From the NCBI GenBank assembly GCA_002898255.1, contig BEIE01000001.1, positions 62,001-126,000 on the forward strand: a DNA stretch of 64,000 nt. The letters are read 5' to 3'. The notes below the pieces were generated by a model. It ran no database searches and was not told the DNA's origin. It saw only the letters and a program-made list of their open reading frames with translations. A program made the translations under genes and the position numbers. This stretch comes from a bacterium HR28 (GTDB lineage: Bacteria > Chloroflexota > Chloroflexia > Thermomicrobiales > Thermomicrobiaceae). This document shows positions 1-64,000 of this stretch, piece after piece. Each line of letters starts with the position of its first letter. The stretch's first letter is position 1.

Positions 1-1
1 C

Positions 2-1432
2 CGTCCAGCTGACCTCGCCGACCTCGTTGGCTACGTTAGCCAGGAACCGGAGGCGCAGACACTGCTTGACCGCGTCGCCGACGAGGTCGCTTTCGCGCTC
101 GAGAATCTCGGCTATTCCTCCGGGGCTGTTGCCGCACGGGTGGAAGAAGCCCTCGATCTCCTTGGGATTGCACATCTGCGCGAGCGTCCCATAGAGTCGC
201 TTTCCGGCGGAGAGCGGCAACGCGTCACACTAGCTGCAGCACTCGCGCTTCGCCCACGCCTCTTACTGCTCGATGAGCCGACCTCGCAACTCGATCCGTG
301 GGCTGCCGAGTCGGTGCTCGAGGTCCTCCGGCGGCTCGTCGACGAACTCGGCGTAACGGTTATCCTGGCAGAGCACCGGCTCGATCGCCTGCTGGGCAGT
401 GCGACACGACTAACGGTCATGGATAAAGGGCACTTGGTCGCCGATGGACCGCCCGCTGAGACTGCCGCCTTTCTTCCCGATCCACCACTACTCGTCCAGC
501 TCAGCCAGGCACTCGGCTGGTCGCCACCAGCACTGACAGTCGCTGACGCCAAGCGACGACTAGGGCGCGCCTCGTTCCCATCTCGAGCCAAAAGGCACTT
601 AGCTGGTGGCGAAGTGATCTTAACTCTAGAAGGTGTCACCTGCCAGCGTGGCGATCGCGTCGTGCTCCGCGACATCGACGTTGTGTTTAGACGCGGCAGC
701 GTCACAGTAATTGTGGGCCGGAATGGGGCAGGGAAGACGACGCTGGTGCGAGCTGCACTCGGACTTGAACCTGTCCAGCGCGGCCGAGTTCGGTTGTTCG
801 GCCATGAACCGGGAGAGCCGGCATTTCGCAAACGCCTGCGCAGTGTGGCCTATGTGCCGCAGTTTCCCGGTGCCCTACTCCTTGCGACGCGACTCGCCGA
901 CGACCTCGAGCTGGCACGTCAGAGTCGTGAGTGCTCTCACGATGCCGTCCAGGCTATGGTCGACATGTTCGAGCTCGCGCCACTGCTGTCTGCCCACCCG
1001 TTTGATCTGAGCAGCGGGGAACGCCAGCGTGCCGCGCTGGCAGTCGCGCTGCTCGGTAATCCAGAACTCATCGTCCTTGACGAGCCGACCCGGGGGCTCA
1101 GCCTGACCGTCAAGCGTCGGTTGGCGAAAGAGTTGCGTCAGCGCGCCGCAGGTGGGGCCACGGTCATCGTGACCACACACGACGTCGACTTCGCAGCAGC
1201 AGTTGCCGATCGTGTCTTGCTACTCGGCAATGGCACAGCCATCGCGGAGGGGCCACCCGAGCAGGTACTGGGAGAGAGTTTCGCCTATGCCCCGCTGATT
1301 AGTCGGATCTTTGGCCCCGCGTTCCTCGACCTGGAGGATGTGCTCGAAGTGCTTGCGGCGACGTCTCCGCCGCTCGATTGGCCAATCGGCTATACTCTGG
1401 ACGTCGACGACGTCGATGGGATACGCATGTGA
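2..1432 (+). CDS. ECF-type ABC transporter, fused double ATPase (5' end outside window)
   Basis: Energy-coupling ATPase of an energy-coupling-factor (CbiO/EcfA-like) importer, with two ATP-binding cassettes in one chain. The reading frame is open from the left edge. Its first visible residues are the Q-loop of cassette 1 (GYVSQEPEAQ, then DEVAFALENLG), so the first Walker A lies outside the window; a GTG at 140 is internal. Cassette 1 continues with signature LSGGERQR and Walker B LLLLDEPT. Cassette 2 starts near 620 and has Walker A GRNGAGKT, signature LSSGERQR and Walker B LIVLDEPT. The EVAFALENLG segment after the Q-loop is typical of ECF ATPases rather than exporters. The substrate is not visible; the S and T components would be upstream. 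The stop overlaps the next start (GTGA), suggesting translational coupling. Confidence 0.88.
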   Translation, partial: RPADLADLVGYVSQEPEAQTLLDRVADEVAFALENLGYSSGAVAARVEEALDLLGIAHLRERPIESLSGGERQRVTLAAALALRPRLLLLDEPTSQLDPWAAESVLEVLRRLVDELGVTVILAEHRLDRLLGSATRLTVMDKGHLVADGPPAETAAFLPDPPLLVQLSQALGWSPPALTVADAKRRLGRASFPSRAKRHLAGGEVILTLEGVTCQRGDRVVLRDIDVVFRRGSVTVIVGRNGAGKTTLVRAALGLEPVQRGRVRLFGHEPGEPAFRKRLRSVAYVPQFPGALLLATRLADDLELARQSRECSHDAVQAMVDMFELAPLLSAHPFDLSSGERQRAALAVALLGNPELIVLDEPTRGLSLTVKRRLAKELRQRAAGGATVIVTTHDVDFAAAVADRVLLLGNGTAIAEGPPEQVLGESFAYAPLISRIFGPAFLDLEDVLEVLAATSPPLDWPIGYTLDVDDVDGIRM

Positions 1433-1764
1433 AACTGATCATCGCGATCGTGCAGGCAGAAGATGCAGATCGGCTCGTGAGCGAGCTGGTCGACGAAGGA
1501 TTCCGGGTCACACGGATCGCAAGTAGTGGCGCGCTCCTGCGACGTGAGAACGCGAGCTTGCTGCTCGGCGTCGAGGAGCGGGATATCCCGCGGGCCCTGT
1601 CGATCATCCGACGCACTTGTCGCCGGCGCAAGGAGATTGTGATCCCCTACGCCCCAGCAATGGAACCGGGGCTGCTCTGGCTCCCCGAGAACTTCGAGGT
1701 GGAAGTCGGCGGTGCGACAGTTTTCATCCTTCCCGTCGAGCGCATGGAACGGATCGATGGCTGA
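1429..1764 (+). CDS. DUF970 / PII-like cyclic-di-AMP receptor
   Basis: About 111 aa, the usual length for the DUF970 (DarA/PstA) family of trimeric PII-like proteins that bind cyclic di-AMP. The N-terminus KLIIAIVQAEDADRL and the following GFRVTRIASSGALLR match the family's first strand and its glycine/threonine-rich ligand loop. The reading frame extends upstream to an ATG at 1378, but the family starts at KLIIAIVQ, so GTG 1429 is chosen; it overlaps the ATPase stop by 4 nt. Being coupled to an ECF ATPase gene, it may link c-di-AMP level to transport, but this is inference from position only. Confidence 0.8.
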   Translation: MKLIIAIVQAEDADRLVSELVDEGFRVTRIASSGALLRRENASLLLGVEERDIPRALSIIRRTCRRRKEIVIPYAPAMEPGLLWLPENFEVEVGGATVFILPVERMERIDG

Positions 1765-1906
1765 GCAGCACGGCGGAGCCTAGTGAACGGAAGCGTCATC
1801 TCGTGGCCGGTTCGGGACAAGAAAACAGGACCGGTTCGTTGGGTGGTGACGGTTACCGACAGCGATCAGGAGGGGAAAGAGGCCAACCGCCGCTTGTGAG
1901 GAACGA

Positions 1907-1935
1907 TTGACAGCCCTGATCGGACGCGGTAGGAT
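1907..1935 (+). promoter_or_regulatory. recA promoter
   Basis: Perfect -35 TTGACA (1907-1912), 17-bp spacer, -10 TAGGAT (1930-1935). It predicts a start near 1942, giving a 5' leader of about 57 nt before recA ATG. Confidence 0.8.
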
Positions 1936-1946
1936 TGACCAGGACT

Positions 1947-1960
1947 CGAACATGGGTTCT
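1947..1960 (+). promoter_or_regulatory. LexA/SOS box of recA
   Basis: CGAACATGGGTTCT matches the Gram-positive-type SOS box CGAAC-N4-GTTCG at 9 of 10 specified positions. It lies just downstream of the predicted transcription start, where a bound LexA would block early elongation. This implies that recA is under LexA control here and that the host uses the Bacillus/actinobacterial type of box rather than the enterobacterial CTGT-N8-ACAG type. Confidence 0.75.
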
Positions 1961-1998
1961 ACCTCCAACTCGACGAGCTGAGGAAGGCGGCGACGCAG

Positions 1999-3057
<1,059 letters not shown>

Positions 3058-3101
3058 TACGCTCAGCGTAGCTAAGGGATCCCGAGCGAAGGGCTATCCC
3101 G

Positions 3102-4019
3102 GTGACGGAAAGTGCCCTGCTTCGCGTAGAAGGTCTGACAAAACGCTTCGGTGATCGGCTTGCAGTCGATGGCATCTCCTTCTCGCTTCAGCGGGGTGAA
3201 CTGGTCGGGCTTCTTGGGCCGAACGGCGCTGGCAAGACAACGACAATCTCGATGATCGCTGGTTTAATCCGGCCCACTGCGGGCCGGATCTTTCTTTTGG
3301 GTCGGCCACTCGAGGAAGATCGCACAACCCTCCGTCGTGTCGGTCTCATGCCGGAGGTCCCAAGCTTCTACCCGTATCTCAACGCCCGGCAGAACCTCGA
3401 GGTGATGGCACGTGTCTACGGAGCAGACCCAGGAGAAATTGACGGACTTCTGGAGACGGTTGGGTTGGCCGAGCACGCCGGGCGCCCCTTCCGTACCTAC
3501 TCTCAGGGCATGCGCCAGATGCTTTCGTTGGCCAACGCACTGCTCGGCGATCCGGAACTCCTCTTGCTTGACGAACCGACCAACGGGCTCGATCCGCTCG
3601 GTCAGCAGCGCGTTCACCAACTGTTGCGCGACCTTGTCGCGCGTGGCAAGACGGTGCTCCTCTCCAGCCACCTGCTGCGCGACGTGCAGGAACTCTGTCA
3701 GCGTGTCATGATCATCCATCGGGGCAAGCTCATTGAGGACAGCCCGATCGAGCGATTGCTCCGCCCCGGGGAACTCCGCGTTCTCGTCCGCACCGTCGCC
3801 GACGAGCGGGCGTTCATCCTGCTCAGCGGGCCAGCCCGGCCAGAGTGGATCAGCAGCGTCGATCGTCACGACGACCACCTTGAGGTTCGACTGTCTCCAG
3901 AGCACCTCCCGGAACTCAGTGCGTTCCTTGTCCAACACGGGCTGTATCTCCGTGAATTGCGTCCGCTCGAAGGCGACCTCGTTACGGCCTTCTTCCAACT
4001 AACAAGCGGTACGAGATAA
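3102..4019 (+). CDS. ABC exporter ATP-binding protein
   Basis: 305 aa, single-cassette ATPase of the ABC-2 exporter class. Walker A GPNGAGKT at residues 39-46, signature YSQGMRQ near 133-139, Walker B LLLLDEP at 153-159, H-loop in SSHLLRDV. The YSQGMRQ signature and the approximately 80-residue C-terminal extension are typical of the CcmA/DrrA-like group that pumps drugs, lipids or polysaccharide. Start is GTG with a weak ribosome site. The permease follows after 10 nt, so the two form one exporter; its substrate cannot be read from sequence. Confidence 0.9.
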   Translation: MTESALLRVEGLTKRFGDRLAVDGISFSLQRGELVGLLGPNGAGKTTTISMIAGLIRPTAGRIFLLGRPLEEDRTTLRRVGLMPEVPSFYPYLNARQNLEVMARVYGADPGEIDGLLETVGLAEHAGRPFRTYSQGMRQMLSLANALLGDPELLLLDEPTNGLDPLGQQRVHQLLRDLVARGKTVLLSSHLLRDVQELCQRVMIIHRGKLIEDSPIERLLRPGELRVLVRTVADERAFILLSGPARPEWISSVDRHDDHLEVRLSPEHLPELSAFLVQHGLYLRELRPLEGDLVTAFFQLTSGTR

Positions 4020-4029
4020 GGGAACGGCC

Positions 4030-4932
4030 ATGCGTGGACTGCTGGCAGCCGAAGTGCTCAAGGTCACCCGTCGACCAATGACATGGATCGCGCTGGGCAT
4101 CCTCCTCGCCATCATGGCGACGCTGCGCATCTTGTTGATTGCCATCTCCTTTGTCCCACTGCCAGCCGCGGACCAGCAACCGATGCCCGTCAATCCCTTT
4201 GTCGACCTGGTCACCTTGCCAGGTGCACTCGCCGATGCGTTGAACTTCGTCCCTTCGACTGGAGTCTTCGCCCTCCTTGTCGTCGCCGCGAGCCTGGCCG
4301 GCACGGAGTTCGCGTGGGGGACGATCGTACCGCTCCTCTCCCGTGGGGCATCTCGCAGTCAGCTCGTCCTGGCGAAGGCAGCCGTGACGATGGGGCTGAT
4401 TGTCCTCTACCTCTTGCCAACAGTCGCTCTTGGCCTCCTTCTTGGCGCGGTGGCATCGCAGCTGCATTACGGTTCTATACCGCTTGAGTGGATCCGTGAG
4501 CGCTGGCTCGACGTTCTCCTTGGACTCGTGCGATCCTTCTGGGCGACCGTCCCATATGTTCTGGCTGCGACCGCGTTGGCGATCCTGTTCCGCTCCTCTG
4601 CCCTTGCCATGGGCACCGTGCTGGCGTATGTCATCGTCGAGCAAGTAGGGCTCGGCGTGTTCCAACTGCTTCGTCCGATGCTCGCCAACACGACTTGGTC
4701 GTGGATCGCCTCAATCATCGACTGGGTACTCCTTGGAGCCAACGCGAACGAACTCACAGGACTGACGACGCGCGCCTTCCTCGCCGGATCAGCTCAACTG
4801 GGAGAACTCCCTGCTACTGAGGCACATCCCTGGCGCGCGGCACTCGTCCTTGCAGCCTATGCGACTGTCTTCCTCGCTCTAGCGCTTGCGGCGATCCGTC
4901 GCGACGTGGGAACGCGCCCCACGAGCTCCTGA
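4030..4932 (+). CDS. ABC-2 type exporter permease
   Basis: 300 aa membrane protein, about six hydrophobic segments (for example LGILLAIMATLRILLIAI near the N-terminus and LAAYATVFLALALAAI at the C-terminus). The residues after the first large loop (AGTEFAWGTIVPLLSRGASR) match the conserved region of ABC-2 permeases. It pairs with the ATPase directly upstream. Start ATG follows AAGGGAACGG. Function beyond export is unknown. Confidence 0.85.
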   Translation: MRGLLAAEVLKVTRRPMTWIALGILLAIMATLRILLIAISFVPLPAADQQPMPVNPFVDLVTLPGALADALNFVPSTGVFALLVVAASLAGTEFAWGTIVPLLSRGASRSQLVLAKAAVTMGLIVLYLLPTVALGLLLGAVASQLHYGSIPLEWIRERWLDVLLGLVRSFWATVPYVLAATALAILFRSSALAMGTVLAYVIVEQVGLGVFQLLRPMLANTTWSWIASIIDWVLLGANANELTGLTTRAFLAGSAQLGELPATEAHPWRAALVLAAYATVFLALALAAIRRDVGTRPTSS

Positions 4933-5103
4933 CCCCCACCAATTTGTCATTGGAATCTTTCCCCAAAACGTCCACGGCGAGAGGTCGACGCGTTTCGGCA
5001 GCACAATGAACAGTTCTTGCACATCAAATGACGAAACACGCTCTGTATCCTTCTTCTCATAGCAGTTCCTGAAGTGCGGTTCGGTCTCACAAGGAGGTTT
5101 CTC

Positions 5104-5703
5104 ATGGCATGGGAACTTTCTGGTCAAATGTTGGAGTCCTGCAACTGCGAGTTGCTTTGTCCCTGCTGGTTTGACGTCACTGCCACGCCAGATCAAGGGT
5201 GGTGTGGTACTGCAATGGTATTCGACATCCAGCGTGGAACCTCCGATGGCATCGACCTGTCCGGGCGAACAGTAGTCCTTGCCGCGACGATTCCGGGAGC
5301 GTTCGCCGATGGCAATATGACGGTTCGTCTCTACGTCGATGAGCGAGCATCACCCGAGCAGCGCCGCGAACTCGAAGCGATCTTCTCGGGCCAGAAAGGC
5401 GGGCCTTTGGGCGCGCTGGGGCCACTCATCCAGACGGTTCTCCCAACGAAGACCCTTCCCATCTCCTGGCAGCGTGAAGAGACGATCGATGTCCGTCTCG
5501 GCGACGTCGCTCTTCTTCACTATGCTCCCCGCTCGCATCCGTCTGGCCAGCCCACTCGTGTCGTCGCCGCCGAGGCGATGGGAGCCGTCGACGTGGCAGA
5601 AGGACAGCCAGCCAAGACACGCGGCACCGTCTTCCACGATCCCGACATGCGGCAGTGGAACGGTGACTCCGGCATGATTAGCCGTTTCACTTGGCGTGGT
5701 TAA
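5104..5703 (+). CDS. DUF1326 domain protein
   Basis: 199 aa. The N-terminus WELSGQMLESCNCELLCPCWF, with a CNC and a CPC pair, is the hallmark of DUF1326, a family of unknown function thought to bind metal. The frame can be extended to 5074, but ATG 5104 has a near-perfect AAGGAGG seven bases upstream and begins exactly at the conserved block, so it is chosen. The next gene is a DUF2182 membrane protein; the two families commonly sit side by side, suggesting a shared membrane-linked role. No signal peptide is seen, so the protein is probably cytoplasmic. Confidence 0.85.
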   Translation: MAWELSGQMLESCNCELLCPCWFDVTATPDQGWCGTAMVFDIQRGTSDGIDLSGRTVVLAATIPGAFADGNMTVRLYVDERASPEQRRELEAIFSGQKGGPLGALGPLIQTVLPTKTLPISWQREETIDVRLGDVALLHYAPRSHPSGQPTRVVAAEAMGAVDVAEGQPAKTRGTVFHDPDMRQWNGDSGMISRFTWRG

Positions 5704-5755
5704 GCATCCATTTTCAACTTGAGTAGCTGTCCGTCTCTCAACGTGGTGGTACGCC

Positions 5756-6547
5756 ATGGCCGGTAATGTGCGAACGAGTCCCCGCCTTCCTCTGGGCTCC
5801 TTCCGCAGGCAGCAGGTGCCTGTCATCCTTGCACTGGTGCTCCTTGCGACCGCGAGCTGGTCGATACTGCTCCGGTGGCCGATGGATCCGATGAGCGATG
5901 GCCTCACGATGGGACTCGGACCGGTCATGTTTCTCCTAATCTGGCTCGTCATGATGGTCGCCATGATGTTCCCGGCAGCCACTCCGATGATCGCAATGTT
6001 CGCGCGTCTTGCCTCCGAACGACGGGGACGCGGCCAGCCGTTTGTTCCGACGTGGCTCTTCGTCTCTACCTATCTCGTCGTGTGGCTGCTCTTTGGCGTC
6101 GTGGTCTACGTAGTGGCAGTACTCAGCGAGCGGCTGATCGGTCTTCTCTCCTTGTCCCACGCCACGACTGCTCGATTCGGTGCCGCGCTACTTATCGCGG
6201 CCGGTGTCTATCAACTCACGCCACTGAAACGAGCCTGCCTTACCAAATGCCGCTCCCCCTTTCACTTCCTGCTCGCACACTGGCGCGATGGCTATCGGGG
6301 CGCACTCGCACTCGGCCTTCGCCACGGCCTGTACTGTCTGGGCTGTTGTTGGATGCTGTTCGTCCTTCTTCTTCCCCTGGGATTCATGAACATTGGAGCA
6401 ATGGCCCTTGTCACGTTCTTGATCGTCGCGGAGAAGGCGCTTCCCTTCGGACGCATCGCGCGCTTTACTGGTGCGACGGCTCTACTCCTCTACGGCACGC
6501 TTGCTTTCGTCCGTCCAGAGTTCCTCCCGACCATGCCGGGACTATGA
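5756..6547 (+). CDS. DUF2182 predicted metal-binding integral membrane protein
   Basis: 263 aa with about six transmembrane segments. The conserved DUF2182 blocks are visible: WLVMMVAMMFPAATPMI near residues 62-80, and the Cys/His-containing GLRHGLYCLGCCWMLF motif near 184-200. The second block supports the family's predicted metal binding. It lies 52 nt after the DUF1326 gene on the same strand and runs into a strong hairpin 15 nt past its stop. The physiological role of the pair is unknown. Confidence 0.85.
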   Translation: MAGNVRTSPRLPLGSFRRQQVPVILALVLLATASWSILLRWPMDPMSDGLTMGLGPVMFLLIWLVMMVAMMFPAATPMIAMFARLASERRGRGQPFVPTWLFVSTYLVVWLLFGVVVYVVAVLSERLIGLLSLSHATTARFGAALLIAAGVYQLTPLKRACLTKCRSPFHFLLAHWRDGYRGALALGLRHGLYCLGCCWMLFVLLLPLGFMNIGAMALVTFLIVAEKALPFGRIARFTGATALLLYGTLAFVRPEFLPTMPGL

Positions 6548-6562
6548 ACGACCAGCAGACGA

Positions 6563-6592
6563 AAAGGCGCCGGGGAAACGCCCGGCGCCTTT
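6563..6592. terminator. Bidirectional intrinsic terminator
   Basis: Perfect 12-bp stem AAAGGCGCCGGG / CCCGGCGCCTTT with a 6-nt loop. It is A-rich on the left and T-rich on the right, so it can end both the rightward DUF2182 transcript and the leftward NlpC/P60 transcript that converge here. Confidence 0.8.
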
Positions 6593-6623
6593 CTGCGCAC
6601 GCAAATGCCCCAACCGCTGCTTG

Positions 6624-7913
6624 TCAGGAGCCGACACGGCGTGCTGTGTAGTAGCGCGGCCCGTAGTAATCGCCCCAGAGGTCGCTGATCGTCACACCGG
6701 TAGCATAGTTCTCCGCGTGGATGAAGCGTCCATTTCCGAGGTAGATGCCGACGTGCGACAACCCCCACTTGTAGGTGTTCTGGAAGAACACTAAGTCGCC
6801 CGGCTGCAGATGTTCGGGGTCGACATACACGCCGCTCACAGCCTGCGCCTCGAGACTGCGCGGGAAGCCACCACCAAGCACCTGGTTCACGACGAAGTAG
6901 ACGAAGCCGGAGCAGTCGAAACCGGCTGGAGTTGTACCACCCCAGACGTACGGTCGACCGAGGTACTGCATCGCCGTCGCGACAATTTGCTCACCCACGC
7001 TGCTGGCTGGTGGCGGCGTAGGCGCTGGATCAGCACTGGTTTGTGCGGGAGTCGCCGCAGGTACGCTGGGCTCACGGTCGGTGGGCGCGAGGTAGCCCCC
7101 ATGCACCCAACCCTGGAGTCCACGGTAGTCGACTTGCCACCAGGTAATTCCTTGGCCGTCGGTCTGTGGCCCGCCGATAACCCGCATCACTGTCCCTTCG
7201 GGCGCGACGGCCGCGATCGGCTGATCGTACCCCGCTCCATGTCGTACGTTCACACCCTGACCGTCGGTGTTCACCACTTCCACATTTCCACCGACACGAA
7301 TCGCAGGTGTATTCGAGATCGGCTGGGCCTGTGCGACAGCTCCCGCAGCTCCAGAATCCGCGTCTCCCGCGACCACCACAAGATAGGCCGCCGCCGCGAA
7401 CCCATCCTGTCCCTCGTACCGAATGGGAATCCACTCTGTCCCCGAGCTATCACGCACTGGAGCGCCGGTCGCCACGGGCCGCGCACCTTCGGGCATGATG
7501 GCAAGCACCGCTCCGTCCGCCCGCGCCTCTGCCCGGAGCCGCAACCCATAGCCACCCGTACCACTTACTTCGAGCGTATCGCCCGCTGTTGCCACCGCGC
7601 GAGCGAGGTAGTCCGCGAGTACCCATCCGACCAAACTACCCGCTTGCACACGGTACCATTGCGATCCATCCGCAGCTGACTGTGGCCCTTCCAGCACCAG
7701 AACCCGCGCCCCTTCGGGCAGTCCCCCAATGCGCTCTGCACCGAGGCCCGGCCCGGAACGCACGTTCACTCCGTCACCGTTCGTCCCGGCCACTTGGCCG
7801 AGCGCACCGATGACAAGATCGTTCGCCGCGAGAACTGGGGAAAGCGTGACGAGTGCAACAAGAAACGCGAGAAGCGAGGCGATCCACCATGACGGGAGTC
7901 GTCTCTTCCCCAA
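6624..7913 (-). CDS. Secreted SH3b x3 - NlpC/P60 cell-wall hydrolase
   Basis: About 429 aa, exported peptidoglycan endopeptidase. Order: signal peptide (KRR then a hydrophobic stretch ending VLAAN), three bacterial SH3 modules (the first and third with the GVNVRSGPG / GVNVRHGAG block), a Pro/Thr/Ala linker, and a C-terminal NlpC/P60 domain with catalytic Cys in DCSGFVYF, His in LSHVGIYLG and a third polar His in HAEN. The frame can be read back to GTG 8063, but a strong promoter (8054-8082) predicts a transcript start near 8047. TTG 7913 is preferred because GGAAGGGGAG lies just upstream and it puts the signal peptide at the very N-terminus; GTG 7964 is the alternative. Confidence 0.85.
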   Translation of the reverse strand: MGKRRLPSWWIASLLAFLVALVTLSPVLAANDLVIGALGQVAGTNGDGVNVRSGPGLGAERIGGLPEGARVLVLEGPQSAADGSQWYRVQAGSLVGWVLADYLARAVATAGDTLEVSGTGGYGLRLRAEARADGAVLAIMPEGARPVATGAPVRDSSGTEWIPIRYEGQDGFAAAAYLVVVAGDADSGAAGAVAQAQPISNTPAIRVGGNVEVVNTDGQGVNVRHGAGYDQPIAAVAPEGTVMRVIGGPQTDGQGITWWQVDYRGLQGWVHGGYLAPTDREPSVPAATPAQTSADPAPTPPPASSVGEQIVATAMQYLGRPYVWGGTTPAGFDCSGFVYFVVNQVLGGGFPRSLEAQAVSGVYVDPEHLQPGDLVFFQNTYKWGLSHVGIYLGNGRFIHAENYATGVTISDLWGDYYGPRYYTARRVGS

Positions 7914-8053
7914 CCGAGCTCCCCTTCCCAGACGCTCGTCGAGATCCGTCGCGCGCCGGGCCACTGACCCGACGCTTCGCAGGTACGCGCTACCGCGCTT
8001 CCCTACGATCCCCCGTACGGACGGGATCCCGCCGTCCCCGTCCGGTCGCCCGC

Positions 8054-8082
8054 AGACTACCACGCCACGTCACAGCTGTCAA
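8054..8082 (-). promoter_or_regulatory. Promoter of the NlpC/P60 gene
   Basis: Read leftward: TTGACA (8082-8077), 17-bp spacer, TAGTCT (8059-8054). Predicted start near 8047, which excludes the most upstream start codon of the hydrolase. It sits in the 50-200 nt gap after hisF, so the hydrolase is probably transcribed separately from the his genes. Confidence 0.65.
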
Positions 8083-8132
8083 GATGAGAAATGGGAGATT
8101 CGTCCAGCTTCGGCAGGGAAAAATGCGCGATT

Positions 8133-8921
8133 TCAGGACCGCGCATGATTTTCACCAGCCCGGACGTGCCGCACCGGCACACCGCGCTCGGCCAAATACT
8201 GTTTCGCTTCCGCGACCGTATAGCGGCCGAAATGGAAGATGGAGGCAGCAAGTACTGCGTGCGCCCGGCCGATCGTCAACGCTTGGTAGAGATGCTCGAG
8301 TGTTCCCGCACCTCCGGAAGCGATAACCGGAACTGGAACCGCCTCGACGACGGCGCGCAGGAGCTCCAAGTCGTACCCGCTTTGTGTGCCGTCCGTGTCC
8401 ATACTGGTGAGTAAGATCTCACCAGCACCAAGCGCGACCCCGCGCTGTGCCCACTCGATCACGTCGAGCCCGGTCGGACGCCGTCCCCCATGGGTGTAGA
8501 CCTCCCAGCCTCCATCGGGCCGTCGGCGAGCGTCGATCGCCAGAACGACACATTGGCTTCCAAACCGCTGCGCGCACGTGCGGATCAGCTCGGGGTCAAG
8601 CACTGCAGCCGTATTGACACTCACTTTGTCCGCTCCGGCCCGCAGCAACCGGTACATGTCCTCCGGTGTCCGCACACCACCGCCGACAGTCAACGGGATG
8701 AAGACCTCCTTCGCCGTCCGCCGGACAACGTCGACCATCGTCTCTCGTCCCTCAGCAGAGGCCGTGATGTCGAGGAACACGAGCTCGTCGGCACCTTCGG
8801 CATCGTACCGGGCAGCTAACTCGACCGGATCTCCCGCATCGCGCAGGTCAAGGAACTGCACACCTTTGACGACGCGTCCCGCTGTGACGTCGAGGCATGG
8901 AATAATACGCCGCTTCAGCAT
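8133..8921 (-). CDS. hisF: Imidazole glycerol phosphate synthase, cyclase subunit
   Basis: 262 aa (beta/alpha)8 barrel that closes the imidazole ring and releases AICAR in histidine synthesis, using ammonia delivered by HisH. The N-terminus [12 protein letters not shown] contains the catalytic Asp (CLDV) and the second catalytic Asp lies in [12 protein letters not shown]. Phosphate loops VGGGVRT and ASGGAGT are present. Its start overlaps the stop of the coiled-coil gene by 1 nt. hisH and hisA lie upstream in the same operon; the other his genes are not in this window. Confidence 0.97.
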
Positions 8922-10036
8922 CAGCTGGTCGCCCCTTCACCACGTTCGGCCCGTTGTCGTTGCTCAATGAACTGTTCGAGTTCTTGCTGCGCCTGCTCAA
9001 AACGCAAACGTACTCGCTGTTCGAGGAGACGCCACAATTCAGCCCGCAATTGCCGGTCGATCTCGCGCAGTTCCTCGAGCGCGACATCGATGAGGTCGAT
9101 CCGATAACGGAGTTCGCGATCGACTGCCGCCAGGCGCTCGAACTCCTCGGTCACTCGTTGTGCTCGCTGGTCACCAACAGCGGCCAGATCGCGCAATGCC
9201 TGGTCGAACTGCTGCCGGAGCTCATCGACCCGTTCCGAGAGCAACTCGTCCCGTTCGGTGCTGTGACTGCGTACGCGCTCAATCTCAGCACCAAGCCGCT
9301 GCCCAATGGCTCGAAGTTCCTCGAGCTGCGGAGAAAGCGCCACCAATTCCTCCCGCAGGCGCTCGAGTTCCTCCTCCAATCGCGTATCGCGGGCAGCGCC
9401 TTCTTTCAGTTGCACCTGCAAGGTCTCAATGACCTGCATCGACTCGGCCACACGTCGCCGCACGTCCTGCTCTACGATCCGAATCGCATCGTGGAGACGC
9501 GTGACTTCGCGACCCAACCGCTCGACCTCGGTTGTGACTGCCTCAAGTCCTCCACGCAGTGACTGGTCAGTGGCCGAGAGTCGCTCGATGTGCGCGGCGA
9601 GGTGCTCGATGAGGACGCGCAGCTCGTCGTAACGCCGCGTATCCTGGCCAGTATCCTCGCGTTGGCGTCTCACTGCCTCGAGGAGTTCGGTGACCTGGGC
9701 CTGGAGCGTGCGAAGAGGACGGGCAAGGTCGTCGACGCGCAAGGACAGCTCGGTCAACTGTTGGCGGAAACGCGCTTCTTCAAGCTGCCGAGCTTGCTGG
9801 GCCTGTTGTACCTCATGACGGTGTTGCTCGAGCGCTTGCCGTTGCTCAGCCCAGTCTGCTTCCGCAGTCTTGACCTCTTCTTCAAGGCGCAGTAGTCGGG
9901 CAGCCAGCTCGCGTACGCGATGACGCAGCTCGTCAAGCTGGCTCTGCATGGCCTGTTGCCGCGCCTCCTCACGACGCCGCCGCTCTTCTTCCCGCGCTTG
10001 TTGGATGAAGTCTGGATTGTCGGGGCGCCGCTCCAT
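8921..10036 (-). CDS. Long coiled-coil protein between hisA and hisF
   Basis: 371 aa, almost entirely heptad-like and very rich in Glu, Arg, Gln and Leu (for example [30 protein letters not shown]). No signal peptide, membrane segment or enzymatic motif is visible, and Cys is absent. The frame extends further upstream, but ATG 10036 follows the hisA stop by 1 nt and starts a clean [10 protein letters not shown]. It is translationally linked with both hisA and hisF. SMC/YkyA-like similarity would be composition-driven, so no function is assigned; a scaffold or cell-structure role is only a guess. Confidence 0.8.
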
Positions 10037-10037
10037 C

Positions 10038-10772
10038 TCACACCGCTCCCCCGGCGACGATCCAATCTTCCGGCCGCTCACAGCGCAGGCGCCCCTCGTA
10101 GAGAGCCCGCCCGACCACGACCGCTTCCACACCGCGGACTTGAGCCAGCGCCTCAAGATCTGCTCGACTACTGACCCCACCGGAGGCAATTACCGCAACC
10201 CCAAGGTTAGCCAGTTGAGCCATCAACTCAAGGTTTGGGTGTGTCAGCGTGCCGTCACGGGCGACATCGGTCGCGAGGATGCGCCGCACACCGAACTGCA
10301 CCAGGCGCCCGACGAGATCGACCGCGCGCACTGGTTGCAGTGTCTCCCATCCGTGCGTCGCCACCCATCCATCGCGCGAATCGACGGAGACCACGATGCG
10401 GTCAGCCCCGAAGACCCGCACTGCTTCTGCCACGAACTCCGGCTGCTCGATCGCAGCCGTCCCAATCACAACTCGCGCTACCCCGGTCATGAGGAGACGC
10501 TCGATCGCCTCCAGCGAACGGACGCCTCCCCCGGCCTGCACCAAGAGCTCCGGAACAGCTCGTACCACCTGCTCAACGAGCCCAACCTGGAGCGGCTGGC
10601 CAACACGCGCCCCGTCAAGATCCACCACATGCAGCCAGCGCGCGCCGCATTCCGCCCACAGGCGGGCGACACGCAAAGGATCGTCGCTATAGACCGTCTC
10701 ACGGGAGAAATCTCCCTGGACAAGCCGGACACACCGCCCGCCCCGGAGATCAATCGCTGGGATGACGATCAC
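10038..10772 (-). CDS. hisA: Phosphoribosylformimino-5-aminoimidazole carboxamide ribotide isomerase
   Basis: 244 aa, the isomerase step just before HisHF in histidine synthesis. N-terminus MIVIPAIDLRGGRCVRLVQGD carries the catalytic Asp and first phosphate-binding region; DVARDGTL holds the second Asp and ASGGVSS the C-terminal phosphate site. DPLRVARLWAECGARWLHVVDLDGA is the typical HisA block, separating it from HisF. Overlaps the hisH stop by 4 nt. Confidence 0.97.
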   Translation of the reverse strand: MIVIPAIDLRGGRCVRLVQGDFSRETVYSDDPLRVARLWAECGARWLHVVDLDGARVGQPLQVGLVEQVVRAVPELLVQAGGGVRSLEAIERLLMTGVARVVIGTAAIEQPEFVAEAVRVFGADRIVVSVDSRDGWVATHGWETLQPVRAVDLVGRLVQFGVRRILATDVARDGTLTHPNLELMAQLANLGVAVIASGGVSSRADLEALAQVRGVEAVVVGRALYEGRLRCERPEDWIVAGGAV

Positions 10773-11413
10773 GTGCTCGCCTCCATCGCGGCGCTGTGCT
10801 GCGCGCGCTCAACGATCCGCACGAAGTTCGCGAGCAGTCGTAATCCCCAGCTTCCACTCTTCTCGGGATGGAACTGCGTCGCCATGACATTGTCACGAGC
10901 CAGCACACTCGCGAAGCGGACGCCGTAGTCAGTTTCGCCAAGCACCCATGTCGGATCTTGCGGCTCAGCGTAGAAGGAGTGAACGAAATAAAAGTCTGTT
11001 CCGTTCGGAATCCCTTCAAAGAGGGGGTGGGGACGACGCAACCAGACCTCGTTCCAACCCATGTGAGGAACCGTGACGTCACTGGGCAGCTGGCGAACAA
11101 TGCCCGGAACGACCCCGAGGCAGCGGTGCTCGCCTCCCTCGTAGCTCACTTCGAGCAAGACCTGTAGCCCCATGCAAATCCCGAGGAACGGAATCCCGCG
11201 CTGAATCGCGCTGTGCAACGCCGGCACTAGCCCGAGTTCCTGAAGCTGCTGCATCGTGTCGGCAGCAGCGCCAACACCGGGCACAATAACCCCGTCAGCC
11301 TGATCGAGAAGCGCCGGATTGCGGCTCACGATGACCGGAGCGCCGATCCGCTCGAGCGCGTTCACTACACTTGCGAGATTACCCGCGCCGTAATCGACAA
11401 CGACGATTGCCAT
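10769..11413 (-). CDS. hisH: Imidazole glycerol phosphate synthase, glutamine amidotransferase subunit
   Basis: 214 aa class I glutaminase that feeds ammonia to HisF. Nucleophile Cys lies in LGICMGLQ, and the His/Glu pair in TQFHPEKSG. The frame extends to 11491 but the conserved start is MAIVVVDYGAGNL; ATG 11413 has GAGGAG upstream. Followed without gap by hisA. Confidence 0.97.
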   Translation of the reverse strand: MAIVVVDYGAGNLASVVNALERIGAPVIVSRNPALLDQADGVIVPGVGAAADTMQQLQELGLVPALHSAIQRGIPFLGICMGLQVLLEVSYEGGEHRCLGVVPGIVRQLPSDVTVPHMGWNEVWLRRPHPLFEGIPNGTDFYFVHSFYAEPQDPTWVLGETDYGVRFASVLARDNVMATQFHPEKSGSWGLRLLANFVRIVERAQHSAAMEAST

Positions 11414-11435
11414 GCTGCTCCTCGCGCTCCTGTGT

Positions 11436-12386
11436 TCATGCACCCCCGTCGAGCGCATCCAATGTCGCGCCAACGCTCGAGGCGAGCGCACTCAGATTGT
11501 AGCCGCCTTCTAAAACGAGCACGAGCCGCCCACCGCACCACTCCTCGGCCCATCGCCTTATGCGCGCCGCCATAGCCGCAAAGCCATGCTCTGTCACCGC
11601 CATCGCCGCCAGCGGGTCGGCGTAATGCGCGTCGTAGCCCGCCGATACAAGCACGAGTTCAGGTCGGTAGGCCGCGAGCCGCGGCTCGATGTCACGGTCG
11701 AACACCTCGAGATACGCACGGTCGTCACTGCGCGGTGGGAGCGGAATGTTCAAGGTGTATCCGCGGCCAGGCCCCTCACCAATCTCATCGGCACGGCCCG
11801 TGCCAGGGTAGAGCGGCCACTGGTGGATCGAGACGAAGAAGACACGATCGGTTCGGTAGAACGCCGCTTGCGTGCCATTGCCGTGGTGGACGTCCCAGTC
11901 GATGATTGCGATGCGTTGCAGTCCATGTCGCTCAAGTGCGTACTGCGCCGCGATCGCGACGTTGTTGAACAGGCAGAACCCCATCCCACGATCTGGTTCG
12001 GCGTGATGACCGGGTGGACGCACGAGACTGAAGGCGCGTGGTACCTCACCAGCCAGCACCAAATCGACCGCCTGGATCGCCGCACCGACTGCGAGCCGTG
12101 CGACATCGAACGAGCGCGAGGTCACGACAGTATCGGCATCAAGCCATCCGCCGCCACGCGCCGCGAATTCGCGCAACTCGCGGATATACTCCCGTGTGTG
12201 CACAAGCGCGATCGTCTCCTCGTCCGCCGGATCAGGCTCAAGGATGCGTCGATCGTCGAGCCGCCCCGTCCGCTCGAGGTAGCGGAGGATCGCTTCCAAG
12301 CGCGCGGGGCGCTCGGGATGATCGCCGGTTTCATGCTCGAGAAAGATGCGCGAGGTTACGAGCAGCGTCTGGCTGTACGCGTTCAC
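11436..12386 (-). CDS. Histone-deacetylase-family (AcuC/APAH-like) zinc deacetylase
   Basis: 316 aa, full-length member of the arginase/deacetylase superfamily. Active-site signatures: VRPPGHHAEPDRGMGFCLFNN (tandem His), IIDWDVHHGNGTQ (zinc Asp and His), SAGYDAHYADPL (second zinc Asp) and LEGGYNLSAL (transition-state Tyr). Bacterial members remove acetyl groups from proteins (AcuC), polyamines or other small amides; which applies here cannot be read. Start GTG overlaps the stop of the inositol-phosphatase-family gene by 4 nt, and hisH follows after 22 nt. Confidence 0.9.
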   Translation of the reverse strand: MNAYSQTLLVTSRIFLEHETGDHPERPARLEAILRYLERTGRLDDRRILEPDPADEETIALVHTREYIRELREFAARGGGWLDADTVVTSRSFDVARLAVGAAIQAVDLVLAGEVPRAFSLVRPPGHHAEPDRGMGFCLFNNVAIAAQYALERHGLQRIAIIDWDVHHGNGTQAAFYRTDRVFFVSIHQWPLYPGTGRADEIGEGPGRGYTLNIPLPPRSDDRAYLEVFDRDIEPRLAAYRPELVLVSAGYDAHYADPLAAMAVTEHGFAAMAARIRRWAEEWCGGRLVLVLEGGYNLSALASSVGATLDALDGGA

Positions 12387-13183
12387 TCCGCCACCTCGTT
12401 GGTCCTTTGGAGAAGTTCGAGCATCGCATCATGAATGAGTCCGTTCGAGGCAACGCATGTTCCCTGGTCGAACCCGTACGGGTGCCCAAAGTAGTCCGTC
12501 ACACGTCCGCCAGCTTCTTCCACAAGCAGCACGCCTGCAGCGGTATCCCAGGGTGACAGCTCCTGTTCCCAGAAGCCGTCGAACCGCCCGGCCGCGACAT
12601 AGGCAAGGTTCAGCGCAGCACTGCCGTCCCGCCGTACGGCACGGGCGGTCAGCGTGAACCGCCCAAACGCCGCCAACGCCTGACGACGCCGCTCCAGATC
12701 GTACGGGAAACCTGTGGCCAAGAGAGCACTCCGGAGTTCCTGGTGGCCTGAGACGCGAAGACGCTCCCCGTTCAGGAAGGCACCTACTCCCCGCTCCGCG
12801 ACAAAGAGTTCGTCCAGCACTGGTTGGTAGACCACCCCGAACTCTGGTGTCCCATTGCGCAGAAACGCAATTGAGACACAAAACATTGGGTACCCGTGGG
12901 CGTAATTCGTGGTCCCGTCTAGCGGGTCGATCACCCAGAGCGCGGGGGCATCGAGCGTGCCCTGCTCTGTCCCCTCCTCGGTCAAGAGAGCATGGTCAGG
13001 AAAGGCAGAACGGATTGTCTCCACAATGAGTCGCTCACTGGCCAAATCGACCTCGGTAACAAGGTTCACTGCACCTTTGTATCGAATCTCACGGACTCGA
13101 CCAAGTCGCTCGCGGAGCAGCCGCCCTGCTGCCAGCGCAGCAGCGACTCCTACAGCACGGATCGTCGCCATCGCCTGCATCAC
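12383..13183 (-). CDS. Inositol-monophosphatase-family phosphatase (possible HisN-type histidinol phosphatase)
   Basis: About 265 aa Mg-dependent, Li-sensitive phosphatase family. Metal-binding motifs: LLTEEGTEQG (first Glu), WVIDPLDGTTNYAHGYP (Asp-Pro-Leu-Asp-Gly) and SPWDTAAGVLLVEEAGG. The family covers SuhB, CysQ and HisN. The location just upstream of hisH-hisA-hisF makes histidinol-phosphate phosphatase attractive, but SuhB-type activity is equally possible. GTG 13183, ATG 13180 and ATG 13171 are all possible starts; GAGAGG lies just upstream. Confidence 0.88.
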   Translation of the reverse strand: MMQAMATIRAVGVAAALAAGRLLRERLGRVREIRYKGAVNLVTEVDLASERLIVETIRSAFPDHALLTEEGTEQGTLDAPALWVIDPLDGTTNYAHGYPMFCVSIAFLRNGTPEFGVVYQPVLDELFVAERGVGAFLNGERLRVSGHQELRSALLATGFPYDLERRRQALAAFGRFTLTARAVRRDGSAALNLAYVAAGRFDGFWEQELSPWDTAAGVLLVEEAGGRVTDYFGHPYGFDQGTCVASNGLIHDAMLELLQRTNEVAE

Positions 13184-13186
13184 CTC

Positions 13187-14284
13187 TCACGGCACCGCTG
13201 TCTGTATGAGCGTGCGGGTGACCAGCGGCAGCTGCGCGTGCACATCGAGGTCGAAGCCTGCCCGCACACCGCGCTGCGCGAGATAGTAGGCGGCTCCTGC
13301 AATCATTGCTGCGTTGTCTGTGCAGAGAATCGGCGGCGGATAGCGCACAGGCACAGGGCTGAGCTCGTGCAGCCGCTGTCGGAGCGCCGCGTTGGCGGCG
13401 ACTCCACCGGCGAGAAGAACCATGGTCGCGCCGAACTCTCGGGCAGCACGAGCGGTCTTTTCGGCTAGCACGTCGACCACTGCCGCTTGGAACTCGGCAG
13501 CCAGATCAGCAATCGGGACGTTCGGTCCGTATTCCGGCGCCACATATTCGGGAAACGGTTGCCGCGTCGTGACGCGGCGCGGCGGACGACGCTGATACTG
13601 TTCCAGGATGCGCAGCAGTGCCGTCTTCAAGCCGCTGAAACTGAAGTCATAGCTGTCACCCAGCCAGGCCCGCGGCAAGCTGAAACGTCCCGGACGTCCT
13701 CGCTCCGCCGCCTTCTGGATCGCCGGCCCACCGGGGAAACCGAGACCAAGCAAACGCGCCGCCTTGTCGAACGCCTCGCCAGCCGCATCGTCGAGCGTTC
13801 GACCAAGCAGGATATAGTCCCCATGCCCGCGCATCAGGACGAGCTCGGTGTGTCCACCCGAGACGATGAGGCAGACAAGCGGGAAGGACGGCTCTGGAAC
13901 CTCTTCCTGTCCGGGTAGTGTCAACCAGTTGGCGTAGATATGCCCCTCCAAGTGATTGACCGGGATCAGAGGCTTCTCCCAGACAAACGCCAGTGTCTTA
14001 GCCACATTGACGCCAACCAAGAGCGATCCAGCCAGGCCCGGTCCCTCGGTCACGGCCACCGCATCGATCTTCGAGGGACCTACCTCAGCCTGTTCGAGCG
14101 CCAGGTCAATGACCGGCACGATCGTCGTCACATGCCGTCGAGAGGCGAGCTCCGGCACTACACCGCCGTAGCGCTCATGCAGATCGACTTGCGAGCGGAT
14201 CACGTTGGAGAGGACAAACCGCCCATCGCGTACGACTGCTGCCGCAGTTTCGTCGCACGATGTCTCGATGCCGAGGATAATCAC
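13187..14284 (-). CDS. tsaD: tRNA N6-adenosine threonylcarbamoyltransferase
   Basis: 365 aa catalytic subunit that transfers threonylcarbamoyl to A37 of ANN-decoding tRNAs. ASKHA-fold motifs: [14 protein letters not shown] at the N-terminus, metal-binding His pair in [21 protein letters not shown] and [10 protein letters not shown]. Slightly longer than most bacterial TsaD because of an insert around residues 230-250 ([15 protein letters not shown]). Overlaps rimI by 4 nt; tsaB and tsaE lie upstream in the same operon, so the whole bacterial t6A transfer machinery except TsaC is here. Confidence 0.97.
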
Positions 14285-14961
14285 GCCGCCTCCTCCAGGA
14301 TTTCGATCCCCTCCGCCGCGAGCCGGGCAAGCAGCTGGTCACGCAGCTGGAGCAGTTGCTGCCGATAGTTTGGATCCCGCAGTGGTGGCGAAGTCATGAT
14401 GTACGCGTCCTCTGCGTTGTCGCTATAGTAGCGTGGCCGGACACCGCGGCGCGTGAAGCCGTACTTGGCATAGAGCGACTGGGCCGGCACGTTGGAAACA
14501 CGCACCTCGAGCGTCACGAATTCGGCACCGCGACGAATCGCCTCACTGATTAAAGTGAGAAAGAGCACCTCACCCAGTCCAAGTCGCCGGTGCTCCGGCG
14601 CCACTGCAATGGTCGTGACGTGCGCTTCGCCATAGATCACCCACATGCCAGCGAAGCCGACGACTGGTTGGGTGCTCGCACGCGGCCGAGCCATGCGGAG
14701 CAGGCGTGCAAGCGTTCCACCGCTCACAGCCGGCTCGGGTTCTACTTCAGACGGACTCGCCTGCCAACGCAAGACGATGTAGTAGTTCCGATCCGGCTCG
14801 CGGAGCTCGCGATAGTATGCCGACTCCGGCCACGGGTTCGTGAAACAGCGACGCTCCAACTGAGCGACTTCCGGAACGTCGTCGCTCCGCATCGGTGCCA
14901 ACACATAACGCCGGACCTCGCTCTGCGGTTCGGCGCTTGGTAGTTGGGAAGCTTCCCCCAC
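14281..14961 (-). CDS. rimI: Ribosomal-protein-alanine N-acetyltransferase-like GNAT
   Basis: 226 aa GNAT. The acetyl-CoA loop [15 protein letters not shown] and the RimI-type ending ([25 protein letters not shown]) are clear. It is longer than E. coli RimI (148 aa) owing to an N-terminal extension and an insert of about 30 residues ([14 protein letters not shown]...). RimI acetylates the N-terminal Ala of ribosomal protein S18; the tsaB-rimI-tsaD order is a common bacterial arrangement and supports the name. Confidence 0.88.
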
Positions 14962-14965
14962 GCTC

Positions 14966-15694
14966 TTACTCCTGACCGGACCGGACCTCGTAACTCACCG
15001 GCAATTGTACCGGAGGGACCATCTCCGCTCCGCCGCCGTGCACGTAGATAGGCTCCAAAGCAGCCACCGGATCAGCTTCCCCCGCTCGCCAGCGATGAAA
15101 GGCCAGCTCGGCAATCCACGCGGGACGCAGCTGCCGCAGGCCAGGCGGTGGCAAGATGACCGCTGGGTGCTTCCGCAACTGCTGCTCGTGCTCAGCAGGG
15201 AGTGCCCCAGCCAGGACAGTCTGGCTCATTAACCCCTCTGCCAGCTCTTCGATCCGCACTGACCGCAGGTACGAATCGCGCACCCAAGCCGCCCCTTGCC
15301 GCCGGTAGTCGGCGTAGACCACACGGCCGCGCCCTGCAGAAACGAATGCGCGGATTGGACGACCGAGCGCCGTATGAGGGTAGGCGAGTGCATCCAGCGT
15401 GAGCACACCGAGGAGTGGCACATCGAGTGCATAGGAGAGCGCCTTGGCGATGCTCATCCCGACTCGCAGTCCATTGAAGCTTCCTGGCCCTGTCGTCACG
15501 GCAACCGCACCCACGTCGCGGATGCTCCGCCGGTTGTCCGCCAGGAACTCTCGGATCCGCGGTAGGACTGTCGCGGTATGCTCTCTCCCGGCGTCGTACA
15601 GGAACTCGCCGATCACGCTCCCGTCATAGAGTGCGATCGCCACCTGCTCCCCACCGGTCTCAAGTGCGAGGAGCAGCTGACCGCTTTGTCCCAC
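14966..15694 (-). CDS. tsaB: tRNA threonylcarbamoyladenosine biosynthesis protein TsaB
   Basis: 242 aa, non-catalytic TsaD paralogue that scaffolds the TsaD-TsaE complex. Typical blocks: [15 protein letters not shown], then VGAVAVTTGPGSFNGLRVGMSIAKALSYALDVPLLGV. The frame is open back to 15805, but GTG 15694 has AAGGAGG ideally placed and begins at the conserved start; this makes a 35-nt overlap with the end of tsaE. TTG 15697 is the alternative. Confidence 0.93.
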   Translation of the reverse strand: MGQSGQLLLALETGGEQVAIALYDGSVIGEFLYDAGREHTATVLPRIREFLADNRRSIRDVGAVAVTTGPGSFNGLRVGMSIAKALSYALDVPLLGVLTLDALAYPHTALGRPIRAFVSAGRGRVVYADYRRQGAAWVRDSYLRSVRIEELAEGLMSQTVLAGALPAEHEQQLRKHPAVILPPPGLRQLRPAWIAELAFHRWRAGEADPVAALEPIYVHGGGAEMVPPVQLPVSYEVRSGQE

Positions 15695-16196
15695 CAATGA
15701 CCTCCTTTCGGAGCGCCTCAACAATCGCCCGTCCCCGCTCACCGAACGGATAGAAGGCGAGTCGCCGCTTGGTCTCCGCGAGCGGCTCGAAGCGGATGAC
15801 CACATAGTCGTCGACCCAACTTGCGGGCAACCGCTCCGACCATTCGATCACCACGATGCCGTGCGGATCGCTCAGGCAGTCCTCCAGCCCAAACGTCGCT
15901 AATTCGCTCGGCTCCTCCAGCCGGTAGAGGTCGACATGATAGAGCCGTACAGGAGTCCCGTCGGGTAGTGTCCCACGATGCTCCATGACAAGAATGAAGG
16001 TAGGACTCTGCACGTACTCGCGAACGCCGAGCCCGCGTGCAAGTCCCTGGACAAATGTGGTCTTGCCGGAGCCAAGAGGTCCCTGCAGCAGGAGCACATC
16101 ACCACCCCGCAGCTGACGAGCGAGCGTCGCTGCGAATTGCCGCGTCTGGTCCGGGCTATGACTCACCAAATCGAGAGATGGCATGCGCTCGCTCAT
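15660..16196 (-). CDS. tsaE: tRNA threonylcarbamoyladenosine biosynthesis ATPase TsaE
   Basis: 178 aa P-loop ATPase that resets the TsaBD complex. Walker [32 protein letters not shown], and [13 protein letters not shown] with [23 protein letters not shown] (the family's LYHVDLYR and IEWSER signatures). The start is set at ATG 16196, which overlaps the amidase stop by 4 nt and has GGAGGAA upstream; the longer frame to 16238 has no such support. Confidence 0.95.
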
Positions 16197-17617
16197 CGTG
16201 TTCCTCCACTCGTCACGGGCGGCCGCCATTGTGTCCATGGCCGCACGCGCTCAAACGCTGCCGCTGCCTGGAGCACGCGAAGGTCCTCGCGCCAGCGGCC
16301 AACGATCTGCAGGCCAACGGGTAGCCCATCACGCGTGAACCCGCATGGGACGCTAATCGCCGGTTGACCCGTGATATTGAACGGATAGGTGAACGGTGTC
16401 CAGCTCAAATACGTCGTCGGATACCCCTCGATCGCTCCTGGATGATCCGCTCCCGCCGCAAAGGCAGGTATCGGTGTTGTCGGGCTCACAACGAGATCGA
16501 ACCCTGCGAGCTGGCGTCGCACTCGCTCGGCATAACGGTTCCGCTCAGCCAGCGCCCAGGCAACGTCCACACCCCGCCAGGTTTGTCCACGCTCGACAAC
16601 CGCCAACCGGCCAGGATCGAGGAACTCCCGCACCTGCTCCAGGTCTTCACGATGTACGGCGGCCATTGCCGCCGACCACAGGATATCGAGGATGGGATAC
16701 GGATCTTCCAGTGGCTCTTCCAGTTCCTCTACAACACAGCCAAGTTCTGTGAAGGCCGCGACCGCTTCTTGTACCACTCGTTCGACTTCTCGATCCACCG
16801 GCACGTCGCCGACGCGCCGGAGCCAGCCGACACGCTTCCCCTGCAGTTGGCCGTCCAGCGCGGTAAAGTCAACCCCGCTCGCCGGCAAGGAGTGCCGATC
16901 GCGTGGATCAGGCCCGGCCATGACCGCGAGCATCAGTGCTGCATCTGCAACAGTTCGCGTCATTGGCCCAACATGGGCGAGGAGCTCCACTGCACTCGGC
17001 GGATAGTATGGCACCAACCCAAACGACGGTTTAAACCCCACAATGCCGCAGAACGAGGCCGGGATACGAATTGAGCCCGCCCCATCCGTTCCCTGAGCAA
17101 GCGGCCCCATACCGGCTGCAACGGCCGCTGCCGCCCCACCGCTGGAACCCCCAGCGGTGCGCTCGAGCTGCCACGGATTCCGGGTCGGACCGATCAGCCG
17201 ATTGCCCGAATCGCCTTTCCACCCCAGTTCCGGCGTATTCGTTTTGCCAAGCAAAATCGCTCCCGCAGCGCGCAGCCGCTCGACAATCGGAGCGTCTTCC
17301 TCGGCGACGCGGTCTTTCCAGAGCAAGGAGCCGCTGGTCCAACGGACCCCGGCCACTGGGGTCACGTCCTTGATGGAGACCGGTACCCCAAGCAGAACTC
17401 TCCGCTCGCCATGCGCATACGCGTACTCCGCCTCGATCGCCTGCCGTCGTGCCTGCTCCGCTGTGACCGTGAGAAACGCCCGCACCACGGGATCGAGCCG
17501 CTCGATTTGCTCGAGCACTGCATCGACGACCTCGACTGGCGATAGCGCACGCCGACGATACTGCTCCAAGAGCTCAGTGGCGGACAGGAAACAGAGCTCC
17601 AGCTGCGCCGCGTTCAC
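16193..17617 (-). CDS. Amidase-signature-family amidase
   Basis: 474 aa. The Ser-cisSer-Lys triad is visible: Lys in VSIKDVTPVAG, cis-Ser in TAGGSSGGAAAAVAAG, and nucleophile Ser in GTDGAGSIRIPASFCG. Could be a general amide hydrolase or a GatA-like subunit; the absence of gatB/gatC nearby and the RWTSGSLLWKD variant of the substrate region favour a stand-alone amidase. GTG 17617 is preferred over 17662 because GGAGGGAG precedes it. Confidence 0.9.
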   Translation of the reverse strand: MNAAQLELCFLSATELLEQYRRRALSPVEVVDAVLEQIERLDPVVRAFLTVTAEQARRQAIEAEYAYAHGERRVLLGVPVSIKDVTPVAGVRWTSGSLLWKDRVAEEDAPIVERLRAAGAILLGKTNTPELGWKGDSGNRLIGPTRNPWQLERTAGGSSGGAAAAVAAGMGPLAQGTDGAGSIRIPASFCGIVGFKPSFGLVPYYPPSAVELLAHVGPMTRTVADAALMLAVMAGPDPRDRHSLPASGVDFTALDGQLQGKRVGWLRRVGDVPVDREVERVVQEAVAAFTELGCVVEELEEPLEDPYPILDILWSAAMAAVHREDLEQVREFLDPGRLAVVERGQTWRGVDVAWALAERNRYAERVRRQLAGFDLVVSPTTPIPAFAAGADHPGAIEGYPTTYLSWTPFTYPFNITGQPAISVPCGFTRDGLPVGLQIVGRWREDLRVLQAAAAFERVRPWTQWRPPVTSGGTR

Positions 17618-17671
17618 CCGGCTCCCTCCTTTCTCAGCAGCGGCCCGACCGCATGCTAACACGCGCTGCGA

Positions 17672-18700
17672 TCAGGATGCTCGGAAATGATCAAAGCCAC
17701 GCGCATCGGCCGGGCGAAGACGCCCGGCTGCGTCACGCAGCTGGACGGTTGGCCCGGCAGCTCCAGCCTCGACGAGCTCGCCGATAACGCGGGGCGGCAA
17801 CAAGCCGATCCGGGTGAAAGTGCGGGTCACTCGCGCGAAGACCGTTGGTGGCGCGCTAAAGAGCAACTCGTAGTCGTCACCACCGCGGAGCGCCACATCT
17901 TCCCAATCCGGGAAGGCCCATTTCACCGCGTGCGGCACCGGCACACGCAGGAGATCGACGATGGCCGAGACTCCGCTCGCCCGGCAGAGTTTCTGCAAGT
18001 CTCCCAAGAGACCATCGCTAATGTCCATCGCCGCACGAACGCCACAACGCCGCAGGAGCAGTCCTTCACGCACCCGCGGCTGTGGACGGTGGTAACGTTC
18101 CTGCATGATCGGGTTCCCATCGAGGGTCTTGAGCCCCCGTTCGAGGACCCTAAGTCCAGCAGCCGCCAGACCGAGCGGCCCGGTGACTCCAATGAGATCG
18201 CCGGGACGCGCTGCATCGCGCCGCAAGAGCGGCCGACCGTCACGGGGTGCTTCCCCAATCAACGTGACCGAGATCGCAACGCCAAGCGGCGACCGCGTCG
18301 TATCACCACCCACAATCACCACACCAAACCGACGAGCAAGTTCACGAGCGCCGCGATAGAAGTCGAACACATCGCGGTCCCGTTCGATCCCACGGAGCGC
18401 GAGATCCACCACTGCCAGACGTGGTTGCGCTCCCATCGCCGCGATATCACTCAGGTTGACTGCCAGTGCCTTGTGGCCGAGCGCGGCCCAGTCTGTCCAT
18501 TCCAGCCGAAAGTGGACGCGCTCGATCAGCGTGTCTGTGGTTATCACCAGTTCGTGACCGGGGCGTGGCTGCCAGACTGCAGCGTCGTCACCAATCCCGA
18601 TCCGTACCCGCGAAAATTGGTCACCCACGAGCCGGGCAATCTGTTCGATCAGCGTCTCCTCTCCGACCTCCCGCAGCGAGCGGCCACCACCACTTGTCAT
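17672..18700 (-). CDS. thiL: Thiamine-monophosphate kinase
   Basis: 342 aa PurM-like ATP-dependent kinase making thiamine diphosphate. Motifs: RIGIGDDAAVWQP near residues 33-45, LVITTDTLIERVHFR, KALAVNLSDIAAMGAQP, IVGGDTTRS, AMDISDGLLGDLQKL, and GGDDYELLFSAP near the C-terminus. Full length. Starts within the last 4 nt of the glycosyltransferase gene. Confidence 0.95.
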   Translation of the reverse strand: MTSGGGRSLREVGEETLIEQIARLVGDQFSRVRIGIGDDAAVWQPRPGHELVITTDTLIERVHFRLEWTDWAALGHKALAVNLSDIAAMGAQPRLAVVDLALRGIERDRDVFDFYRGARELARRFGVVIVGGDTTRSPLGVAISVTLIGEAPRDGRPLLRRDAARPGDLIGVTGPLGLAAAGLRVLERGLKTLDGNPIMQERYHRPQPRVREGLLLRRCGVRAAMDISDGLLGDLQKLCRASGVSAIVDLLRVPVPHAVKWAFPDWEDVALRGGDDYELLFSAPPTVFARVTRTFTRIGLLPPRVIGELVEAGAAGPTVQLRDAAGRLRPADARGFDHFRAS

Positions 18701-19857
18701 ACAGCTTCTCCTCCTCGCTCTCCCGACCGCTGTTCACCGAGGGTACGGTAGACTGCGGAAGTCTCCCGTGCTGTTCGCTCCCACGTGAACTGCCGTGCGC
18801 GCTCCCGCCCCGCCTGCGCAAGCATTCGGCGACGCTCTTCATCCATCACGAGCGATTGGATCGCCGCTGCGATGGCCAGGGGATCAGTCGGCTCGACCAG
18901 AACTGCCGCATCACCAGCGACTTCGGGAAGTGCCGAACAGTTCGACGTGATGACTGGTGTCTCACACGCCATCGCCTCGAGCAGCGGCAGGCCGAACCCC
19001 TCATAGAGCGATGGATAAATGAAGATCGTCGCCGCGCTGTACCAATAGCGGAGTTCCTCCGGTGGCACGTAGCCGGTGAACCGGACACGTCGGGCAAGTC
19101 CGAGATCTTCGACGCGCCGATAGATCGGGCTGTCCAGCCAGCCGGCTGCGCCAACGACGAACAGCGGCCAAGGGAACTCCGGTCCGAGCCGTGCGAATGC
19201 CTCCAGGAGCGTCGTCAGGTTCTTGCGCGGCTGCACCGTCCCGACGAACAGAAGGAATCGCTCCGGTAACCCCTGCTGGCGGCGCCAGCGCTCGAGTTCC
19301 ACATCGTCGACGCGCCGCCAGTCCGCGTCGATGCCATTTGGGATCGTCGATATCCGTTCCGGTGCAATCCCGTACGTCCGTACGACATCACGCCGCGTCG
19401 TCTCCGAGACGGCGATCACGCGCCGGGCGCGTCGGACACTGAGCCCTGTCAGCAGGCGGAGATACCAGCGCTTAGCGGCCGGATAGTGCTCCGGAAAATG
19501 AACGAAGGCAAGATCATGCACCGTCACCACACCTGGTCGCGCAAGCGCCAGTGGCAACACATTCACAGGGCCGTGGATCACGGCACAGTCGCGCGTCGCC
19601 CACGGTGCGACCAGCTGTTCCCAGGCGATACGGACAGATGGCCGCTCGGTCGGCCAGCGTGTGACACGCCAGGCGACGGCAGGCGGGAACTCCGCACGCG
19701 CAGCCCGCCAGACCGTGCGCGAGGTGTAGGCGATAATTTCGAGATCGGGTGCGACGCCTGGGAGATACTGAAGCAACGCCTCGATGTACCGGCTGACGCC
19801 GGCACGCCGGTAGGTCGCTTGGCGACTTAGCAACGAAGCTAAGAGTCCAACGCGCAC
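18697..19857 (-). CDS. GT4 family glycosyltransferase
   Basis: 386 aa GT-B glycosyltransferase. N-domain starts VGLLASLLSRQATYRRAGVSRYIEALL; C-domain has VGTVQPRKNLTTLLEAFARLG and the retaining GT4 EX7E signature in SLYEGFGLPLLEAMACETPVI. Probably a mannosyl- or glucosyltransferase on a lipid or polysaccharide; the acceptor is unknown. First gene of the leftward thiL-amidase-tsaE operon, divergent from the Ski2-like helicase. Confidence 0.9.
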   Translation of the reverse strand: MRVGLLASLLSRQATYRRAGVSRYIEALLQYLPGVAPDLEIIAYTSRTVWRAARAEFPPAVAWRVTRWPTERPSVRIAWEQLVAPWATRDCAVIHGPVNVLPLALARPGVVTVHDLAFVHFPEHYPAAKRWYLRLLTGLSVRRARRVIAVSETTRRDVVRTYGIAPERISTIPNGIDADWRRVDDVELERWRRQQGLPERFLLFVGTVQPRKNLTTLLEAFARLGPEFPWPLFVVGAAGWLDSPIYRRVEDLGLARRVRFTGYVPPEELRYWYSAATIFIYPSLYEGFGLPLLEAMACETPVITSNCSALPEVAGDAAVLVEPTDPLAIAAAIQSLVMDEERRRMLAQAGRERARQFTWERTARETSAVYRTLGEQRSGERGGEAV

Positions 19858-19981
19858 ACAGCCCCCCGCGCGATTCTACCGACCGCGCAATGCGCGTGCT
19901 GCTGCGACCGACCAGAGTGGAGAGCCTGATATACTGATGCAGATGTGGAACCGTCCAACATCCGGTTCTCGGATCGTGACG

Positions 19982-22810
19982 ATGGCAGAAACCGTTTCAC
20001 TGCCTGAGAGCATCGAACAGTTCTCGACGTTCTATCCGTTTCAATTCGATCCCTTCCAGCTGCAGGCGATGCTCGCTTTTCTGGAGGGGCGATCAGTCAT
20101 GGTTGCCGCACCGACCGGGACTGGAAAGACCGTCGTTGCGGAGTTCGGGGTCTATGAGACGTTCCGGCGCGGTGCGCGGGTGATGTACACAACGCCGATC
20201 AAGGCACTGAGCAACCAGAAGTTCCGCGATCTCCGAGCAATCTACGGTGAGAACGTCGGTCTTTTGACCGGCGACGTGACTGAGAACCCGCGTGCGCCGA
20301 TCCTGGTCATGACCACTGAGGTCCTGCGCAACATGCTGCTCCAGACTCCGTGGGAGCTGGATAGCGTCGAGTGTGTCATCTTCGACGAAATTCACTATCT
20401 CGCCGATCCCGAGCGCGGTACGACCTGGGAAGAATCAATCATCCTCTGCCCTGAGCACATCCAACTGATTTGCCTTTCGGCGACCGTTTCCAATGCCCAA
20501 GAGATCGCCGACTGGATCAGCCGCACGCATCGGCCAATCGAACTGATTGTCCACACGGAGCGAGCGGTGCCGCTCGCCCTCTGGTACTTCTACGATAAGA
20601 AGCTACGCCTCGTCATCGATCACCACGGCCGGCAAGTCGCAGACTACTCAAACGTCGGCGGAGAGATCCGTGCGCTCATGAGTCGTGGCGGCCTCACTGC
20701 TGAGCGTCGGCGTGAGGCTGAAGAGGCCGAGCCACCGCCCTGGGAGATTATCCAAGCCCTTGCAGCTGAGGACATGCTGCCGGCCATTTACTTCCTGTTT
20801 AACCGCCGGGACTGTGAGGATTACGCGACGCGCCTGGCGATGATGCGCGTGAACCTCGTGCGGGATCGTGCGACACGACAACGGATCGCCCAGGTCGTCG
20901 AGTCTTTTCTGGCCAGTCTCCGTCCGGAAGACCGCGAACTTGGGCAAGTACAGACAATCGTCCAGCTCGCGAACAAAGGGATCGGCTTCCACCATGCCGG
21001 GTTACTCCCGGTGCTGAAGCAACTGGTGGAGGTGCTCTTCACTGAAGGGTTAATGAAGGTCGTCTTCGCGACCGAAACGCTGGCACTCGGAGTCAACATG
21101 CCGGCACGGACCGTCGTTATCGGCCGCATGACCAAATGGGACGGCCGCCGACGGCGTCTCTTGACCCCCAACGAGTTCCAGCAGATGGCTGGCCGGGCTG
21201 GTCGCCGCGGTATCGACGAACGCGGCAATATCGTCGTCCCTTACAGCCCCTGGATCACCTTCAAGGAAGTACTGGCAGTCGCGACTGGGGAGCTCGAGCC
21301 GGTTCGTTCCGCGTTCACCATTCGTTACAACACGGTACTCAACCTCTGGGATCCACCCCGCGGCGACCGCGTACGCCAGCTCTTCCAGGAGAGTCTTGCG
21401 CAGTACCAGGCGGCGCAGCGCGTCCGCATGCTTGAAGAAGAAATCCTGGAAATCGGTCGAGAAATCGAGGCGATTCCGCGCGGATGCCTCATTGGCCTCG
21501 ATGGAGACGAACTCCTGTATGACTATCGCAACGTCGTCGCCCAGCTCAACCACGCCAAGAGCCAGGAACGGCATCTTGAGCACGATCTGGCGCAACTGGT
21601 GGCCGACCTCGACGATCGCCCCTGGGCGGTTCCTGCTCGCCCCGTACTTCGGCGCTTGATCCGCGAAATGGCTCCGGGGACACCGTTGCATACCCGCGAG
21701 CGGGGCTGGGTGCTGTTCCTGAACCGGCTCCCCTACGGGGGGATCGCGCTCGTCCTCACACGCGAGGGTGCGGCCGAGCTCCTGACCGAATATCGGCAGA
21801 TCGACTATGTCCCGCACGATGTCGAACCGGTACCAGTACCGGAGGCGCTCGCCCAGCTGTCCGAGCCAGTCAGCGATGTGCGTGGAATTGTGAGCGATGA
21901 AGCGCTCGCAGCGATTTGGCACGCCGTTGACCAACGAGAGCTACCCAATCTCGACGCCATGCTCGCCGAGTACCGTCGCCAGCTCGAGGAGCGGATGGCA
22001 CCAGAGCGGCGTCGGCTTGAAGAACGGCTCAGCGCTGTCCGCCAAGCGGTCCACGAGTTGACCCAGCAGCGCTTCCAGCATCCTTGCCACGCTTGCCACC
22101 GGCGCAAGGAACATCAGCGCAACCTCCAACGCATTGCCCGGCTCGAGCAGGAGCGCGCGGAACGAGAAACCCAACTGGGACGCGAGATCGCTGCCGAGGA
22201 GCGGCGTATCCGCGAGCTCCTGCGTGGTATCCGGAATGTGCTCGAGTATTTCGGCTATTTGCACCGAGGGTATCCGACCAATAAGGCTGATACTTTGGCG
22301 GACATCTTTGACACCAACGGACTGATTATCTGTGAGATGATCGACCGAGACTTCTTCAAGGGGCTCGACCCTCCGGATGTCGCTGAGGTCTTCTCCTGGT
22401 TCGCCTTCGACCGAGAGGCACGCTTCGCCAATCACTTCACGCTACCCACGAAGCTTGTGCTCCTACGGCGCCGCCTGGAGAGTTTGGAGCAGGAGGTCTT
22501 CGAGATCGAGCGGCGCAATGGTCTTGCGCTCTCGACCGGCCATCACGAAGGGTTCTACGGCGCAATGCGCGCGTGGTGCAACGGCGCCACGATGGCGGAA
22601 CTTATCGAGCTGATTGAGCTAAGCGAGGGCGATCTCGTGCTGACCTTTAACAAGACGCTCGACTTGATGCGACAAGTCCGCGAGATGCTGGAGAAGCTCT
22701 ACCCCGACCATCCGCTGCGCTGGTCTATCGCAGCGGCCGAAGCTCTCGCTCGCCGCGACATCATCGAGCAGTCGCTCATGATTGGACTGTTACCCCCCGT
22801 CGGCACATGA
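19982..22810 (+). CDS. Ski2/Mtr4-like DExH-box helicase
   Basis: About 942 aa SF2 helicase of the Ski2-like group (as HelY of actinobacteria). Motif I APTGTGKT, Ia TTPIKALSNQKFRDL, II FDEIHYLAD, III LSATVSNAQE, then QMAGRAGRRGID (motif VI). A Cys/His cluster HPCHACHRRKEHQRN sits in the C-terminal helical region, as in HelY-type proteins, and the C-terminus carries the DSHCT-like helical domain (IIEQSLMIGLL). Role likely RNA processing or decay. ATG 19937 is also in frame, but TATACT at 19930-19935 would put the transcript start after it, so ATG 19982 is preferred. The last 35 nt overlap lipB on the other strand. Confidence 0.9.
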   Translation: MAETVSLPESIEQFSTFYPFQFDPFQLQAMLAFLEGRSVMVAAPTGTGKTVVAEFGVYETFRRGARVMYTTPIKALSNQKFRDLRAIYGENVGLLTGDVTENPRAPILVMTTEVLRNMLLQTPWELDSVECVIFDEIHYLADPERGTTWEESIILCPEHIQLICLSATVSNAQEIADWISRTHRPIELIVHTERAVPLALWYFYDKKLRLVIDHHGRQVADYSNVGGEIRALMSRGGLTAERRREAEEAEPPPWEIIQALAAEDMLPAIYFLFNRRDCEDYATRLAMMRVNLVRDRATRQRIAQVVESFLASLRPEDRELGQVQTIVQLANKGIGFHHAGLLPVLKQLVEVLFTEGLMKVVFATETLALGVNMPARTVVIGRMTKWDGRRRRLLTPNEFQQMAGRAGRRGIDERGNIVVPYSPWITFKEVLAVATGELEPVRSAFTIRYNTVLNLWDPPRGDRVRQLFQESLAQYQAAQRVRMLEEEILEIGREIEAIPRGCLIGLDGDELLYDYRNVVAQLNHAKSQERHLEHDLAQLVADLDDRPWAVPARPVLRRLIREMAPGTPLHTRERGWVLFLNRLPYGGIALVLTREGAAELLTEYRQIDYVPHDVEPVPVPEALAQLSEPVSDVRGIVSDEALAAIWHAVDQRELPNLDAMLAEYRRQLEERMAPERRRLEERLSAVRQAVHELTQQRFQHPCHACHRRKEHQRNLQRIARLEQERAERETQLGREIAAEERRIRELLRGIRNVLEYFGYLHRGYPTNKADTLADIFDTNGLIICEMIDRDFFKGLDPPDVAEVFSWFAFDREARFANHFTLPTKLVLLRRRLESLEQEVFEIERRNGLALSTGHHEGFYGAMRAWCNGATMAELIELIELSEGDLVLTFNKTLDLMRQVREMLEKLYPDHPLRWSIAAAEALARRDIIEQSLMIGLLPPVGT

Positions 22811-23504
22811 GCCGGGGGCGTACCGCCGCGAGCGAGTCGACCGGCTCTGGATCTAGCCAGACCTCGCGCTGGAAACGGCGCGCAAAGGCGGCCAACCAGT
22901 GGTGGAGAACCTCGTCGAGTTCGACCCGGTACCCAAGAAGTCGCGTCAGCGAAGTCACCCCTCGGTCGGGAATCCCACAAGGCACGATCCACCCGAATGG
23001 TTCGAGGTCGGTCGTGACGTTTAAGGCGAACCCGTGATAGGTGACGCCGTGATGGATCGCGATCCCGATGGCAGCAACCTTCTCGTGACCAACCCAGACA
23101 CCCGGATGCGCCGGGTCGAGTACTCCCTGGATCCCGTAAGTCGCCAGCACGTCGAGGATCGTTCCCTCCAGTTGCTCCACGAAGCGGCGCACCCGGCGTT
23201 GTCCCTCGCCCAGGCGAAGGATGACATAGGCGACGAGCTGCCCCGGTCCATGGTATGTCACGTCCCCACCGCGGTCAGTCACATAGTACGGAATACCGCG
23301 CGCCGCAAGCCAGTCGAGCGGGATCCGGAGGTGATGGGTACCGCCGCGCCGCCCCGTCGTGAACGTTGGCGGGTGCTCGAGCACGAGCACAACATCGGGT
23401 ATTTCATCGAGCCGACGAGCTGCAGCGAGCGACCGTTGGAGTTCCCACGCGGCGCGGTAGTCGACTTGCCCGAGGCGCAGCGCAATCACTGGCTCACTCG
23501 GCAC
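22776..23504 (-). CDS. lipB: Lipoyl(octanoyl) transferase
   Basis: 242 aa; moves octanoyl from acyl carrier protein to lipoyl domains. Signature RGGDVTYHGPGQLVAYVIL, catalytic Lys in HEKVAAIGIAI, catalytic Cys in WIVPCGIPDRGVTSL. The end is convergent with and overlaps the helicase gene. Start GTG 23504 overlaps the lipA stop by 11 nt. With lipA it gives the canonical de novo lipoylation route, separate from the ligase of the sulfur operon. Confidence 0.95.
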   Translation of the reverse strand: MPSEPVIALRLGQVDYRAAWELQRSLAAARRLDEIPDVVLVLEHPPTFTTGRRGGTHHLRIPLDWLAARGIPYYVTDRGGDVTYHGPGQLVAYVILRLGEGQRRVRRFVEQLEGTILDVLATYGIQGVLDPAHPGVWVGHEKVAAIGIAIHHGVTYHGFALNVTTDLEPFGWIVPCGIPDRGVTSLTRLLGYRVELDEVLHHWLAAFARRFQREVWLDPEPVDSLAAVRPRLMCRRGVTVQS

Positions 23505-24417
23505 TGTCCCTCACCCCCTGCTGAAGCCGGCGTGCTCGGTACCGCTCGTACTGCTCTTTTGCATGATAGGACGAACGAACGAGCGGGCCGGCCTCGACGT
23601 AGACATAACCCAGTTCTTCCTCACCGATGCGGCGCAGCTCCTCAAACTCCTCGAGCGTGTAATAGCGATGCAGTGGGTAGTGACGTGGCGTTGGCGGGAG
23701 ATACTGGCCGATGGTCAGGATCTCGACACCAACCTCGCGCAAGTCCTGCATAACGGAGACAAGCTCGTCCCAGGTTTCCCCCATCCCTACGATCACGCCC
23801 GATTTCAACGCAATGTCCGGATCCATCGCCTGGATCTGCCGAAAGAGTTCGAGGCTACGGCCGTAGTCGTCCCACGGCTGGATACGCCGGAAGAGGCGTG
23901 GAACCGTCTCCACGTTGTGCGCGATCACTTCCGGTCGTGCCTCGACCACCGTACGGAGTGCCTCCCAGTTCCCCTGAAAATCCGGAATCAGGACCTCAAT
24001 CCCACAGGACGGAATACGCGCACGGATCTCTCGGACTGTCGCGGCGAAGATCGCTGCTCCCCCGTCCGGGAGATCATCCCGGTTGACAGAGGTGATCACA
24101 GCGAAGTCCAACCCAAGTCGTTCGACTGCTTCGGCCACTCGACGCGGTTCGTCCCAGTCGACCGTACCTGTGCGCCCCCAGCGGACATTACAGAAGCGAC
24201 AAGCTCGCGTGCAGCGGTCGCCCAAGATCATGAATGTGGCGGTCCGCTGATTCCAGCACTCATAGATGTTCGGGCACCGCGCCTCCTGGCAAACGGTATG
24301 GAGCCCCTCCTGGAGGACAAGACGGCGCAGTTCTACGTAGTTCGGCCCGTGCTCGCGACGCACCCGGAACCAGTCGGGCTTCTTCTGGAGGAGAATCGGT
24401 TGTCGTGCCGTTGTCAT
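23494..24417 (-). CDS. lipA: Lipoyl synthase
   Basis: 307 aa radical-SAM enzyme inserting two sulfurs into octanoyl groups. Radical SAM motif CTRACRFCNV, and the auxiliary cluster motif CQEARCPNIYECW (CX4CX5C). The C-terminal RSSYHA supplies the Ser ligand. The frame extends to 24591 but ATG 24417 has AAGGAGG upstream and overlaps the GNAT stop by 4 nt. Confidence 0.96.
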   Translation of the reverse strand: MTTARQPILLQKKPDWFRVRREHGPNYVELRRLVLQEGLHTVCQEARCPNIYECWNQRTATFMILGDRCTRACRFCNVRWGRTGTVDWDEPRRVAEAVERLGLDFAVITSVNRDDLPDGGAAIFAATVREIRARIPSCGIEVLIPDFQGNWEALRTVVEARPEVIAHNVETVPRLFRRIQPWDDYGRSLELFRQIQAMDPDIALKSGVIVGMGETWDELVSVMQDLREVGVEILTIGQYLPPTPRHYPLHRYYTLEEFEELRRIGEEELGYVYVEAGPLVRSSYHAKEQYERYRARRLQQGVRDSAE

Positions 24418-24914
24418 GCCACGCCTCCTTCTGCCTCCCGTGGCCGGAGCTCCAGTTCCATAAGCTGATGCTCGATATGCGCCATGTAGAAGGGTCGTCC
24501 GATTGGGCGGAAACCAAGTTTCTGATAGAAACCGAGCGCGTGTGTCTGTGCGTTGAGGGTGACGATACGCGCTCCATGCTCGCGCGCCCACCGAATGAGA
24601 TAGTGCATTACTGCGCGCCCGACGCCCTGACCACGATAGGGCTTACGCACCGCGACCCAGGCGATCTGCGCTTCGTCACCCCAGAGTGATACCCGCCCGG
24701 TGCCGACCGCCTGGCCGTCCATCCAGGCAAGCACGTTCAGACTGTGCTCGTCTTCCGGGAAGTCTCGTACCCAGGTCGTCAGGTGTTGCTCTTGGTCGAA
24801 CACCTCCCGCCGAATCTCGTACACCAGCTCGAGTTCTTCCGGTGTACGCACTGGCTCGACGTCTATCGCGTGCGATTCTGAGGAGGGCCGGGCATCTGGC
24901 TCAACGCTGGTCAT
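24414..24914 (-). CDS. ElaA-like GNAT N-acetyltransferase
   Basis: 166 aa. Acetyl-CoA pyrophosphate loop VRKPYRGQGVGRAVMHYLI and the ending TLNAQTHALGFYQKLGFRPIG, with EIRREVFDQEQHLTTW at the N-terminus, resemble the ElaA/YjcF group. Substrate unknown. Overlaps argH and lipA by 4 nt on each side, so it is part of the argH-lipA-lipB operon. Confidence 0.88.
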   Translation of the reverse strand: MTSVEPDARPSSESHAIDVEPVRTPEELELVYEIRREVFDQEQHLTTWVRDFPEDEHSLNVLAWMDGQAVGTGRVSLWGDEAQIAWVAVRKPYRGQGVGRAVMHYLIRWAREHGARIVTLNAQTHALGFYQKLGFRPIGRPFYMAHIEHQLMELELRPREAEGGVA

Positions 24915-26368
24915 GGGAATTCCTCGCTCAGCAAACGCGCGAACGCCTTATCAATCCGCTGCCGCTCCTGCTGGAGCCACCCAGCTGTGCGCTCGAGTTC
25001 GCTGCGACTCGCTTCTAGTGCCCTGGCAACATGCTCTGGTCCTGTCCCTCCTGGATGCTCTCGCGCTCGGACGGCATCCCAGACCGTGCGGGGGAAGACA
25101 ACCTCGGCGAGGCGTGGGTGGAAGCGGGCGAGCTCGTCGGCGGCCAGCTCACCAAACGTCTTACCTTCTGCAATGCAGTAAGCGACCAGTCGACCGACCG
25201 CCTCGTGAGCTTCACGGAACGGCACACCGGCGCGCACGAGCGCGTCGGCGACATCTGTCGCCAACGTGAACCCTTGCTCTGCCGCAGTGTGCATTCGCTC
25301 GCGGTCGATGCGGAGCGTGCGGAGCATCGGCGGGAGCACGCGGAGGAGCAGGGCGACCGTGTCCAAAGCGTCAAAGACACCTTCTTTGTCCTCTTGGAGA
25401 TCCTTGTTGTAGGCGAGGGGCAAGCCTTTCACGACTGTGAGAAGGCCGATGAGATGCCCGAAGACACGACCACTCTTGCCGCGCAAGAGCTCTGCTACAT
25501 CTGGATTCTTCTTCTGCGGCATGATCGATGAGCCGGTTGCGAACGCGTCGTCGAACTCGATAAAGCCGAACTCGCTGCTTGACCAGAGCACCAGCTCCTC
25601 AGCGAGCCGCGAGAGGTGCGCCATAAGAATGGCTAGATCAGCGAGGAACTCGAGCGCGAAGTCCCGGTCAGAAACGGCATCAATGCTGTTCTCGAGGATA
25701 CCGTCCATCGCCAAGAGCTCAGCCACGAACGCACGGTCGATCGGGTACGGGACACCGGCCAGCGCTCCCGAGCCAAGGGGTGAGCGGTTGACACGCCGGT
25801 AGAGCTCCTGCAACCGAGCCAGGTCGCGCGCCAGCATCGCGACGTAGGCGTGCAGGTGATGAGCGAGGAGAAGCGGCTGGGCACGCTGGAGGTGCGTATA
25901 TCCTGGAAGCACGACGTCGCAGTGTTCGTTAGCCAGGTCGAGCAGGGCTCGACCGGTCTCGACAATCCCCTCGCCGACCTCGAGGATGGCCTCACGCATC
26001 CAGAGCCGGAAATCAAGCGCTACCTGATCATTGCGACTGCGGGCCGTATGGAGACGCCCAGCCGCCGCGCCGATGAGCTCGCGCAGTCGGCGCTCGACGC
26101 TGAGATGGATGTCTTCGTCGGCCAGGCGGAACTCAAAGCGTTCCTCTTGGATCTCCTGGAGGATTGCGCGGAGGCCCCGCGCAATCGCCCGCGCATCCTC
26201 CAGGGGCACAATCCCTTGCCGCGCCAGCATCGTCACGTGGGCGAGCGATCCGAGGATATCGTGCCTTGCTAAGCGACGATCGAAGGGAAGCGACGCGTTC
26301 AGCTGGTCGACCAGCTCATGGGTCGGCTTCTGGAAGCGCCCACCCCAAAGCTTCGTCCCTCCGCTCAT
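24911..26368 (-). CDS. argH: Argininosuccinate lyase
   Basis: 485 aa fumarase/aspartase-superfamily enzyme, last step of arginine synthesis (argininosuccinate to arginine and fumarate). N-terminus KLWGGRF, catalytic segment GYTHLQRAQPLLLAHH, DFALEFL, and family signature GSSIMPQKKNPD with the catalytic Ser. Somewhat longer than the common ~460 aa, with the extra at the C-terminus. argG is not in the window. Confidence 0.96.
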   Translation of the reverse strand: MSGGTKLWGGRFQKPTHELVDQLNASLPFDRRLARHDILGSLAHVTMLARQGIVPLEDARAIARGLRAILQEIQEERFEFRLADEDIHLSVERRLRELIGAAAGRLHTARSRNDQVALDFRLWMREAILEVGEGIVETGRALLDLANEHCDVVLPGYTHLQRAQPLLLAHHLHAYVAMLARDLARLQELYRRVNRSPLGSGALAGVPYPIDRAFVAELLAMDGILENSIDAVSDRDFALEFLADLAILMAHLSRLAEELVLWSSSEFGFIEFDDAFATGSSIMPQKKNPDVAELLRGKSGRVFGHLIGLLTVVKGLPLAYNKDLQEDKEGVFDALDTVALLLRVLPPMLRTLRIDRERMHTAAEQGFTLATDVADALVRAGVPFREAHEAVGRLVAYCIAEGKTFGELAADELARFHPRLAEVVFPRTVWDAVRAREHPGGTGPEHVARALEASRSELERTAGWLQQERQRIDKAFARLLSEEFP

Positions 26369-27369
26369 TCCCCTCCCTCTTTCCCGAGGGTGACAACAGC
26401 GATGCGTTCCTCTCCAGTGTCATCCACATCCACAATCGTCGTGCGGAGCTCAGGCGCCACGACGTTATGCCCTTCCGCTACGAGAACGCGATGCAGCGCC
26501 ACCACGGCTGTCTCCAACATGGCGTCGTCCGGCTCGCGTGTGGTCAGCCGCTGCAGTGCCAAGCTGGGCCAAAGCAAGAGACGCACCGCAGGGAGATGAA
26601 ACCAGCGCGCACCGAGCCTGATGAGCTCATAGGCAAGGGCCGCGATGACCGGGATCAAGGCAACACGCGAGACGAGACGCCAGACGAGCGAGGGCCAGCC
26701 GAGAAAAGCGAAGATAACGACCGAGAGTGCGACGACGACCAAGAGAAACCCCGTCCCACAGCGCGGGTGCAGCACGCTCTGGGGGCGTGCCCCCTCCACG
26801 GTGATCGGGAACCCTTGCTCCCAGGCATGAATCGTCTTGTGTTCGGCACCGTGATAGCCGAAGACGCGGGCAATGTCCGACGTACGACCGATCAGGGCAA
26901 GATATCCGAGCAGAATGCCAAGGCGCATCGTACCCTCGACCGCGTGAATGGCCCAAGTGGTGCTAATCCACCGGTCGAGCAGGCTCGCGATGCCAAGCGG
27001 TAGCAGGAAGAAAAGTCCAACTGAGAGCGTAAGCGACAGAGCGACTGTGCCCCAGAGGAATCCGCGGAACGATCCGGAACTGGAACGTTGCTCCTCGACG
27101 CTGAGCTCCGGATCATACCGGACAGCCACCTGTGCAGAGAAGACGAGCGCGCGGATGCCAAGGACAAGCGTATCCCAGAGCGCGAAGACACCTCGGACAA
27201 ATGGCACGCCGCGGAGACGTGCTGCCCAGCGCCGGGGATCGAGTGACTGCTCCCAGACCGCGATCCGTCCGTCCGGCAGGCGCACCGCGGTCGCCATATG
27301 GCGGACGCCGCGCATCATCACGCCTTCAAGGACTGCCTGGCCACCGTAGATCGAGCGCTCGCCCGCCAC
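26365..27369 (-). CDS. DUF1385 integral membrane protein
   Basis: About 334 aa. The conserved N-terminal block YGGQAVLEGVMMRGVRHMATAVR and the internal GYHGAEHKTIHAWEQG, followed by HPRCGTGFLLVVV, are the diagnostic DUF1385 motifs. About four membrane segments. Function unknown; it often neighbours prfA/prmC or rpmE in other bacteria, which is not the case here. GTG 27384 is in frame, but GTG 27369 has GGAGTGAGG upstream and gives the usual family start. Confidence 0.85.
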   Translation of the reverse strand: MAGERSIYGGQAVLEGVMMRGVRHMATAVRLPDGRIAVWEQSLDPRRWAARLRGVPFVRGVFALWDTLVLGIRALVFSAQVAVRYDPELSVEEQRSSSGSFRGFLWGTVALSLTLSVGLFFLLPLGIASLLDRWISTTWAIHAVEGTMRLGILLGYLALIGRTSDIARVFGYHGAEHKTIHAWEQGFPITVEGARPQSVLHPRCGTGFLLVVVALSVVIFAFLGWPSLVWRLVSRVALIPVIAALAYELIRLGARWFHLPAVRLLLWPSLALQRLTTREPDDAMLETAVVALHRVLVAEGHNVVAPELRTTIVDVDDTGEERIAVVTLGKEGGE

Positions 27370-27405
27370 TGCCTCACTCCACACTGCGCCCGATACATCA
27401 AGCTG

Positions 27406-27414
27406 ATTCTACCA
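27406..27414 (-). promoter_or_regulatory. Extended -10 element upstream of DUF1385
   Basis: Read leftward: TGGTAGAAT, an extended -10 (TGnTAnnaT), with no recognisable -35. It places a start about 30 nt upstream of the DUF1385 start, and would drive the DUF1385-argH-GNAT-lipA-lipB operon. Confidence 0.4.
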
Positions 27415-27660
27415 TCACCTTACTGACCCCCCGAGAACGCAGCACCACGCTTGTGCCGCTCAGAGCGGCGGATCTCACTGCACAACAGGAGGGTGCGCCC
27501 GCCTGTCCCGGAGAACAAGCGGGAAGCGAACGGATAGACCGAGATGTGATGCTTACGGCGCGGCAAGCCGGGTTGGTGTTACTCCCCAAGTCGACGACCG
27601 CCAACGACCGCCTCACGCCCGCACATTAGGCAGGGTAAGGGCGAACGCAGGTGTCAGCGG

Positions 27661-29454
27661 TCACCACACAAGAACAGGCCACGTAAATCCCATCTGTTGG
27701 TCAATACCGGTGTCAAGCCGACCGTTGCCGTTCACGTCCCAGAAAAGGCTAAAGCTGACTGGAGCGGAAGCACCGCCCGGACCACAGATCCAAGCACTCC
27801 GATCCACTGAGAAGACCGCCCCGCTCGACACAGTCACCGTGTCGGCGACAACATCAATCGTCGACTCATCCCGCCAAGGTCGGGAGGCCGCACCAGGGGG
27901 CTCGGAACACGGACTCCAAGAGGCGGATGGGAGCCAGGGCGGGCTGCCAGCCCACGGGTCCGGCGGATCGTTGATCTCGTAGAGGACACGGAGCTGCGCA
28001 GCCGGAGCCCCGGCAGGTAGTGTGACTTGGAGCTGCAGCGTTGTGCGGATATCGGGGGTAGTTGTAGCCCCGGGACAGTCAGTGTTATAGCCGTTATACG
28101 TTTGGAAAGGTATTGCTCCACACGGCAGCGGGATTACGAACAAAAATGCCGGCTCGTTCGTTCCACCACCATTGACGACGTCCGACCGATCGACTGTGAA
28201 ATCGACGAACCGGACGAAGGTCACCCACAGCGTCGTCGCAGCGCAGCTATCGTCAGCCGAGCGACCAGGCCTGCCGTCGGTCTCGGCGCACGGTCGGAGC
28301 CCCACTGCGCCGCCGTCTGAGCCAACGAGATCGCGGAATCGCAAGGGATTAGAGCGGAACTGCCCACTCCCGTCAGCATTGATCGCACCAGTACAGCGCG
28401 GATCACCTGTCAAGCCGTCAACTTGGTCGCCGGTCGAGATCGCCACTTGGCAGAGGTAGACGCTGCCACTGACCCCGGCCCCGGCCTCATTGCGCAGCGT
28501 CCCGCGTACAACGAACTCATCAGCGGCCAGCGGCGGAACCGCCTCACCCAGCACACGCACGCTCGGCCCGTCGACCTCCGCGCTCACCTCGCGTCGGGCC
28601 AGCCCAGGTGTCGGAGTTGGAGTAGGGCGAGATCCACCACCAGCCGTCAGCATGGCAAGGATCTCGCGCGCGATATGCCCTTGGAGGACGTCCAGCCGCT
28701 CTGGAATATCACCCGGATGGTGCTCCAGGCGCACGCGCTCGAACCACTGCGTTGTTACTCCGTTGTGTGTCGCATCACCAAGTTCAGCAGCGAAATACTG
28801 TTCGGTCAACGGATAGCCAAACATGAGCAAGCCACCATAGTTCTCCCAGTATTGGAGGAACGGCGGGCAAAGGTTGTGCCGTGTCTCCGGGAAGTAGCGA
28901 CAGCCGGAGCGCGGCTCGCTTGGGTCAATCGCCGATTGCGGCGGGACACTCGGCATACGGTGTCCGGCACCGACCCAGCCGCTCCCAGCTCCATCAGGTG
29001 GTCGGACGCCGCTCGTTAGCATAGCCAGGATCTCCCGTGCAATGTGTCCCTGCAGCACGTCCAGTCGCTCTGGAATGTCACCCGGATGGTGTTCCAAGCG
29101 AGCGCGCTCAAACCACTGTGTCGTCACACCGTTGTGTGTCGCGTCGCCCAACTCCGGCGCGAAATAGGCTTCGGTCAGGGGGTATCCGAACATTAAGAGG
29201 CCACCAAAGCGATCCCAGTATTGCAGGAATGGTGGACAGAGGTTGTGCCGCGTCTCTGGGAAGTAACGGCAGCCGGACCGCGGCTCGGCTGGGTCAATCG
29301 CCGATTGCGGCGGGACGCTCGGCATGCGGTGTCCTTCACCGACCCACTGTGCAGCAGCTTGCGGCAAAACGACGGCGAGTGTGGTTGTGAGAGCGAACAG
29401 GACAGTGAGCCAACGAACCCAGCGGCGCGACCTCGACGGCAGGGCGAGCGGCAT
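27661..29454 (-). CDS. Secreted protein with duplicated GYPLTE repeat and EF-hand-like tail
   Basis: 597 aa, exported (KR-rich start, hydrophobic core, AAAQ at residue 36). Two nearly identical modules follow, residues 37-147 and 160-270, each reading WVG.GHRMPSVPPQ, a Cys-containing CRYFPETRHNLCPPF, GGLLMFGYPLTE and REILAML. A Pro/Thr linker leads to a Cys-rich beta-type region of about 300 aa ending with a calcium-loop-like DVNGNGRLDTGID. This HN...F..YW...GYPLTE repeat recurs in surface proteins of Chloroflexota; it may bind cell wall or ligand, but its function is unknown. No enzymatic motif seen. Confidence 0.8.
   Translation of the reverse strand: MPLALPSRSRRWVRWLTVLFALTTTLAVVLPQAAAQWVGEGHRMPSVPPQSAIDPAEPRSGCRYFPETRHNLCPPFLQYWDRFGGLLMFGYPLTEAYFAPELGDATHNGVTTQWFERARLEHHPGDIPERLDVLQGHIAREILAMLTSGVRPPDGAGSGWVGAGHRMPSVPPQSAIDPSEPRSGCRYFPETRHNLCPPFLQYWENYGGLLMFGYPLTEQYFAAELGDATHNGVTTQWFERVRLEHHPGDIPERLDVLQGHIAREILAMLTAGGGSRPTPTPTPGLARREVSAEVDGPSVRVLGEAVPPLAADEFVVRGTLRNEAGAGVSGSVYLCQVAISTGDQVDGLTGDPRCTGAINADGSGQFRSNPLRFRDLVGSDGGAVGLRPCAETDGRPGRSADDSCAATTLWVTFVRFVDFTVDRSDVVNGGGTNEPAFLFVIPLPCGAIPFQTYNGYNTDCPGATTTPDIRTTLQLQVTLPAGAPAAQLRVLYEINDPPDPWAGSPPWLPSASWSPCSEPPGAASRPWRDESTIDVVADTVTVSSGAVFSVDRSAWICGPGGASAPVSFSLFWDVNGNGRLDTGIDQQMGFTWPVLVW
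28645..29346 (-). repeat. Tandem duplication of ~330 bp inside the secreted protein gene
   Basis: Two copies, 29346-29014 and 28977-28645, separated by a 36-nt spacer. Their products differ at only about a dozen of 111 residues (for example WDRFGG versus WENYGG), implying a fairly recent duplication or ongoing gene conversion. Confidence 0.85.
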
Positions 29455-30326
29455 TAGAGCACCTCCCAGTCAGCCGGATGGACCAGACGGGTAGATCCCT
29501 GCACGCCCGCGGTTCGCGCACGAGACACGCCGCATGCAGGCAACCTGTCCCCTTTTAATATCTTGAACGTTCGACCAGTGCGAACGGTTGCACAGTCATG
29601 TCGGATCGGATCTCTTGCAGGCCGCTTTGTGCCGGATCGTCTCCAGGAGAGACGACTCAGCCCTGCGATACGGCAACAATCAGTACGCGCAGAGACCTGC
29701 TGGCAAGACTCATCCCGCCTCCTGCGGGATCACATCGCCAATGTGGTCCGCATTCCCCGCAACCTGCTCTGGTCTGCCTTCTGCAAAGAACAGCGCTCAC
29801 CATCACTCATGGAGCCGTGTCCCCCTCAACCCGGTGCGGCAGCGGGGCAACGGAACGGAGCAGCGGCTCTCTCCGGTGCTGAGCGCGACCGGGATCTCGT
29901 TCCCCATCGTGTATAACGCCGCCGAGCTCCTCTCCGCCCTCATGAGCGACTCCCGACGTGGGAGACCAGATAGTCGGTCATGAGAAGACAGCCACGCGGA
30001 CAGGGTGACTCGACCCCGCTCTTCCGCCTGTCGAACCGACCACACTTCTTCGCTCCTTGTTGAAGACCCGGCAGGCATATCAGTCGCCAAACTGCCTGGC
30101 GGAGGGTACCCCCGTCGTCTCACCGATTGCCGCACGACGAATCGTGCACCTCACCGCACGTCAGCTCTCTCGGAGGTGTTTCCCTTCTCGATCATCGTCA
30201 GCCCGGCGGCTGCGACTGGCCCGGCAGAGCTTGACGGGGACAGGAGCGGTCCGTTCCCGATTGCTGAACGGCGTGATGCGTGCTAGGCTACCGCCGAGGC
30301 TGGGATCTCGCGTGGGAGGGTGAACG
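29455..30326. other. Gene-poor stretch between divergent genes
   Basis: About 870 bp between the secreted protein (minus) and gcvPB (plus). Short frames on both strands lack ribosome sites, family motifs and sensible composition. A weak promoter for gcvPB is at its right end. I looked for a glycine riboswitch and did not recognise one. Confidence 0.5.
30261..30289 (+). promoter_or_regulatory. Candidate gcvPB promoter
   Basis: TTGCTG (30261-30266), 17-bp spacer, TAGGCT (30284-30289). The -10 resembles the TAGGAT of recA. Only three of six -35 bases match consensus, so this is tentative. Confidence 0.4.
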
Positions 30327-31793
30327 ATGCGCGTGGAACCGCTGATTTTCGAGCTTTCGAAACCAGGACGGTCTGGCACATCAGTGCCCGAACTCGACGT
30401 TCCGGAATCGCCGCTTCCTGAGGAGCATCTGCGATCGGAATTACCCCTCCCCGAGGTGAGTGAAATCGACGTCGTCCGGCACTTTACGCGCCTCTCCCAG
30501 CTGAACCACGCGGTCGATATTGACTTCTACCCGCTCGGCTCCTGCACCATGAAATACAACCCAAAGATCAATGAGGTTGTGGCACGCTTTCCCGGCTTTG
30601 CTCATCTCCACCCGCTTCAGGATCCACGAACCGTCCAAGGCATCATGAAGCTGATGTATGAGCTGCAGCAGTTCTTAGCCGAGATTGCTGGCTTTGATGC
30701 CATATCACTGCAACCCGCGGCCGGCGCCCACGGCGAGCTCACTGGAATTCTGATCGCTCGTGCGTACTTCGACGCACGTGGCGAGCACCAGCGCCGGACC
30801 GTTATCATCCCGGACTCGGCGCATGGGACGAACCCAGCCACTGCAGCCATGGCCGGCTTCCGTGTGGTCGAAGTCAAGTCCGATGCGCGTGGGAATGTCG
30901 ACATCGACCAACTCCGCCGGCTGGTCGGCCCCGACACTGCAGCGATCATGATCACCAATCCGAACACACTCGGTCTGTGGGACGAGAACATCACGGAGAT
31001 TGTGGAACTCATTCACAGCGTCGGAGGACTTGTTTACAACGATGGCGCGAACTTTAACGCCCTCCTAGGAATCGCTCGCCCTGGCGACTTCGGTGTCGAC
31101 ATCATGCACTTCAACCTCCACAAGACCTTCTCGACACCACACGGTGGGGGTGGCCCAGGCAGTGGGCCAGTTGGTGTCAAGGCGCACCTTGCCGAGTTCC
31201 TCCCGGGGCCGATCGTCGTCCGGCGGCCGGGCGAAGACCCGGAGTACACCTGGCACTGGCCCGAGCGGTCGATCGGCAAGATCCATTCGTTCCACGGTAA
31301 CGTGGGGATGCACATCCGTGCGTACGCCTACATCCGGATGCACGGGGCAGAAGGGCTGCGCCGCGTCAGCGAGGATGCAGTGCTAGCAGCAAACTATCTC
31401 CTCGCACGGCTCCGCGACGTCTACGAAGTACCTTACGACCGGACGTGTATGCACGAGTTTGTGCTGTCAGCCATTCGGCAGAAGCGACATGGTGTGCGCG
31501 CCATGGACATCGCCAAGCGTCTGCTCGACTTCGGGCTGCATCCGCCGACGGTCGCATTTCCCTTGATCGTGCCAGAAGCCCTGATGATCGAGCCGACGGA
31601 AACGGAGAGTCTGGAAACGCTCGATCGCTTCGTGGCTGCCCTCCGGCAGATTGCTGAGGAAGTGGAGCGCGATCCGGAGTTCGTGCGGCAAGCTCCGCAC
31701 CAGACGTTCTACAAGCGACTCGATGAGGTGCGGGCCAACCGGGAACTTGATCTCCGCTGGCAACCAGAACGGGAGACGGCCCCGGCGAGCTGA
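30327..31793 (+). CDS. gcvPB: Glycine dehydrogenase (decarboxylating), subunit 2
   Basis: 488 aa PLP-bearing half of the two-subunit P-protein of the glycine cleavage system; it decarboxylates glycine and passes aminomethyl to lipoyl-GcvH. Motifs: [42 protein letters not shown], and the PLP-lysine region [19 protein letters not shown] ribosome site GGGAGGGTGA precedes the ATG. Its partners gcvPA, gcvT and gcvH are not adjacent, which is unusual. The GcvH-like proteins 4-16 kb downstream belong to the sulfur operon and are not expected to serve it. Confidence 0.96.
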
Positions 31794-31844
31794 AGACCAT
31801 CGCGCGATATACTTCCGGTAACAGCCACAGGGAAGGAGGGAGTC

Positions 31845-32267
31845 ATGGACAAGAAGACGCTCATCGATGGGCTCAACCAGGATCTCGCCGGGGAATTCCA
31901 AGCGATCATTATGTATGTCCATTATGCTGCTGCGGCGACCGGCGTCGATCGCATCGAGCTGGCTGAGTTCTTCCAAAAAGAGATCCAGGATGAGCTGCGG
32001 CACGCGCTTTTCCTGGCGAACAAGATCACTGCGCTCGGCGGCGAACCGGTTGATGAACCACTGCCGGTACCCAAGGCGAGCTCCAACCGCGAGATGATTG
32101 AGCGCGTACTTGAGGCTGAGGAGCGGACCATTGCCAATTACGTCCAGCGGATGAAGCAGGCTGAAGAGTTTGGCGATTACGGTCTGGCCAACGATCTCCA
32201 GGAAATCATCTCCGATGAGACGCGCCACAAGGAAGAGTGCGAGAAGCTCCTGCGCGGGGTCGCCTGA
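31845..32267 (+). CDS. Ferritin-like diiron protein (bacterioferritin/rubrerythrin type)
   Basis: 140 aa four-helix-bundle protein. Candidate diiron ligands: Glu17 (LAGEFQA), Glu50/His53 (DELRH), a Glu in the AEER segment near 92-93, and Glu125/His128 (DETRH). It lacks the rubredoxin tail of rubrerythrin and the family Met haem ligand is not evident. Probably iron storage or peroxide detoxification. GGAAGGAGG precedes the ATG and TATACT at 31808-31813 could be its own -10. Convergent with the translin-family gene, 14 nt apart. Confidence 0.85.
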   Translation: MDKKTLIDGLNQDLAGEFQAIIMYVHYAAAATGVDRIELAEFFQKEIQDELRHALFLANKITALGGEPVDEPLPVPKASSNREMIERVLEAEERTIANYVQRMKQAEEFGDYGLANDLQEIISDETRHKEECEKLLRGVA

Positions 32268-32281
32268 AACTCGCTTCTGGT

Positions 32282-32941
32282 CTACTCTGACTGGCCCGCC
32301 TCGCTGAGTGCTACTGCGCGGCGAGCGCGGGCCAGCGCATCACTGAGTTTCTGGTGTTCCACGGCCAGTGTCAGATCTCCCCGGGTTCGCTCGAGGACAC
32401 CGCGGACCATATCGGTGGTTCGACGGAGGCCATTGGTCACCGCATCTGGATAGTCGACTTGCACGAGGACGCCGTAAATCTCGTCCATAACCTGAAGTAC
32501 CGCCTCGGCTCGTGCAAGGTCACCAGCTCGGATCACATCCAGGATGTGGCGTCGAAGCTCGCCGCAGGCTTCACCGAGGGCGTTCAGGTAAACCGCATCT
32601 TCGACCTGCAGGGTTTCAGGGCCTGGGAGGGGCTGGCCTGCCACCAGGGCCAAGGTCAGGCTGGCTTCGGCAAACTCTTTGTGAGCATCCTGGACGTAGC
32701 CAGACCAGTAGATAGATGGGTAATCAACGAGGTGGGCTGTCAAAGCATCCTTGATGCGGCGAGCCTCTTCCAGCAACGCCTCAGCCTGGTCGAACTCACC
32801 GCGGTGCACCGCCCGCACCGCGTTGGCGCTCAGACGGGTAATCTGTCGCGTCTCGGCGAGTGCACGCTCCCGCGCACTATTCAAGAGATCCAGGCGTGCT
32901 AATACTCGTTCTGTGATCCGGCTGACTTCGTTCGGTTCCAT
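32282..32941 (-). CDS. Translin-family protein
   Basis: 219 aa all-helical protein. The pattern RITERVLARLDLLNSARERALAETRQITRLSANAVRAVHRGEFDQAEALLEEA at the N-terminus, ALGEACGELRRHILDVIRAGDLARAEAVLQVMDEIYGVLVQVDYPDAVTNGLRRTTDMVRGVLERTRGDLT later, follows the translin/TRAX fold (the VDYPDAVTxGLRRxxDxxRGxLExTRGDLT stretch is diagnostic). Eukaryotic translin binds and, with TRAX, cleaves single-stranded RNA; prokaryotic homologues are known mostly from archaea and their role is unsettled. It is a stand-alone gene. Confidence 0.8.
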   Translation of the reverse strand: MEPNEVSRITERVLARLDLLNSARERALAETRQITRLSANAVRAVHRGEFDQAEALLEEARRIKDALTAHLVDYPSIYWSGYVQDAHKEFAEASLTLALVAGQPLPGPETLQVEDAVYLNALGEACGELRRHILDVIRAGDLARAEAVLQVMDEIYGVLVQVDYPDAVTNGLRRTTDMVRGVLERTRGDLTLAVEHQKLSDALARARRAVALSEAGQSE

Positions 32942-33441
32942 CGAACTCCCTCACCTCCGATCCTGCATGCATTCACCGAGACAACGATAGCAGGAGAAAG
33001 ACTTGTCACAGGGAACCCCGCACCGGCTCGAGCACTCAGAGGCCTTCCCTTTCTGGTGGCGACACCGACCGCTCTTCAAAGCGAAACACAGGTTGGGGGT
33101 CCGAACGAAGCATAGCGAGAATGTGGTGCTTTGTTCACAGGCTAAGGATGTGGCACAGAATGGTGAGCGAGCAGTCCGCTGTACTCAAGGGCAGCACACG
33201 CGAACCAGCGCAAAGGCGCTCTACATTGCTTCGGCGCCGAGTTGGTGGCAGGGCACCCAGAAGCTCCCCAAACGGACTCAAGATGCCATCTCGTGGCATT
33301 CAAGACTCGGCCTAAGTACAGACTGCGCTCGCAAGGGGACCCGCTCTCTCCACTGTATTGACACGCAGAACGGGAGGTTTCCCGCTGCTCCACAGCTTCT
33401 CGGGCCTCAGGCTCCAGCGGCCGCTGGAACGAGCCGGATAG
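32942..33441. other. Gene-poor stretch upstream of the sulfur operon
   Basis: About 500 bp between the divergent translin-family gene and the sulfur-operon promoter. Short frames here have no ribosome site or family motif; nothing else is recognised. Confidence 0.5.
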
Positions 33442-33470
33442 TTGACTGATCACAAGAGGGCTGCTATAGT
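33442..33470 (+). promoter_or_regulatory. Promoter of the sHdr sulfur-oxidation operon
   Basis: TTGACT (33442-33447), 17-bp spacer, TATAGT (33465-33470): five of six bases match at each hexamer. Predicted start near 33477 gives an ~80-nt leader before tusA. It is the only good promoter found before the 19-gene co-directional run. Confidence 0.8.
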
Positions 33471-33489
33471 GAGGGTGATTCCTCTTGTG
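33451..33489 (+). promoter_or_regulatory. Perfect 9-bp inverted repeat over the promoter (candidate operator)
   Basis: CACAAGAGG (33451-33459) and CCTCTTGTG (33481-33489) are exact reverse complements, centred on 33470, the last base of the -10 box, with 21 nt between arms. A dimeric repressor binding both arms would block polymerase. An RNA hairpin is less likely because the left arm is upstream of the predicted transcript start. Confidence 0.6.
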
Positions 33490-33555
33490 TGTTGGTGTTT
33501 GCCAGGCCAGGGGTACTGTACCCGAGTAGGGTGCATCAGTAGAGGAGGCGACGGC

Positions 33556-33798
33556 ATGACGGAGGTCTTGCAGCCGGACCGCGTTCTGGACTGCAGCGGC
33601 TTGCTGTGCCCACTGCCGGTCATTCGCACCTCAAAGGCCATTAAGGAAATTGGCATCGGGCAGGTGCTCAAGGTCATCGCCACCGATCCGGGAGCACCGG
33701 CCGATATGGAGGCCTGGGCACGCCAGACCGGCAACGAGCTGATCGATGCCCACGAGGAGGACGGGAAGTACGTCTTTTTCTTCCGTCGCGTGCGCTGA
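33556..33798 (+). CDS. tusA: TusA-type sulfur carrier
   Basis: 80 aa. TusA carries sulfane sulfur as a persulfide on a conserved Cys. The family motif is CPLP with Cys18 (DCSGLLCPLPVIRTSKAI), and GQVLKVIATDPGAPADMEAWARQTGNEL is the standard second half. ATG 33556 has GAGGAGG seven nt upstream; a longer frame to 33442 would start inside the promoter and is rejected. First gene of the sHdr operon, where TusA is expected to pass sulfur from DsrE-type carriers to the sHdr complex. Confidence 0.95.
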   Translation: MTEVLQPDRVLDCSGLLCPLPVIRTSKAIKEIGIGQVLKVIATDPGAPADMEAWARQTGNELIDAHEEDGKYVFFFRRVR

Positions 33799-33816
33799 AT
33801 TCGAGAGGAGGAGGCC

Positions 33817-34338
33817 ATGGCCCGACGCGATCCTGACGCACCCAAGCGACTGGCCATCATTGCCAGCAAAGGGACGCTCGACTTTGCCTATCCTCCCTTC
33901 ATCCTCGGCTCGACAGCCGCGGCCATGGGCTGGGAGGTCGGCATCTTCTTTACCTTCTATGGGCTACCGCTCTTGCTGCGGAACTACGATCCCAAGGTGA
34001 GCCCGCTGGGAAACCCAGCCATGCCGCTCAAAATGCCCTTCGGTCCCCCGGGGTTCCGCCAGATCTCCTGGCCTATCCCAGCCATCGTGGAGGCACTCCC
34101 CGGCTTCTCGCTTCTGGCGACCTCACTCATGCAGGAGACATTCAAACAGAAGGGCGTCCCCTCACTCTTGGAGCTCCGCCAGATGTGTATTGACGCTGGT
34201 GTCAACTTGATCGCCTGCCAGATGACCATGGACGTCTTCGGCTTCAAGAAGGAGGACTTCATTCCCGAGTGCACGGTCGGTGGCGCAGCGACCTTCCTTG
34301 AATTTGCCAGTGACGCCGACGTCTCACTCTTTATCTGA
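33817..34338 (+). CDS. DsrE-family sulfur-transfer protein (DsrE3-like), 173 aa
   Basis: DsrE/F/H-like fold. Conserved Cys134 in NLIACQMTMDVFGF is the persulfide-carrying position of DsrE-like transferases; Cys124 (RQMCIDAG) and Cys152 (IPECTVGG) are also present. Lacks the membrane anchor expected of DsrE2. The N-terminus KRLAIIASKGTLDFAYPPFILGSTAAAMGWEVGIFFTFYGL is typical of the DsrE3A-like subgroup that accompanies tusA in sulfur oxidisers. ATG with GAGAGGAGG. Probable sulfur donor or acceptor for TusA. Confidence 0.85.
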   Translation: MARRDPDAPKRLAIIASKGTLDFAYPPFILGSTAAAMGWEVGIFFTFYGLPLLLRNYDPKVSPLGNPAMPLKMPFGPPGFRQISWPIPAIVEALPGFSLLATSLMQETFKQKGVPSLLELRQMCIDAGVNLIACQMTMDVFGFKKEDFIPECTVGGAATFLEFASDADVSLFI

Positions 34339-34355
34339 CAGGGGGATGAGTTGCC

Positions 34356-34739
34356 GTGAACGAGGAGACCAAGAAGATCCTCTACGTGCAGACCCACGGC
34401 GTGGACACACCGGAGCGCAGTGCAACTCCGTTCTTCCTCGCCGCTGCCGCGGCTGCGATGGATATTGAAGCAGCCATTTACTTCACGATGAATGGCCCAA
34501 CGTTGCTCAAGAAGGGCGTTCCGGAGACGCTTGTCGTCCCCAAGGCCGGCGGTGGTGGGGCCAAGCTCAAGCACTTTATCGATCAGGCGCTCGAACTTGG
34601 TGTGAAGCTCTACGTCTGTCAGCCATCGCTTGACCTCCACGGCCTCACGATGGATGACCTGATCGAGGGAGTGCAGATGATCGGCGGAGCGGCCTTCAAC
34701 CTTATGGCATTGGAGGCCGATGCAGTGGTGGCGTTCTGA
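34356..34739 (+). CDS. DsrE-family sulfur-transfer protein, 127 aa
   Basis: Second DsrE-like protein, shorter. The persulfide Cys is Cys88 in GVKLYVCQPSLDLHG. N-terminal KKILYVQTHGVDTPERSATPFFLAAAAAAMDIEAAIYFTMNG resembles peroxiredoxin-annotated DsrE3-type proteins. GTG start after GGGGGATGAG. Two different DsrE proteins with TusA suggest a relay of more than one transfer step. Confidence 0.85.
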   Translation: MNEETKKILYVQTHGVDTPERSATPFFLAAAAAAMDIEAAIYFTMNGPTLLKKGVPETLVVPKAGGGGAKLKHFIDQALELGVKLYVCQPSLDLHGLTMDDLIEGVQMIGGAAFNLMALEADAVVAF

Positions 34740-34741
34740 CC

Positions 34742-35227
34742 ATGACGCGCGAGGCACCGTCCTTTGCCATCGTCCATAGCTGCATCCTCCCGCTCGACCT
34801 CCATTACCGGATCGAGCAGCATCAATGGGTGCGCGTCGAAGCCGACGGGACGGTGACACTCGGTTACACCGACGTCGCTCAGACGGTCGCTGGCCGCATT
34901 CTCCACGTTACCTTCCGCCCAACCGGGCGCCACTACGCACACGACGCCACGGTCGCAGTGGTCGAGAGTGCGAAGTGGCTTGGTGCCTACCGCACACCGG
35001 TCAGCGGCCTTCTTCTCGAGACGAACGCCGCCCTGCTCGAGGATCCCGAACTCGTCAACCGGAGCCCCTATCGCCGCGGCTGGCTCGTGCGGATCCAGCC
35101 GGATGATCTCGAACGCGATCTTGCCGACCTGCTCACGGGGCACGAGGCGATCGCGGCCTATGACGCTTTCATGTCACGCCGCGGGCTGGACGATTGCGTG
35201 CACTGCGAGGGGTACGAGCTGCCATGA
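34742..35227 (+). CDS. lbpA: Lipoate-binding protein LbpA (copy 1)
   Basis: 161 aa GcvH-like lipoyl carrier. Lipoylation Lys78 sits in VVESAKWLGAYRTPVSG, the GcvH ES-x-K context. Flanking features set it apart from true GcvH: a Cys14 in SCILPLDLHYRIEQHQWVR, and a C-terminal extension ending in DDCVHCEGYE with a CXXC (Cys152, Cys155). In sHdr systems LbpA carries sulfur-containing intermediates between enzyme sites. Begins 2 nt after the DsrE gene and overlaps the thioredoxin-fold gene. Confidence 0.9.
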   Translation: MTREAPSFAIVHSCILPLDLHYRIEQHQWVRVEADGTVTLGYTDVAQTVAGRILHVTFRPTGRHYAHDATVAVVESAKWLGAYRTPVSGLLLETNAALLEDPELVNRSPYRRGWLVRIQPDDLERDLADLLTGHEAIAAYDAFMSRRGLDDCVHCEGYELP

Positions 35228-35493
35228 CACGCCTCCGTCTTTTTACCCACCCGATCTGTCACGGCTGCGCTGAAGCGCTGGCTTTGGTGGAGCGGCTCAT
35301 CCAGGAGGAGCCGGAGATGGAGGTGGAGGTGGTCAGCCTGGCAACACCTCAGGGGCGTGCTCTCGCCCAGGAAGCTGGTGTTGTCATCGTCCCCACCATC
35401 GTCGTAGACGGCGAGCGATTCGTCGGGGTGCCAAGTTGGGAAGAGCTTCGCGCACTCGTCCAGCGCGCGAGCCGAATCGGAGGTGCCGTATGA
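35224..35493 (+). CDS. Small thioredoxin-fold protein with CXXC
   Basis: 89 aa. Starts MTRLRLFTHPICHGC, with CHGC active site near residues 12-15, then a cis-Pro context VIVPTIVVDGERFVG and an amphipathic C-terminal helix: a glutaredoxin/thioredoxin-like minimal fold. ATG 35224 overlaps the LbpA stop by 4 nt. Probably reduces or exchanges persulfides or disulfides of the sHdr-LbpA partners. Confidence 0.85.
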   Translation: MTRLRLFTHPICHGCAEALALVERLIQEEPEMEVEVVSLATPQGRALAQEAGVVIVPTIVVDGERFVGVPSWEELRALVQRASRIGGAV

Positions 35494-36194
35494 GCGTCGC
35501 TACGTGGAGCCCCACGAAAGCGGGCCAACGATATGCGGATGTTGCTGAGGAGACCAAACGTCAGCTCTTCGAGGAAGTGAAGAGTGACCCGCGTTATCCG
35601 GATTTCCTCTACGGCTGTTACGAGTGTGGAATCTGCGTCTCCGCTTGTCCCTCGGCTCGCTTCTACGACTTCAGTCCACGCGTCATCGCTCAGGCGTTAG
35701 CGCGTGAAGACATCGACCGTTTCTACGAGATCCTTATGGAGGATATCTGGAATTGCGCCCAGTGCTTCTCGTGCGTCCGCTGCCCACGCGGCAATAACCC
35801 TGGCGGGCTCGTCACGTTGATGCGTGAAGTCGCTGTCCGGCATGGCCTGGAGCAAGCGCAGCAGGCTCTCCAGGGTTACTCGCGGGTCATCTACAAGATC
35901 ATGCTGAAGGGTAACCAGGTCTCCCCCGATATGCTGCAACCGGACTTCTTCCCCGACTGGGGGCCGTGGGTGCGCGAATTCAGCCGCAACATGAGCGCTT
36001 GGCGGAAAGCAATCCCGGTCGACACGCTCCGCAACGTGACTGACGCGGCGTGGCGGACCGACGAGAAGACCCTGCGCGAGCTCTACACCATCTGGCTTGA
36101 GACCGGGAACATGGAGGTGATCCGCGAGGTCGACGAAGGACTCTACGAACTCCTGGTCGAGATCATGGAGGAAGAACTGGAGGCAGCATCATGA
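35490..36194 (+). CDS. shdrC1: sHdr subunit C1, two [4Fe-4S] clusters
   Basis: 234 aa HdrC-like electron-transfer subunit. Two cluster motifs: Cys43, 46, 49, 53 (CYECGICVSACP) and Cys89, 92, 95, 98 (CAQCFSCVRCP); the second lacks the usual Pro spacing (CXXCXXCXXCP). ATG 35490 overlaps the previous stop by 4 nt; the upstream extension to 35436 is discarded. It carries electrons between HdrB1 and HdrA in the cytoplasmic sHdr complex. Confidence 0.93.
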   Translation: MSVATWSPTKAGQRYADVAEETKRQLFEEVKSDPRYPDFLYGCYECGICVSACPSARFYDFSPRVIAQALAREDIDRFYEILMEDIWNCAQCFSCVRCPRGNNPGGLVTLMREVAVRHGLEQAQQALQGYSRVIYKIMLKGNQVSPDMLQPDFFPDWGPWVREFSRNMSAWRKAIPVDTLRNVTDAAWRTDEKTLRELYTIWLETGNMEVIREVDEGLYELLVEIMEEELEAAS

Positions 36195-37408
36195 GCGAGA
36201 AGCTGATCCCCTTAGCAGAACTGCGTGAACGCAAGGCACAGCCAGTTCGGCCGAACCCTGAAGAGGCTCCACGCCCGGACCTCCGTGAGGAACTTTTTGA
36301 ACTCGAGGCTCGCGGGGAGCTTATTGTCCAGCGTGTGCCGGAACCCTATGTCGAAGTGACCACCAAGTTCGGTCGCACAAAGAAAGTACCTATCGATCAT
36401 TTGTGGCATCATAAGTCATGCGGTCAATGTGGTCATATACCGGGCTATACCACCTCGATTCTCTGGCTCAACCGCCAGTTCGGGATTGACTATGTTGACC
36501 CAACGGACCAGACCTCCTGCACCGGCTGGAACTACTACGCCTCCGCGACCTCGAACGCCGTTGCGCAGCTCCTGGTGATGTGCCGCAACTTCGCGGCCGC
36601 TTATGAGACCGGTTACTACCCCTTAATTCACTGTGGTACGAGCTACGGCCACTACAAGGAACTCCGCGAGCAGCTTGTCCACCACAAGGAACTCCGCGAC
36701 CAAGTCCGACGCGTCCTGGACAAGCTCGGCAAACCGCTCGTCGTGCCGGAAGAGATCGTGCACTACAGCGAGTGGGTGCACGTCATGCGCCACCGCATCG
36801 CCGAGCGGCAGGTCGTCGACATGCGCAACATCACAGCCTGCGTGCATCCGGCTTGCCACTACTACAAGATCGTCGCGGAGGATGCAATTTACGATCCGGA
36901 CATTTACGGTGGCCAACGTACCGCGACGGTCACTGCGCTTCTGCAAGCCCTGGGCATCAACGTTGCCGACTACTCGACCTGGTTCGACTGCTGTGGTTTC
37001 GGCTTCCGGCACATCCTGGTGCAACGTGATTTCACTCGCTCCTTTGCCGTCCTCCGCAAGATCGAGGTCATGAAGGATGAGGCCAATCCCGACATGACAG
37101 TCACCCACGACACCGGCTGCGTCACGACCCTTGACAAAAGCCAGTTTGCCGCCAAGGCCCACCAGCGCCGCGTCGGCGTCCCGGTGCTCGCCGATTCGCA
37201 GGTCGCCGCACTGGCGATGGGTGCCCATCCCTTCCGTGTCCTCCAGTTGCACTGGCACTCCACTGACTGGCGCCCACTGCTGGAGAAGCTTGGCATCGAC
37301 TGGCAGCGCCACTGGGCCGAGTTTGAGGAAGACCTCGCAGCAATCGAACGGGGCGAGAAACCAGGCCTGACTTGGGAAGATGCTGAGCAGCCGATTCTGA
37401 CACGGTGA
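36191..37408 (+). CDS. shdrB1: sHdr subunit B1, CCG-domain catalytic subunit
   Basis: 405 aa HdrB-like subunit. Cys-rich domains: SCGQCGH (Cys77, Cys80) and TSCTGWNYY (Cys110), then CVHPACHYYK, WFDCCGFGFRH and HDTGCVTTLDKSQ, the last two being the CCG domain that in methanogen HdrB binds noncubane [4Fe-4S] clusters at the disulfide site. An N-terminal ~70-residue extension (RTKKVPIDHLWHHK) is typical of sHdrB1. Overlaps C1 by 4 nt. Confidence 0.93.
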   Translation: MSEKLIPLAELRERKAQPVRPNPEEAPRPDLREELFELEARGELIVQRVPEPYVEVTTKFGRTKKVPIDHLWHHKSCGQCGHIPGYTTSILWLNRQFGIDYVDPTDQTSCTGWNYYASATSNAVAQLLVMCRNFAAAYETGYYPLIHCGTSYGHYKELREQLVHHKELRDQVRRVLDKLGKPLVVPEEIVHYSEWVHVMRHRIAERQVVDMRNITACVHPACHYYKIVAEDAIYDPDIYGGQRTATVTALLQALGINVADYSTWFDCCGFGFRHILVQRDFTRSFAVLRKIEVMKDEANPDMTVTHDTGCVTTLDKSQFAAKAHQRRVGVPVLADSQVAALAMGAHPFRVLQLHWHSTDWRPLLEKLGIDWQRHWAEFEEDLAAIERGEKPGLTWEDAEQPILTR

Positions 37409-37418
37409 GGGGGATGCT

Positions 37419-38489
37419 GTGCGTGAGAACGGACTTCCGGTGTTAGTGATCGGTGGTGGCCCAGGCGGGCTGGAAGCAGCCCGCACCGTCGCCGCACTTG
37501 GTACCCCAGTGGTGCTGGTTGAGCGGCGGCACCGACTAGGAGGAACGCCGGATGCTGAGCACTACGCCAAGCTTACTCACCACTTCCGTGACGCCGAAGA
37601 AGCTCTTGGTGAACTCATCGCTGCTGTAACCTCCCAACCGCTGGTGGAAGTACTCACGCGGAGCGAAGTGACCGCGTGCGAGGGAGAAGTCGGCAATTTC
37701 CGCGTCGCAATCCGCACTCCGGAGGGGACGCAGGAACGAACGGTTGGCGCCATCATCGTGGCCACCGGCTTCCAGCACTTCGACCCGGGACGGGAGACTC
37801 AGCTGTATAACTACTATTCTTTCCCTGACGTGGTCACGCTGAGTGACATGGAGGCGATGCTCAAGGCCCACCAGGTCGTCCGCCCTTCCAATGGGCAACC
37901 ACCGGAGCGGGTGGCCTTTATCCAGTGCGTAGGGTCACGGGATCGCCAGATTGGCAATGAGTTCTGCTCCAAGGTCTGCTGTGGTATCGCCTCCAAACAG
38001 GCGATTGAGATCAAGCAGCAGCTACCGAACGCCCGTGTGTTCATCTTCTACATCGATATGCGGATGTACGGCTACTGGGAAAACGAGCTCTACTGGCCAG
38101 CCCAGGAACAATACAAAGTGAACTACGTCAAAGGCATCGTCAGCGAGATTCTGCCCAAAGGTGATCGTCTCCTCATTCGGGGTGAGGACACGACCATGGG
38201 GCGACCGATGGAGATCACGGTCGACTTGGTTGTGCTCTCGGTCGGCATGGAACCCAGCAGTGGCACACGCCAGATGGCTCGCCTCCTGGGGATCGCGCAG
38301 AACAAGTACGGCTATATCGAGGCAGGCGGCCCAAGCGGGCTCGATCCGGTCGCCACCTCGCGCCCCGGAATTTTCGTCGTCGGCGCAGCAGCACGACCGG
38401 CTGATCTCGACGACACCTTCGCCACCGCCGGTCTGGCCGCGGCACGCGCCGTGGCGGTGCTCCGGCAGGCGGCAGTAGCAGCTGACTAG
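37419..38489 (+). CDS. shdrA: sHdr subunit A, FAD/FeS flavoprotein
   Basis: 356 aa, the short sulfur-oxidation-type HdrA. FAD motif GGGPGGLEAA (12-21) with VERRHRLGG, then the cluster motif FIQCVGSRD plus NEFCSKVCCGIASKQ (Cys170, 183, 187, 188), and the FAD-phosphate end GIFVVGAAARPADLDDTFATAGLAAARA. It lacks the C-terminal ferredoxin modules of methanogen HdrA. GTG start. It is the flavin hub linking B1/C1 and the electron exit. Confidence 0.93.
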   Translation: MRENGLPVLVIGGGPGGLEAARTVAALGTPVVLVERRHRLGGTPDAEHYAKLTHHFRDAEEALGELIAAVTSQPLVEVLTRSEVTACEGEVGNFRVAIRTPEGTQERTVGAIIVATGFQHFDPGRETQLYNYYSFPDVVTLSDMEAMLKAHQVVRPSNGQPPERVAFIQCVGSRDRQIGNEFCSKVCCGIASKQAIEIKQQLPNARVFIFYIDMRMYGYWENELYWPAQEQYKVNYVKGIVSEILPKGDRLLIRGEDTTMGRPMEITVDLVVLSVGMEPSSGTRQMARLLGIAQNKYGYIEAGGPSGLDPVATSRPGIFVVGAAARPADLDDTFATAGLAAARAVAVLRQAAVAAD

Positions 38490-38501
38490 GGAGGAATTCC
38501 C

Positions 38502-38753
38502 ATGGCACAGCTGAGTGCGCGACGCGTTAACCCATTCGCCCGCTTTATGGCCAGCGGCGCCGGGCGTCTCCTGCGGATCATCGTCGGCCTCGTCCTCATT
38601 CTGATTGGCCTCCTCTTGGTCAAGGGCACCTGGGGCTGGGTCATCGCGGTGATTGGTCTGGTGCCACTTGCCGCTGGCATCTTCGACTTTTGCATCCTGG
38701 GACCACTCTTCGGCGCTGGTTTTTGGGGACGAGACATCCGCGGTCGGGGTTAA
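38502..38753 (+). CDS. Small membrane protein (DUF2892/YgaP-like)
   Basis: 83 aa with two hydrophobic segments, GRLLRIIVGLVLILIGLLLV and GWVIAVIGLVPLAAGIFDFCILGPLF, matching the two-helix YgaP C-terminal membrane domain (without its rhodanese half). Strong GGGAGGAA site before the ATG. Within the sHdr operon it may anchor the complex at the membrane or move a sulfur species; this is inference. Confidence 0.75.
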   Translation: MAQLSARRVNPFARFMASGAGRLLRIIVGLVLILIGLLLVKGTWGWVIAVIGLVPLAAGIFDFCILGPLFGAGFWGRDIRGRG

Positions 38754-38764
38754 GGAGCTGACTG

Positions 38765-39601
38765 ATGAGCCAGCCACTCCGCCCAAGCCACCTCATCAAG
38801 CCGAAGACCGGGCCGGACGACCCCGAGCTCCAGGAAACCCTGCTGGAAGGCCTCCAGCAGGTGGCCCCAGATGACATCCTCCAGCTGAGCCGAGAGCTAC
38901 AGACACGACGACAGCGTCTGCTACCGCTCTTGGCTACCCTGGTCTCAGGCGCACCAGTAGAAGCCAGCACAACGTCAGAGATCGCGACCGCGGTGACAGC
39001 AACTCGGAGGCAGGCGGAGGCAGCCCACAAACTCCTCGCGCGCCTGGTCGGCTGTCAGGAACTCTCCATCTTGTTGGCGGGCGAACTGTCCGATCCCTCC
39101 CGACTCTCACCGGAGCACGGCACTGGTCCGGTAGAGGAACGGCTGCGCACCTTCCTTATGGCCTGTGGCCAGACCGACCGCCGCCTGGCACTCGAGCTCG
39201 CGACGGGGCTCTTGCATCTTGCTGCTCCGCGGCGCTACTGGCTCTGGACGCGCTGGCTCTGGGACATTCAGCACGGGACAGGTATCCTGCCCCTCCTTGC
39301 CTCATCGACCCGCGCGCTGCAGGGCGACGACATTGGCATGCAGTACCGGCAACTGGGCGCAGTGATCGCGATGGGGACGGAGCTCGGGCGGAACAGCGGC
39401 CTGCTCCCACGCGAACTCGCCGACGATCCCGAATCCGGCCCGTTTGCCACCGACGCTTTCCTTGCCATCGCCTACAGCATCTACCTCTACGGCATCACGA
39501 ACTGGCGTCTCAGTCGGGAGTTCAACCGGCTGTTGCCGTCTCTGCCGGACTTAGCTCGCCGTCTTCTCGGCTTACCTCGGCCTGCCCTCACAATCGGATG
39601 A
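38765..39601 (+). CDS. shdrH: sHdrH-like protein of unknown function
   Basis: 278 aa, mostly helical, no signal peptide, no metal-cluster motif, only two Cys. No catalytic motif is recognised. It sits exactly where sHdr operons encode the conserved unknown protein sHdrH, between shdrA and the second Hdr C/B set, and is of similar size; the name rests on position and length rather than on sequence I can recall. Possibly an assembly or linker subunit. Confidence 0.6.
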   Translation: MSQPLRPSHLIKPKTGPDDPELQETLLEGLQQVAPDDILQLSRELQTRRQRLLPLLATLVSGAPVEASTTSEIATAVTATRRQAEAAHKLLARLVGCQELSILLAGELSDPSRLSPEHGTGPVEERLRTFLMACGQTDRRLALELATGLLHLAAPRRYWLWTRWLWDIQHGTGILPLLASSTRALQGDDIGMQYRQLGAVIAMGTELGRNSGLLPRELADDPESGPFATDAFLAIAYSIYLYGITNWRLSREFNRLLPSLPDLARRLLGLPRPALTIG

Positions 39602-39614
39602 GAGGAGTTCCGTG

Positions 39615-40916
39615 ATGGACCCAAAGTTGCAGAAAGTTGCCGAGGTCTGGGAACGCGACACCGCAATTGTGGAAGGGGTTGACATTTCCGGCCCCTGGAA
39701 CCGCATGTTCGGCCAGCGGGTGATCTGGGACTATACACCCGATCTCATTGAAGAGATCGCCCAGCTGCCAGGAGGTGAGTCATTCGCCTGGTGCTACCAG
39801 TGCGGCAAGTGCGTCCCCGTGTGTCCCGTCGACGTAGTTGGCGATTACGGCCCGCGCAAGCTCTATCGGCGCGCCCAGACGGGTATCAACTTGCTCGATT
39901 CTCCCGACCTCTGGCTGTGCACGACCTGTGCCAACTGCCTGCGGGTCTGCCCGAAGCTGGTCGACATGGTGCAGATCATGCCCGCAGCGCGGGAGCACGC
40001 CATGCTGACCGGGCGTGCCATTCCGGCCGAGTTGCAGGAGGCACTCGAGAACACCGCCAAATACGGGAACCCACTCGGCCAGCCGGCCCGCAAGCGAGAG
40101 GCCTGGGTGAAGGATGCCGGCGTCCCTGTCCCGATCCTCCACCAGATCCAGCGTCCGGTTGAGTGGCTCTGGTGGGTCGAGTGCTACCCCTCCTACCACC
40201 CACGGGGTATCGACGCTTCCATTGCCTTGGCCCGTATCTTCAACGCGCTCGGGCTCGACTTCGCGATTCTCGGCCGTGAGGAGAAGTGCGCTGGAGACTC
40301 CCAGCGCCTGGCTGGGGAACGTGGGCTCTTCGAGATGCTGGCAGAGGAGAATATTCGAACGCTTTCTAAGTACGAGTTCCAGCACATCGTGGTCACTGAC
40401 CCCCATGCACTCAACGCCTTCCGCAAGCACTATCCAAAGCTTGGCGGGCAGTACGACGTCTGGCACTATACGACGCTGCTGGCACGCGAGTTACCGAAGC
40501 TGCAGCCACTGCTGACCAAATCGTTACCCTACCGTGTGACCTTCCACGACCCCTGCTATCTGGGTCGCCACAACGGCGAGTACGACGCGCCGCGGCAGCT
40601 CATTCAAGCCTTGCCAGGGGTGGAGTTCGTCGAGATGCTCCGCTGCCGCGAGAACTCCTACTGCTGTGGTGGCGGTGGGGGCGGCATGTGGCTGGACAGC
40701 TTTGCCGCCGGCCACCAGCGTCGCCGTCTCTCTGAGGAGCGTGTCCTCGAGGCGGTCAGCACCGGTGCAGATACCTTGGTTGTCTGCTGTCCGTACGAAG
40801 TGTCGCGTTTTGAAGACGCCGCTAAGTCGACCGGTGTTGAAGGACGCCTGCGCGTGCGCGACATCGCGGAACTGTTGGCTGAGGCGATGGGACTGATTGG
40901 GGAGGGTGCCGCATGA
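39615..40916 (+). CDS. shdrB3: sHdr B3: fused HdrC2-HdrB2-type FeS protein
   Basis: 433 aa, two [4Fe-4S] motifs (CYQCGKCVPVCP near residues 60-71 and CTTCANCLRVCP near 102-113) followed by a CCG part: FHDPCYLGRHN and ENSYCCGGGGGGMW. This fuses what other sHdr operons encode as separate C2 and B2, and fits the so-called type II sHdr arrangement in which B3 precedes etfBA and emo. ATG 39615 preferred (GTG 39612 also possible), behind GAGGAG. Overlaps etfB by 4 nt. Likely bridge from sHdrA to EtfBA. Confidence 0.88.
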   Translation: MDPKLQKVAEVWERDTAIVEGVDISGPWNRMFGQRVIWDYTPDLIEEIAQLPGGESFAWCYQCGKCVPVCPVDVVGDYGPRKLYRRAQTGINLLDSPDLWLCTTCANCLRVCPKLVDMVQIMPAAREHAMLTGRAIPAELQEALENTAKYGNPLGQPARKREAWVKDAGVPVPILHQIQRPVEWLWWVECYPSYHPRGIDASIALARIFNALGLDFAILGREEKCAGDSQRLAGERGLFEMLAEENIRTLSKYEFQHIVVTDPHALNAFRKHYPKLGGQYDVWHYTTLLARELPKLQPLLTKSLPYRVTFHDPCYLGRHNGEYDAPRQLIQALPGVEFVEMLRCRENSYCCGGGGGGMWLDSFAAGHQRRRLSEERVLEAVSTGADTLVVCCPYEVSRFEDAAKSTGVEGRLRVRDIAELLAEAMGLIGEGAA

Positions 40917-41680
40917 CCATCGTAGTGGTGATGGAGCAGGTGCCAGACGTCGTCGAGGAGCTCGCGATTGCTCCCTCTGGCACCGACCTCGATCGCGACG
41001 CTGTCAGCTACGTGGTCAACGAGTACGACGACCACGCCTTAGAGGAGGCGCTGCTCTTGGCCGAAGCAACCGGCGACGAAGTCGTTGCGGTTGGTATCGA
41101 CACTACCGGTGAGCTTGATCAGGCACTCTACACCGCGCTGGCCAAAGGAGCACGGCGGGCGATCAAGCTCACCGGCGACTTTGAGGGAACGTGGCTCAGT
41201 ACGCGTGCCGCCGCTCGGCTGCTCGTTCCGGTGATCCAGGAACTCGAACCACGCCTGGTGCTCACGGGAGTCCAGGCTCCAGACGATTTGGACGGTCAGC
41301 TTGCGCCGACCCTCGCTGCCCTCCTGGGCTGGCCGCACGCCAGTGTGGTGATTGGCAGCCAGCTCGTGGACGGTGCGGTGCAAGTACGCAAGGAGCTCTG
41401 GGGCGGCATGACGATGACGCTCGAGCTGGAACTCCCCGCTGTCCTCGGGGTGCAGGCGGCGCGCCAAGCTCCTCGCTATGTGCCGATCAGCCGAGTACGG
41501 CAGGTGATGCGCGAGGCCAGTATTGAAACCCGCGACGTCGAAACACCAGGCGACCTCGCCCCCGCGATCATGCGCCTCCGCTTCCCAGAAGAAGCCGGCC
41601 AGGCCGAGATCCTGACTGGCAGTGCCAGCGAGATCGCCGACCGGATCATCGAACTCCTACGGGCACGCGGCCTACTCTGA
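40913..41680 (+). CDS. etfB: Electron transfer flavoprotein, beta subunit
   Basis: 255 aa. N-terminus MTIVVVMEQVPDVVEE, DRDAVSYVVNEYDDHALEEALLLAE, LVLTGVQAPDDLDGQLAPTLAALLGWPHAS: the standard EtfB layout, with the beta signature near 140-170 (VRKELWGGMTMTLELELPAVLGVQAA). Binds AMP or a second FAD. Clustered with shdrB3, etfA and emo it most likely carries sHdr electrons rather than beta-oxidation electrons. Confidence 0.93.
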   Translation: MTIVVVMEQVPDVVEELAIAPSGTDLDRDAVSYVVNEYDDHALEEALLLAEATGDEVVAVGIDTTGELDQALYTALAKGARRAIKLTGDFEGTWLSTRAAARLLVPVIQELEPRLVLTGVQAPDDLDGQLAPTLAALLGWPHASVVIGSQLVDGAVQVRKELWGGMTMTLELELPAVLGVQAARQAPRYVPISRVRQVMREASIETRDVETPGDLAPAIMRLRFPEEAGQAEILTGSASEIADRIIELLRARGLL

Positions 41681-41697
41681 GGTGGAGGGAGTCGACG

Positions 41698-42663
41698 ATG
41701 GCCCAGCGAATCGCAGTCTTGGTCGAACACCTGGAAGGCCAGCCGACGGATGTCACGTTCGAGTTGCTTGGCCTGGCGCGGCGCATCGCCAACACCAATG
41801 GAGCTCCGGTTGAGGCACTCCTTTTCGGGCAGGGGGTCCGGCATCTCGCGGAAACGATCCCGGCCGACCGCGTCGTGCTCGTCGAGGACCCCCGACTTCG
41901 TTACCTGACCCCGGAGGCGACAGCGGTCACCCTTGCTGCGCTCCTCCGTGCCGATCCACCGCGGCTGGCACTCATCCCCAACACTTCGCTCGGGATGGAC
42001 GTTGCCGCCTGGGTGGCAGCAGCACTCGACTGGCCGCTTATCGCCTATTGCGAGGGGCTTGAAGCACGTGACGGACAGCTGGTCGCAACCGCCCAGCTTT
42101 TTGGGGGCAAGATCCTCGCCGATGTGCGGATCGACGACCGGCCCACGGTGATCAGCGCACTTGCTGGCGCCTTTGCGGCCGATGCGATGCAACCGGAACC
42201 CCCGGGAACCATCGAGCGGCGAGACCCACCCTCCGAACTCGCGGCGCTCCACACGCGCTCCGTCGTCCTGGAACGACCGGAAGCGGCCGACGTGGATATC
42301 ACCCGCGCCGAAAAGATCGTCGCAGTCGGCCGAGGAATCGAAAGCAAGGACAACCTCGAACTCGCCGAGCAATTGGCACAGGCACTGGGCGCAGTGTTGG
42401 CCGCATCGCGCCCGCTGGTCGATGCCGGCTGGCTCCCACGCTCGCGGCAAGTTGGGAAGTCTGGACTCAAGGTCAAGCCCAAGCTCTACTTTGCGCTCGG
42501 TATCAGTGGCGCTCCCGAGCATTTGGAGGGAATGAAGGACGCTGAGCTGATCATCGCCGTCAATAAGGATCCCAAAGCACCGATCTTCAGCGTGGCCGAC
42601 TACGGAGTCGTTGCCGACCTGTTCGAGGTGGCCGAGGCACTCTTGGAGCGACTGGAGGGCTGA
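41698..42663 (+). CDS. etfA: Electron transfer flavoprotein, alpha subunit
   Basis: 321 aa. C-terminal FAD domain is intact: ASRPLVDAGWLPRSRQVGKSG, then VKPKLYFALGISGAPEHLEGM and IIAVNKDPKAPIFSVADYGVV. The GKSG FAD segment differs from the common GQTG, as in Etf proteins linked to bifurcating or specialised partners. GAGGTGGAGGGAG site. Acts with EtfB. Confidence 0.93.
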   Translation: MAQRIAVLVEHLEGQPTDVTFELLGLARRIANTNGAPVEALLFGQGVRHLAETIPADRVVLVEDPRLRYLTPEATAVTLAALLRADPPRLALIPNTSLGMDVAAWVAAALDWPLIAYCEGLEARDGQLVATAQLFGGKILADVRIDDRPTVISALAGAFAADAMQPEPPGTIERRDPPSELAALHTRSVVLERPEAADVDITRAEKIVAVGRGIESKDNLELAEQLAQALGAVLAASRPLVDAGWLPRSRQVGKSGLKVKPKLYFALGISGAPEHLEGMKDAELIIAVNKDPKAPIFSVADYGVVADLFEVAEALLERLEG

Positions 42664-42667
42664 CGCC

Positions 42668-44710
42668 GTGCTGACGACATCGGAACGGATCGCTTTCGTT
42701 CTCATTGCCCTCGCTTCGCTCCTGCTCACCGCGCACGGTGTCTCCCGCATCGTGCGCGCGATTGCCCGCGGTCAGGGCCGTCCGAACTGGGGGATCTTCT
42801 TCCGCCGCGTCATCCCGGTGAGTTTGGATATTCTACTCCAACGGCCGATCTTCCGGACACGCCCGTTTGTCTCACTCCTGCACGCGGGCGTCTTCTTTGC
42901 CTTTGTCTTCTACGGACTAGTCAATATTTTTGATCTCGCCGAAGGCTTTATCGGTTTTAGCACGCTCCACCGGGGCGGTATCGCCGCCCTGTACAACCTT
43001 ATCGCCGACCTTCTGAGTGTGGCGGCGCTCGCCGGCATGTTGGGACTACTGATCCGGCGCTTTGGGCTGCGGCCGTTCCGCTTCAACGAGCGCGTCCTGC
43101 TCCTGCCAAGTGTCCGTTTCGGCATCTCACGTGACTCGGCGATTGTTGGCGGCTTCATCCTCCTCCACGTCGGCTCACGCTGGATCGGCCAAGCGGTACG
43201 CGTGGCGGAGAGTGGCCGCCCCGACTGGAGCCAGCCGACGGCGAGTCTGGTCGCAACACTCTTCCATGGCTGGAACGAGGCAGCCCTCACGATGGCAAGT
43301 CACGTGACCTGGTGGCTTGCGCTGGGGCTTATCCTGGCCTTCCTCCCCTATTTCCCTTACTCGAAACACATCCATCTCTTCATGGCGCCACTCAACCTGA
43401 TCCTCCGGGAAGCGCGACCACTTGGTCAGCTTGAACCGCCGACCAGTAGTGACGGAACCCTCGGCGCTGAGCGCCTCGAGCAGCTCCGCTGGTATCAGCT
43501 TCTCGACGCCTACGCCTGCATCATGTGCAATCGCTGCCAGGATGTTTGTCCGGCCCACGGTACAGGGCGAGCCTTAAGCCCAGCGGCACTCGAGATTAAC
43601 AAGCGGTACTACCTCAACCGCAACCTCGCGGCCTTCGCCGGAGGAGCCACTTCTCCCCCGCTCTTAGAGATCGCAACGTCTAAGGAAGCTGTCTGGTCCT
43701 GTACCACTTGTGCTGCCTGCGTGCGCATCTGCCCGGTGGGCAACCGCCCGATGCTCGACCTCATCGACATCCGGCGCGCACTGGTGAACCGCGGCGACCC
43801 ACTTGACCCCAATCTCCAAAGCGCCCTGGAAAGCCTTGCCCGGTATGGGAACTCCTTTGGCAAACCAGCCCGCCAGCGTGCTCGCTGGGCCAAGGAACTT
43901 CCCTTTACGATCAAGGACGCGCGGAAGGAGCCGGTCGAATATCTCTGGTTCGTTGGTGACTTCGCTTCCTTCGACCCACGGATGCAGGAGAACACGAAGA
44001 CAGTCGCACAGCTCTTCCACGCTGCTGGGCTCGACTTCGGGATCCTCTACGAGGACGAGCGGAACGCTGGCAACGATGTGCGACGGGTCGGCGAGGAAGG
44101 CTTGTTCGAGATGCTCGTGGAACAGAATCTCGCCGCCCTTGAGAAAGCGCAGTTCCGCGCCATCGTCACCACCGATCCCCATACCTATAATGCGCTCAAG
44201 AACGAGTATCCAGCGTACGGCTTTCGAGTACCGGTCTACCACTATACCGAAGTGCTGGCCGAACTCCTCGAGCGGGGGGCGCTGCGCGTCCAGCAACCGC
44301 TACGGGCAGCGGTGACCTATCATGACCCCTGCTATCTTGGCCGTTACAACCGGATCACTGCAGCACCACGCCGCATCATCCGGGCACTCGGCCTGGAGCT
44401 CCGTGAAATGCCGAGACACGGTGAAAACACCTACTGCTGCGGGGCCGGCGGCGGCCAGATCTGGATGGACAGCGGCGGACAAGAACGGCCAAGTGAGCAG
44501 CGTATCCGTGAGGCAGTCGCGCTGGGAGACGACCTTCGCTACTTTGTCGTTTCCTGCCCCAAGGACATGGCGATGTACAGCGATGCGGTGAAGACGACCG
44601 GCTACGAGGGCCGGCTCACCGTCATCGATGTGGCACGACTTGTCGCCAGTGCCGTCAGGATCGACGGTCTGGAGCCGGAAAGCATACCGGTCGAGTCGGA
44701 GGCCCGATGA
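42668..44710 (+). CDS. emo: Membrane FeS oxidoreductase, EtfAB:(mena)quinone oxidoreductase type
   Basis: 680 aa. N-terminal about five transmembrane helices resembling the NarI/nitrate-reductase gamma fold (haem b subunit), then two [4Fe-4S] motifs CIMCNRCQDVCP and CTTCAACVRICP and an HdrB-like CCG tail (YHDPCYLGRYN, NTYCCGAGGGQIW). This architecture is that of the membrane reductase that passes Etf electrons to menaquinone. GTG 42668 follows GGAGGG, 4 nt after etfA; the frame to 42611 overlaps etfA and is not used. It closes the electron route: sHdr to B3 to EtfBA to quinone. Confidence 0.9.
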   Translation: MLTTSERIAFVLIALASLLLTAHGVSRIVRAIARGQGRPNWGIFFRRVIPVSLDILLQRPIFRTRPFVSLLHAGVFFAFVFYGLVNIFDLAEGFIGFSTLHRGGIAALYNLIADLLSVAALAGMLGLLIRRFGLRPFRFNERVLLLPSVRFGISRDSAIVGGFILLHVGSRWIGQAVRVAESGRPDWSQPTASLVATLFHGWNEAALTMASHVTWWLALGLILAFLPYFPYSKHIHLFMAPLNLILREARPLGQLEPPTSSDGTLGAERLEQLRWYQLLDAYACIMCNRCQDVCPAHGTGRALSPAALEINKRYYLNRNLAAFAGGATSPPLLEIATSKEAVWSCTTCAACVRICPVGNRPMLDLIDIRRALVNRGDPLDPNLQSALESLARYGNSFGKPARQRARWAKELPFTIKDARKEPVEYLWFVGDFASFDPRMQENTKTVAQLFHAAGLDFGILYEDERNAGNDVRRVGEEGLFEMLVEQNLAALEKAQFRAIVTTDPHTYNALKNEYPAYGFRVPVYHYTEVLAELLERGALRVQQPLRAAVTYHDPCYLGRYNRITAAPRRIIRALGLELREMPRHGENTYCCGAGGGQIWMDSGGQERPSEQRIREAVALGDDLRYFVVSCPKDMAMYSDAVKTTGYEGRLTVIDVARLVASAVRIDGLEPESIPVESEAR

Positions 44711-45180
44711 ACGAGCACGTCGTCGAAGCGATCGCCCACGAACTCGCCCTCCGCTTCCGCATCTTGGCTCGGGCACTCGATCGCCTTGACCGGCTGGAGG
44801 GGGAACGGGACTTCGTTGGATGGCTTCGGCGGTTAGCAGCGGACCAGGACGTCTTGACCGAGCTCAGTACCACGCTAGTGCTGCACGCGCTGCAAGCGGC
44901 GGTGGAGGAAACACCTTACCGTCTGCTCCGCCTGTTGGACACCGACGAAGCGGTGTCACTGGCAACACTCTGCGAGCGGAGCGGCCTCGACCGGGCATCA
45001 CTGTACCTCTGGCTCGGGCGACTGGCACACGCGGGGCTCGTCACATTGGAACTCGAGGCAGAGTCGGTACGGTCGACGCCGCTGGGCCGAGTCCTGATCA
45101 GCTGGCTGACGGCTGTGATCGCCGAGACCCGGGGGCGGATTACCGAATGGCTCACGCTAATAGGGAGCGTCACGCCATGA
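44707..45180 (+). CDS. Small protein with a possible winged-helix domain
   Basis: 157 aa, mainly helical. Residues ~85-140 (SLATLCERSGLDRASLYLWLGRLAHAGLVTLELEAESVRSTPLGRVL) look like a helix-turn-helix plus wing as in ArsR/MarR-type regulators. The N-terminal half is helical and may dimerise. Overlaps emo and the next gene by 4 nt each. It could be the operon's regulator acting at the inverted repeat, or a structural partner; it lacks obvious sensor cysteines. Not a recognised family. Confidence 0.65.
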   Translation: MNEHVVEAIAHELALRFRILARALDRLDRLEGERDFVGWLRRLAADQDVLTELSTTLVLHALQAAVEETPYRLLRLLDTDEAVSLATLCERSGLDRASLYLWLGRLAHAGLVTLELEAESVRSTPLGRVLISWLTAVIAETRGRITEWLTLIGSVTP

Positions 45181-45470
45181 GCTTCACCTGCCCCTATTGC
45201 GGCCTACGCGCCGACCGGGGAACGATGCATGCGCACCTAGCGGAAGTGCACGGCGACCAGATCGCCTTCAGCCTGCATGAGCGCTCTGGATATACCATCG
45301 CCACTGTCACCTGCCTGCTTTGCAGTGCGAGCTGGGAGCAACCGATTCGCAAGGCGCGACGAGATCCGCGCTTTCTCGAGGAATACGCCTATGAAATCCG
45401 GCTCGTTCTCTTTGATCTGCTCTTGCACCACCTGCGCGGTGAGCATGGGGAAGGAGGAGGGGAACGATGA
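45177..45470 (+). CDS. Small protein with two CXXC...HX4H zinc-finger motifs
   Basis: 97 aa. Motif 1: CPYC at residues 5-8 with His16 or 18 and His23-25 region (MHAHLAEVHG); motif 2: CLLC at 46-49 and a late His pair in LLHHLRGEHG. Each has C-X2-C and H-X4-H, as in C2H2-type fingers, so two zinc sites are likely. ATG 45177 overlaps the previous stop. Role in a sulfur operon unknown: DNA binding, zinc or sulfur buffering are all possible. Confidence 0.7.
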   Translation: MSFTCPYCGLRADRGTMHAHLAEVHGDQIAFSLHERSGYTIATVTCLLCSASWEQPIRKARRDPRFLEEYAYEIRLVLFDLLLHHLRGEHGEGGGER

Positions 45471-45904
45471 GCGAAGTTCGCGGCTGCAAGATTCCAGAAG
45501 ATCTCTACTACTGGCCGGAGAAGCATGTCTGGGCCCGTCCGGAGCCGGACGGAACAGTAACGATTGGGATCACTGATGCAGCGCAACACCTGGCGAAGAC
45601 GATCATTAGCGTCACCCCCCGCGGAGTGGGGCGCAAAGTGCAACGTGGCAAGAGTGCCGGGACGCTCGAGAGCGGCAAATGGGTCGGGCCGGTGACCTCG
45701 CCAGTGTCGGGCGAGATCGTGGCAGTTAACGAGGAAGCGATCGCCAACCCCAAGCTGTTGAACGAGGATCCGTATGGGGCTGGCTGGTTCGCCCGTATTC
45801 GGCCAGACGACTGGAACAGTGAGTCACAGTTGCTCGTCACCGGCCCGCAAGCGGTCGAGGCCTACCGCCAAGTGCTCGAGCAAGAAGGGATCAGCTGCGC
45901 GTGA
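45467..45904 (+). CDS. lbpA: Lipoate-binding protein LbpA (copy 2)
   Basis: 145 aa GcvH-like. Lys71 in TLESGKWVGPVTSPVSGE is the lipoylation site. The N-terminus VRGCKIPEDLYYWPEKHVWAR has a conserved Cys7, and Cys144 is near the end (ISCA). No CXXC tail, unlike copies 1 and 3. Best match in layout to the LbpA of known sHdr operons. Overlaps the zinc-finger gene by 4 nt. Confidence 0.92.
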   Translation: MSEVRGCKIPEDLYYWPEKHVWARPEPDGTVTIGITDAAQHLAKTIISVTPRGVGRKVQRGKSAGTLESGKWVGPVTSPVSGEIVAVNEEAIANPKLLNEDPYGAGWFARIRPDDWNSESQLLVTGPQAVEAYRQVLEQEGISCA

Positions 45905-46365
45905 TGCAGGACGAGCGTGTCCGCGTCTATCGGGGGTGCATTATCCCGCTTGACCTCCTCTACGACGTCGAGCGCGACGTCTGGGTACGGCTGGAGGGAG
46001 AACAAGCCAGGCTCGGCATGACCGACCCCGCCCAGACCCGAGCAGGGAAACTAGTAGCGATCCGCTTCAAACGTCCGGGGACAGTCGTCGAGCGGGGGCG
46101 CGCCCTGGCAACAATTGAGAGCGGCAAGTGGGTCGGCCCCTTCCCCGCCCCTTTCCGCTGCGAGATTATCGAGACGAACCAGTCCGGCTTCGAGCGCGAC
46201 ATCCTCTTAGCCAACCGCGACCCCTACGGGGAAGGTTGGCTTCTCCTCGTCCGGCCGCTGGCCCCGGAGCAACTGGCCGACCTTCTGCCGGGCGAAGAGG
46301 CGTTCCAGCGCTACCGCCAGCGAATCGACGAATTGGGCCTCACCTGCTTCCGCTGCGCCGAATGA
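45904..46365 (+). CDS. lbpA: Lipoate-binding protein LbpA (copy 3)
   Basis: About 153 aa GcvH-like. The lipoylation Lys is in ATIESGKWVGPFPAPFRCE; a Cys12 lies in YRGCIIPLDLLYDVERDVWVR and a C-terminal CXXC in LTCFRCAE. Its N-terminal and C-terminal features match copy 1 rather than copy 2. GTG 45901 is also in frame; ATG 45904 overlaps the stop of copy 2 by 1 nt (TGATG). Confidence 0.9.
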   Translation: MQDERVRVYRGCIIPLDLLYDVERDVWVRLEGEQARLGMTDPAQTRAGKLVAIRFKRPGTVVERGRALATIESGKWVGPFPAPFRCEIIETNQSGFERDILLANRDPYGEGWLLLVRPLAPEQLADLLPGEEAFQRYRQRIDELGLTCFRCAE

Positions 46366-46381
46366 GTGAAAGGGGACACTC

Positions 46382-47455
46382 ATGCGCATTCGCGTCGTTG
46401 ACCTCGGCCTGGTCAGCCCAGTACGCTCCCAGACCGTCTATCACGCTGTCGGCTATGCTTTCCGGTCGGACACGCCACCCACCATCCTCCTCGTCTCAAC
46501 GACCGACCCGTACGTCTCGATCGGCTATCACCAGGACGCCGAGCGCGAGGTCGACCTCGAGTACTGTCGGCAGGCCGGCCTGCCGGTAATTCGGCGTGAG
46601 GTCGGTGGCGGAGCGGTTTATCTTGACCACAACCAGGTCTTTACACAGTGGATTTTCCCGCGGGAACTAGTCCCATCACGGGTCGAAGACCGCTTTGCCT
46701 GGTACGTGCGCCCGCTCGTCGAGACCTACCGCCAGTGGGGCATTGAAGCGACGTGGCGACCGATCAATGACATCCATGTCCGCGGCCGCAAGATCGGGGG
46801 AACGGGTGCAGCCAGTATTGGTGATGCAGAAATCCTTGTGGGTAGTCTCATGCTCGACTTTGATACCAAGCAAATGGCACGAGTGCTCAAAGTTGCCTCC
46901 GAGAAGATGCGCGACAAGGTTTTCCAGAGCCTCGAGGAATACATGACCACAATGCGGCGCGAGCTTGGTACCATGCCGGATCGCGATCAAGTGGTCCACA
47001 CCTACCTGGAACAGTGTTCAGCTGCACTCGGTGCGGAACTCGAGTTTGGTGAGCTGACGCCAGAAGAGGAGGCGGTTGCCGCTGAACTCGATGCGCGGTT
47101 TGCCTCCGAGGAATGGCTCTACCAGAAGGGTGGCCTGCGGGAGTCCGGGATCAAGATTCATGCCGATGTGCGCCTCCATGACGCAGCACTCAAGGTGCCG
47201 GGCGGACTGATCCGCGTCATCGTCCGCACCCATGGTGGACGGATTGATGACGTCAGTCTCAGTGGCGACTTCACCCTGTTGCCCGCGCTTGGTCTCGCAG
47301 CGATCGAGCAGGCGGTACGCGGCCTTAGCACGCGGCGCGAGGAACTCGCAGCGCGGATCCGCGAGGTCTATCGCGCGCTGGGCCTGCAGTCACCCGGTGT
47401 AACGGCCGAGGATTTTGCCAGCGCGATTGCCCAAGCGGTCGAGCTCGCGACCTGA
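46382..47455 (+). CDS. Lipoate-protein ligase of the sulfur operon (sLpl-like)
   Basis: 357 aa; attaches lipoate or octanoate to carrier proteins with ATP. N-domain motif RREVGGGAVYLDHNQVFTQWIF corresponds to the RRxxGGGxVxHD signature but has Leu in place of the His. The substrate-lysine region VRGRKIGGTGAASIG and a C-terminal accessory domain (LYQKGGLRESGIKIHADVRLHD) are present, so it is full length. Last gene of the operon, directly after two LbpA genes, so they are its likely substrates. Distinct from the lipA/lipB route elsewhere in the window. Confidence 0.9.
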   Translation: MRIRVVDLGLVSPVRSQTVYHAVGYAFRSDTPPTILLVSTTDPYVSIGYHQDAEREVDLEYCRQAGLPVIRREVGGGAVYLDHNQVFTQWIFPRELVPSRVEDRFAWYVRPLVETYRQWGIEATWRPINDIHVRGRKIGGTGAASIGDAEILVGSLMLDFDTKQMARVLKVASEKMRDKVFQSLEEYMTTMRRELGTMPDRDQVVHTYLEQCSAALGAELEFGELTPEEEAVAAELDARFASEEWLYQKGGLRESGIKIHADVRLHDAALKVPGGLIRVIVRTHGGRIDDVSLSGDFTLLPALGLAAIEQAVRGLSTRREELAARIREVYRALGLQSPGVTAEDFASAIAQAVELAT

Positions 47456-48797
47456 TCACCGGTGTTTTCTCGCCCCCATTCCAGAAGCGCTGAATGACTC
47501 AGGAGACCGGTGCTGCGCCCAACAACGCCAGGCGCATCAAGGGTGACTCTCCGGCGGGGGCTTCACCAACGACGTGCAGCCAACTAGCCAGCGCGACGAC
47601 GACCGATTTCTTCGCCGGCCTCTCACACCGCGCGGTTACCAGTGGCGATAAGAGCCACCCGGTCTCCTGCACAGCATCCTCAGACAGGACCTTCTCTCAG
47701 CAGCGCTCAAACGAGTAGCCGGAGTAACTGTGAGGCAGCCCCACCAGAGCTGCGAAGCTGTCGGAGCGCTGCGGTTGTGAACTCGTCCACGAGCAGCTCC
47801 GGTTGGGCGCAGTATCTCAGGGTCGGGCATTCCGGTGCGTGGATAACCATCCCCTGACCGGTTTTCACCGCATCCTGACCATAGACTATTGTTCGCTAGC
47901 TGGGCAACAGTCGTCGCGATGCCACTGCCTCGGGGTGGCGTTGCGGACACTGCGCTAGGGATACTTCGGACAGAGCTTACCACCTCGCTGGAGTACGATC
48001 TCGTCAGGGCGGATGCCCGTAAACGCCGCCACCGAGTGGCCGAGCGCCGGCGGCGGAGCTCCGAGGACTGGAGCATGTCGCAATCCTCGTTGTCGTCCCG
48101 ATTGATCTGGTGGGAAACGTCTTGACCCGCTCGACGGCCTTCTTACCGACCGAGTCGTCTTCTGCACGCTCGCGGCTGTGCGTCGTGCTCCACCCGTGGC
48201 GAGCACCTTCAAGACCATGAGAACGCACTGCAGAATTGCCTCGCGGTGACGGGTTCAACGCTGACCGGAGTCAGACACCCGCAAAGGAGCCCGAGTTCTC
48301 AGCTCGTCGAATTCATCATACGTATCCGTTCTCTGCTGCGACAGCCAAGCGCAAGACGTTTGCAGCATCCCGAGATCTTCGAGTCGCACTGCTTCACCGA
48401 GGGAGCCCTCGGGGAAGCGTGAGATCCCCGGCGACTCTTCTTTTGCAAGAGCGTGTGGGAGACTGGCCCTTCCCACGTACCGCAAGTCGCATCCCCTGTA
48501 GAGGGGGAATTTCACTCTCCCGCCACTGACTGCTGGCGACAAACAGTTCCTGCGTCAAGGCAATGAATCGGCACTCTCCGACCCATCCGCGACATCCGGA
48601 GACACCCATTGTATCTGTTCTGTCAACTGAACAGCAGTTGACAACCGATCGAACAGTATTTGACTGCGAGTCGGTTGCCGAGACACCACATACTCAGAAC
48701 ATCCGGTCAAGGACGGCAGGACGTCGATCACGGTGATCGGCTGCCGGGGCGGCCGTTACCGCGCGACAAGCACCGAAAAGTTCGAGAAGGGCAGACC
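47456..48797. other. Gene-poor stretch after the sulfur operon
   Basis: About 1.3 kb. Several short frames on both strands (for example minus 47636-48076) are Arg/Ser-rich, lack ribosome sites and show no family motif. The part near 47950-48250 could be an old pseudogene but I recognise nothing. An inverted repeat lies at 48621-48643. Confidence 0.5.
48621..48643. promoter_or_regulatory. Perfect 9-bp inverted repeat upstream of the giant phosphoesterase gene
   Basis: TGTCAACTG (48621-48629), 5-nt loop AACAG, CAGTTGACA (48635-48643). It lies about 150 nt upstream of the predicted start of the secreted phosphoesterase. It could be an operator or an RNA hairpin; no T-tract follows, so a terminator is unlikely. 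Confidence 0.5.
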
Positions 48798-51700
48798 GTG
48801 ATAAGAGGGCAAGACAGAGCAGTGCATCTCCCCTGGAAAGTGAGCTTCGCACGTTTCCTCATTGCTAGCGTGCTCGCTCTCAGTATCGCCGGTGGTCAGC
48901 TTGGGCTCTCACCACATCCGGTGGCAGCTGTGAGCTGCGCAACAAGCGGTCCATCGTCTGGGCTCTACCTGGTCACCGTTTGCCTCACGCAACCGATCAG
49001 TGGTGCGCTCGTCTCAGGTGCGGTGACGGTGACTGCGAGCGCCACCACGAGTGGTGCAGCCCCACGCGTTCAACGCCTGATCTACACACTCGACGGAGCC
49101 TACTTGCTGACCGAGTTCTTTTCTCCCTACACGTTCCAACTCCCGACCACCCAGTGGGCTGACGGTCAGCACACGCTAGCCGTCAGCGCGCTCATGAACG
49201 ACGGGTTCACCAGTGCAGCGACGAGCATCACCCTCTTCTTCCAGAATGGTGTCAGCGGCTCGCCGCCTATCCCAACCGGCTTCCGCCCAACAACTGGCAC
49301 CACGCCACCCTCCGGCCAACCCTTCCGACTCGTCGCGGTCGGTGACGGCGGCGACGATGGGACACCGTCGGCACAAGTAGCCCAGCTCATCGGCAGCCTC
49401 TCCCCAAACCTCTTCCTTTATCTTGGTGACCTTTACGAGAAGGGGTCCTACAGCGAATTCCTGAACTACTACGGGCAGAGCGGCCAGCTTTTCGCAGCCT
49501 ACCGTTCGATCACCAACCCAGTTGTTGGAAATCACGAATATGACGGGACCGTCCCAGAAGGTTACCTTCGCTACTGGCAGAGCCCTCCGGACTACTACAG
49601 CGTCAATGCTGGGAGTTGGCACATCATCGCGCTCAACAGCACGAGTCAGTTCGGCCAGTATGTGCCGGGGACGCCTCAGTATGAGTGGCTTGTGCGTGAT
49701 CTCCGGGCGAACCGCGACGCCTGCACCATCGTCTACTTCCATCACCCGCGGTACAGTATCGGTCCACAAGGCGACACCCCAGCCTTGCAAGACATCTGGG
49801 AGCTTCTCCATCAGTTTGGGGTCGAACTCGTCCTTGTTGGGCATGACCACAACTACCAACGCTGGGTTCCACTCGACCATAATGGGCAGCCCGCCGCGAA
49901 CGGTATCGTTCAAGTCATCGCCGGCACCGGAGGTCACGGCATCCGCGCTTTCGTCCGGAGCGACTCACGTGTTGCTGCCGGGTTTGATCAGCCACCGTCG
50001 GCTTACGGCGTCCTCCTCGCCTCGCTCACTCCGACCCAGGCCGATCTCTCCTTTGTCGATCTCGCCGGGCAGGTACGTGACACTACGAGTGTCTCCTGCC
50101 ATGGGCCGAACGACACCACAGCACCGACAGCACCGACCGGCCTGCAGGCCTCGCTGATCTCGCCCCAACAGGTCGCTCTGCAGTGGAATGCGGCGACAGA
50201 CGACTACTCAGTCGCCACGTATGAGATCCTGCGCGATGGTGGAGTGGTCGCCACCGTACCAGGGAGTTCACGCTCCTTCGTCGACAGTAACCTCCAGCCC
50301 GACCGTACGTATACCTATCAGGTCACCGCACTGGATGCGATCGGCAACCGATCAGCTGCGAGCACACCGGTCTCGATCACGACTACCGTCACGCTCTTCG
50401 CCGACGACTTCGAATCGGGGACGCTAAGCCGCTGGAGCACGGTGAGTGGAATGACCATTACCACCATCTCGCCCCACGGTGGTCTTTACGCCGCGCGGGC
50501 ACTTTCCACGAGCGGCACGCCAGCGTACGCCGTCAGCTCGCTCTCAACGACCACGGCCGATACCGTCGTTGAACTCTGGTTTCACGTCGCTGCACGAGGG
50601 AAGAACGAGCAACTGACCTTGACGCGCTTCCTCACCGGCACGGACAGTCCGCTTGGCCTCGTGTTCATCACCACCAATGGCCAGCTTGCCTTCCGCAACG
50701 AAGTCACCGGAACCACCTCGACAACTGCTGTCACTGTATCCACGAGTGTGTGGCATCAACTGCGCGTTCGGTTCGTCACCGGCTCATCGGGGCGCGTGGA
50801 ACTCTGGTACGACGGCACACTTGTTTTGAGCACAACGCAAAACTTTGGCAGTGGAACTTTTGGACGCTTGCAGATCGGTGAGCACCTGACCAAGCGGAAG
50901 TTTGACGTCCGCTTTGACGATGTGCGCGTCACGCCACCACCGGCACCACCACCTGACACCACGCCGCCGGAGACCACGCTCACCAGCACGCCACCGGCTA
51001 CCACAAGCGAGACGACCGCCACCTTCGCCTTCTCTGCGAACGAATCCGCGACCTTCCAGTGCAGTCTCGACGGCGCGGCCGCCCAGCCGTGCACCAGCCC
51101 AACGACCTACACTTCTCTCACTGTCGGAACACATACCTTCAGCGTGACCGCTGTTGACGCTGCTGGAAACGCTGACCCGACGCCCGCAACCTACTCCTGG
51201 GACATTACCGCGCAGAGCGCACCCGACACCACGCTGGTCTCTACCCCACCTGCCCTCACGAACCAGTCCACCGCGACCTTCTCGTTCACCTCAACCGACA
51301 CTGCCGCGACGTTCGAGTGCCAACTCGACACGACGCCGGCGGTTGCCTGCACGAGTCCCTGGACGCTTACCGATCTCAGTGAAGGTGCACACACCTTCGC
51401 CGTCCGCGCCGTCAACGGCGAAGGTGAAGCCGATCCGACACCGGCGAGCTGGAGCTGGACGGTTGACCTCACCCCGCCGCCAGCGCCGACTGATGTCAGC
51501 GCCGTCGCGACGAGTGGCACACAAGTCACTGTCTCCTGGTCAAGCGTGAGCGATGCGAGCGGTATCAACGGATACGATGTCTACCGTGACGGGGCACTCT
51601 TCGCGCGCCTTGGCCCGGTGACGAGTGTCAACGACAGCACGGTGCAGCCAGCTACCACCTATCGCTATACCGTCCGTGCCCGCGACAACGCTGGCAATAT

Positions 51701-53654
51701 CTCACCAGACTCTGCAGTCGCGACCGTCACCACATCGACGCAGCGACTCTTTGAGGACGACTTTGAGACCGGTAATCTCACTCGCTGGTCAAGCGTGAAT
51801 GGGCTCACCGTCACGAACGAGTTACCCTACTCCGGTTCCTATGCGGCGCGTGCGTTATCTACAAGCGGTACTGCCGCCTACGCGCTCGGCACGCTCTCAC
51901 TCTCGACAAACGAACTCTTCTACCGCATCCGCTTCCAAGTGGTCACCCAGGGCGCCAACAACGTCTACCTTGAGAAGTGGCGAAGCGGGACGACCTCATT
52001 CGGTGGCATCTTCGTCACAAGCACGGGCCGACTCGCCTTCCGAAACGACGTGACCGGCCAAAGTCAGACGACCACGACGCAAGTGACGACCGGAGCATGG
52101 CACACCCTCGAGGTGCATCTCCGTACCGGAAGCAACGGGCTCATCGAGATCTGGTACGATGGCGTCCGCATTCTGCAAAGCTTCCAGAACTTCGGCACAA
52201 ACGCCCTCACGCAGATCCAGCTCGGCGAGAACAGCACAGGCCGCACCTTCGACGTCCGCTTCGACGAGGTTGTCGCTGATACCGGCCCAATCGATGCTCC
52301 TCAAGATACGACTGCACCGGAGACGACACTCACGAGCACTCCGCCAGCGACGACCAGTGACACCAGCGCTACCTTTGCCTTCACCGCCGACGAGCTCGCC
52401 ACCTTCCAGTGCAGTCTGGACGGCGCACCCACCCAGCCATGCACGAGCCCCACCACCTACACAGCACTGGCAGTGGGCCCACATACATTCAGCGTCGCCG
52501 CTACTGACGTCGCTGGCAACACCGACCCAACGCCCGCGACCTACACCTGGGAAATTACCGCCACCCCAGCAGCACCAGAGACGACGCTCACCTCTACTCC
52601 ACCCGCACTCACCAATAACCCGGATGCAACCTTCTCCTTCAGCTCGAACGATGCTACCGCGACCTTCCAGTGTCAGCTGGACGGCGCCGCCCCTGCTGCA
52701 TGCTCCAGCCCAACGACCCTCACCGGGCTTGCGGAAGGGAACCACACGTTTGCCGTCTGGGCGGTGAACACTGCCGGGACGGCCGATCCCACCCCCGCGA
52801 GCTGGTCGTGGACCATCGACCTGACGCCACCTGCCGCACCCACTGGCCTCACTGCAACGAGTGGGAACGGACGTGTCACCCTAAACTGGACAGCAGCAAG
52901 CGACGCCAATGGGCTTGCAGGCTACGATGTGTTCCGAAATGGGACTCTGCTCACCTCGCTCGGGGAGACAACAACCTATACCGACACCACTGTGCAACCG
53001 AACACGACGTATGAATATCGTGTCGTTGCGCGTGACCGAGCAGGCAACGCTTCCCCACCCAGCGACCCGGCCACGATCGCCACAGGATCTTTTGTCCTCT
53101 TCGCTGATGACTTCGAGTCCGGTACGCTGAGCGCCTGGACGACGGTAAGCGGGCTGACCATAACGACCAGTTCTCCCTACTCGGGGAGCTATGCCGCTCA
53201 AGCGCTCTCGACGAGCGGCACCGCTGCCTATGCGCTCACGACCCTCTCCAGCTCGGCGAATGAACTCTTTGTTCGCGTGCGCTTCTTCGTCGCCTCACAA
53301 GGCGCGAACACTGTCTACTTGGTCAAGCTACGCACCTCTACCGGTGGGTCGCTCGGCGGAGTCTACATCTCCAGTACCGGACGACTTGGCTTCCGTAACG
53401 ACGTCGCTGGCCAGAGCACCACGACTACCACAGCCGTCACACCAGGAAGTTGGCATACGCTTGGAGTGCGCATCGTGGTGGGCACGAGCGGCGTCGTAGA
53501 ACTGTCCTACGACGGCACGTTGATCGCCACCATCAGTGGAAACCTTGGGACCACGGCGATCGGGCGCTTCCAACTCGGCGAGAACAGCACAGGCCGAACC
53601 TTCGACGTCCGCTTCGACGAGGTTGTCGTCGATACACAGCCGATTGCAGGCTGA
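48798..53654 (+). CDS. Giant secreted modular metallophosphoesterase
   Basis: 1618 aa, exported. Order by position: signal peptide (hydrophobic run to ~48940), an Ig-like module (~48990-49250), a calcineurin-like metallophosphoesterase domain (~49325-50105) with metal motifs AVGDGGDDG, YLGDLYE, VGNHEYD, FHHPRY and GHDHNYQR, then FN3, a laminin-G-like jelly roll (LFADDFESGTLSRW), two Ig-like modules, FN3, laminin-G, two Ig-like, FN3, laminin-G. The GNHE/GHDHNYQR pattern is close to purple acid phosphatase/phytase-type enzymes. GTG 48798 with GAGAAGGG is chosen over TTG 48660, which would put a 60-residue charged leader before the signal peptide. Likely cell-surface or extracellular phosphate release. 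Confidence 0.85.
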   Translation: MIRGQDRAVHLPWKVSFARFLIASVLALSIAGGQLGLSPHPVAAVSCATSGPSSGLYLVTVCLTQPISGALVSGAVTVTASATTSGAAPRVQRLIYTLDGAYLLTEFFSPYTFQLPTTQWADGQHTLAVSALMNDGFTSAATSITLFFQNGVSGSPPIPTGFRPTTGTTPPSGQPFRLVAVGDGGDDGTPSAQVAQLIGSLSPNLFLYLGDLYEKGSYSEFLNYYGQSGQLFAAYRSITNPVVGNHEYDGTVPEGYLRYWQSPPDYYSVNAGSWHIIALNSTSQFGQYVPGTPQYEWLVRDLRANRDACTIVYFHHPRYSIGPQGDTPALQDIWELLHQFGVELVLVGHDHNYQRWVPLDHNGQPAANGIVQVIAGTGGHGIRAFVRSDSRVAAGFDQPPSAYGVLLASLTPTQADLSFVDLAGQVRDTTSVSCHGPNDTTAPTAPTGLQASLISPQQVALQWNAATDDYSVATYEILRDGGVVATVPGSSRSFVDSNLQPDRTYTYQVTALDAIGNRSAASTPVSITTTVTLFADDFESGTLSRWSTVSGMTITTISPHGGLYAARALSTSGTPAYAVSSLSTTTADTVVELWFHVAARGKNEQLTLTRFLTGTDSPLGLVFITTNGQLAFRNEVTGTTSTTAVTVSTSVWHQLRVRFVTGSSGRVELWYDGTLVLSTTQNFGSGTFGRLQIGEHLTKRKFDVRFDDVRVTPPPAPPPDTTPPETTLTSTPPATTSETTATFAFSANESATFQCSLDGAAAQPCTSPTTYTSLTVGTHTFSVTAVDAAGNADPTPATYSWDITAQSAPDTTLVSTPPALTNQSTATFSFTSTDTAATFECQLDTTPAVACTSPWTLTDLSEGAHTFAVRAVNGEGEADPTPASWSWTVDLTPPPAPTDVSAVATSGTQVTVSWSSVSDASGINGYDVYRDGALFARLGPVTSVNDSTVQPATTYRYTVRARDNAGNISPDSAVATVTTSTQRLFEDDFETGNLTRWSSVNGLTVTNELPYSGSYAARALSTSGTAAYALGTLSLSTNELFYRIRFQVVTQGANNVYLEKWRSGTTSFGGIFVTSTGRLAFRNDVTGQSQTTTTQVTTGAWHTLEVHLRTGSNGLIEIWYDGVRILQSFQNFGTNALTQIQLGENSTGRTFDVRFDEVVADTGPIDAPQDTTAPETTLTSTPPATTSDTSATFAFTADELATFQCSLDGAPTQPCTSPTTYTALAVGPHTFSVAATDVAGNTDPTPATYTWEITATPAAPETTLTSTPPALTNNPDATFSFSSNDATATFQCQLDGAAPAACSSPTTLTGLAEGNHTFAVWAVNTAGTADPTPASWSWTIDLTPPAAPTGLTATSGNGRVTLNWTAASDANGLAGYDVFRNGTLLTSLGETTTYTDTTVQPNTTYEYRVVARDRAGNASPPSDPATIATGSFVLFADDFESGTLSAWTTVSGLTITTSSPYSGSYAAQALSTSGTAAYALTTLSSSANELFVRVRFFVASQGANTVYLVKLRTSTGGSLGGVYISSTGRLGFRNDVAGQSTTTTTAVTPGSWHTLGVRIVVGTSGVVELSYDGTLIATISGNLGTTAIGRFQLGENSTGRTFDVRFDEVVVDTQPIAG
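50110..53651 (+). repeat. Repeated FN3 / laminin-G-like / Ig-like modules within the phosphoesterase gene
   Basis: Three copies of a unit of FN3 plus laminin-G-like domain, linked by pairs of Ig-like modules with the TLTSTPPATTS-type start and a paired-Cys core (FQCSLDG...QPCTSP). Near-identical DNA recurs at the ends of laminin-G copies 2 and 3 (around 52225 and 53578, product GENSTGRTFDVRFDEVV), indicating recent duplication. Confidence 0.8.
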
Positions 53655-53754
53655 GTCTGCTGGGATCTTGACCCCTCAACAGCGCCTTGGGCCGGTAAGG
53701 AAGTGCACCACATCCAACGCGTGTTTGGTTTCTACGCGAAAGGTCGGGTTGCCC

Positions 53755-54684
53755 ATGCACCACTCCCGCCGGCTCGTTCTCATTCTCGTCCTGGCGTTCC
53801 TTGTCGCTGCGTGTGGACGGAGCGCCGCGCTTGACCTCACCCCCTTCGGCTTGACAACACCCGCGGTCACCTCCCCGACTCCGGTGACACCGGCAATCCT
53901 CTGGGCGGTCGGCGACGTGGCCACCTGTCGCTCCAAGAACGACGATGCGGTCGCCGCGTTCCTGGCCGGGCAGACTGGGACCATCGCACTGCTCGGTGAT
54001 GTCGTCTATGAGCGTGGTACGGTCGAGGAGTTTCGGAACTGCTTCGACCCCATCCTCGGCTCCTTGAAGGAGCGGATCCGGCCTGCGGTTGGGAACCACG
54101 AGTATGGGAGCCGTGACGCCCAGCCGTACTTCGACTATTTCGGGGCTGCTGCTGGCTTGCCGGGTCAGGGCTGGTATTCCTACGAACTCGGTGCCTGGCA
54201 CATTGTCGTCCTGAACTCCAATTGCAAGGCAGCAGGCGGCTGTGGTCCAGAATCACCGCAATACCAGTGGCTCAAGCAAGACCTTGCCGCCCACCCGAGT
54301 CTCTGCACCCTAGCCTACTGGCATCATCCACGATGGAGTTCCGGCGAGCATGGCAACTTCGAGTCGATGCAGCCTGTCTGGGAGCTCCTCTATCAGCAGA
54401 GCGTCGACGTCGTCCTCAACGGCCACGACCATAACTACGAGCGTTTCCAGCCGCTGGATGCCGTCGGGCGGCCCGATCCGGAACATGGCATCGTCGAATT
54501 CGTCGTCGGCACGGGTGGTCGGAGCCTGCGCCCGCTCGGCGATCGCCTTCCGGTCAGTGCAACCGGCTCCGACGACACCTATGGGGTTCTTCAGCTCGAG
54601 CTGTATCCGGACCGCTTCACTTGGCGATTTGTCCCTGTGTCGCGTTCGGATTACCAGGATCAGGGCAGTGCTCCGTGCCACTGA
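53755..54684 (+). CDS. Lipoprotein metallophosphoesterase
   Basis: 309 aa, lipoprotein: signal peptide MHHSRRLVLILVLAFLVAAC with lipobox Cys20. Calcineurin-like phosphoesterase with metal-binding motifs AVGDVATC, ALLGDVVYE, AVGNHEYG, YWHHPRWSS and GHDHNYERF, clearly paralogous to the catalytic domain of the giant protein 100 nt upstream. It lacks the extra modules. ATG 53755 is taken; the upstream frame to 53536 lies inside the previous gene. Membrane-anchored on the outer face of the cell. Confidence 0.88.
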   Translation: MHHSRRLVLILVLAFLVAACGRSAALDLTPFGLTTPAVTSPTPVTPAILWAVGDVATCRSKNDDAVAAFLAGQTGTIALLGDVVYERGTVEEFRNCFDPILGSLKERIRPAVGNHEYGSRDAQPYFDYFGAAAGLPGQGWYSYELGAWHIVVLNSNCKAAGGCGPESPQYQWLKQDLAAHPSLCTLAYWHHPRWSSGEHGNFESMQPVWELLYQQSVDVVLNGHDHNYERFQPLDAVGRPDPEHGIVEFVVGTGGRSLRPLGDRLPVSATGSDDTYGVLQLELYPDRFTWRFVPVSRSDYQDQGSAPCH

Positions 54685-54806
54685 GCGGGAGTGACCAGCA
54701 GCTGGCCGTCGATCGAGTCCGGTCTGACTATCCGCTGCCCTGTGGGTGACGTCAGAAAGCCTCTACCCTGGAACGGTCGTGCTGAGACGACCAAGTGAGG
54801 GACGGA

Positions 54807-55088
54807 ATGTACGCGACCTACGTCATGCGCGAGGTGCAGCCCGCCATGCGCTCAGGGATTCTTGCCAAGGCGGCCAAAGAGTTCTGGCCTCTCTTGCAGA
54901 AGGCGCCAGGATTCCGTGGCTTCTTTCTCGTCGAGGGGCCAGGACAGCAGGCGCTCGGTATCGCCTTTTGGGAGAGCCGGGAGGACGCTGAGGCCTTCCG
55001 TGCGACCGCGGATGCGTGGCAATCGACGCTGGACATCCTTGGCAGCACGATGATCGGCCGAGGTTACGGCGACGTGACCGAGATCTGA
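54807..55088 (+). CDS. Small ABM-like (dimeric alpha/beta barrel) protein 1
   Basis: 93 aa. MYATYVMREVQPAMRSGILAKAAKEFWPLLQKAPGFRGFFLVEG with later FWESREDAEAFRATADAW fits the antibiotic-biosynthesis-monooxygenase/EthD-like fold of small ferredoxin-like dimers. Catalytic residues are not defined in this family, so function is unknown. ATG 54807 has GAGGGACGGA; GTG 54795 is the alternative. Followed by a second protein of the same fold. Confidence 0.65.
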   Translation: MYATYVMREVQPAMRSGILAKAAKEFWPLLQKAPGFRGFFLVEGPGQQALGIAFWESREDAEAFRATADAWQSTLDILGSTMIGRGYGDVTEI

Positions 55089-55101
55089 CGGCCACGCCTC
55101 G

Positions 55102-55121
55102 CTGTGGGATGCATCCCACAG
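55102..55121. promoter_or_regulatory. 20-bp perfect palindrome between the two ABM-like genes
   Basis: CTGTGGGATGCATCCCACAG reads the same on both strands. It lies 14 nt after gene 1 and 86 nt before gene 2, so it may be an operator for gene 2 or fold as an RNA hairpin. Confidence 0.55.
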
Positions 55122-55206
55122 TGGTCAGCCCACTGAGCCGTCCGTGTAGGGTCGCGACACCGGCGCCGAGAACTGTGCAATAGCTGACGATGCAAGGAGT
55201 GGAGCG

Positions 55207-55512
55207 ATGTACGGCACTGTCTTCCACATGCATGCCAAGCCTGGGCAGGAACAGGCAATCCGCCAGCTCTTTGAAGAGTGGGATCGGGAGCGCGCTCCCC
55301 GGGTACAGGGTTTCCAGGCAGGGTATCTCTTCAAGCCCGATCAGCAACGTGATGAACTGATTGGCGTCGCCATCTTCCGCGATCGCGAGAGCTACCGAAA
55401 GAATGCCGCTGATCCAAAGCAAGACGAGTGGTTCCGTCGCTTACGCGCTCTCCTCACCGACGATCCGGTCTGGGAAGACGGTGAAGTGATCGAAGCCGCC
55501 CAACGCGCCTAG
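55207..55512 (+). CDS. Small ABM-like (dimeric alpha/beta barrel) protein 2
   Basis: 101 aa. MYGTVFHMHAKPGQEQAIRQLFEEWDRERAPRVQGFQAGYLFKPDQ, then GVAIFRDRESYRKNAADPKQDEWFRRLRALL, fits the antibiotic-biosynthesis-monooxygenase fold; this pattern is stronger than in gene 1. CAAGGAGTGGAGCG site upstream. Followed by a 14-bp perfect hairpin. Substrate unknown. Confidence 0.75.
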   Translation: MYGTVFHMHAKPGQEQAIRQLFEEWDRERAPRVQGFQAGYLFKPDQQRDELIGVAIFRDRESYRKNAADPKQDEWFRRLRALLTDDPVWEDGEVIEAAQRA

Positions 55513-55548
55513 TATGGAGAAAGAGTTGTCCCGACCCTGCACAGGCTC

Positions 55549-55584
55549 ACGACTGGCCCGGGGCCGAGATCCCGGGCCAGTCGT
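55549..55584 (+). terminator. Strong hairpin after ABM gene 2
   Basis: ACGACTGGCCCGGG / CCCGGGCCAGTCGT, a perfect 14-bp stem with 8-nt loop. No T-tract follows, so it is a likely but not classical terminator, or an mRNA 3' stabiliser. Confidence 0.55.
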
Positions 55585-56016
55585 CATCCTCGTGTAGATC
55601 CGGTCACCGCGGAGAACAAGAACTCCCCCACGCCTCTGTATGCGCCACCCAGATGGTCCATGACGATAGCGCGTTGCCCAGCAAACAAAGCAGGACTCAC
55701 GGGGCACTTGGGAAGATCAGAACAACTTCTCTACCGTTCTCGGGGACACTTCTAGAGTTCTCGCGACATGGCTCTGCAACCTGCGCCACATGATCGGGTA
55801 CGGCTGCCCACCACACTCTAAGCGCGGCTGTGCGTCTGAGCACCGGGCTGCGCCTTCGCGCGGTCGATGGCGAACTACCCATCATGTCGGCTGGACAGCC
55901 AGCGCCTGCCGCAGCATTTCCGGAGGACTAGGCTGTCCGCCTTCCTTATAGAAACGGCGCGGGCGAGCACAGCGTGAACTCTCGATCCTCACTGTCTCCC
56001 TCACCGTGAAACGATC
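55585..56016. other. Gene-poor stretch before the HEPN/MNT pair
   Basis: About 430 bp with only short unsupported frames on both strands; nothing recognised. Confidence 0.5.
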
Positions 56017-56025
56017 TGGTATGGT
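56017..56025 (+). promoter_or_regulatory. Extended -10 for the HEPN/MNT pair
   Basis: TGGTATGGT, an extended -10 element with no clear -35. It predicts a start near 56032, after the TTG at 56029, supporting ATG 56065 as the HEPN start. Confidence 0.4.
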
Positions 56026-56064
56026 CCATTGTCCGAGATCCGAGGAGCATCAGCAGGAACTCGC

Positions 56065-56472
56065 ATGGCACAGCGCGCCGCAGACTGGCTCAAACAAGCA
56101 CAACGCGACCTCGCGCTTGCCGAGCAGGCACGCGCGACTGGGTGGCATGAGTGGGCCTGCTTTGCCGCTCACCAAGCTGCAGACACAGCGGCGAAAGCAC
56201 TCTATCAGCATCTTGGTCGCCTTGGTTGGGGTCACGTGGTCGCACGCCTTTTACAGGAACTCCCGGAGGAACTCCGGCTGCCACCAGAGTTGATTGAGGA
56301 GGCACACGAACTGGATACGTACTACATCCCAACTCGCTATCCGGACAGCCACGCAGCCGGTGCCCCCTTTGAGCATTATTCGGCACGACAGAGTGAGCGA
56401 GCAGTGGACTATGCCCGTGCCATCATTACCTTCGTTCGCCATCACTTGGCCGAACCGTCAGACGGTCGATGA
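56065..56472 (+). CDS. HEPN-domain protein
   Basis: 135 aa all-helical. WLKQAQRDLALAEQARATGWHEWACFAAHQAADTAAKALYQHLG is the classic first part of the HEPN fold; YYIPTRYPDSHA holds the RX4H motif of HEPN ribonucleases. Partnered with an overlapping MNT nucleotidyltransferase, the pair resembles HepT/MntA toxin-antitoxin or stress modules; whether the HEPN is a nuclease toxin is not certain, since the Tyr that MntA adenylylates in well-studied pairs is not seen at the same spot. Confidence 0.82.
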   Translation: MAQRAADWLKQAQRDLALAEQARATGWHEWACFAAHQAADTAAKALYQHLGRLGWGHVVARLLQELPEELRLPPELIEEAHELDTYYIPTRYPDSHAAGAPFEHYSARQSERAVDYARAIITFVRHHLAEPSDGR

Positions 56473-56809
56473 GGCCGTACGGCGCTGGGCAGCAGAGTTG
56501 GTGCGGAAGCACCCGGTACCGCGCATCCTTGCGATCGGCTATTTTGGCTCGTACGCCCGCGGCGATTGGGGCTTCGGCAGTGACGTTGACCTCCTTGTCA
56601 TCGTTGAGGACGATCCAACACCCTTCATCGAGCGCGCAGTTCGCTACCAGACGCTTTCACTGCCCGTCCCTGCAGATCTTTTTGTCTATACACGGGACGA
56701 ATGGCAGGCAATTCAAGAACAACCCTCCGGCCGCCACATTGCCCGCGAGGTCGTCTGGGTTTGGCCAGCAGGTAATGGGGGTTCAATTCAAACATCACCT
56801 GCAACCTAA
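56411..56809 (+). CDS. MNT-type nucleotidyltransferase
   Basis: 132 aa. Signature GYFGSYARGDWGFGSDVDLLVIVED is the minimal-nucleotidyltransferase core with the paired Asp metal ligands (SDVDLL) and a third acidic residue in DLFVYTRDEW. Candidate antitoxin partner of the HEPN protein. The start is uncertain: ATG 56411 and GTG 56417 both overlap the HEPN gene by about 60 nt. Confidence 0.78.
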   Translation: MPVPSLPSFAITWPNRQTVDEAVRRWAAELVRKHPVPRILAIGYFGSYARGDWGFGSDVDLLVIVEDDPTPFIERAVRYQTLSLPVPADLFVYTRDEWQAIQEQPSGRHIAREVVWVWPAGNGGSIQTSPAT

Positions 56810-58008
56810 GCGAGATGCTCATCAGCTATGCCACAACGTGGTGGCCGAAGCTCCCCTTAAAACGTATTCTTCCGTACCGCCCCTGTTCGGCACACTGTGC
56901 GACAGCGTTTCACCGGAATAAAGCAGCTCCGCTGGATCCGTGCCACGCCCTGTGTGGCCCGCGCACGACGGTGACGAAGACAGCTCGTGCCTGCGCCTCT
57001 GGGCGAGGAGCGCATGCCGGGCCGCCGTGTAGAGCGACCAGTCTCAAGCGTGACCACGGCTAGTCCTGACTCGAAGCGCAGCTCTGCGCCTACCTGAGCA
57101 CAGGGCTGTACCGGCAAGCGCCGCGGCAAGAGGAACAGCAGCTCGGCATAGAGGCTCCTGAGCAGGACGCTGCTGGGCAAGCACCATCTGCCGACAAACC
57201 GGATCAGCAGTGTTAACGCAACGCGATCGATGATGGACCGGCAGTCTTCCGTGTCGAGGCGGGGAAAGCACAGCGAGCCAAGGGCTGTCACCACGCTACA
57301 AGATGGTCCGGAAACGCGGCCCAAGCCCGACACCGTTTTCACCCTCATGATGCCGAACCGGGCGCCACCAGTAGGACAGCGTCACCGAGCAGTAGCCTTG
57401 AGCATCTGGCGCCATCCTCCGTTCCTGTCCCCCAGCGTAAGGGGGCGCTTTTGTTGTCTAACGCTTCATTCTGCTCCCTACTCTCACGACCGCAGAGAAA
57501 GTCTTCTGGCCGCTTTGCGCCCCTGGCGCTACGTTGGTGGTGCCTCTACCCGGCGGATAACGTTGCCCAGCTGGCCTTCAAACGTGCTCCTCCTCTCGGT
57601 CGATGACCATATAGACCTGGTGCCGTTCCTGGGTACCATCATTCACAGCGGGCTCGAACTTCTCGGATTGGCTTCTTGTGCCCCGGTCTATACTGCTTCA
57701 GATTGATTCTCCCCTTGAGTCCCACTGTCACGTCATCCGCCGCGACAATGTGACGGTTCTGAGAACCACACTGGGGGCACGAATGGATAAGCGGAAGAGA
57801 AAAACAAACCACATTGACAGCACTACACGGCCGCCTGTGGAACACTAGAGCAGCATTGACTTGTCACTACTCCGGATATTGCTTCCTCTCTCGGCAACTA
57901 TATCTCCGGGATCAAATAACCATCTACGCGCTCATTTTTCTCATCGACTGGCTAGAGTCGTAAGTCGTGACAATCTCTCTATACACTTGTCCTATGATGC
58001 CAGCAGTC
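56810..58008. other. Gene-poor stretch between the HEPN/MNT pair and the helicase cassette
   Basis: About 1.2 kb. Unsupported frames run on both strands (minus 56857-57348 and plus 57230-57706 are the longest). A CCCCC/GGGGG hairpin followed by TTTTG at 57429-57453 could be a weak terminator. A minus-strand segment near 57790 reads CPQCGSQN, zinc-ribbon-like, but the frame around it is short. Possibly decayed mobile or accessory DNA. Confidence 0.45.
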
Positions 58009-60141
58009 TTATTCCATGCTCTCAGCCAGCTCGCGTAAGAGCCGCGCACTCGTCTCGAGATCGAGCATCGACAGCACTTCTTCTCGCTGAAGTGTCTCAG
58101 GCAGATGGCGGAACATCGGCGGCAGCGGGAGATTCGCGACGTAGCGTCGCAATTCAGCCGTCACCAACCTGGCGAGATAGTCGGGCGTACACTTCGTCAG
58201 TGTGTTGAGTCGAGGTGGATCCGCGCACCACACCCGCCAGGCATCGTGGCGGATCACGCACGTTCCCTGCGCTCGGAGCCAGTGGGACAGTAGCAGATTG
58301 GCAACCGTACCGGCAAAGGTGTAGATAACCCAGTGTCCGCGGGGCTCCTTCGCTATGACCTGTCTGGCAGCCAATCGCGGCTGCATGGTGGTTCGCCACT
58401 CCTGCAAGCGTCTCCTGGCCTGTCTGGTGTACCGAATCGGGAGCCTGGCTAGCTCTGCGTCTGGCATCGTGAGCACCTCCGCGATCTCGCGCGCGACACG
58501 AGCCGGGGTGGGCTCAGCCGGGGAACGATACTGGGCAAGCTCAGCCTCAGACGTTACCAGGTCGAGTACTCGAACGTTCTGCGACTCAACGCTGAGCACG
58601 AGCCGCGGCTGTCCCGCGACCAGCACAACATCGCCTGCCCGAAGCTGCCACGAGTATTGCCTCGGAATTTCAGCGATGGGGATGAGCCGGCCGGCTCCCT
58701 CTCGAAGCACCACGGCCTCGGCTTGTTCCGGGATGTTTCCCCAGAACATGCCGAGTGCCTGCCATGTGTGGAACTTGTCGGTCGGCCGCCAGAGATCGTG
58801 CCGCGGAACACGCTCGAGTACCTTTGCGTCTACCAGTTTATCTAGGACGGATGCCAGTGTAGCGGTTGTAGCGAACTCCGGCGCGCGTGCCACAACGCGT
58901 TGGAAGCCATCGGGCGCCACCATACCCCAGTGACAGCAGAGTGCGAGAAGTTGCTGCGCCAGCACGGAGTAGTAGCGTGGAAGGACACGTGTTTCTAACT
59001 CCGACTTCACCGCACAACTTGTCAAGGCTACGAAGGTGAGCAGATGACTGTCTGGATCCGCATCCCCACCCGACGGGTAGTACGAAGGGCACGCAGCGTA
59101 GACGATGCTGGTGTCCGTGCGACGGTTACCGCGCCCGAGTCGCTGCAAGAAGCTTGTAACGGTGTTCGGGGCACCCCACATAGCAACGGCGTCGATGTCG
59201 CCGATGTCGATGCCCAACTCCAGAGTGCTGGTAGCAATGCAGACCGCTCGCGGTCGCTCGCGAAACGCGCGTTCGACCTCCTCACGGTAAGCACGGTGCA
59301 GGGAGGAGTAGTGCAGGAAAACCGGGACATGCTTGATGCGTTCGCCTAGCTTCCAACGAAGCCAGTCGCATTGGACGCGCGTGTTGGCGAATACCAACAC
59401 CTTTCGGCGATCCTCTAAGATCGCGGTGAGCCAGGCAGCTGCGGCATCCGCTAGCCCGTTAACCGAGTCCGCCATGACCGGCTCTAAGCGGATATCGAGC
59501 GCTCGTGTGCCGGGTACACTCACCACCTCGAGCGGCGCGTCACTACCGCGAAAGAACTCGGCAACCAATTCTGGCTCTCCGACCGTGGCCGAGAGACAGA
59601 TCCGCTGGAGTGACCGACCGGTGTACTGCTTCAGTCGCTCAAGCAGACAGTAAAGCTGCAGACCACGCGGCGTGCCGTAGAACTGGTGCGTCTCGTCCAC
59701 GACGACTGCCTGAATCTCGCGGAGTCGGTCACGCACGTAGTCATGTTGGAGGGAGAGCATGACTTCCAATGACTCGGGAGTCGTGAGAATGATGGCCGGG
59801 ACCTCCCGCCCACGAATGGTGTTGCGCTCACCGTGCCGCACGGCGAGCCGTAAACCGCACGCATTGAGGCGTTCCGCGAGCCTCACTTCCAAGTCGTTGA
59901 CCAGCGCCCGCGTGGGGACGACATACAACGCAAAAGTAGTGCCTGGGTGATCGATCGCCATCTCCGCCAGCGGCGCGACGACAGCTTCCGTTTTACCGGA
60001 TCCAGTGGGTGCGATGAGTAGCAAGTTGCGCCGTTGGAGTACCAGAGGGATCGCCTGCTCCTGTACGGGGCGAAGTCTACCGAAGGATCCGAAGAAGGCA
60101 TCATAGACGCGCGGCAACCGCGCTCGCCAACCCACGGTCAT
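58009..60141 (-). CDS. Lhr/BrxHI-like DEAD-box helicase
   Basis: 710 aa SF2 helicase. Q-motif-like RPVQEQAIPL, motif I APTGSGKTE (44-52), TTPESLEVML, motif II VVVDETHQFYG, III LSATVGEPE, then ATSTLELGIDIGDIDAVAMWG and motif VI QRLGRGNRRTD. C-terminal part (~400 aa) has winged-helix and beta-barrel features of Lhr-type core helicases (HWVIYTFAGTVANLLLSHWL). Shorter than full Lhr. The combination with DUF2791 ATPases in the two genes upstream is the same pair type as BrxHI-BrxD of BREX systems, though no other BREX gene is in view. Starts 7 nt after the previous stop; last gene of the leftward operon. Confidence 0.85.
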   Translation of the reverse strand: MTVGWRARLPRVYDAFFGSFGRLRPVQEQAIPLVLQRRNLLLIAPTGSGKTEAVVAPLAEMAIDHPGTTFALYVVPTRALVNDLEVRLAERLNACGLRLAVRHGERNTIRGREVPAIILTTPESLEVMLSLQHDYVRDRLREIQAVVVDETHQFYGTPRGLQLYCLLERLKQYTGRSLQRICLSATVGEPELVAEFFRGSDAPLEVVSVPGTRALDIRLEPVMADSVNGLADAAAAWLTAILEDRRKVLVFANTRVQCDWLRWKLGERIKHVPVFLHYSSLHRAYREEVERAFRERPRAVCIATSTLELGIDIGDIDAVAMWGAPNTVTSFLQRLGRGNRRTDTSIVYAACPSYYPSGGDADPDSHLLTFVALTSCAVKSELETRVLPRYYSVLAQQLLALCCHWGMVAPDGFQRVVARAPEFATTATLASVLDKLVDAKVLERVPRHDLWRPTDKFHTWQALGMFWGNIPEQAEAVVLREGAGRLIPIAEIPRQYSWQLRAGDVVLVAGQPRLVLSVESQNVRVLDLVTSEAELAQYRSPAEPTPARVAREIAEVLTMPDAELARLPIRYTRQARRRLQEWRTTMQPRLAARQVIAKEPRGHWVIYTFAGTVANLLLSHWLRAQGTCVIRHDAWRVWCADPPRLNTLTKCTPDYLARLVTAELRRYVANLPLPPMFRHLPETLQREEVLSMLDLETSARLLRELAESME

Positions 60142-60148
60142 AGTCGTC

Positions 60149-61321
60149 CTACGGTCTCACTCGCCGCACTTGAGACGCGTGCACCTGCACGCGTATTGCT
60201 ATTCGTCCCTCGACAACGACGTAAAGCCGCTCACCGTTAATCGACTGGATACGGCCGTTCCAGCCTCTAAAGTGGCCACCCAGAATTTCGACCCAGTCAC
60301 CGACCTGTAGTTTTGGTCGCGCCGGCTGCGGCGGCCGTGTGGAGGCACGTGGCAGGGGATTCGGTGTCTGTTCAGGCGGAAGAACCTTTGTCGCGGATGC
60401 CACCGGGATGGCGCGCTGCAGTACTGTCGGATGCTTGCTTTGATGAAGCACCTCGAGGAGAGTGACGACAATCTGGACAAAAAAGCGCCAGCGACCGGAC
60501 GGCACAGAAAGTGCACGTTTCCAGGCACGCTCGGCCAGCTTCTCCGGACTGATGGGAGGTTGCCAGCCGAAAGCCACGCTGTGGAGTTGCCGAATCCGTT
60601 CGGCAACTAGTACTGCGATCGTTTCGTCGAGTGCTGGTGGGTGTATGCGGTGTCCGATCACAGGAGGGACATTTTGACTGTAAGTCATGGCGAACACCAG
60701 TACAACTGCGGGCTCCAATGCCAGGGCCAAAAGCTCCAGAACCTCGCGGAAAATTGGCTTCTGCCGGGTAGCCAGGAGCGTATAGTTTTCCAACTCGTCG
60801 AGACAGAGCACGAGGCCATGGAAACCCTGCGACCGCAGATCCTTAGCAAGATAGCCCAAGTACGTGGCGAGCCTCGCCCGCATGTCACGATCCGTGTTAT
60901 AGTCCGGCGGCCAGCTCAATAGGTGCTCCCAACGGCCGAGGTCGGTAGAAGGGTAGTTCCAACGGAGTTCCCACAGAACATGTCGCAGGAGCCAGGCCGG
61001 CTTATGTAGTCCAAGGTTCTGTTCGCGGTCGTGAGTGACGACTACCCACGCAAGCCCCCGAGCACGGGCCTCCTCGGCAAGAAATCGCAAAAGGTGACTC
61101 TTGCCTTCACCGTAGTCGCCCTGGACGACCAGTGGGCTTACCACTTGACCTGCTGCGGCCCGCTGGAGAACCGAGTCGACCGTATTCAAAACTCGATCCA
61201 TCCCGACGCTCAAAAAACGAACACCCTCGCGCGGTGGACGCCCAGCCTTCAGCGCCCAGACGATACGCCGGCAGGCGTGCTGGTCCGATAAGAGCGGGTC
61301 AAGCGATTTAGAAGTCGTCAT
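60149..61321 (-). CDS. BrxD-like DUF2791 P-loop ATPase with C-terminal KOW domain
   Basis: 390 aa. Walker A VVQGDYGEGKSHLLRFL (68-75 core), Walker B GLVLCLDELENYT, LVFAMTYSQNVPPVIGHRI: AAA+-like ATPase of the DUF2791/BrxD family. The last ~55 residues (336-390: VGDWVEILGGHFRGWNGRIQ...) read as a KOW/NusG-type beta barrel, an RNA/ribosome or polymerase-binding module, after a Pro-rich linker; this fusion is unusual for BrxD. ATG 61321 overlaps the upstream stop by 14 nt; the frame to 61387 is discarded. Confidence 0.8.
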   Translation of the reverse strand: MTTSKSLDPLLSDQHACRRIVWALKAGRPPREGVRFLSVGMDRVLNTVDSVLQRAAAGQVVSPLVVQGDYGEGKSHLLRFLAEEARARGLAWVVVTHDREQNLGLHKPAWLLRHVLWELRWNYPSTDLGRWEHLLSWPPDYNTDRDMRARLATYLGYLAKDLRSQGFHGLVLCLDELENYTLLATRQKPIFREVLELLALALEPAVVLVFAMTYSQNVPPVIGHRIHPPALDETIAVLVAERIRQLHSVAFGWQPPISPEKLAERAWKRALSVPSGRWRFFVQIVVTLLEVLHQSKHPTVLQRAIPVASATKVLPPEQTPNPLPRASTRPPQPARPKLQVGDWVEILGGHFRGWNGRIQSINGERLYVVVEGRIAIRVQVHASQVRRVRP

Positions 61322-62555
61322 GTGACACATCCCACGAAGCATAGCGCTCGCGCTCTGCTGCTCGGACAATACTAACAACATCTGCATCAGACGGTATCAG
61401 TTTTTCAAGTGGAACATCCAGATTTTGCTGAGCACTCTCAAGCACAATCACAGTGAGCTGTACGAGAAAGCGGGGTGTTGGCACCTCCACAGTGCGGCTC
61501 GCTCGCTCGGCAAAGCTCTTGAGAACCTCGTCGGGAACACGCTCAGCTGCATTCCAACTATGCGCCAATGCGTGGACGTCTCGGATGCGTTGCGCTAGTT
61601 CGAAGAGCTCATGCGGCTCCAGCGGCAAGCGGTTGAGGTTGACGGTGACCGAGCGGTAGTCACGGGGTGAAAATCCGGTAAGTAAGCCACCGATCCGCTG
61701 ATTGAGAGCCGGATAACTGGGAATACCGCTGCGGTTGTCCTGTAGCGCCTGCTCAGTAAGCGAACAGAGCATCACGAGGCTCGGAATGCTCTCCGTGTCG
61801 TCGATGAACTGGCGAAGGACCTCGTAGGAGCCATTTCGCACCGACGGGCGTTGGGTAAGAAGCAACTCAATCTCGTCTAGGAAGAGCACTAACCCACTGT
61901 AGCCGAGATAGCGAAGGAATACCACGAGCGAGCGGAGCATGGCACGCGAACTTGCGCGGTCAATACGCGCTCGGATCCCTGGAGGCCTGATCGGGTCTCC
62001 CTTAAACCACTGCAGGTAGGGTGTGAGCCCAGCTGTGCTTTCACGATAAGTCATCCACTCACGGAGATAACCACGCACCGCCTGGCGAAAGTCTGGATCC
62101 AGTCCCGTGAGATAGTCGAGGGCCACAAGTTCGTCGGTCAGCCGTTCTTCTGCCTCTACCCGAGCACACCAGCGCATCAGTATGTACTCAATACCAGATT
62201 TGTCATCAGTAGACCACCCAATAGTGAGGTTTTCCAGGAGCTTTCGCCAAACTGTATCGAAACGGTCGAGCCGAACGTCTTTGTCGAGAGCAACTTCGGA
62301 GACAACAAACGAGCGCTCGTACGCTAAGTGAGCCGTCACCCGGAGGAAATGTGTCTTGCCGCTCCCATAGTCACCGACGATGAAACGGACCGCGGACAAT
62401 TCGTCTTCCCTGGCAGCATCTAGGTACCATGCCATGCCGTCGATCCATCGTGAACGCCCGACATGCAGGTAGCGTGCAAGCGGAGGAGGTGGCGGCGTGC
62501 CGCGTTTCAAAGCCTCGATGATTTTTAATGCGTCTCTCCGGCTCAGCGCCTGCAT
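61308..62555 (-). CDS. BrxD-like DUF2791 P-loop ATPase
   Basis: 415 aa. Walker A FIVGDYGSGKTHFLRVT (61-68 core), Walker B SGLVLFLDEIELLLTQRP, and NQRIGGLLTGFSPRDYRSVTVNLNRLPL near the C-terminus. N-terminus ALSRRDALKIIEALKRGTPPPPPLARYLHVGRSRWIDGM is typical of the BREX ATP-binding (DUF2791) family. Paralogue of the neighbouring KOW-bearing ATPase. Begins 5 nt after the stop of the 299-aa protein gene, with AAGGTAAGAGG upstream. Confidence 0.83.
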   Translation of the reverse strand: MQALSRRDALKIIEALKRGTPPPPPLARYLHVGRSRWIDGMAWYLDAAREDELSAVRFIVGDYGSGKTHFLRVTAHLAYERSFVVSEVALDKDVRLDRFDTVWRKLLENLTIGWSTDDKSGIEYILMRWCARVEAEERLTDELVALDYLTGLDPDFRQAVRGYLREWMTYRESTAGLTPYLQWFKGDPIRPPGIRARIDRASSRAMLRSLVVFLRYLGYSGLVLFLDEIELLLTQRPSVRNGSYEVLRQFIDDTESIPSLVMLCSLTEQALQDNRSGIPSYPALNQRIGGLLTGFSPRDYRSVTVNLNRLPLEPHELFELAQRIRDVHALAHSWNAAERVPDEVLKSFAERASRTVEVPTPRFLVQLTVIVLESAQQNLDVPLEKLIPSDADVVSIVRAAERERYASWDVSHDDF

Positions 62556-62560
62556 ACCTC

Positions 62561-63460
62561 TTACCTTCCCTCGCTCGGCAGAAATGAGAGAAGCCCATAG
62601 TTCTGGCCAACGCGGGTACCGAAGTTCACGATGAACAAGCTCTCTTTGGCGTTACGAACAGGGTGGAGATGCAAGCGAAACTTATCGATCCGCGTGTGCC
62701 CTGACTCGAGCAACCTTCCCAGATCGACCGCGAACTCGTCGGGTGGATACGGGCGGAAGTGGCGAGGATCCACGCTGTGAAACGCTCTCTCTGACTGTCG
62801 ACTCATGACCAGGAACTTATGTACGGACAGGAGGGATACAGGTTCGCCGACCCGACCCGCGTGCCCGTGGGCAGTGAGCGCCAGTTCGTAGGCTTTGAAC
62901 AGGTCGACGAGGAATCGCTCAGGATCAAGAGGCCTGCCAAAGAGGCGCTGGATCTCGCCTCTCACAGCTTCTACTACGGTATCGACTGAGATGTCGCCTG
63001 TAAGCTGCCTTGATTGGAACGCTGTCCCCACTGTCGCACGGTACTTTCGATCGTCGATCCGCACGTGGATCACGTGGCGAATTCGATAGCCTTCGCTCAA
63101 GCGCCCTTCAAGAATTTCATCGGCCGGGAGTGCCTGACGGAATAGCTCTGTGTAGTGGGCAAGCTGCTCTCCAGCCAGACTCTCGGCCCAATCGCGTAGT
63201 CTTCTCACAGTCGCAGCCTGCTCCGGTGCTATCTTCGCAAGAATCTCGAGTCTGGCGAGGAGCGCGAACGGCCGCCGTTCGGCCTCGGGTAGAGTTTTGA
63301 GCACCTCTTCCCACTGCTGACGAGCGCTCCGAGCAGCTTGCTCCCGCTGCCGACACTCGCGGATCGCTTCCTGAACGAGCTTCTGAAGCGCACCTTTCAG
63401 GTCACCGTCGCTCTCACGACGAAGACTGTCCGCCGCATCATACTCTCGCAGGGTCACCAT
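62561..63460 (-). CDS. Unknown 299-aa protein heading the ATPase-helicase cassette
   Basis: 299 aa, no family recognised. Residues 20-115 are charged and helical, coiled-coil-like (LVQEAIRECRQREQAARSARQQWEEVL). The C-terminal two thirds look globular alpha/beta (YRIRHVIHVRIDDRKYRATVGTAF..., ...PERFLVDLFKAYELALTAHG, ...FIVNFGTRVGQNYGLLSFL). No catalytic nuclease, methylase or membrane motif is visible. Possible DNA-binding or adaptor subunit by analogy with first genes of such cassettes. Start ATG 63460 with GGAGGCGG. A weak TATAAC -10 lies at 63529-63524. Confidence 0.75.
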   Translation of the reverse strand: MVTLREYDAADSLRRESDGDLKGALQKLVQEAIRECRQREQAARSARQQWEEVLKTLPEAERRPFALLARLEILAKIAPEQAATVRRLRDWAESLAGEQLAHYTELFRQALPADEILEGRLSEGYRIRHVIHVRIDDRKYRATVGTAFQSRQLTGDISVDTVVEAVRGEIQRLFGRPLDPERFLVDLFKAYELALTAHGHAGRVGEPVSLLSVHKFLVMSRQSERAFHSVDPRHFRPYPPDEFAVDLGRLLESGHTRIDKFRLHLHPVRNAKESLFIVNFGTRVGQNYGLLSFLPSEGR

Positions 63461-64000
63461 CCGCCTCCGCAGCTTGACACCTAACGACTTCAGTTGCGGT
63501 AGTCATTTTTCGGCTCAGTTCGCGTTATAGGAAACGTGGACTGCTTACTTCACGGGTAGGCAAGCACAAAGTAGTAAAGGTCTCAAGAGGGAACGCCCAT
63601 GCATCTCTCCTCGGCGAGCAAGAGCCACAGGGAGCGACGGCCTATGTCGTGTACCATGCACCTGCTGAACCAGTAGTACGAATCTTTGTCGGTCATCGAC
63701 CGCTGACTCACCACCACTCACTTCATGCTCTAACCCGTCGCAGTTGAGACAGCGCTCGGAATAGAAGTCCAAGCCGCATGCCGATCGCCTCGCCCAGCCG
63801 CAACTCGCGGCCCGCGTTCGCCGGGAGGAAGCCCACTGTTGCCAAAGACCGCTGGCTCCAGTGGAATCTCAATAGCCGTTACCGTGGAGGACCCACCAGT
63901 GCCTGGCCGAGCACCACCGGGAGCGGCATGTCCTCCAGCGTGGCCGGCCGAGAGTGCGCTAGTTCGAGGCCGTTGCTCGCTGGGGCGGAAGCTGCCACTG
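63461..64000. other. Gene-poor right edge
   Basis: 540 bp with no supportable gene. Minus frame 63545-63772 (starts FYSERCLNCDG) and an open minus frame reaching the edge have no ribosome site and unnatural composition. Confidence 0.45.

Follow-up and report, generated by a model that had tools for sequence, protein, structure and literature searches.

The question raised by positions 58,009 to 63,460 of the window, by which we mean the whole analyzed stretch of 64,000 nucleotides, is whether the four tightly packed genes found there are what is left of a known phage-defence system or a system of their own. Two of the genes encode ATPases and one a helicase of kinds known from BREX; the fourth encodes a protein of 299 amino acids. 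The host genome is 3.1 Mb in size and of Thermomicrobiaceae type.

Gene content of the cassette

The cassette is encoded on the minus strand in the order P4 (62561..63460, 299 aa, P0004), D1 (61308..62555, 415 aa, P0003), D2 (60149..61387, 412 aa, P0002), and HEL (58009..60141, 710 aa, P0001), with gaps of 5, −14, and 7 nt. These four open reading frames, their positions, and the gaps were correctly given in an earlier reading made from the letters alone (hereafter, the sequence-only reading). The overlap of 14 nt is obtained when D2 begins at an internal ATG at 61321, which may be its true start.

Both ATPases had been called BrxD-like (DUF2791), and the profile check agreed, with matches to PF10923 for each. 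D1 is an ORC/Cdc6-type AAA+ ATPase of this family; its match to PF10923 (BrxC_BrxD) in the Pfam search spans the full length (6e-59), and its Walker A (GDYGSGKT, residues 61–68) and Walker B (FLDEIE) motifs are both intact. D2 is a second, divergent PF10923 ATPase whose match (2.9e-18) is confined to the N-terminal part. It also has intact Walker A (GDYGEGKS) and Walker B (CLDELE) motifs, and it carries a C-terminal KOW-like small barrel (residues 362–391) that scored slightly below the Pfam cut-off.

The description of HEL as an Lhr/BrxHI-like helicase held as well. It is an SF2 DEAD/DEAH helicase, Lhr/BrxHI/SngC-like, with BrxHI (5e-103) and SngC of Shango (1e-82, full length) as the top matches in the defence library, and its nearest relatives in the PDB are Lhr-type ATP-dependent DNA helicases. 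A fused nuclease domain was looked for in HEL and none was found.

P4, left unrecognized in the sequence-only reading, had no family match in Pfam, NCBIfam, or PADLOC. Its N-terminal half is predicted to be helical or coiled-coil and its C-terminal half to be alpha+beta. The C-terminal half has a conserved Y..EF..D, plus Y....F at the C-terminus, and residues L187, F243, and D246 were invariant in an alignment of 17 sequences. The AlphaFold model, made from two input sequences, was of low confidence (pLDDT 45). The PDB-sequence matches of P4 were to coiled-coil and designed helical proteins only, and we took them as a composition effect. Homology of P4 to SngA or TerB was ruled out, the hhalign probability against SngA being 0.05%. 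The viral_contigs set was scanned once with D1 (P0003) and once with the Aulosira P4, with no matches.

Distribution and the two forms of the cassette

P4 was present in three of 61 relatives, and 11 of the 158 genomes of the class were positive, a patchy distribution. A search with the P4 profile revealed distant copies across Chloroflexota. On contigs that extend far enough, two PF10923 ATPases come next in nearly all cases, and the order P4-D1-D2 was found at about 24 loci, independent or related. The gene-order check that the earlier reading had proposed showed that P4-D1-D2-HEL is conserved elsewhere. The arrangement is more than a product of chance: the four genes are a conserved unit that occurs in several phyla of bacteria, in some places next to phage-defence systems and in others alone. 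A description of this gene set was not found in the open-licence literature.

Two forms of the cassette occur. Type A, the form in the window, ends in an Lhr/BrxHI-like helicase. The full cassette with this helicase occurs in the window, at L008, L009, L020, L039, and L115, and in two plasmids, L022 (cyanobacterial) and L051 (Desulfomonile); at L114 and L116, the helicase is cut by contig ends. The plasmid search gave the cassette in Aulosira and Desulfomonile only. In the Aulosira plasmid (L022), it comes directly after a BREX type 2 set, which includes a BrxD and a BrxHI of its own, and in the 27-kb plasmid of Desulfomonile tiedjei (L051) it is alone. The cassettes at L039, L042–L044, L084, and L115 sit among ordinary genes.

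In type B, P4-D1-D2 are followed by a 190-aa protein and an SNF2 helicase (L042, L043, L044, L045, L084, L086, and L087). At L045 and L086, this helicase is fused to an Mrr nuclease, and at L040, an XPB/ResIII-like helicase is found in place of SNF2. The best PADLOC match of the type B helicase, including its Mrr-fused version, is ZorD; the locus differs from Zorya in that ZorA, ZorB, and ZorC were not found and the helicase comes after P4-D1-D2 and the 190-aa protein. One type B copy (L087) is located between GmrSD and PLD/helicase genes. Type B cassettes are apparently another undescribed defence-type operon.

The two forms also differ in their ATPases. At the type B loci checked, Walker A and the glutamate of Walker B have been lost from D1; in D2, Walker A and B are retained at all loci checked. 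This pattern, with the D2 motifs kept and the D1 Walker A lost in the SNF2 form, fits the expectation for an unequal ATPase pair. On our reading of the sequences, the small barrel of D2 is N-terminal in most Chloroflexales copies, C-terminal in Thermomicrobiaceae, and absent in the plasmid copies.

Association with BR (Hma) systems and decay around the window cassette

Two Thermomicrobiaceae loci, L008 and L009, have the same four genes in the same order, with 52–88% protein identity to the window. There the cassette is nested in a larger operon, with a DUF499 ATPase and DUF7680 upstream and a DUF1156 N6-methylase and a PLD-SNF2 helicase downstream. PADLOC names these genes HmaC (DUF499), HmaB (DUF1156 methylase), and PLD/Hma helicase, and the operon is the "BREX-related" (BR)/Hma restriction-like system (PMC12839542). 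It differs from the published BR types, which have only an Snf2 (Swi2/Snf2) helicase and lack BrxD/BrxHI-type genes (PMC12839542). DUF7680 is seemingly a regular member of this BR branch, substituting for DUF3780.

The flanks of the window cassette had been described as gene-poor, and we found decayed genes there instead. Upstream, a DUF7680 pseudogene on the minus strand (63607..64000, continuing to about 64060 past the window edge) shows five frameshifting gaps against the intact L008 gene, and beyond it, at about 64.07–65.04 kb, only a frameshifted C-terminal third of DUF499 is left. The DUF499 and DUF7680 remains together (about 63.6–65.0 kb) have 16 gaps over 1.24 kb, 11 of them frameshifting, at 68–71% DNA identity to L008. 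Downstream, the remnant of a 285-aa ORF (56932..57437, minus strand) matches L008:15274-15782 with 66% DNA identity; in L008, the intact ORF sits between the helicase and the DUF1156 methylase. The DUF1156 methylase and the PLD-SNF2 helicase are gone from the window locus and its vicinity, and are present in the loci of the relatives and on another contig, C3, of the same genome. Going by these remains, the window cassette is the survivor of a BR/Hma operon locus whose other genes decayed. The term stand-alone, first applied to it, is right for the window genome, but the cassette was formerly part of a BR (Hma) operon with DUF499 and DUF1156. What is left of that operon extends across the window edge, out of sight of the sequence-only reading.

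A tRNA-Leu gene lies upstream of the DUF499 end both in the window genome (L007:4494-4580, about 70.5 kb in window coordinates) and in the relative (L008:5436-5523), with different anticodons, which suggests that the locus was inserted at a tRNA site. Just downstream of the cassette, on the plus strand (56029-56809), a HEPN-domain protein (PF05168, 5e-29) overlaps a nucleotidyltransferase (PF01909), an HEPN-MNT toxin-antitoxin-type pair. A long ORF at 48660-53654, also on the plus strand, has fn3 and other Ig-like repeats with metallophosphatase and polysaccharide-lyase domain matches and encodes a large secreted protein.

Contig C3 carries an intact BR system that has no cassette (L052/L053, G000:C3:185000-214000), with DUF499 (L052:8663-11761), DUF7680, the DUF1156 methylase, and the PLD-SNF2 helicase; its intactness implies that the BR core does not need the cassette. 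The reverse dependence would hold if the cassette were an accessory effector or sensor arm of DUF499/DUF1156 BR (Hma) systems that requires the BR core and, in the window genome, is served in trans from C3. This would agree with the embedding of the L008 and L009 cassettes between DUF7680 and the DUF1156 methylase and with the retention of the cassette-free system on C3. However, the cassette also occurs without BR: no BR genes were present in the flanks read for the Desulfomonile plasmid, L039, and L115, the Aulosira cassette comes after BREX type 2, and the BR link is found in only three related Thermomicrobiaceae. We consider such an arm unlikely.

Proposed function

The reading we prefer, to which we give a good measure of confidence, is that the four genes form one functional module, probably an autonomous cassette for defence against invaders (phages or plasmids). 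It is based on the relatives, which are defence systems (Shango and BREX type 2), on the neighbors in defence operons, and on the patchy distribution. Shango blocks phages and protects Pseudomonas from several of them (PMC10250203).

In the mechanism that we propose, D1 and D2, anciently diverged ORC/Cdc6-like AAA+ proteins, would form a hetero-oligomer on DNA, and P4, as a sensor or adaptor, would join the ATPase complex to the helicase or to some feature of the target. The D1-D2 complex would load the SF2 helicase onto aberrant DNA or that of an invader, and the action of the helicase would block replication of the invader, with nucleases in trans or, in the sister form, with the fused Mrr nuclease. 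Two diverged ORC/Cdc6-like ATPases, one of them maybe catalytically dead, and an SF2 helicase that can be swapped are consistent with a hetero-oligomeric loader that serves a helicase as effector. That BrxD loads BrxHI as replicative helicase loaders do is a hypothesis in the literature (PMC12839542), and the twin ATPases (active/inactive or active/active, depending on the form) with their swappable helicase make it directly testable. Since stand-alone cassettes have no methylase, discrimination would probably be by the structure or state of the DNA and not by methylation.

A broader version of this proposal is more tentative, its chances falling somewhat short of even. The cassette would be an unnamed autonomous immune system in which a hetero-ORC pair, with one subunit that can lose its catalytic activity, loads one of several exchangeable SF2 helicases (Lhr-type, SNF2, SNF2-Mrr, XPB-like) on invader DNA, as a defensive counterpart of replication-origin licensing that can nest in BREX or BR operons.

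Lhr-family helicases have a role in DNA repair, and the cassette could instead be a DNA-repair or replication-restart operon, made of an Lhr-type helicase and its loader, and not a defence system. The Lhr-type PDB relatives of HEL and the presence of some copies among housekeeping genes would be in keeping with this. Several features are difficult to reconcile with it: the patchy distribution and carriage on plasmids, the position of cassettes in or next to restriction-type operons, the closest paralogues, which are those of Shango and BREX, and the exchange of the helicase for SNF2-Mrr. A repair operon is accordingly improbable, and defence remains our preferred reading.

Relation to BREX type 2 and Shango

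The sequence-only reading had left a choice between a reduced BREX relative and a distinct defence or DNA-processing system. In the cassette, a PF10923 ATPase is adjacent to a Ski2/Lhr-like SF2 helicase, the arrangement that characterizes the dyad superfamily. An ATPase tree of 52 sequences gave separate groups for D1 (84/87, a moderate support), D2 (98/96), SngB (100/100), and BrxD (100/98). The helicases of the cassettes formed one clade (99/98) in their tree, adjoining the SngC+BrxHI clade. The ATPases and the helicase are outside the SngB and SngC clades, and also outside those of BrxD and BrxHI, for which the trees contain only two or three references. As D1 and D2 each have their own group in the ATPase tree, the split between them predates the spread of the cassette. 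Because the enzyme clades are separate and P4 does not align with SngA, the cassette is, on these comparisons, a distinct third branch among the ATPase-helicase dyads, to be added beside BrxD-BrxHI (BREX type 2) and SngB-SngC (Shango).

The cassette shares with BREX type 2, to which the BrxD-BrxHI dyad belongs, a BrxD-like ORC/Cdc6 ATPase that adjoins a Ski2/Lhr-like helicase (PMC12839542). It differs in having an ATPase pair and in lacking PglX, PglY/BrxC, PglZ, and PglW. PglZ (PF08665) had no match in the whole genome, while control genomes gave matches. The check for a complete BREX set just outside the window found none within 22 kb past its edge, and neither a PglX methylase nor a PglY/BrxC ATPase was among the ORFs of those 22 kb or in the searched region; the sole DUF1156-type methylase of the genome is on another contig. 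The order of an N-terminal partner, a PF10923 ATPase, and an Lhr-like SF2 helicase is common to Shango and the cassette, and SngB and SngC are among the nearest sequence relatives of the cassette, a closer kinship that could not be seen in the sequence-only reading. Shango, however, has a single ATPase, and its SngA, a TerB-domain protein, is unrelated to P4. A genome search for SngA gave no match, and neither did its positive control.

The names that PADLOC and Pfam give to the enzymes (BrxD/SngB for the ATPases, BrxHI/SngC for the helicase), and the similar order of Shango (large protein, ATPase, helicase), could suggest that the cassette is a BREX (type 2) or Shango locus in reduced or degenerate form. 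This is very unlikely: the trees contradict it, as do the comparison of P4 with SngA, the genome-wide absence of PglZ, the presence of two ATPases against one BrxD or SngB, and Aulosira, where the cassette lies beside a BREX type 2 that possesses a BrxD-BrxHI dyad of its own. The distinct system is the part of the earlier choice that the separate clades, the lack of PglZ, and the conserved order support.

Within the Chloroflexota sample, the canonical loci with a single PF10923 ATPase that we read proved to be Shango. Shango-like SngB-SngC, mostly with SngA, occurs in Chloroflexota at L090, L091, L092, L093, and L094, and L093 has an unknown protein of 1342 aa instead of SngA. Another dyad variant occurs on a plasmid of Deinococcus psychrotolerans (L098:656-8070), where unknown proteins of 851 and 451 aa precede a BrxD-like ATPase and a BrxHI-like helicase, and part of a second copy comes after them. 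We ruled this locus out as a further instance of the cassette, as the 451-aa protein shows no similarity to P4.

Selection on the window cassette

The 5.45 kb of the window cassette have no internal frameshift; compared with L008, to which the DNA identity is 80–85%, there is a single 1-nt insertion, close to the stop of the helicase. The dN/dS against L008 was 0.11–0.21, and N/S was 135/229 on the window branch and 112/148 on the L008 branch (p = 0.14), so that relaxation was not seen. The window cassette is intact and under purifying selection. The kept frame, the dN/dS, and the lack of an excess of amino acid changes indicate that selection continued after the cassette lost its partner in cis. 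The wrecked state of the adjacent DUF499, DUF7680, and 285-aa genes might suggest that the cassette, too, is a functionless, decaying leftover, but the same intact frame, low dN/dS, and unraised N/S on the window branch make this hardly credible. In effect, nature has carried out a deletion experiment in the window genome: the BR genes around the cassette died and the cassette lived on. At another locus (L113:11161-14497), a copy of the cassette has lost D2 and has a broken helicase, which points to decay of the cassette as a unit as well.
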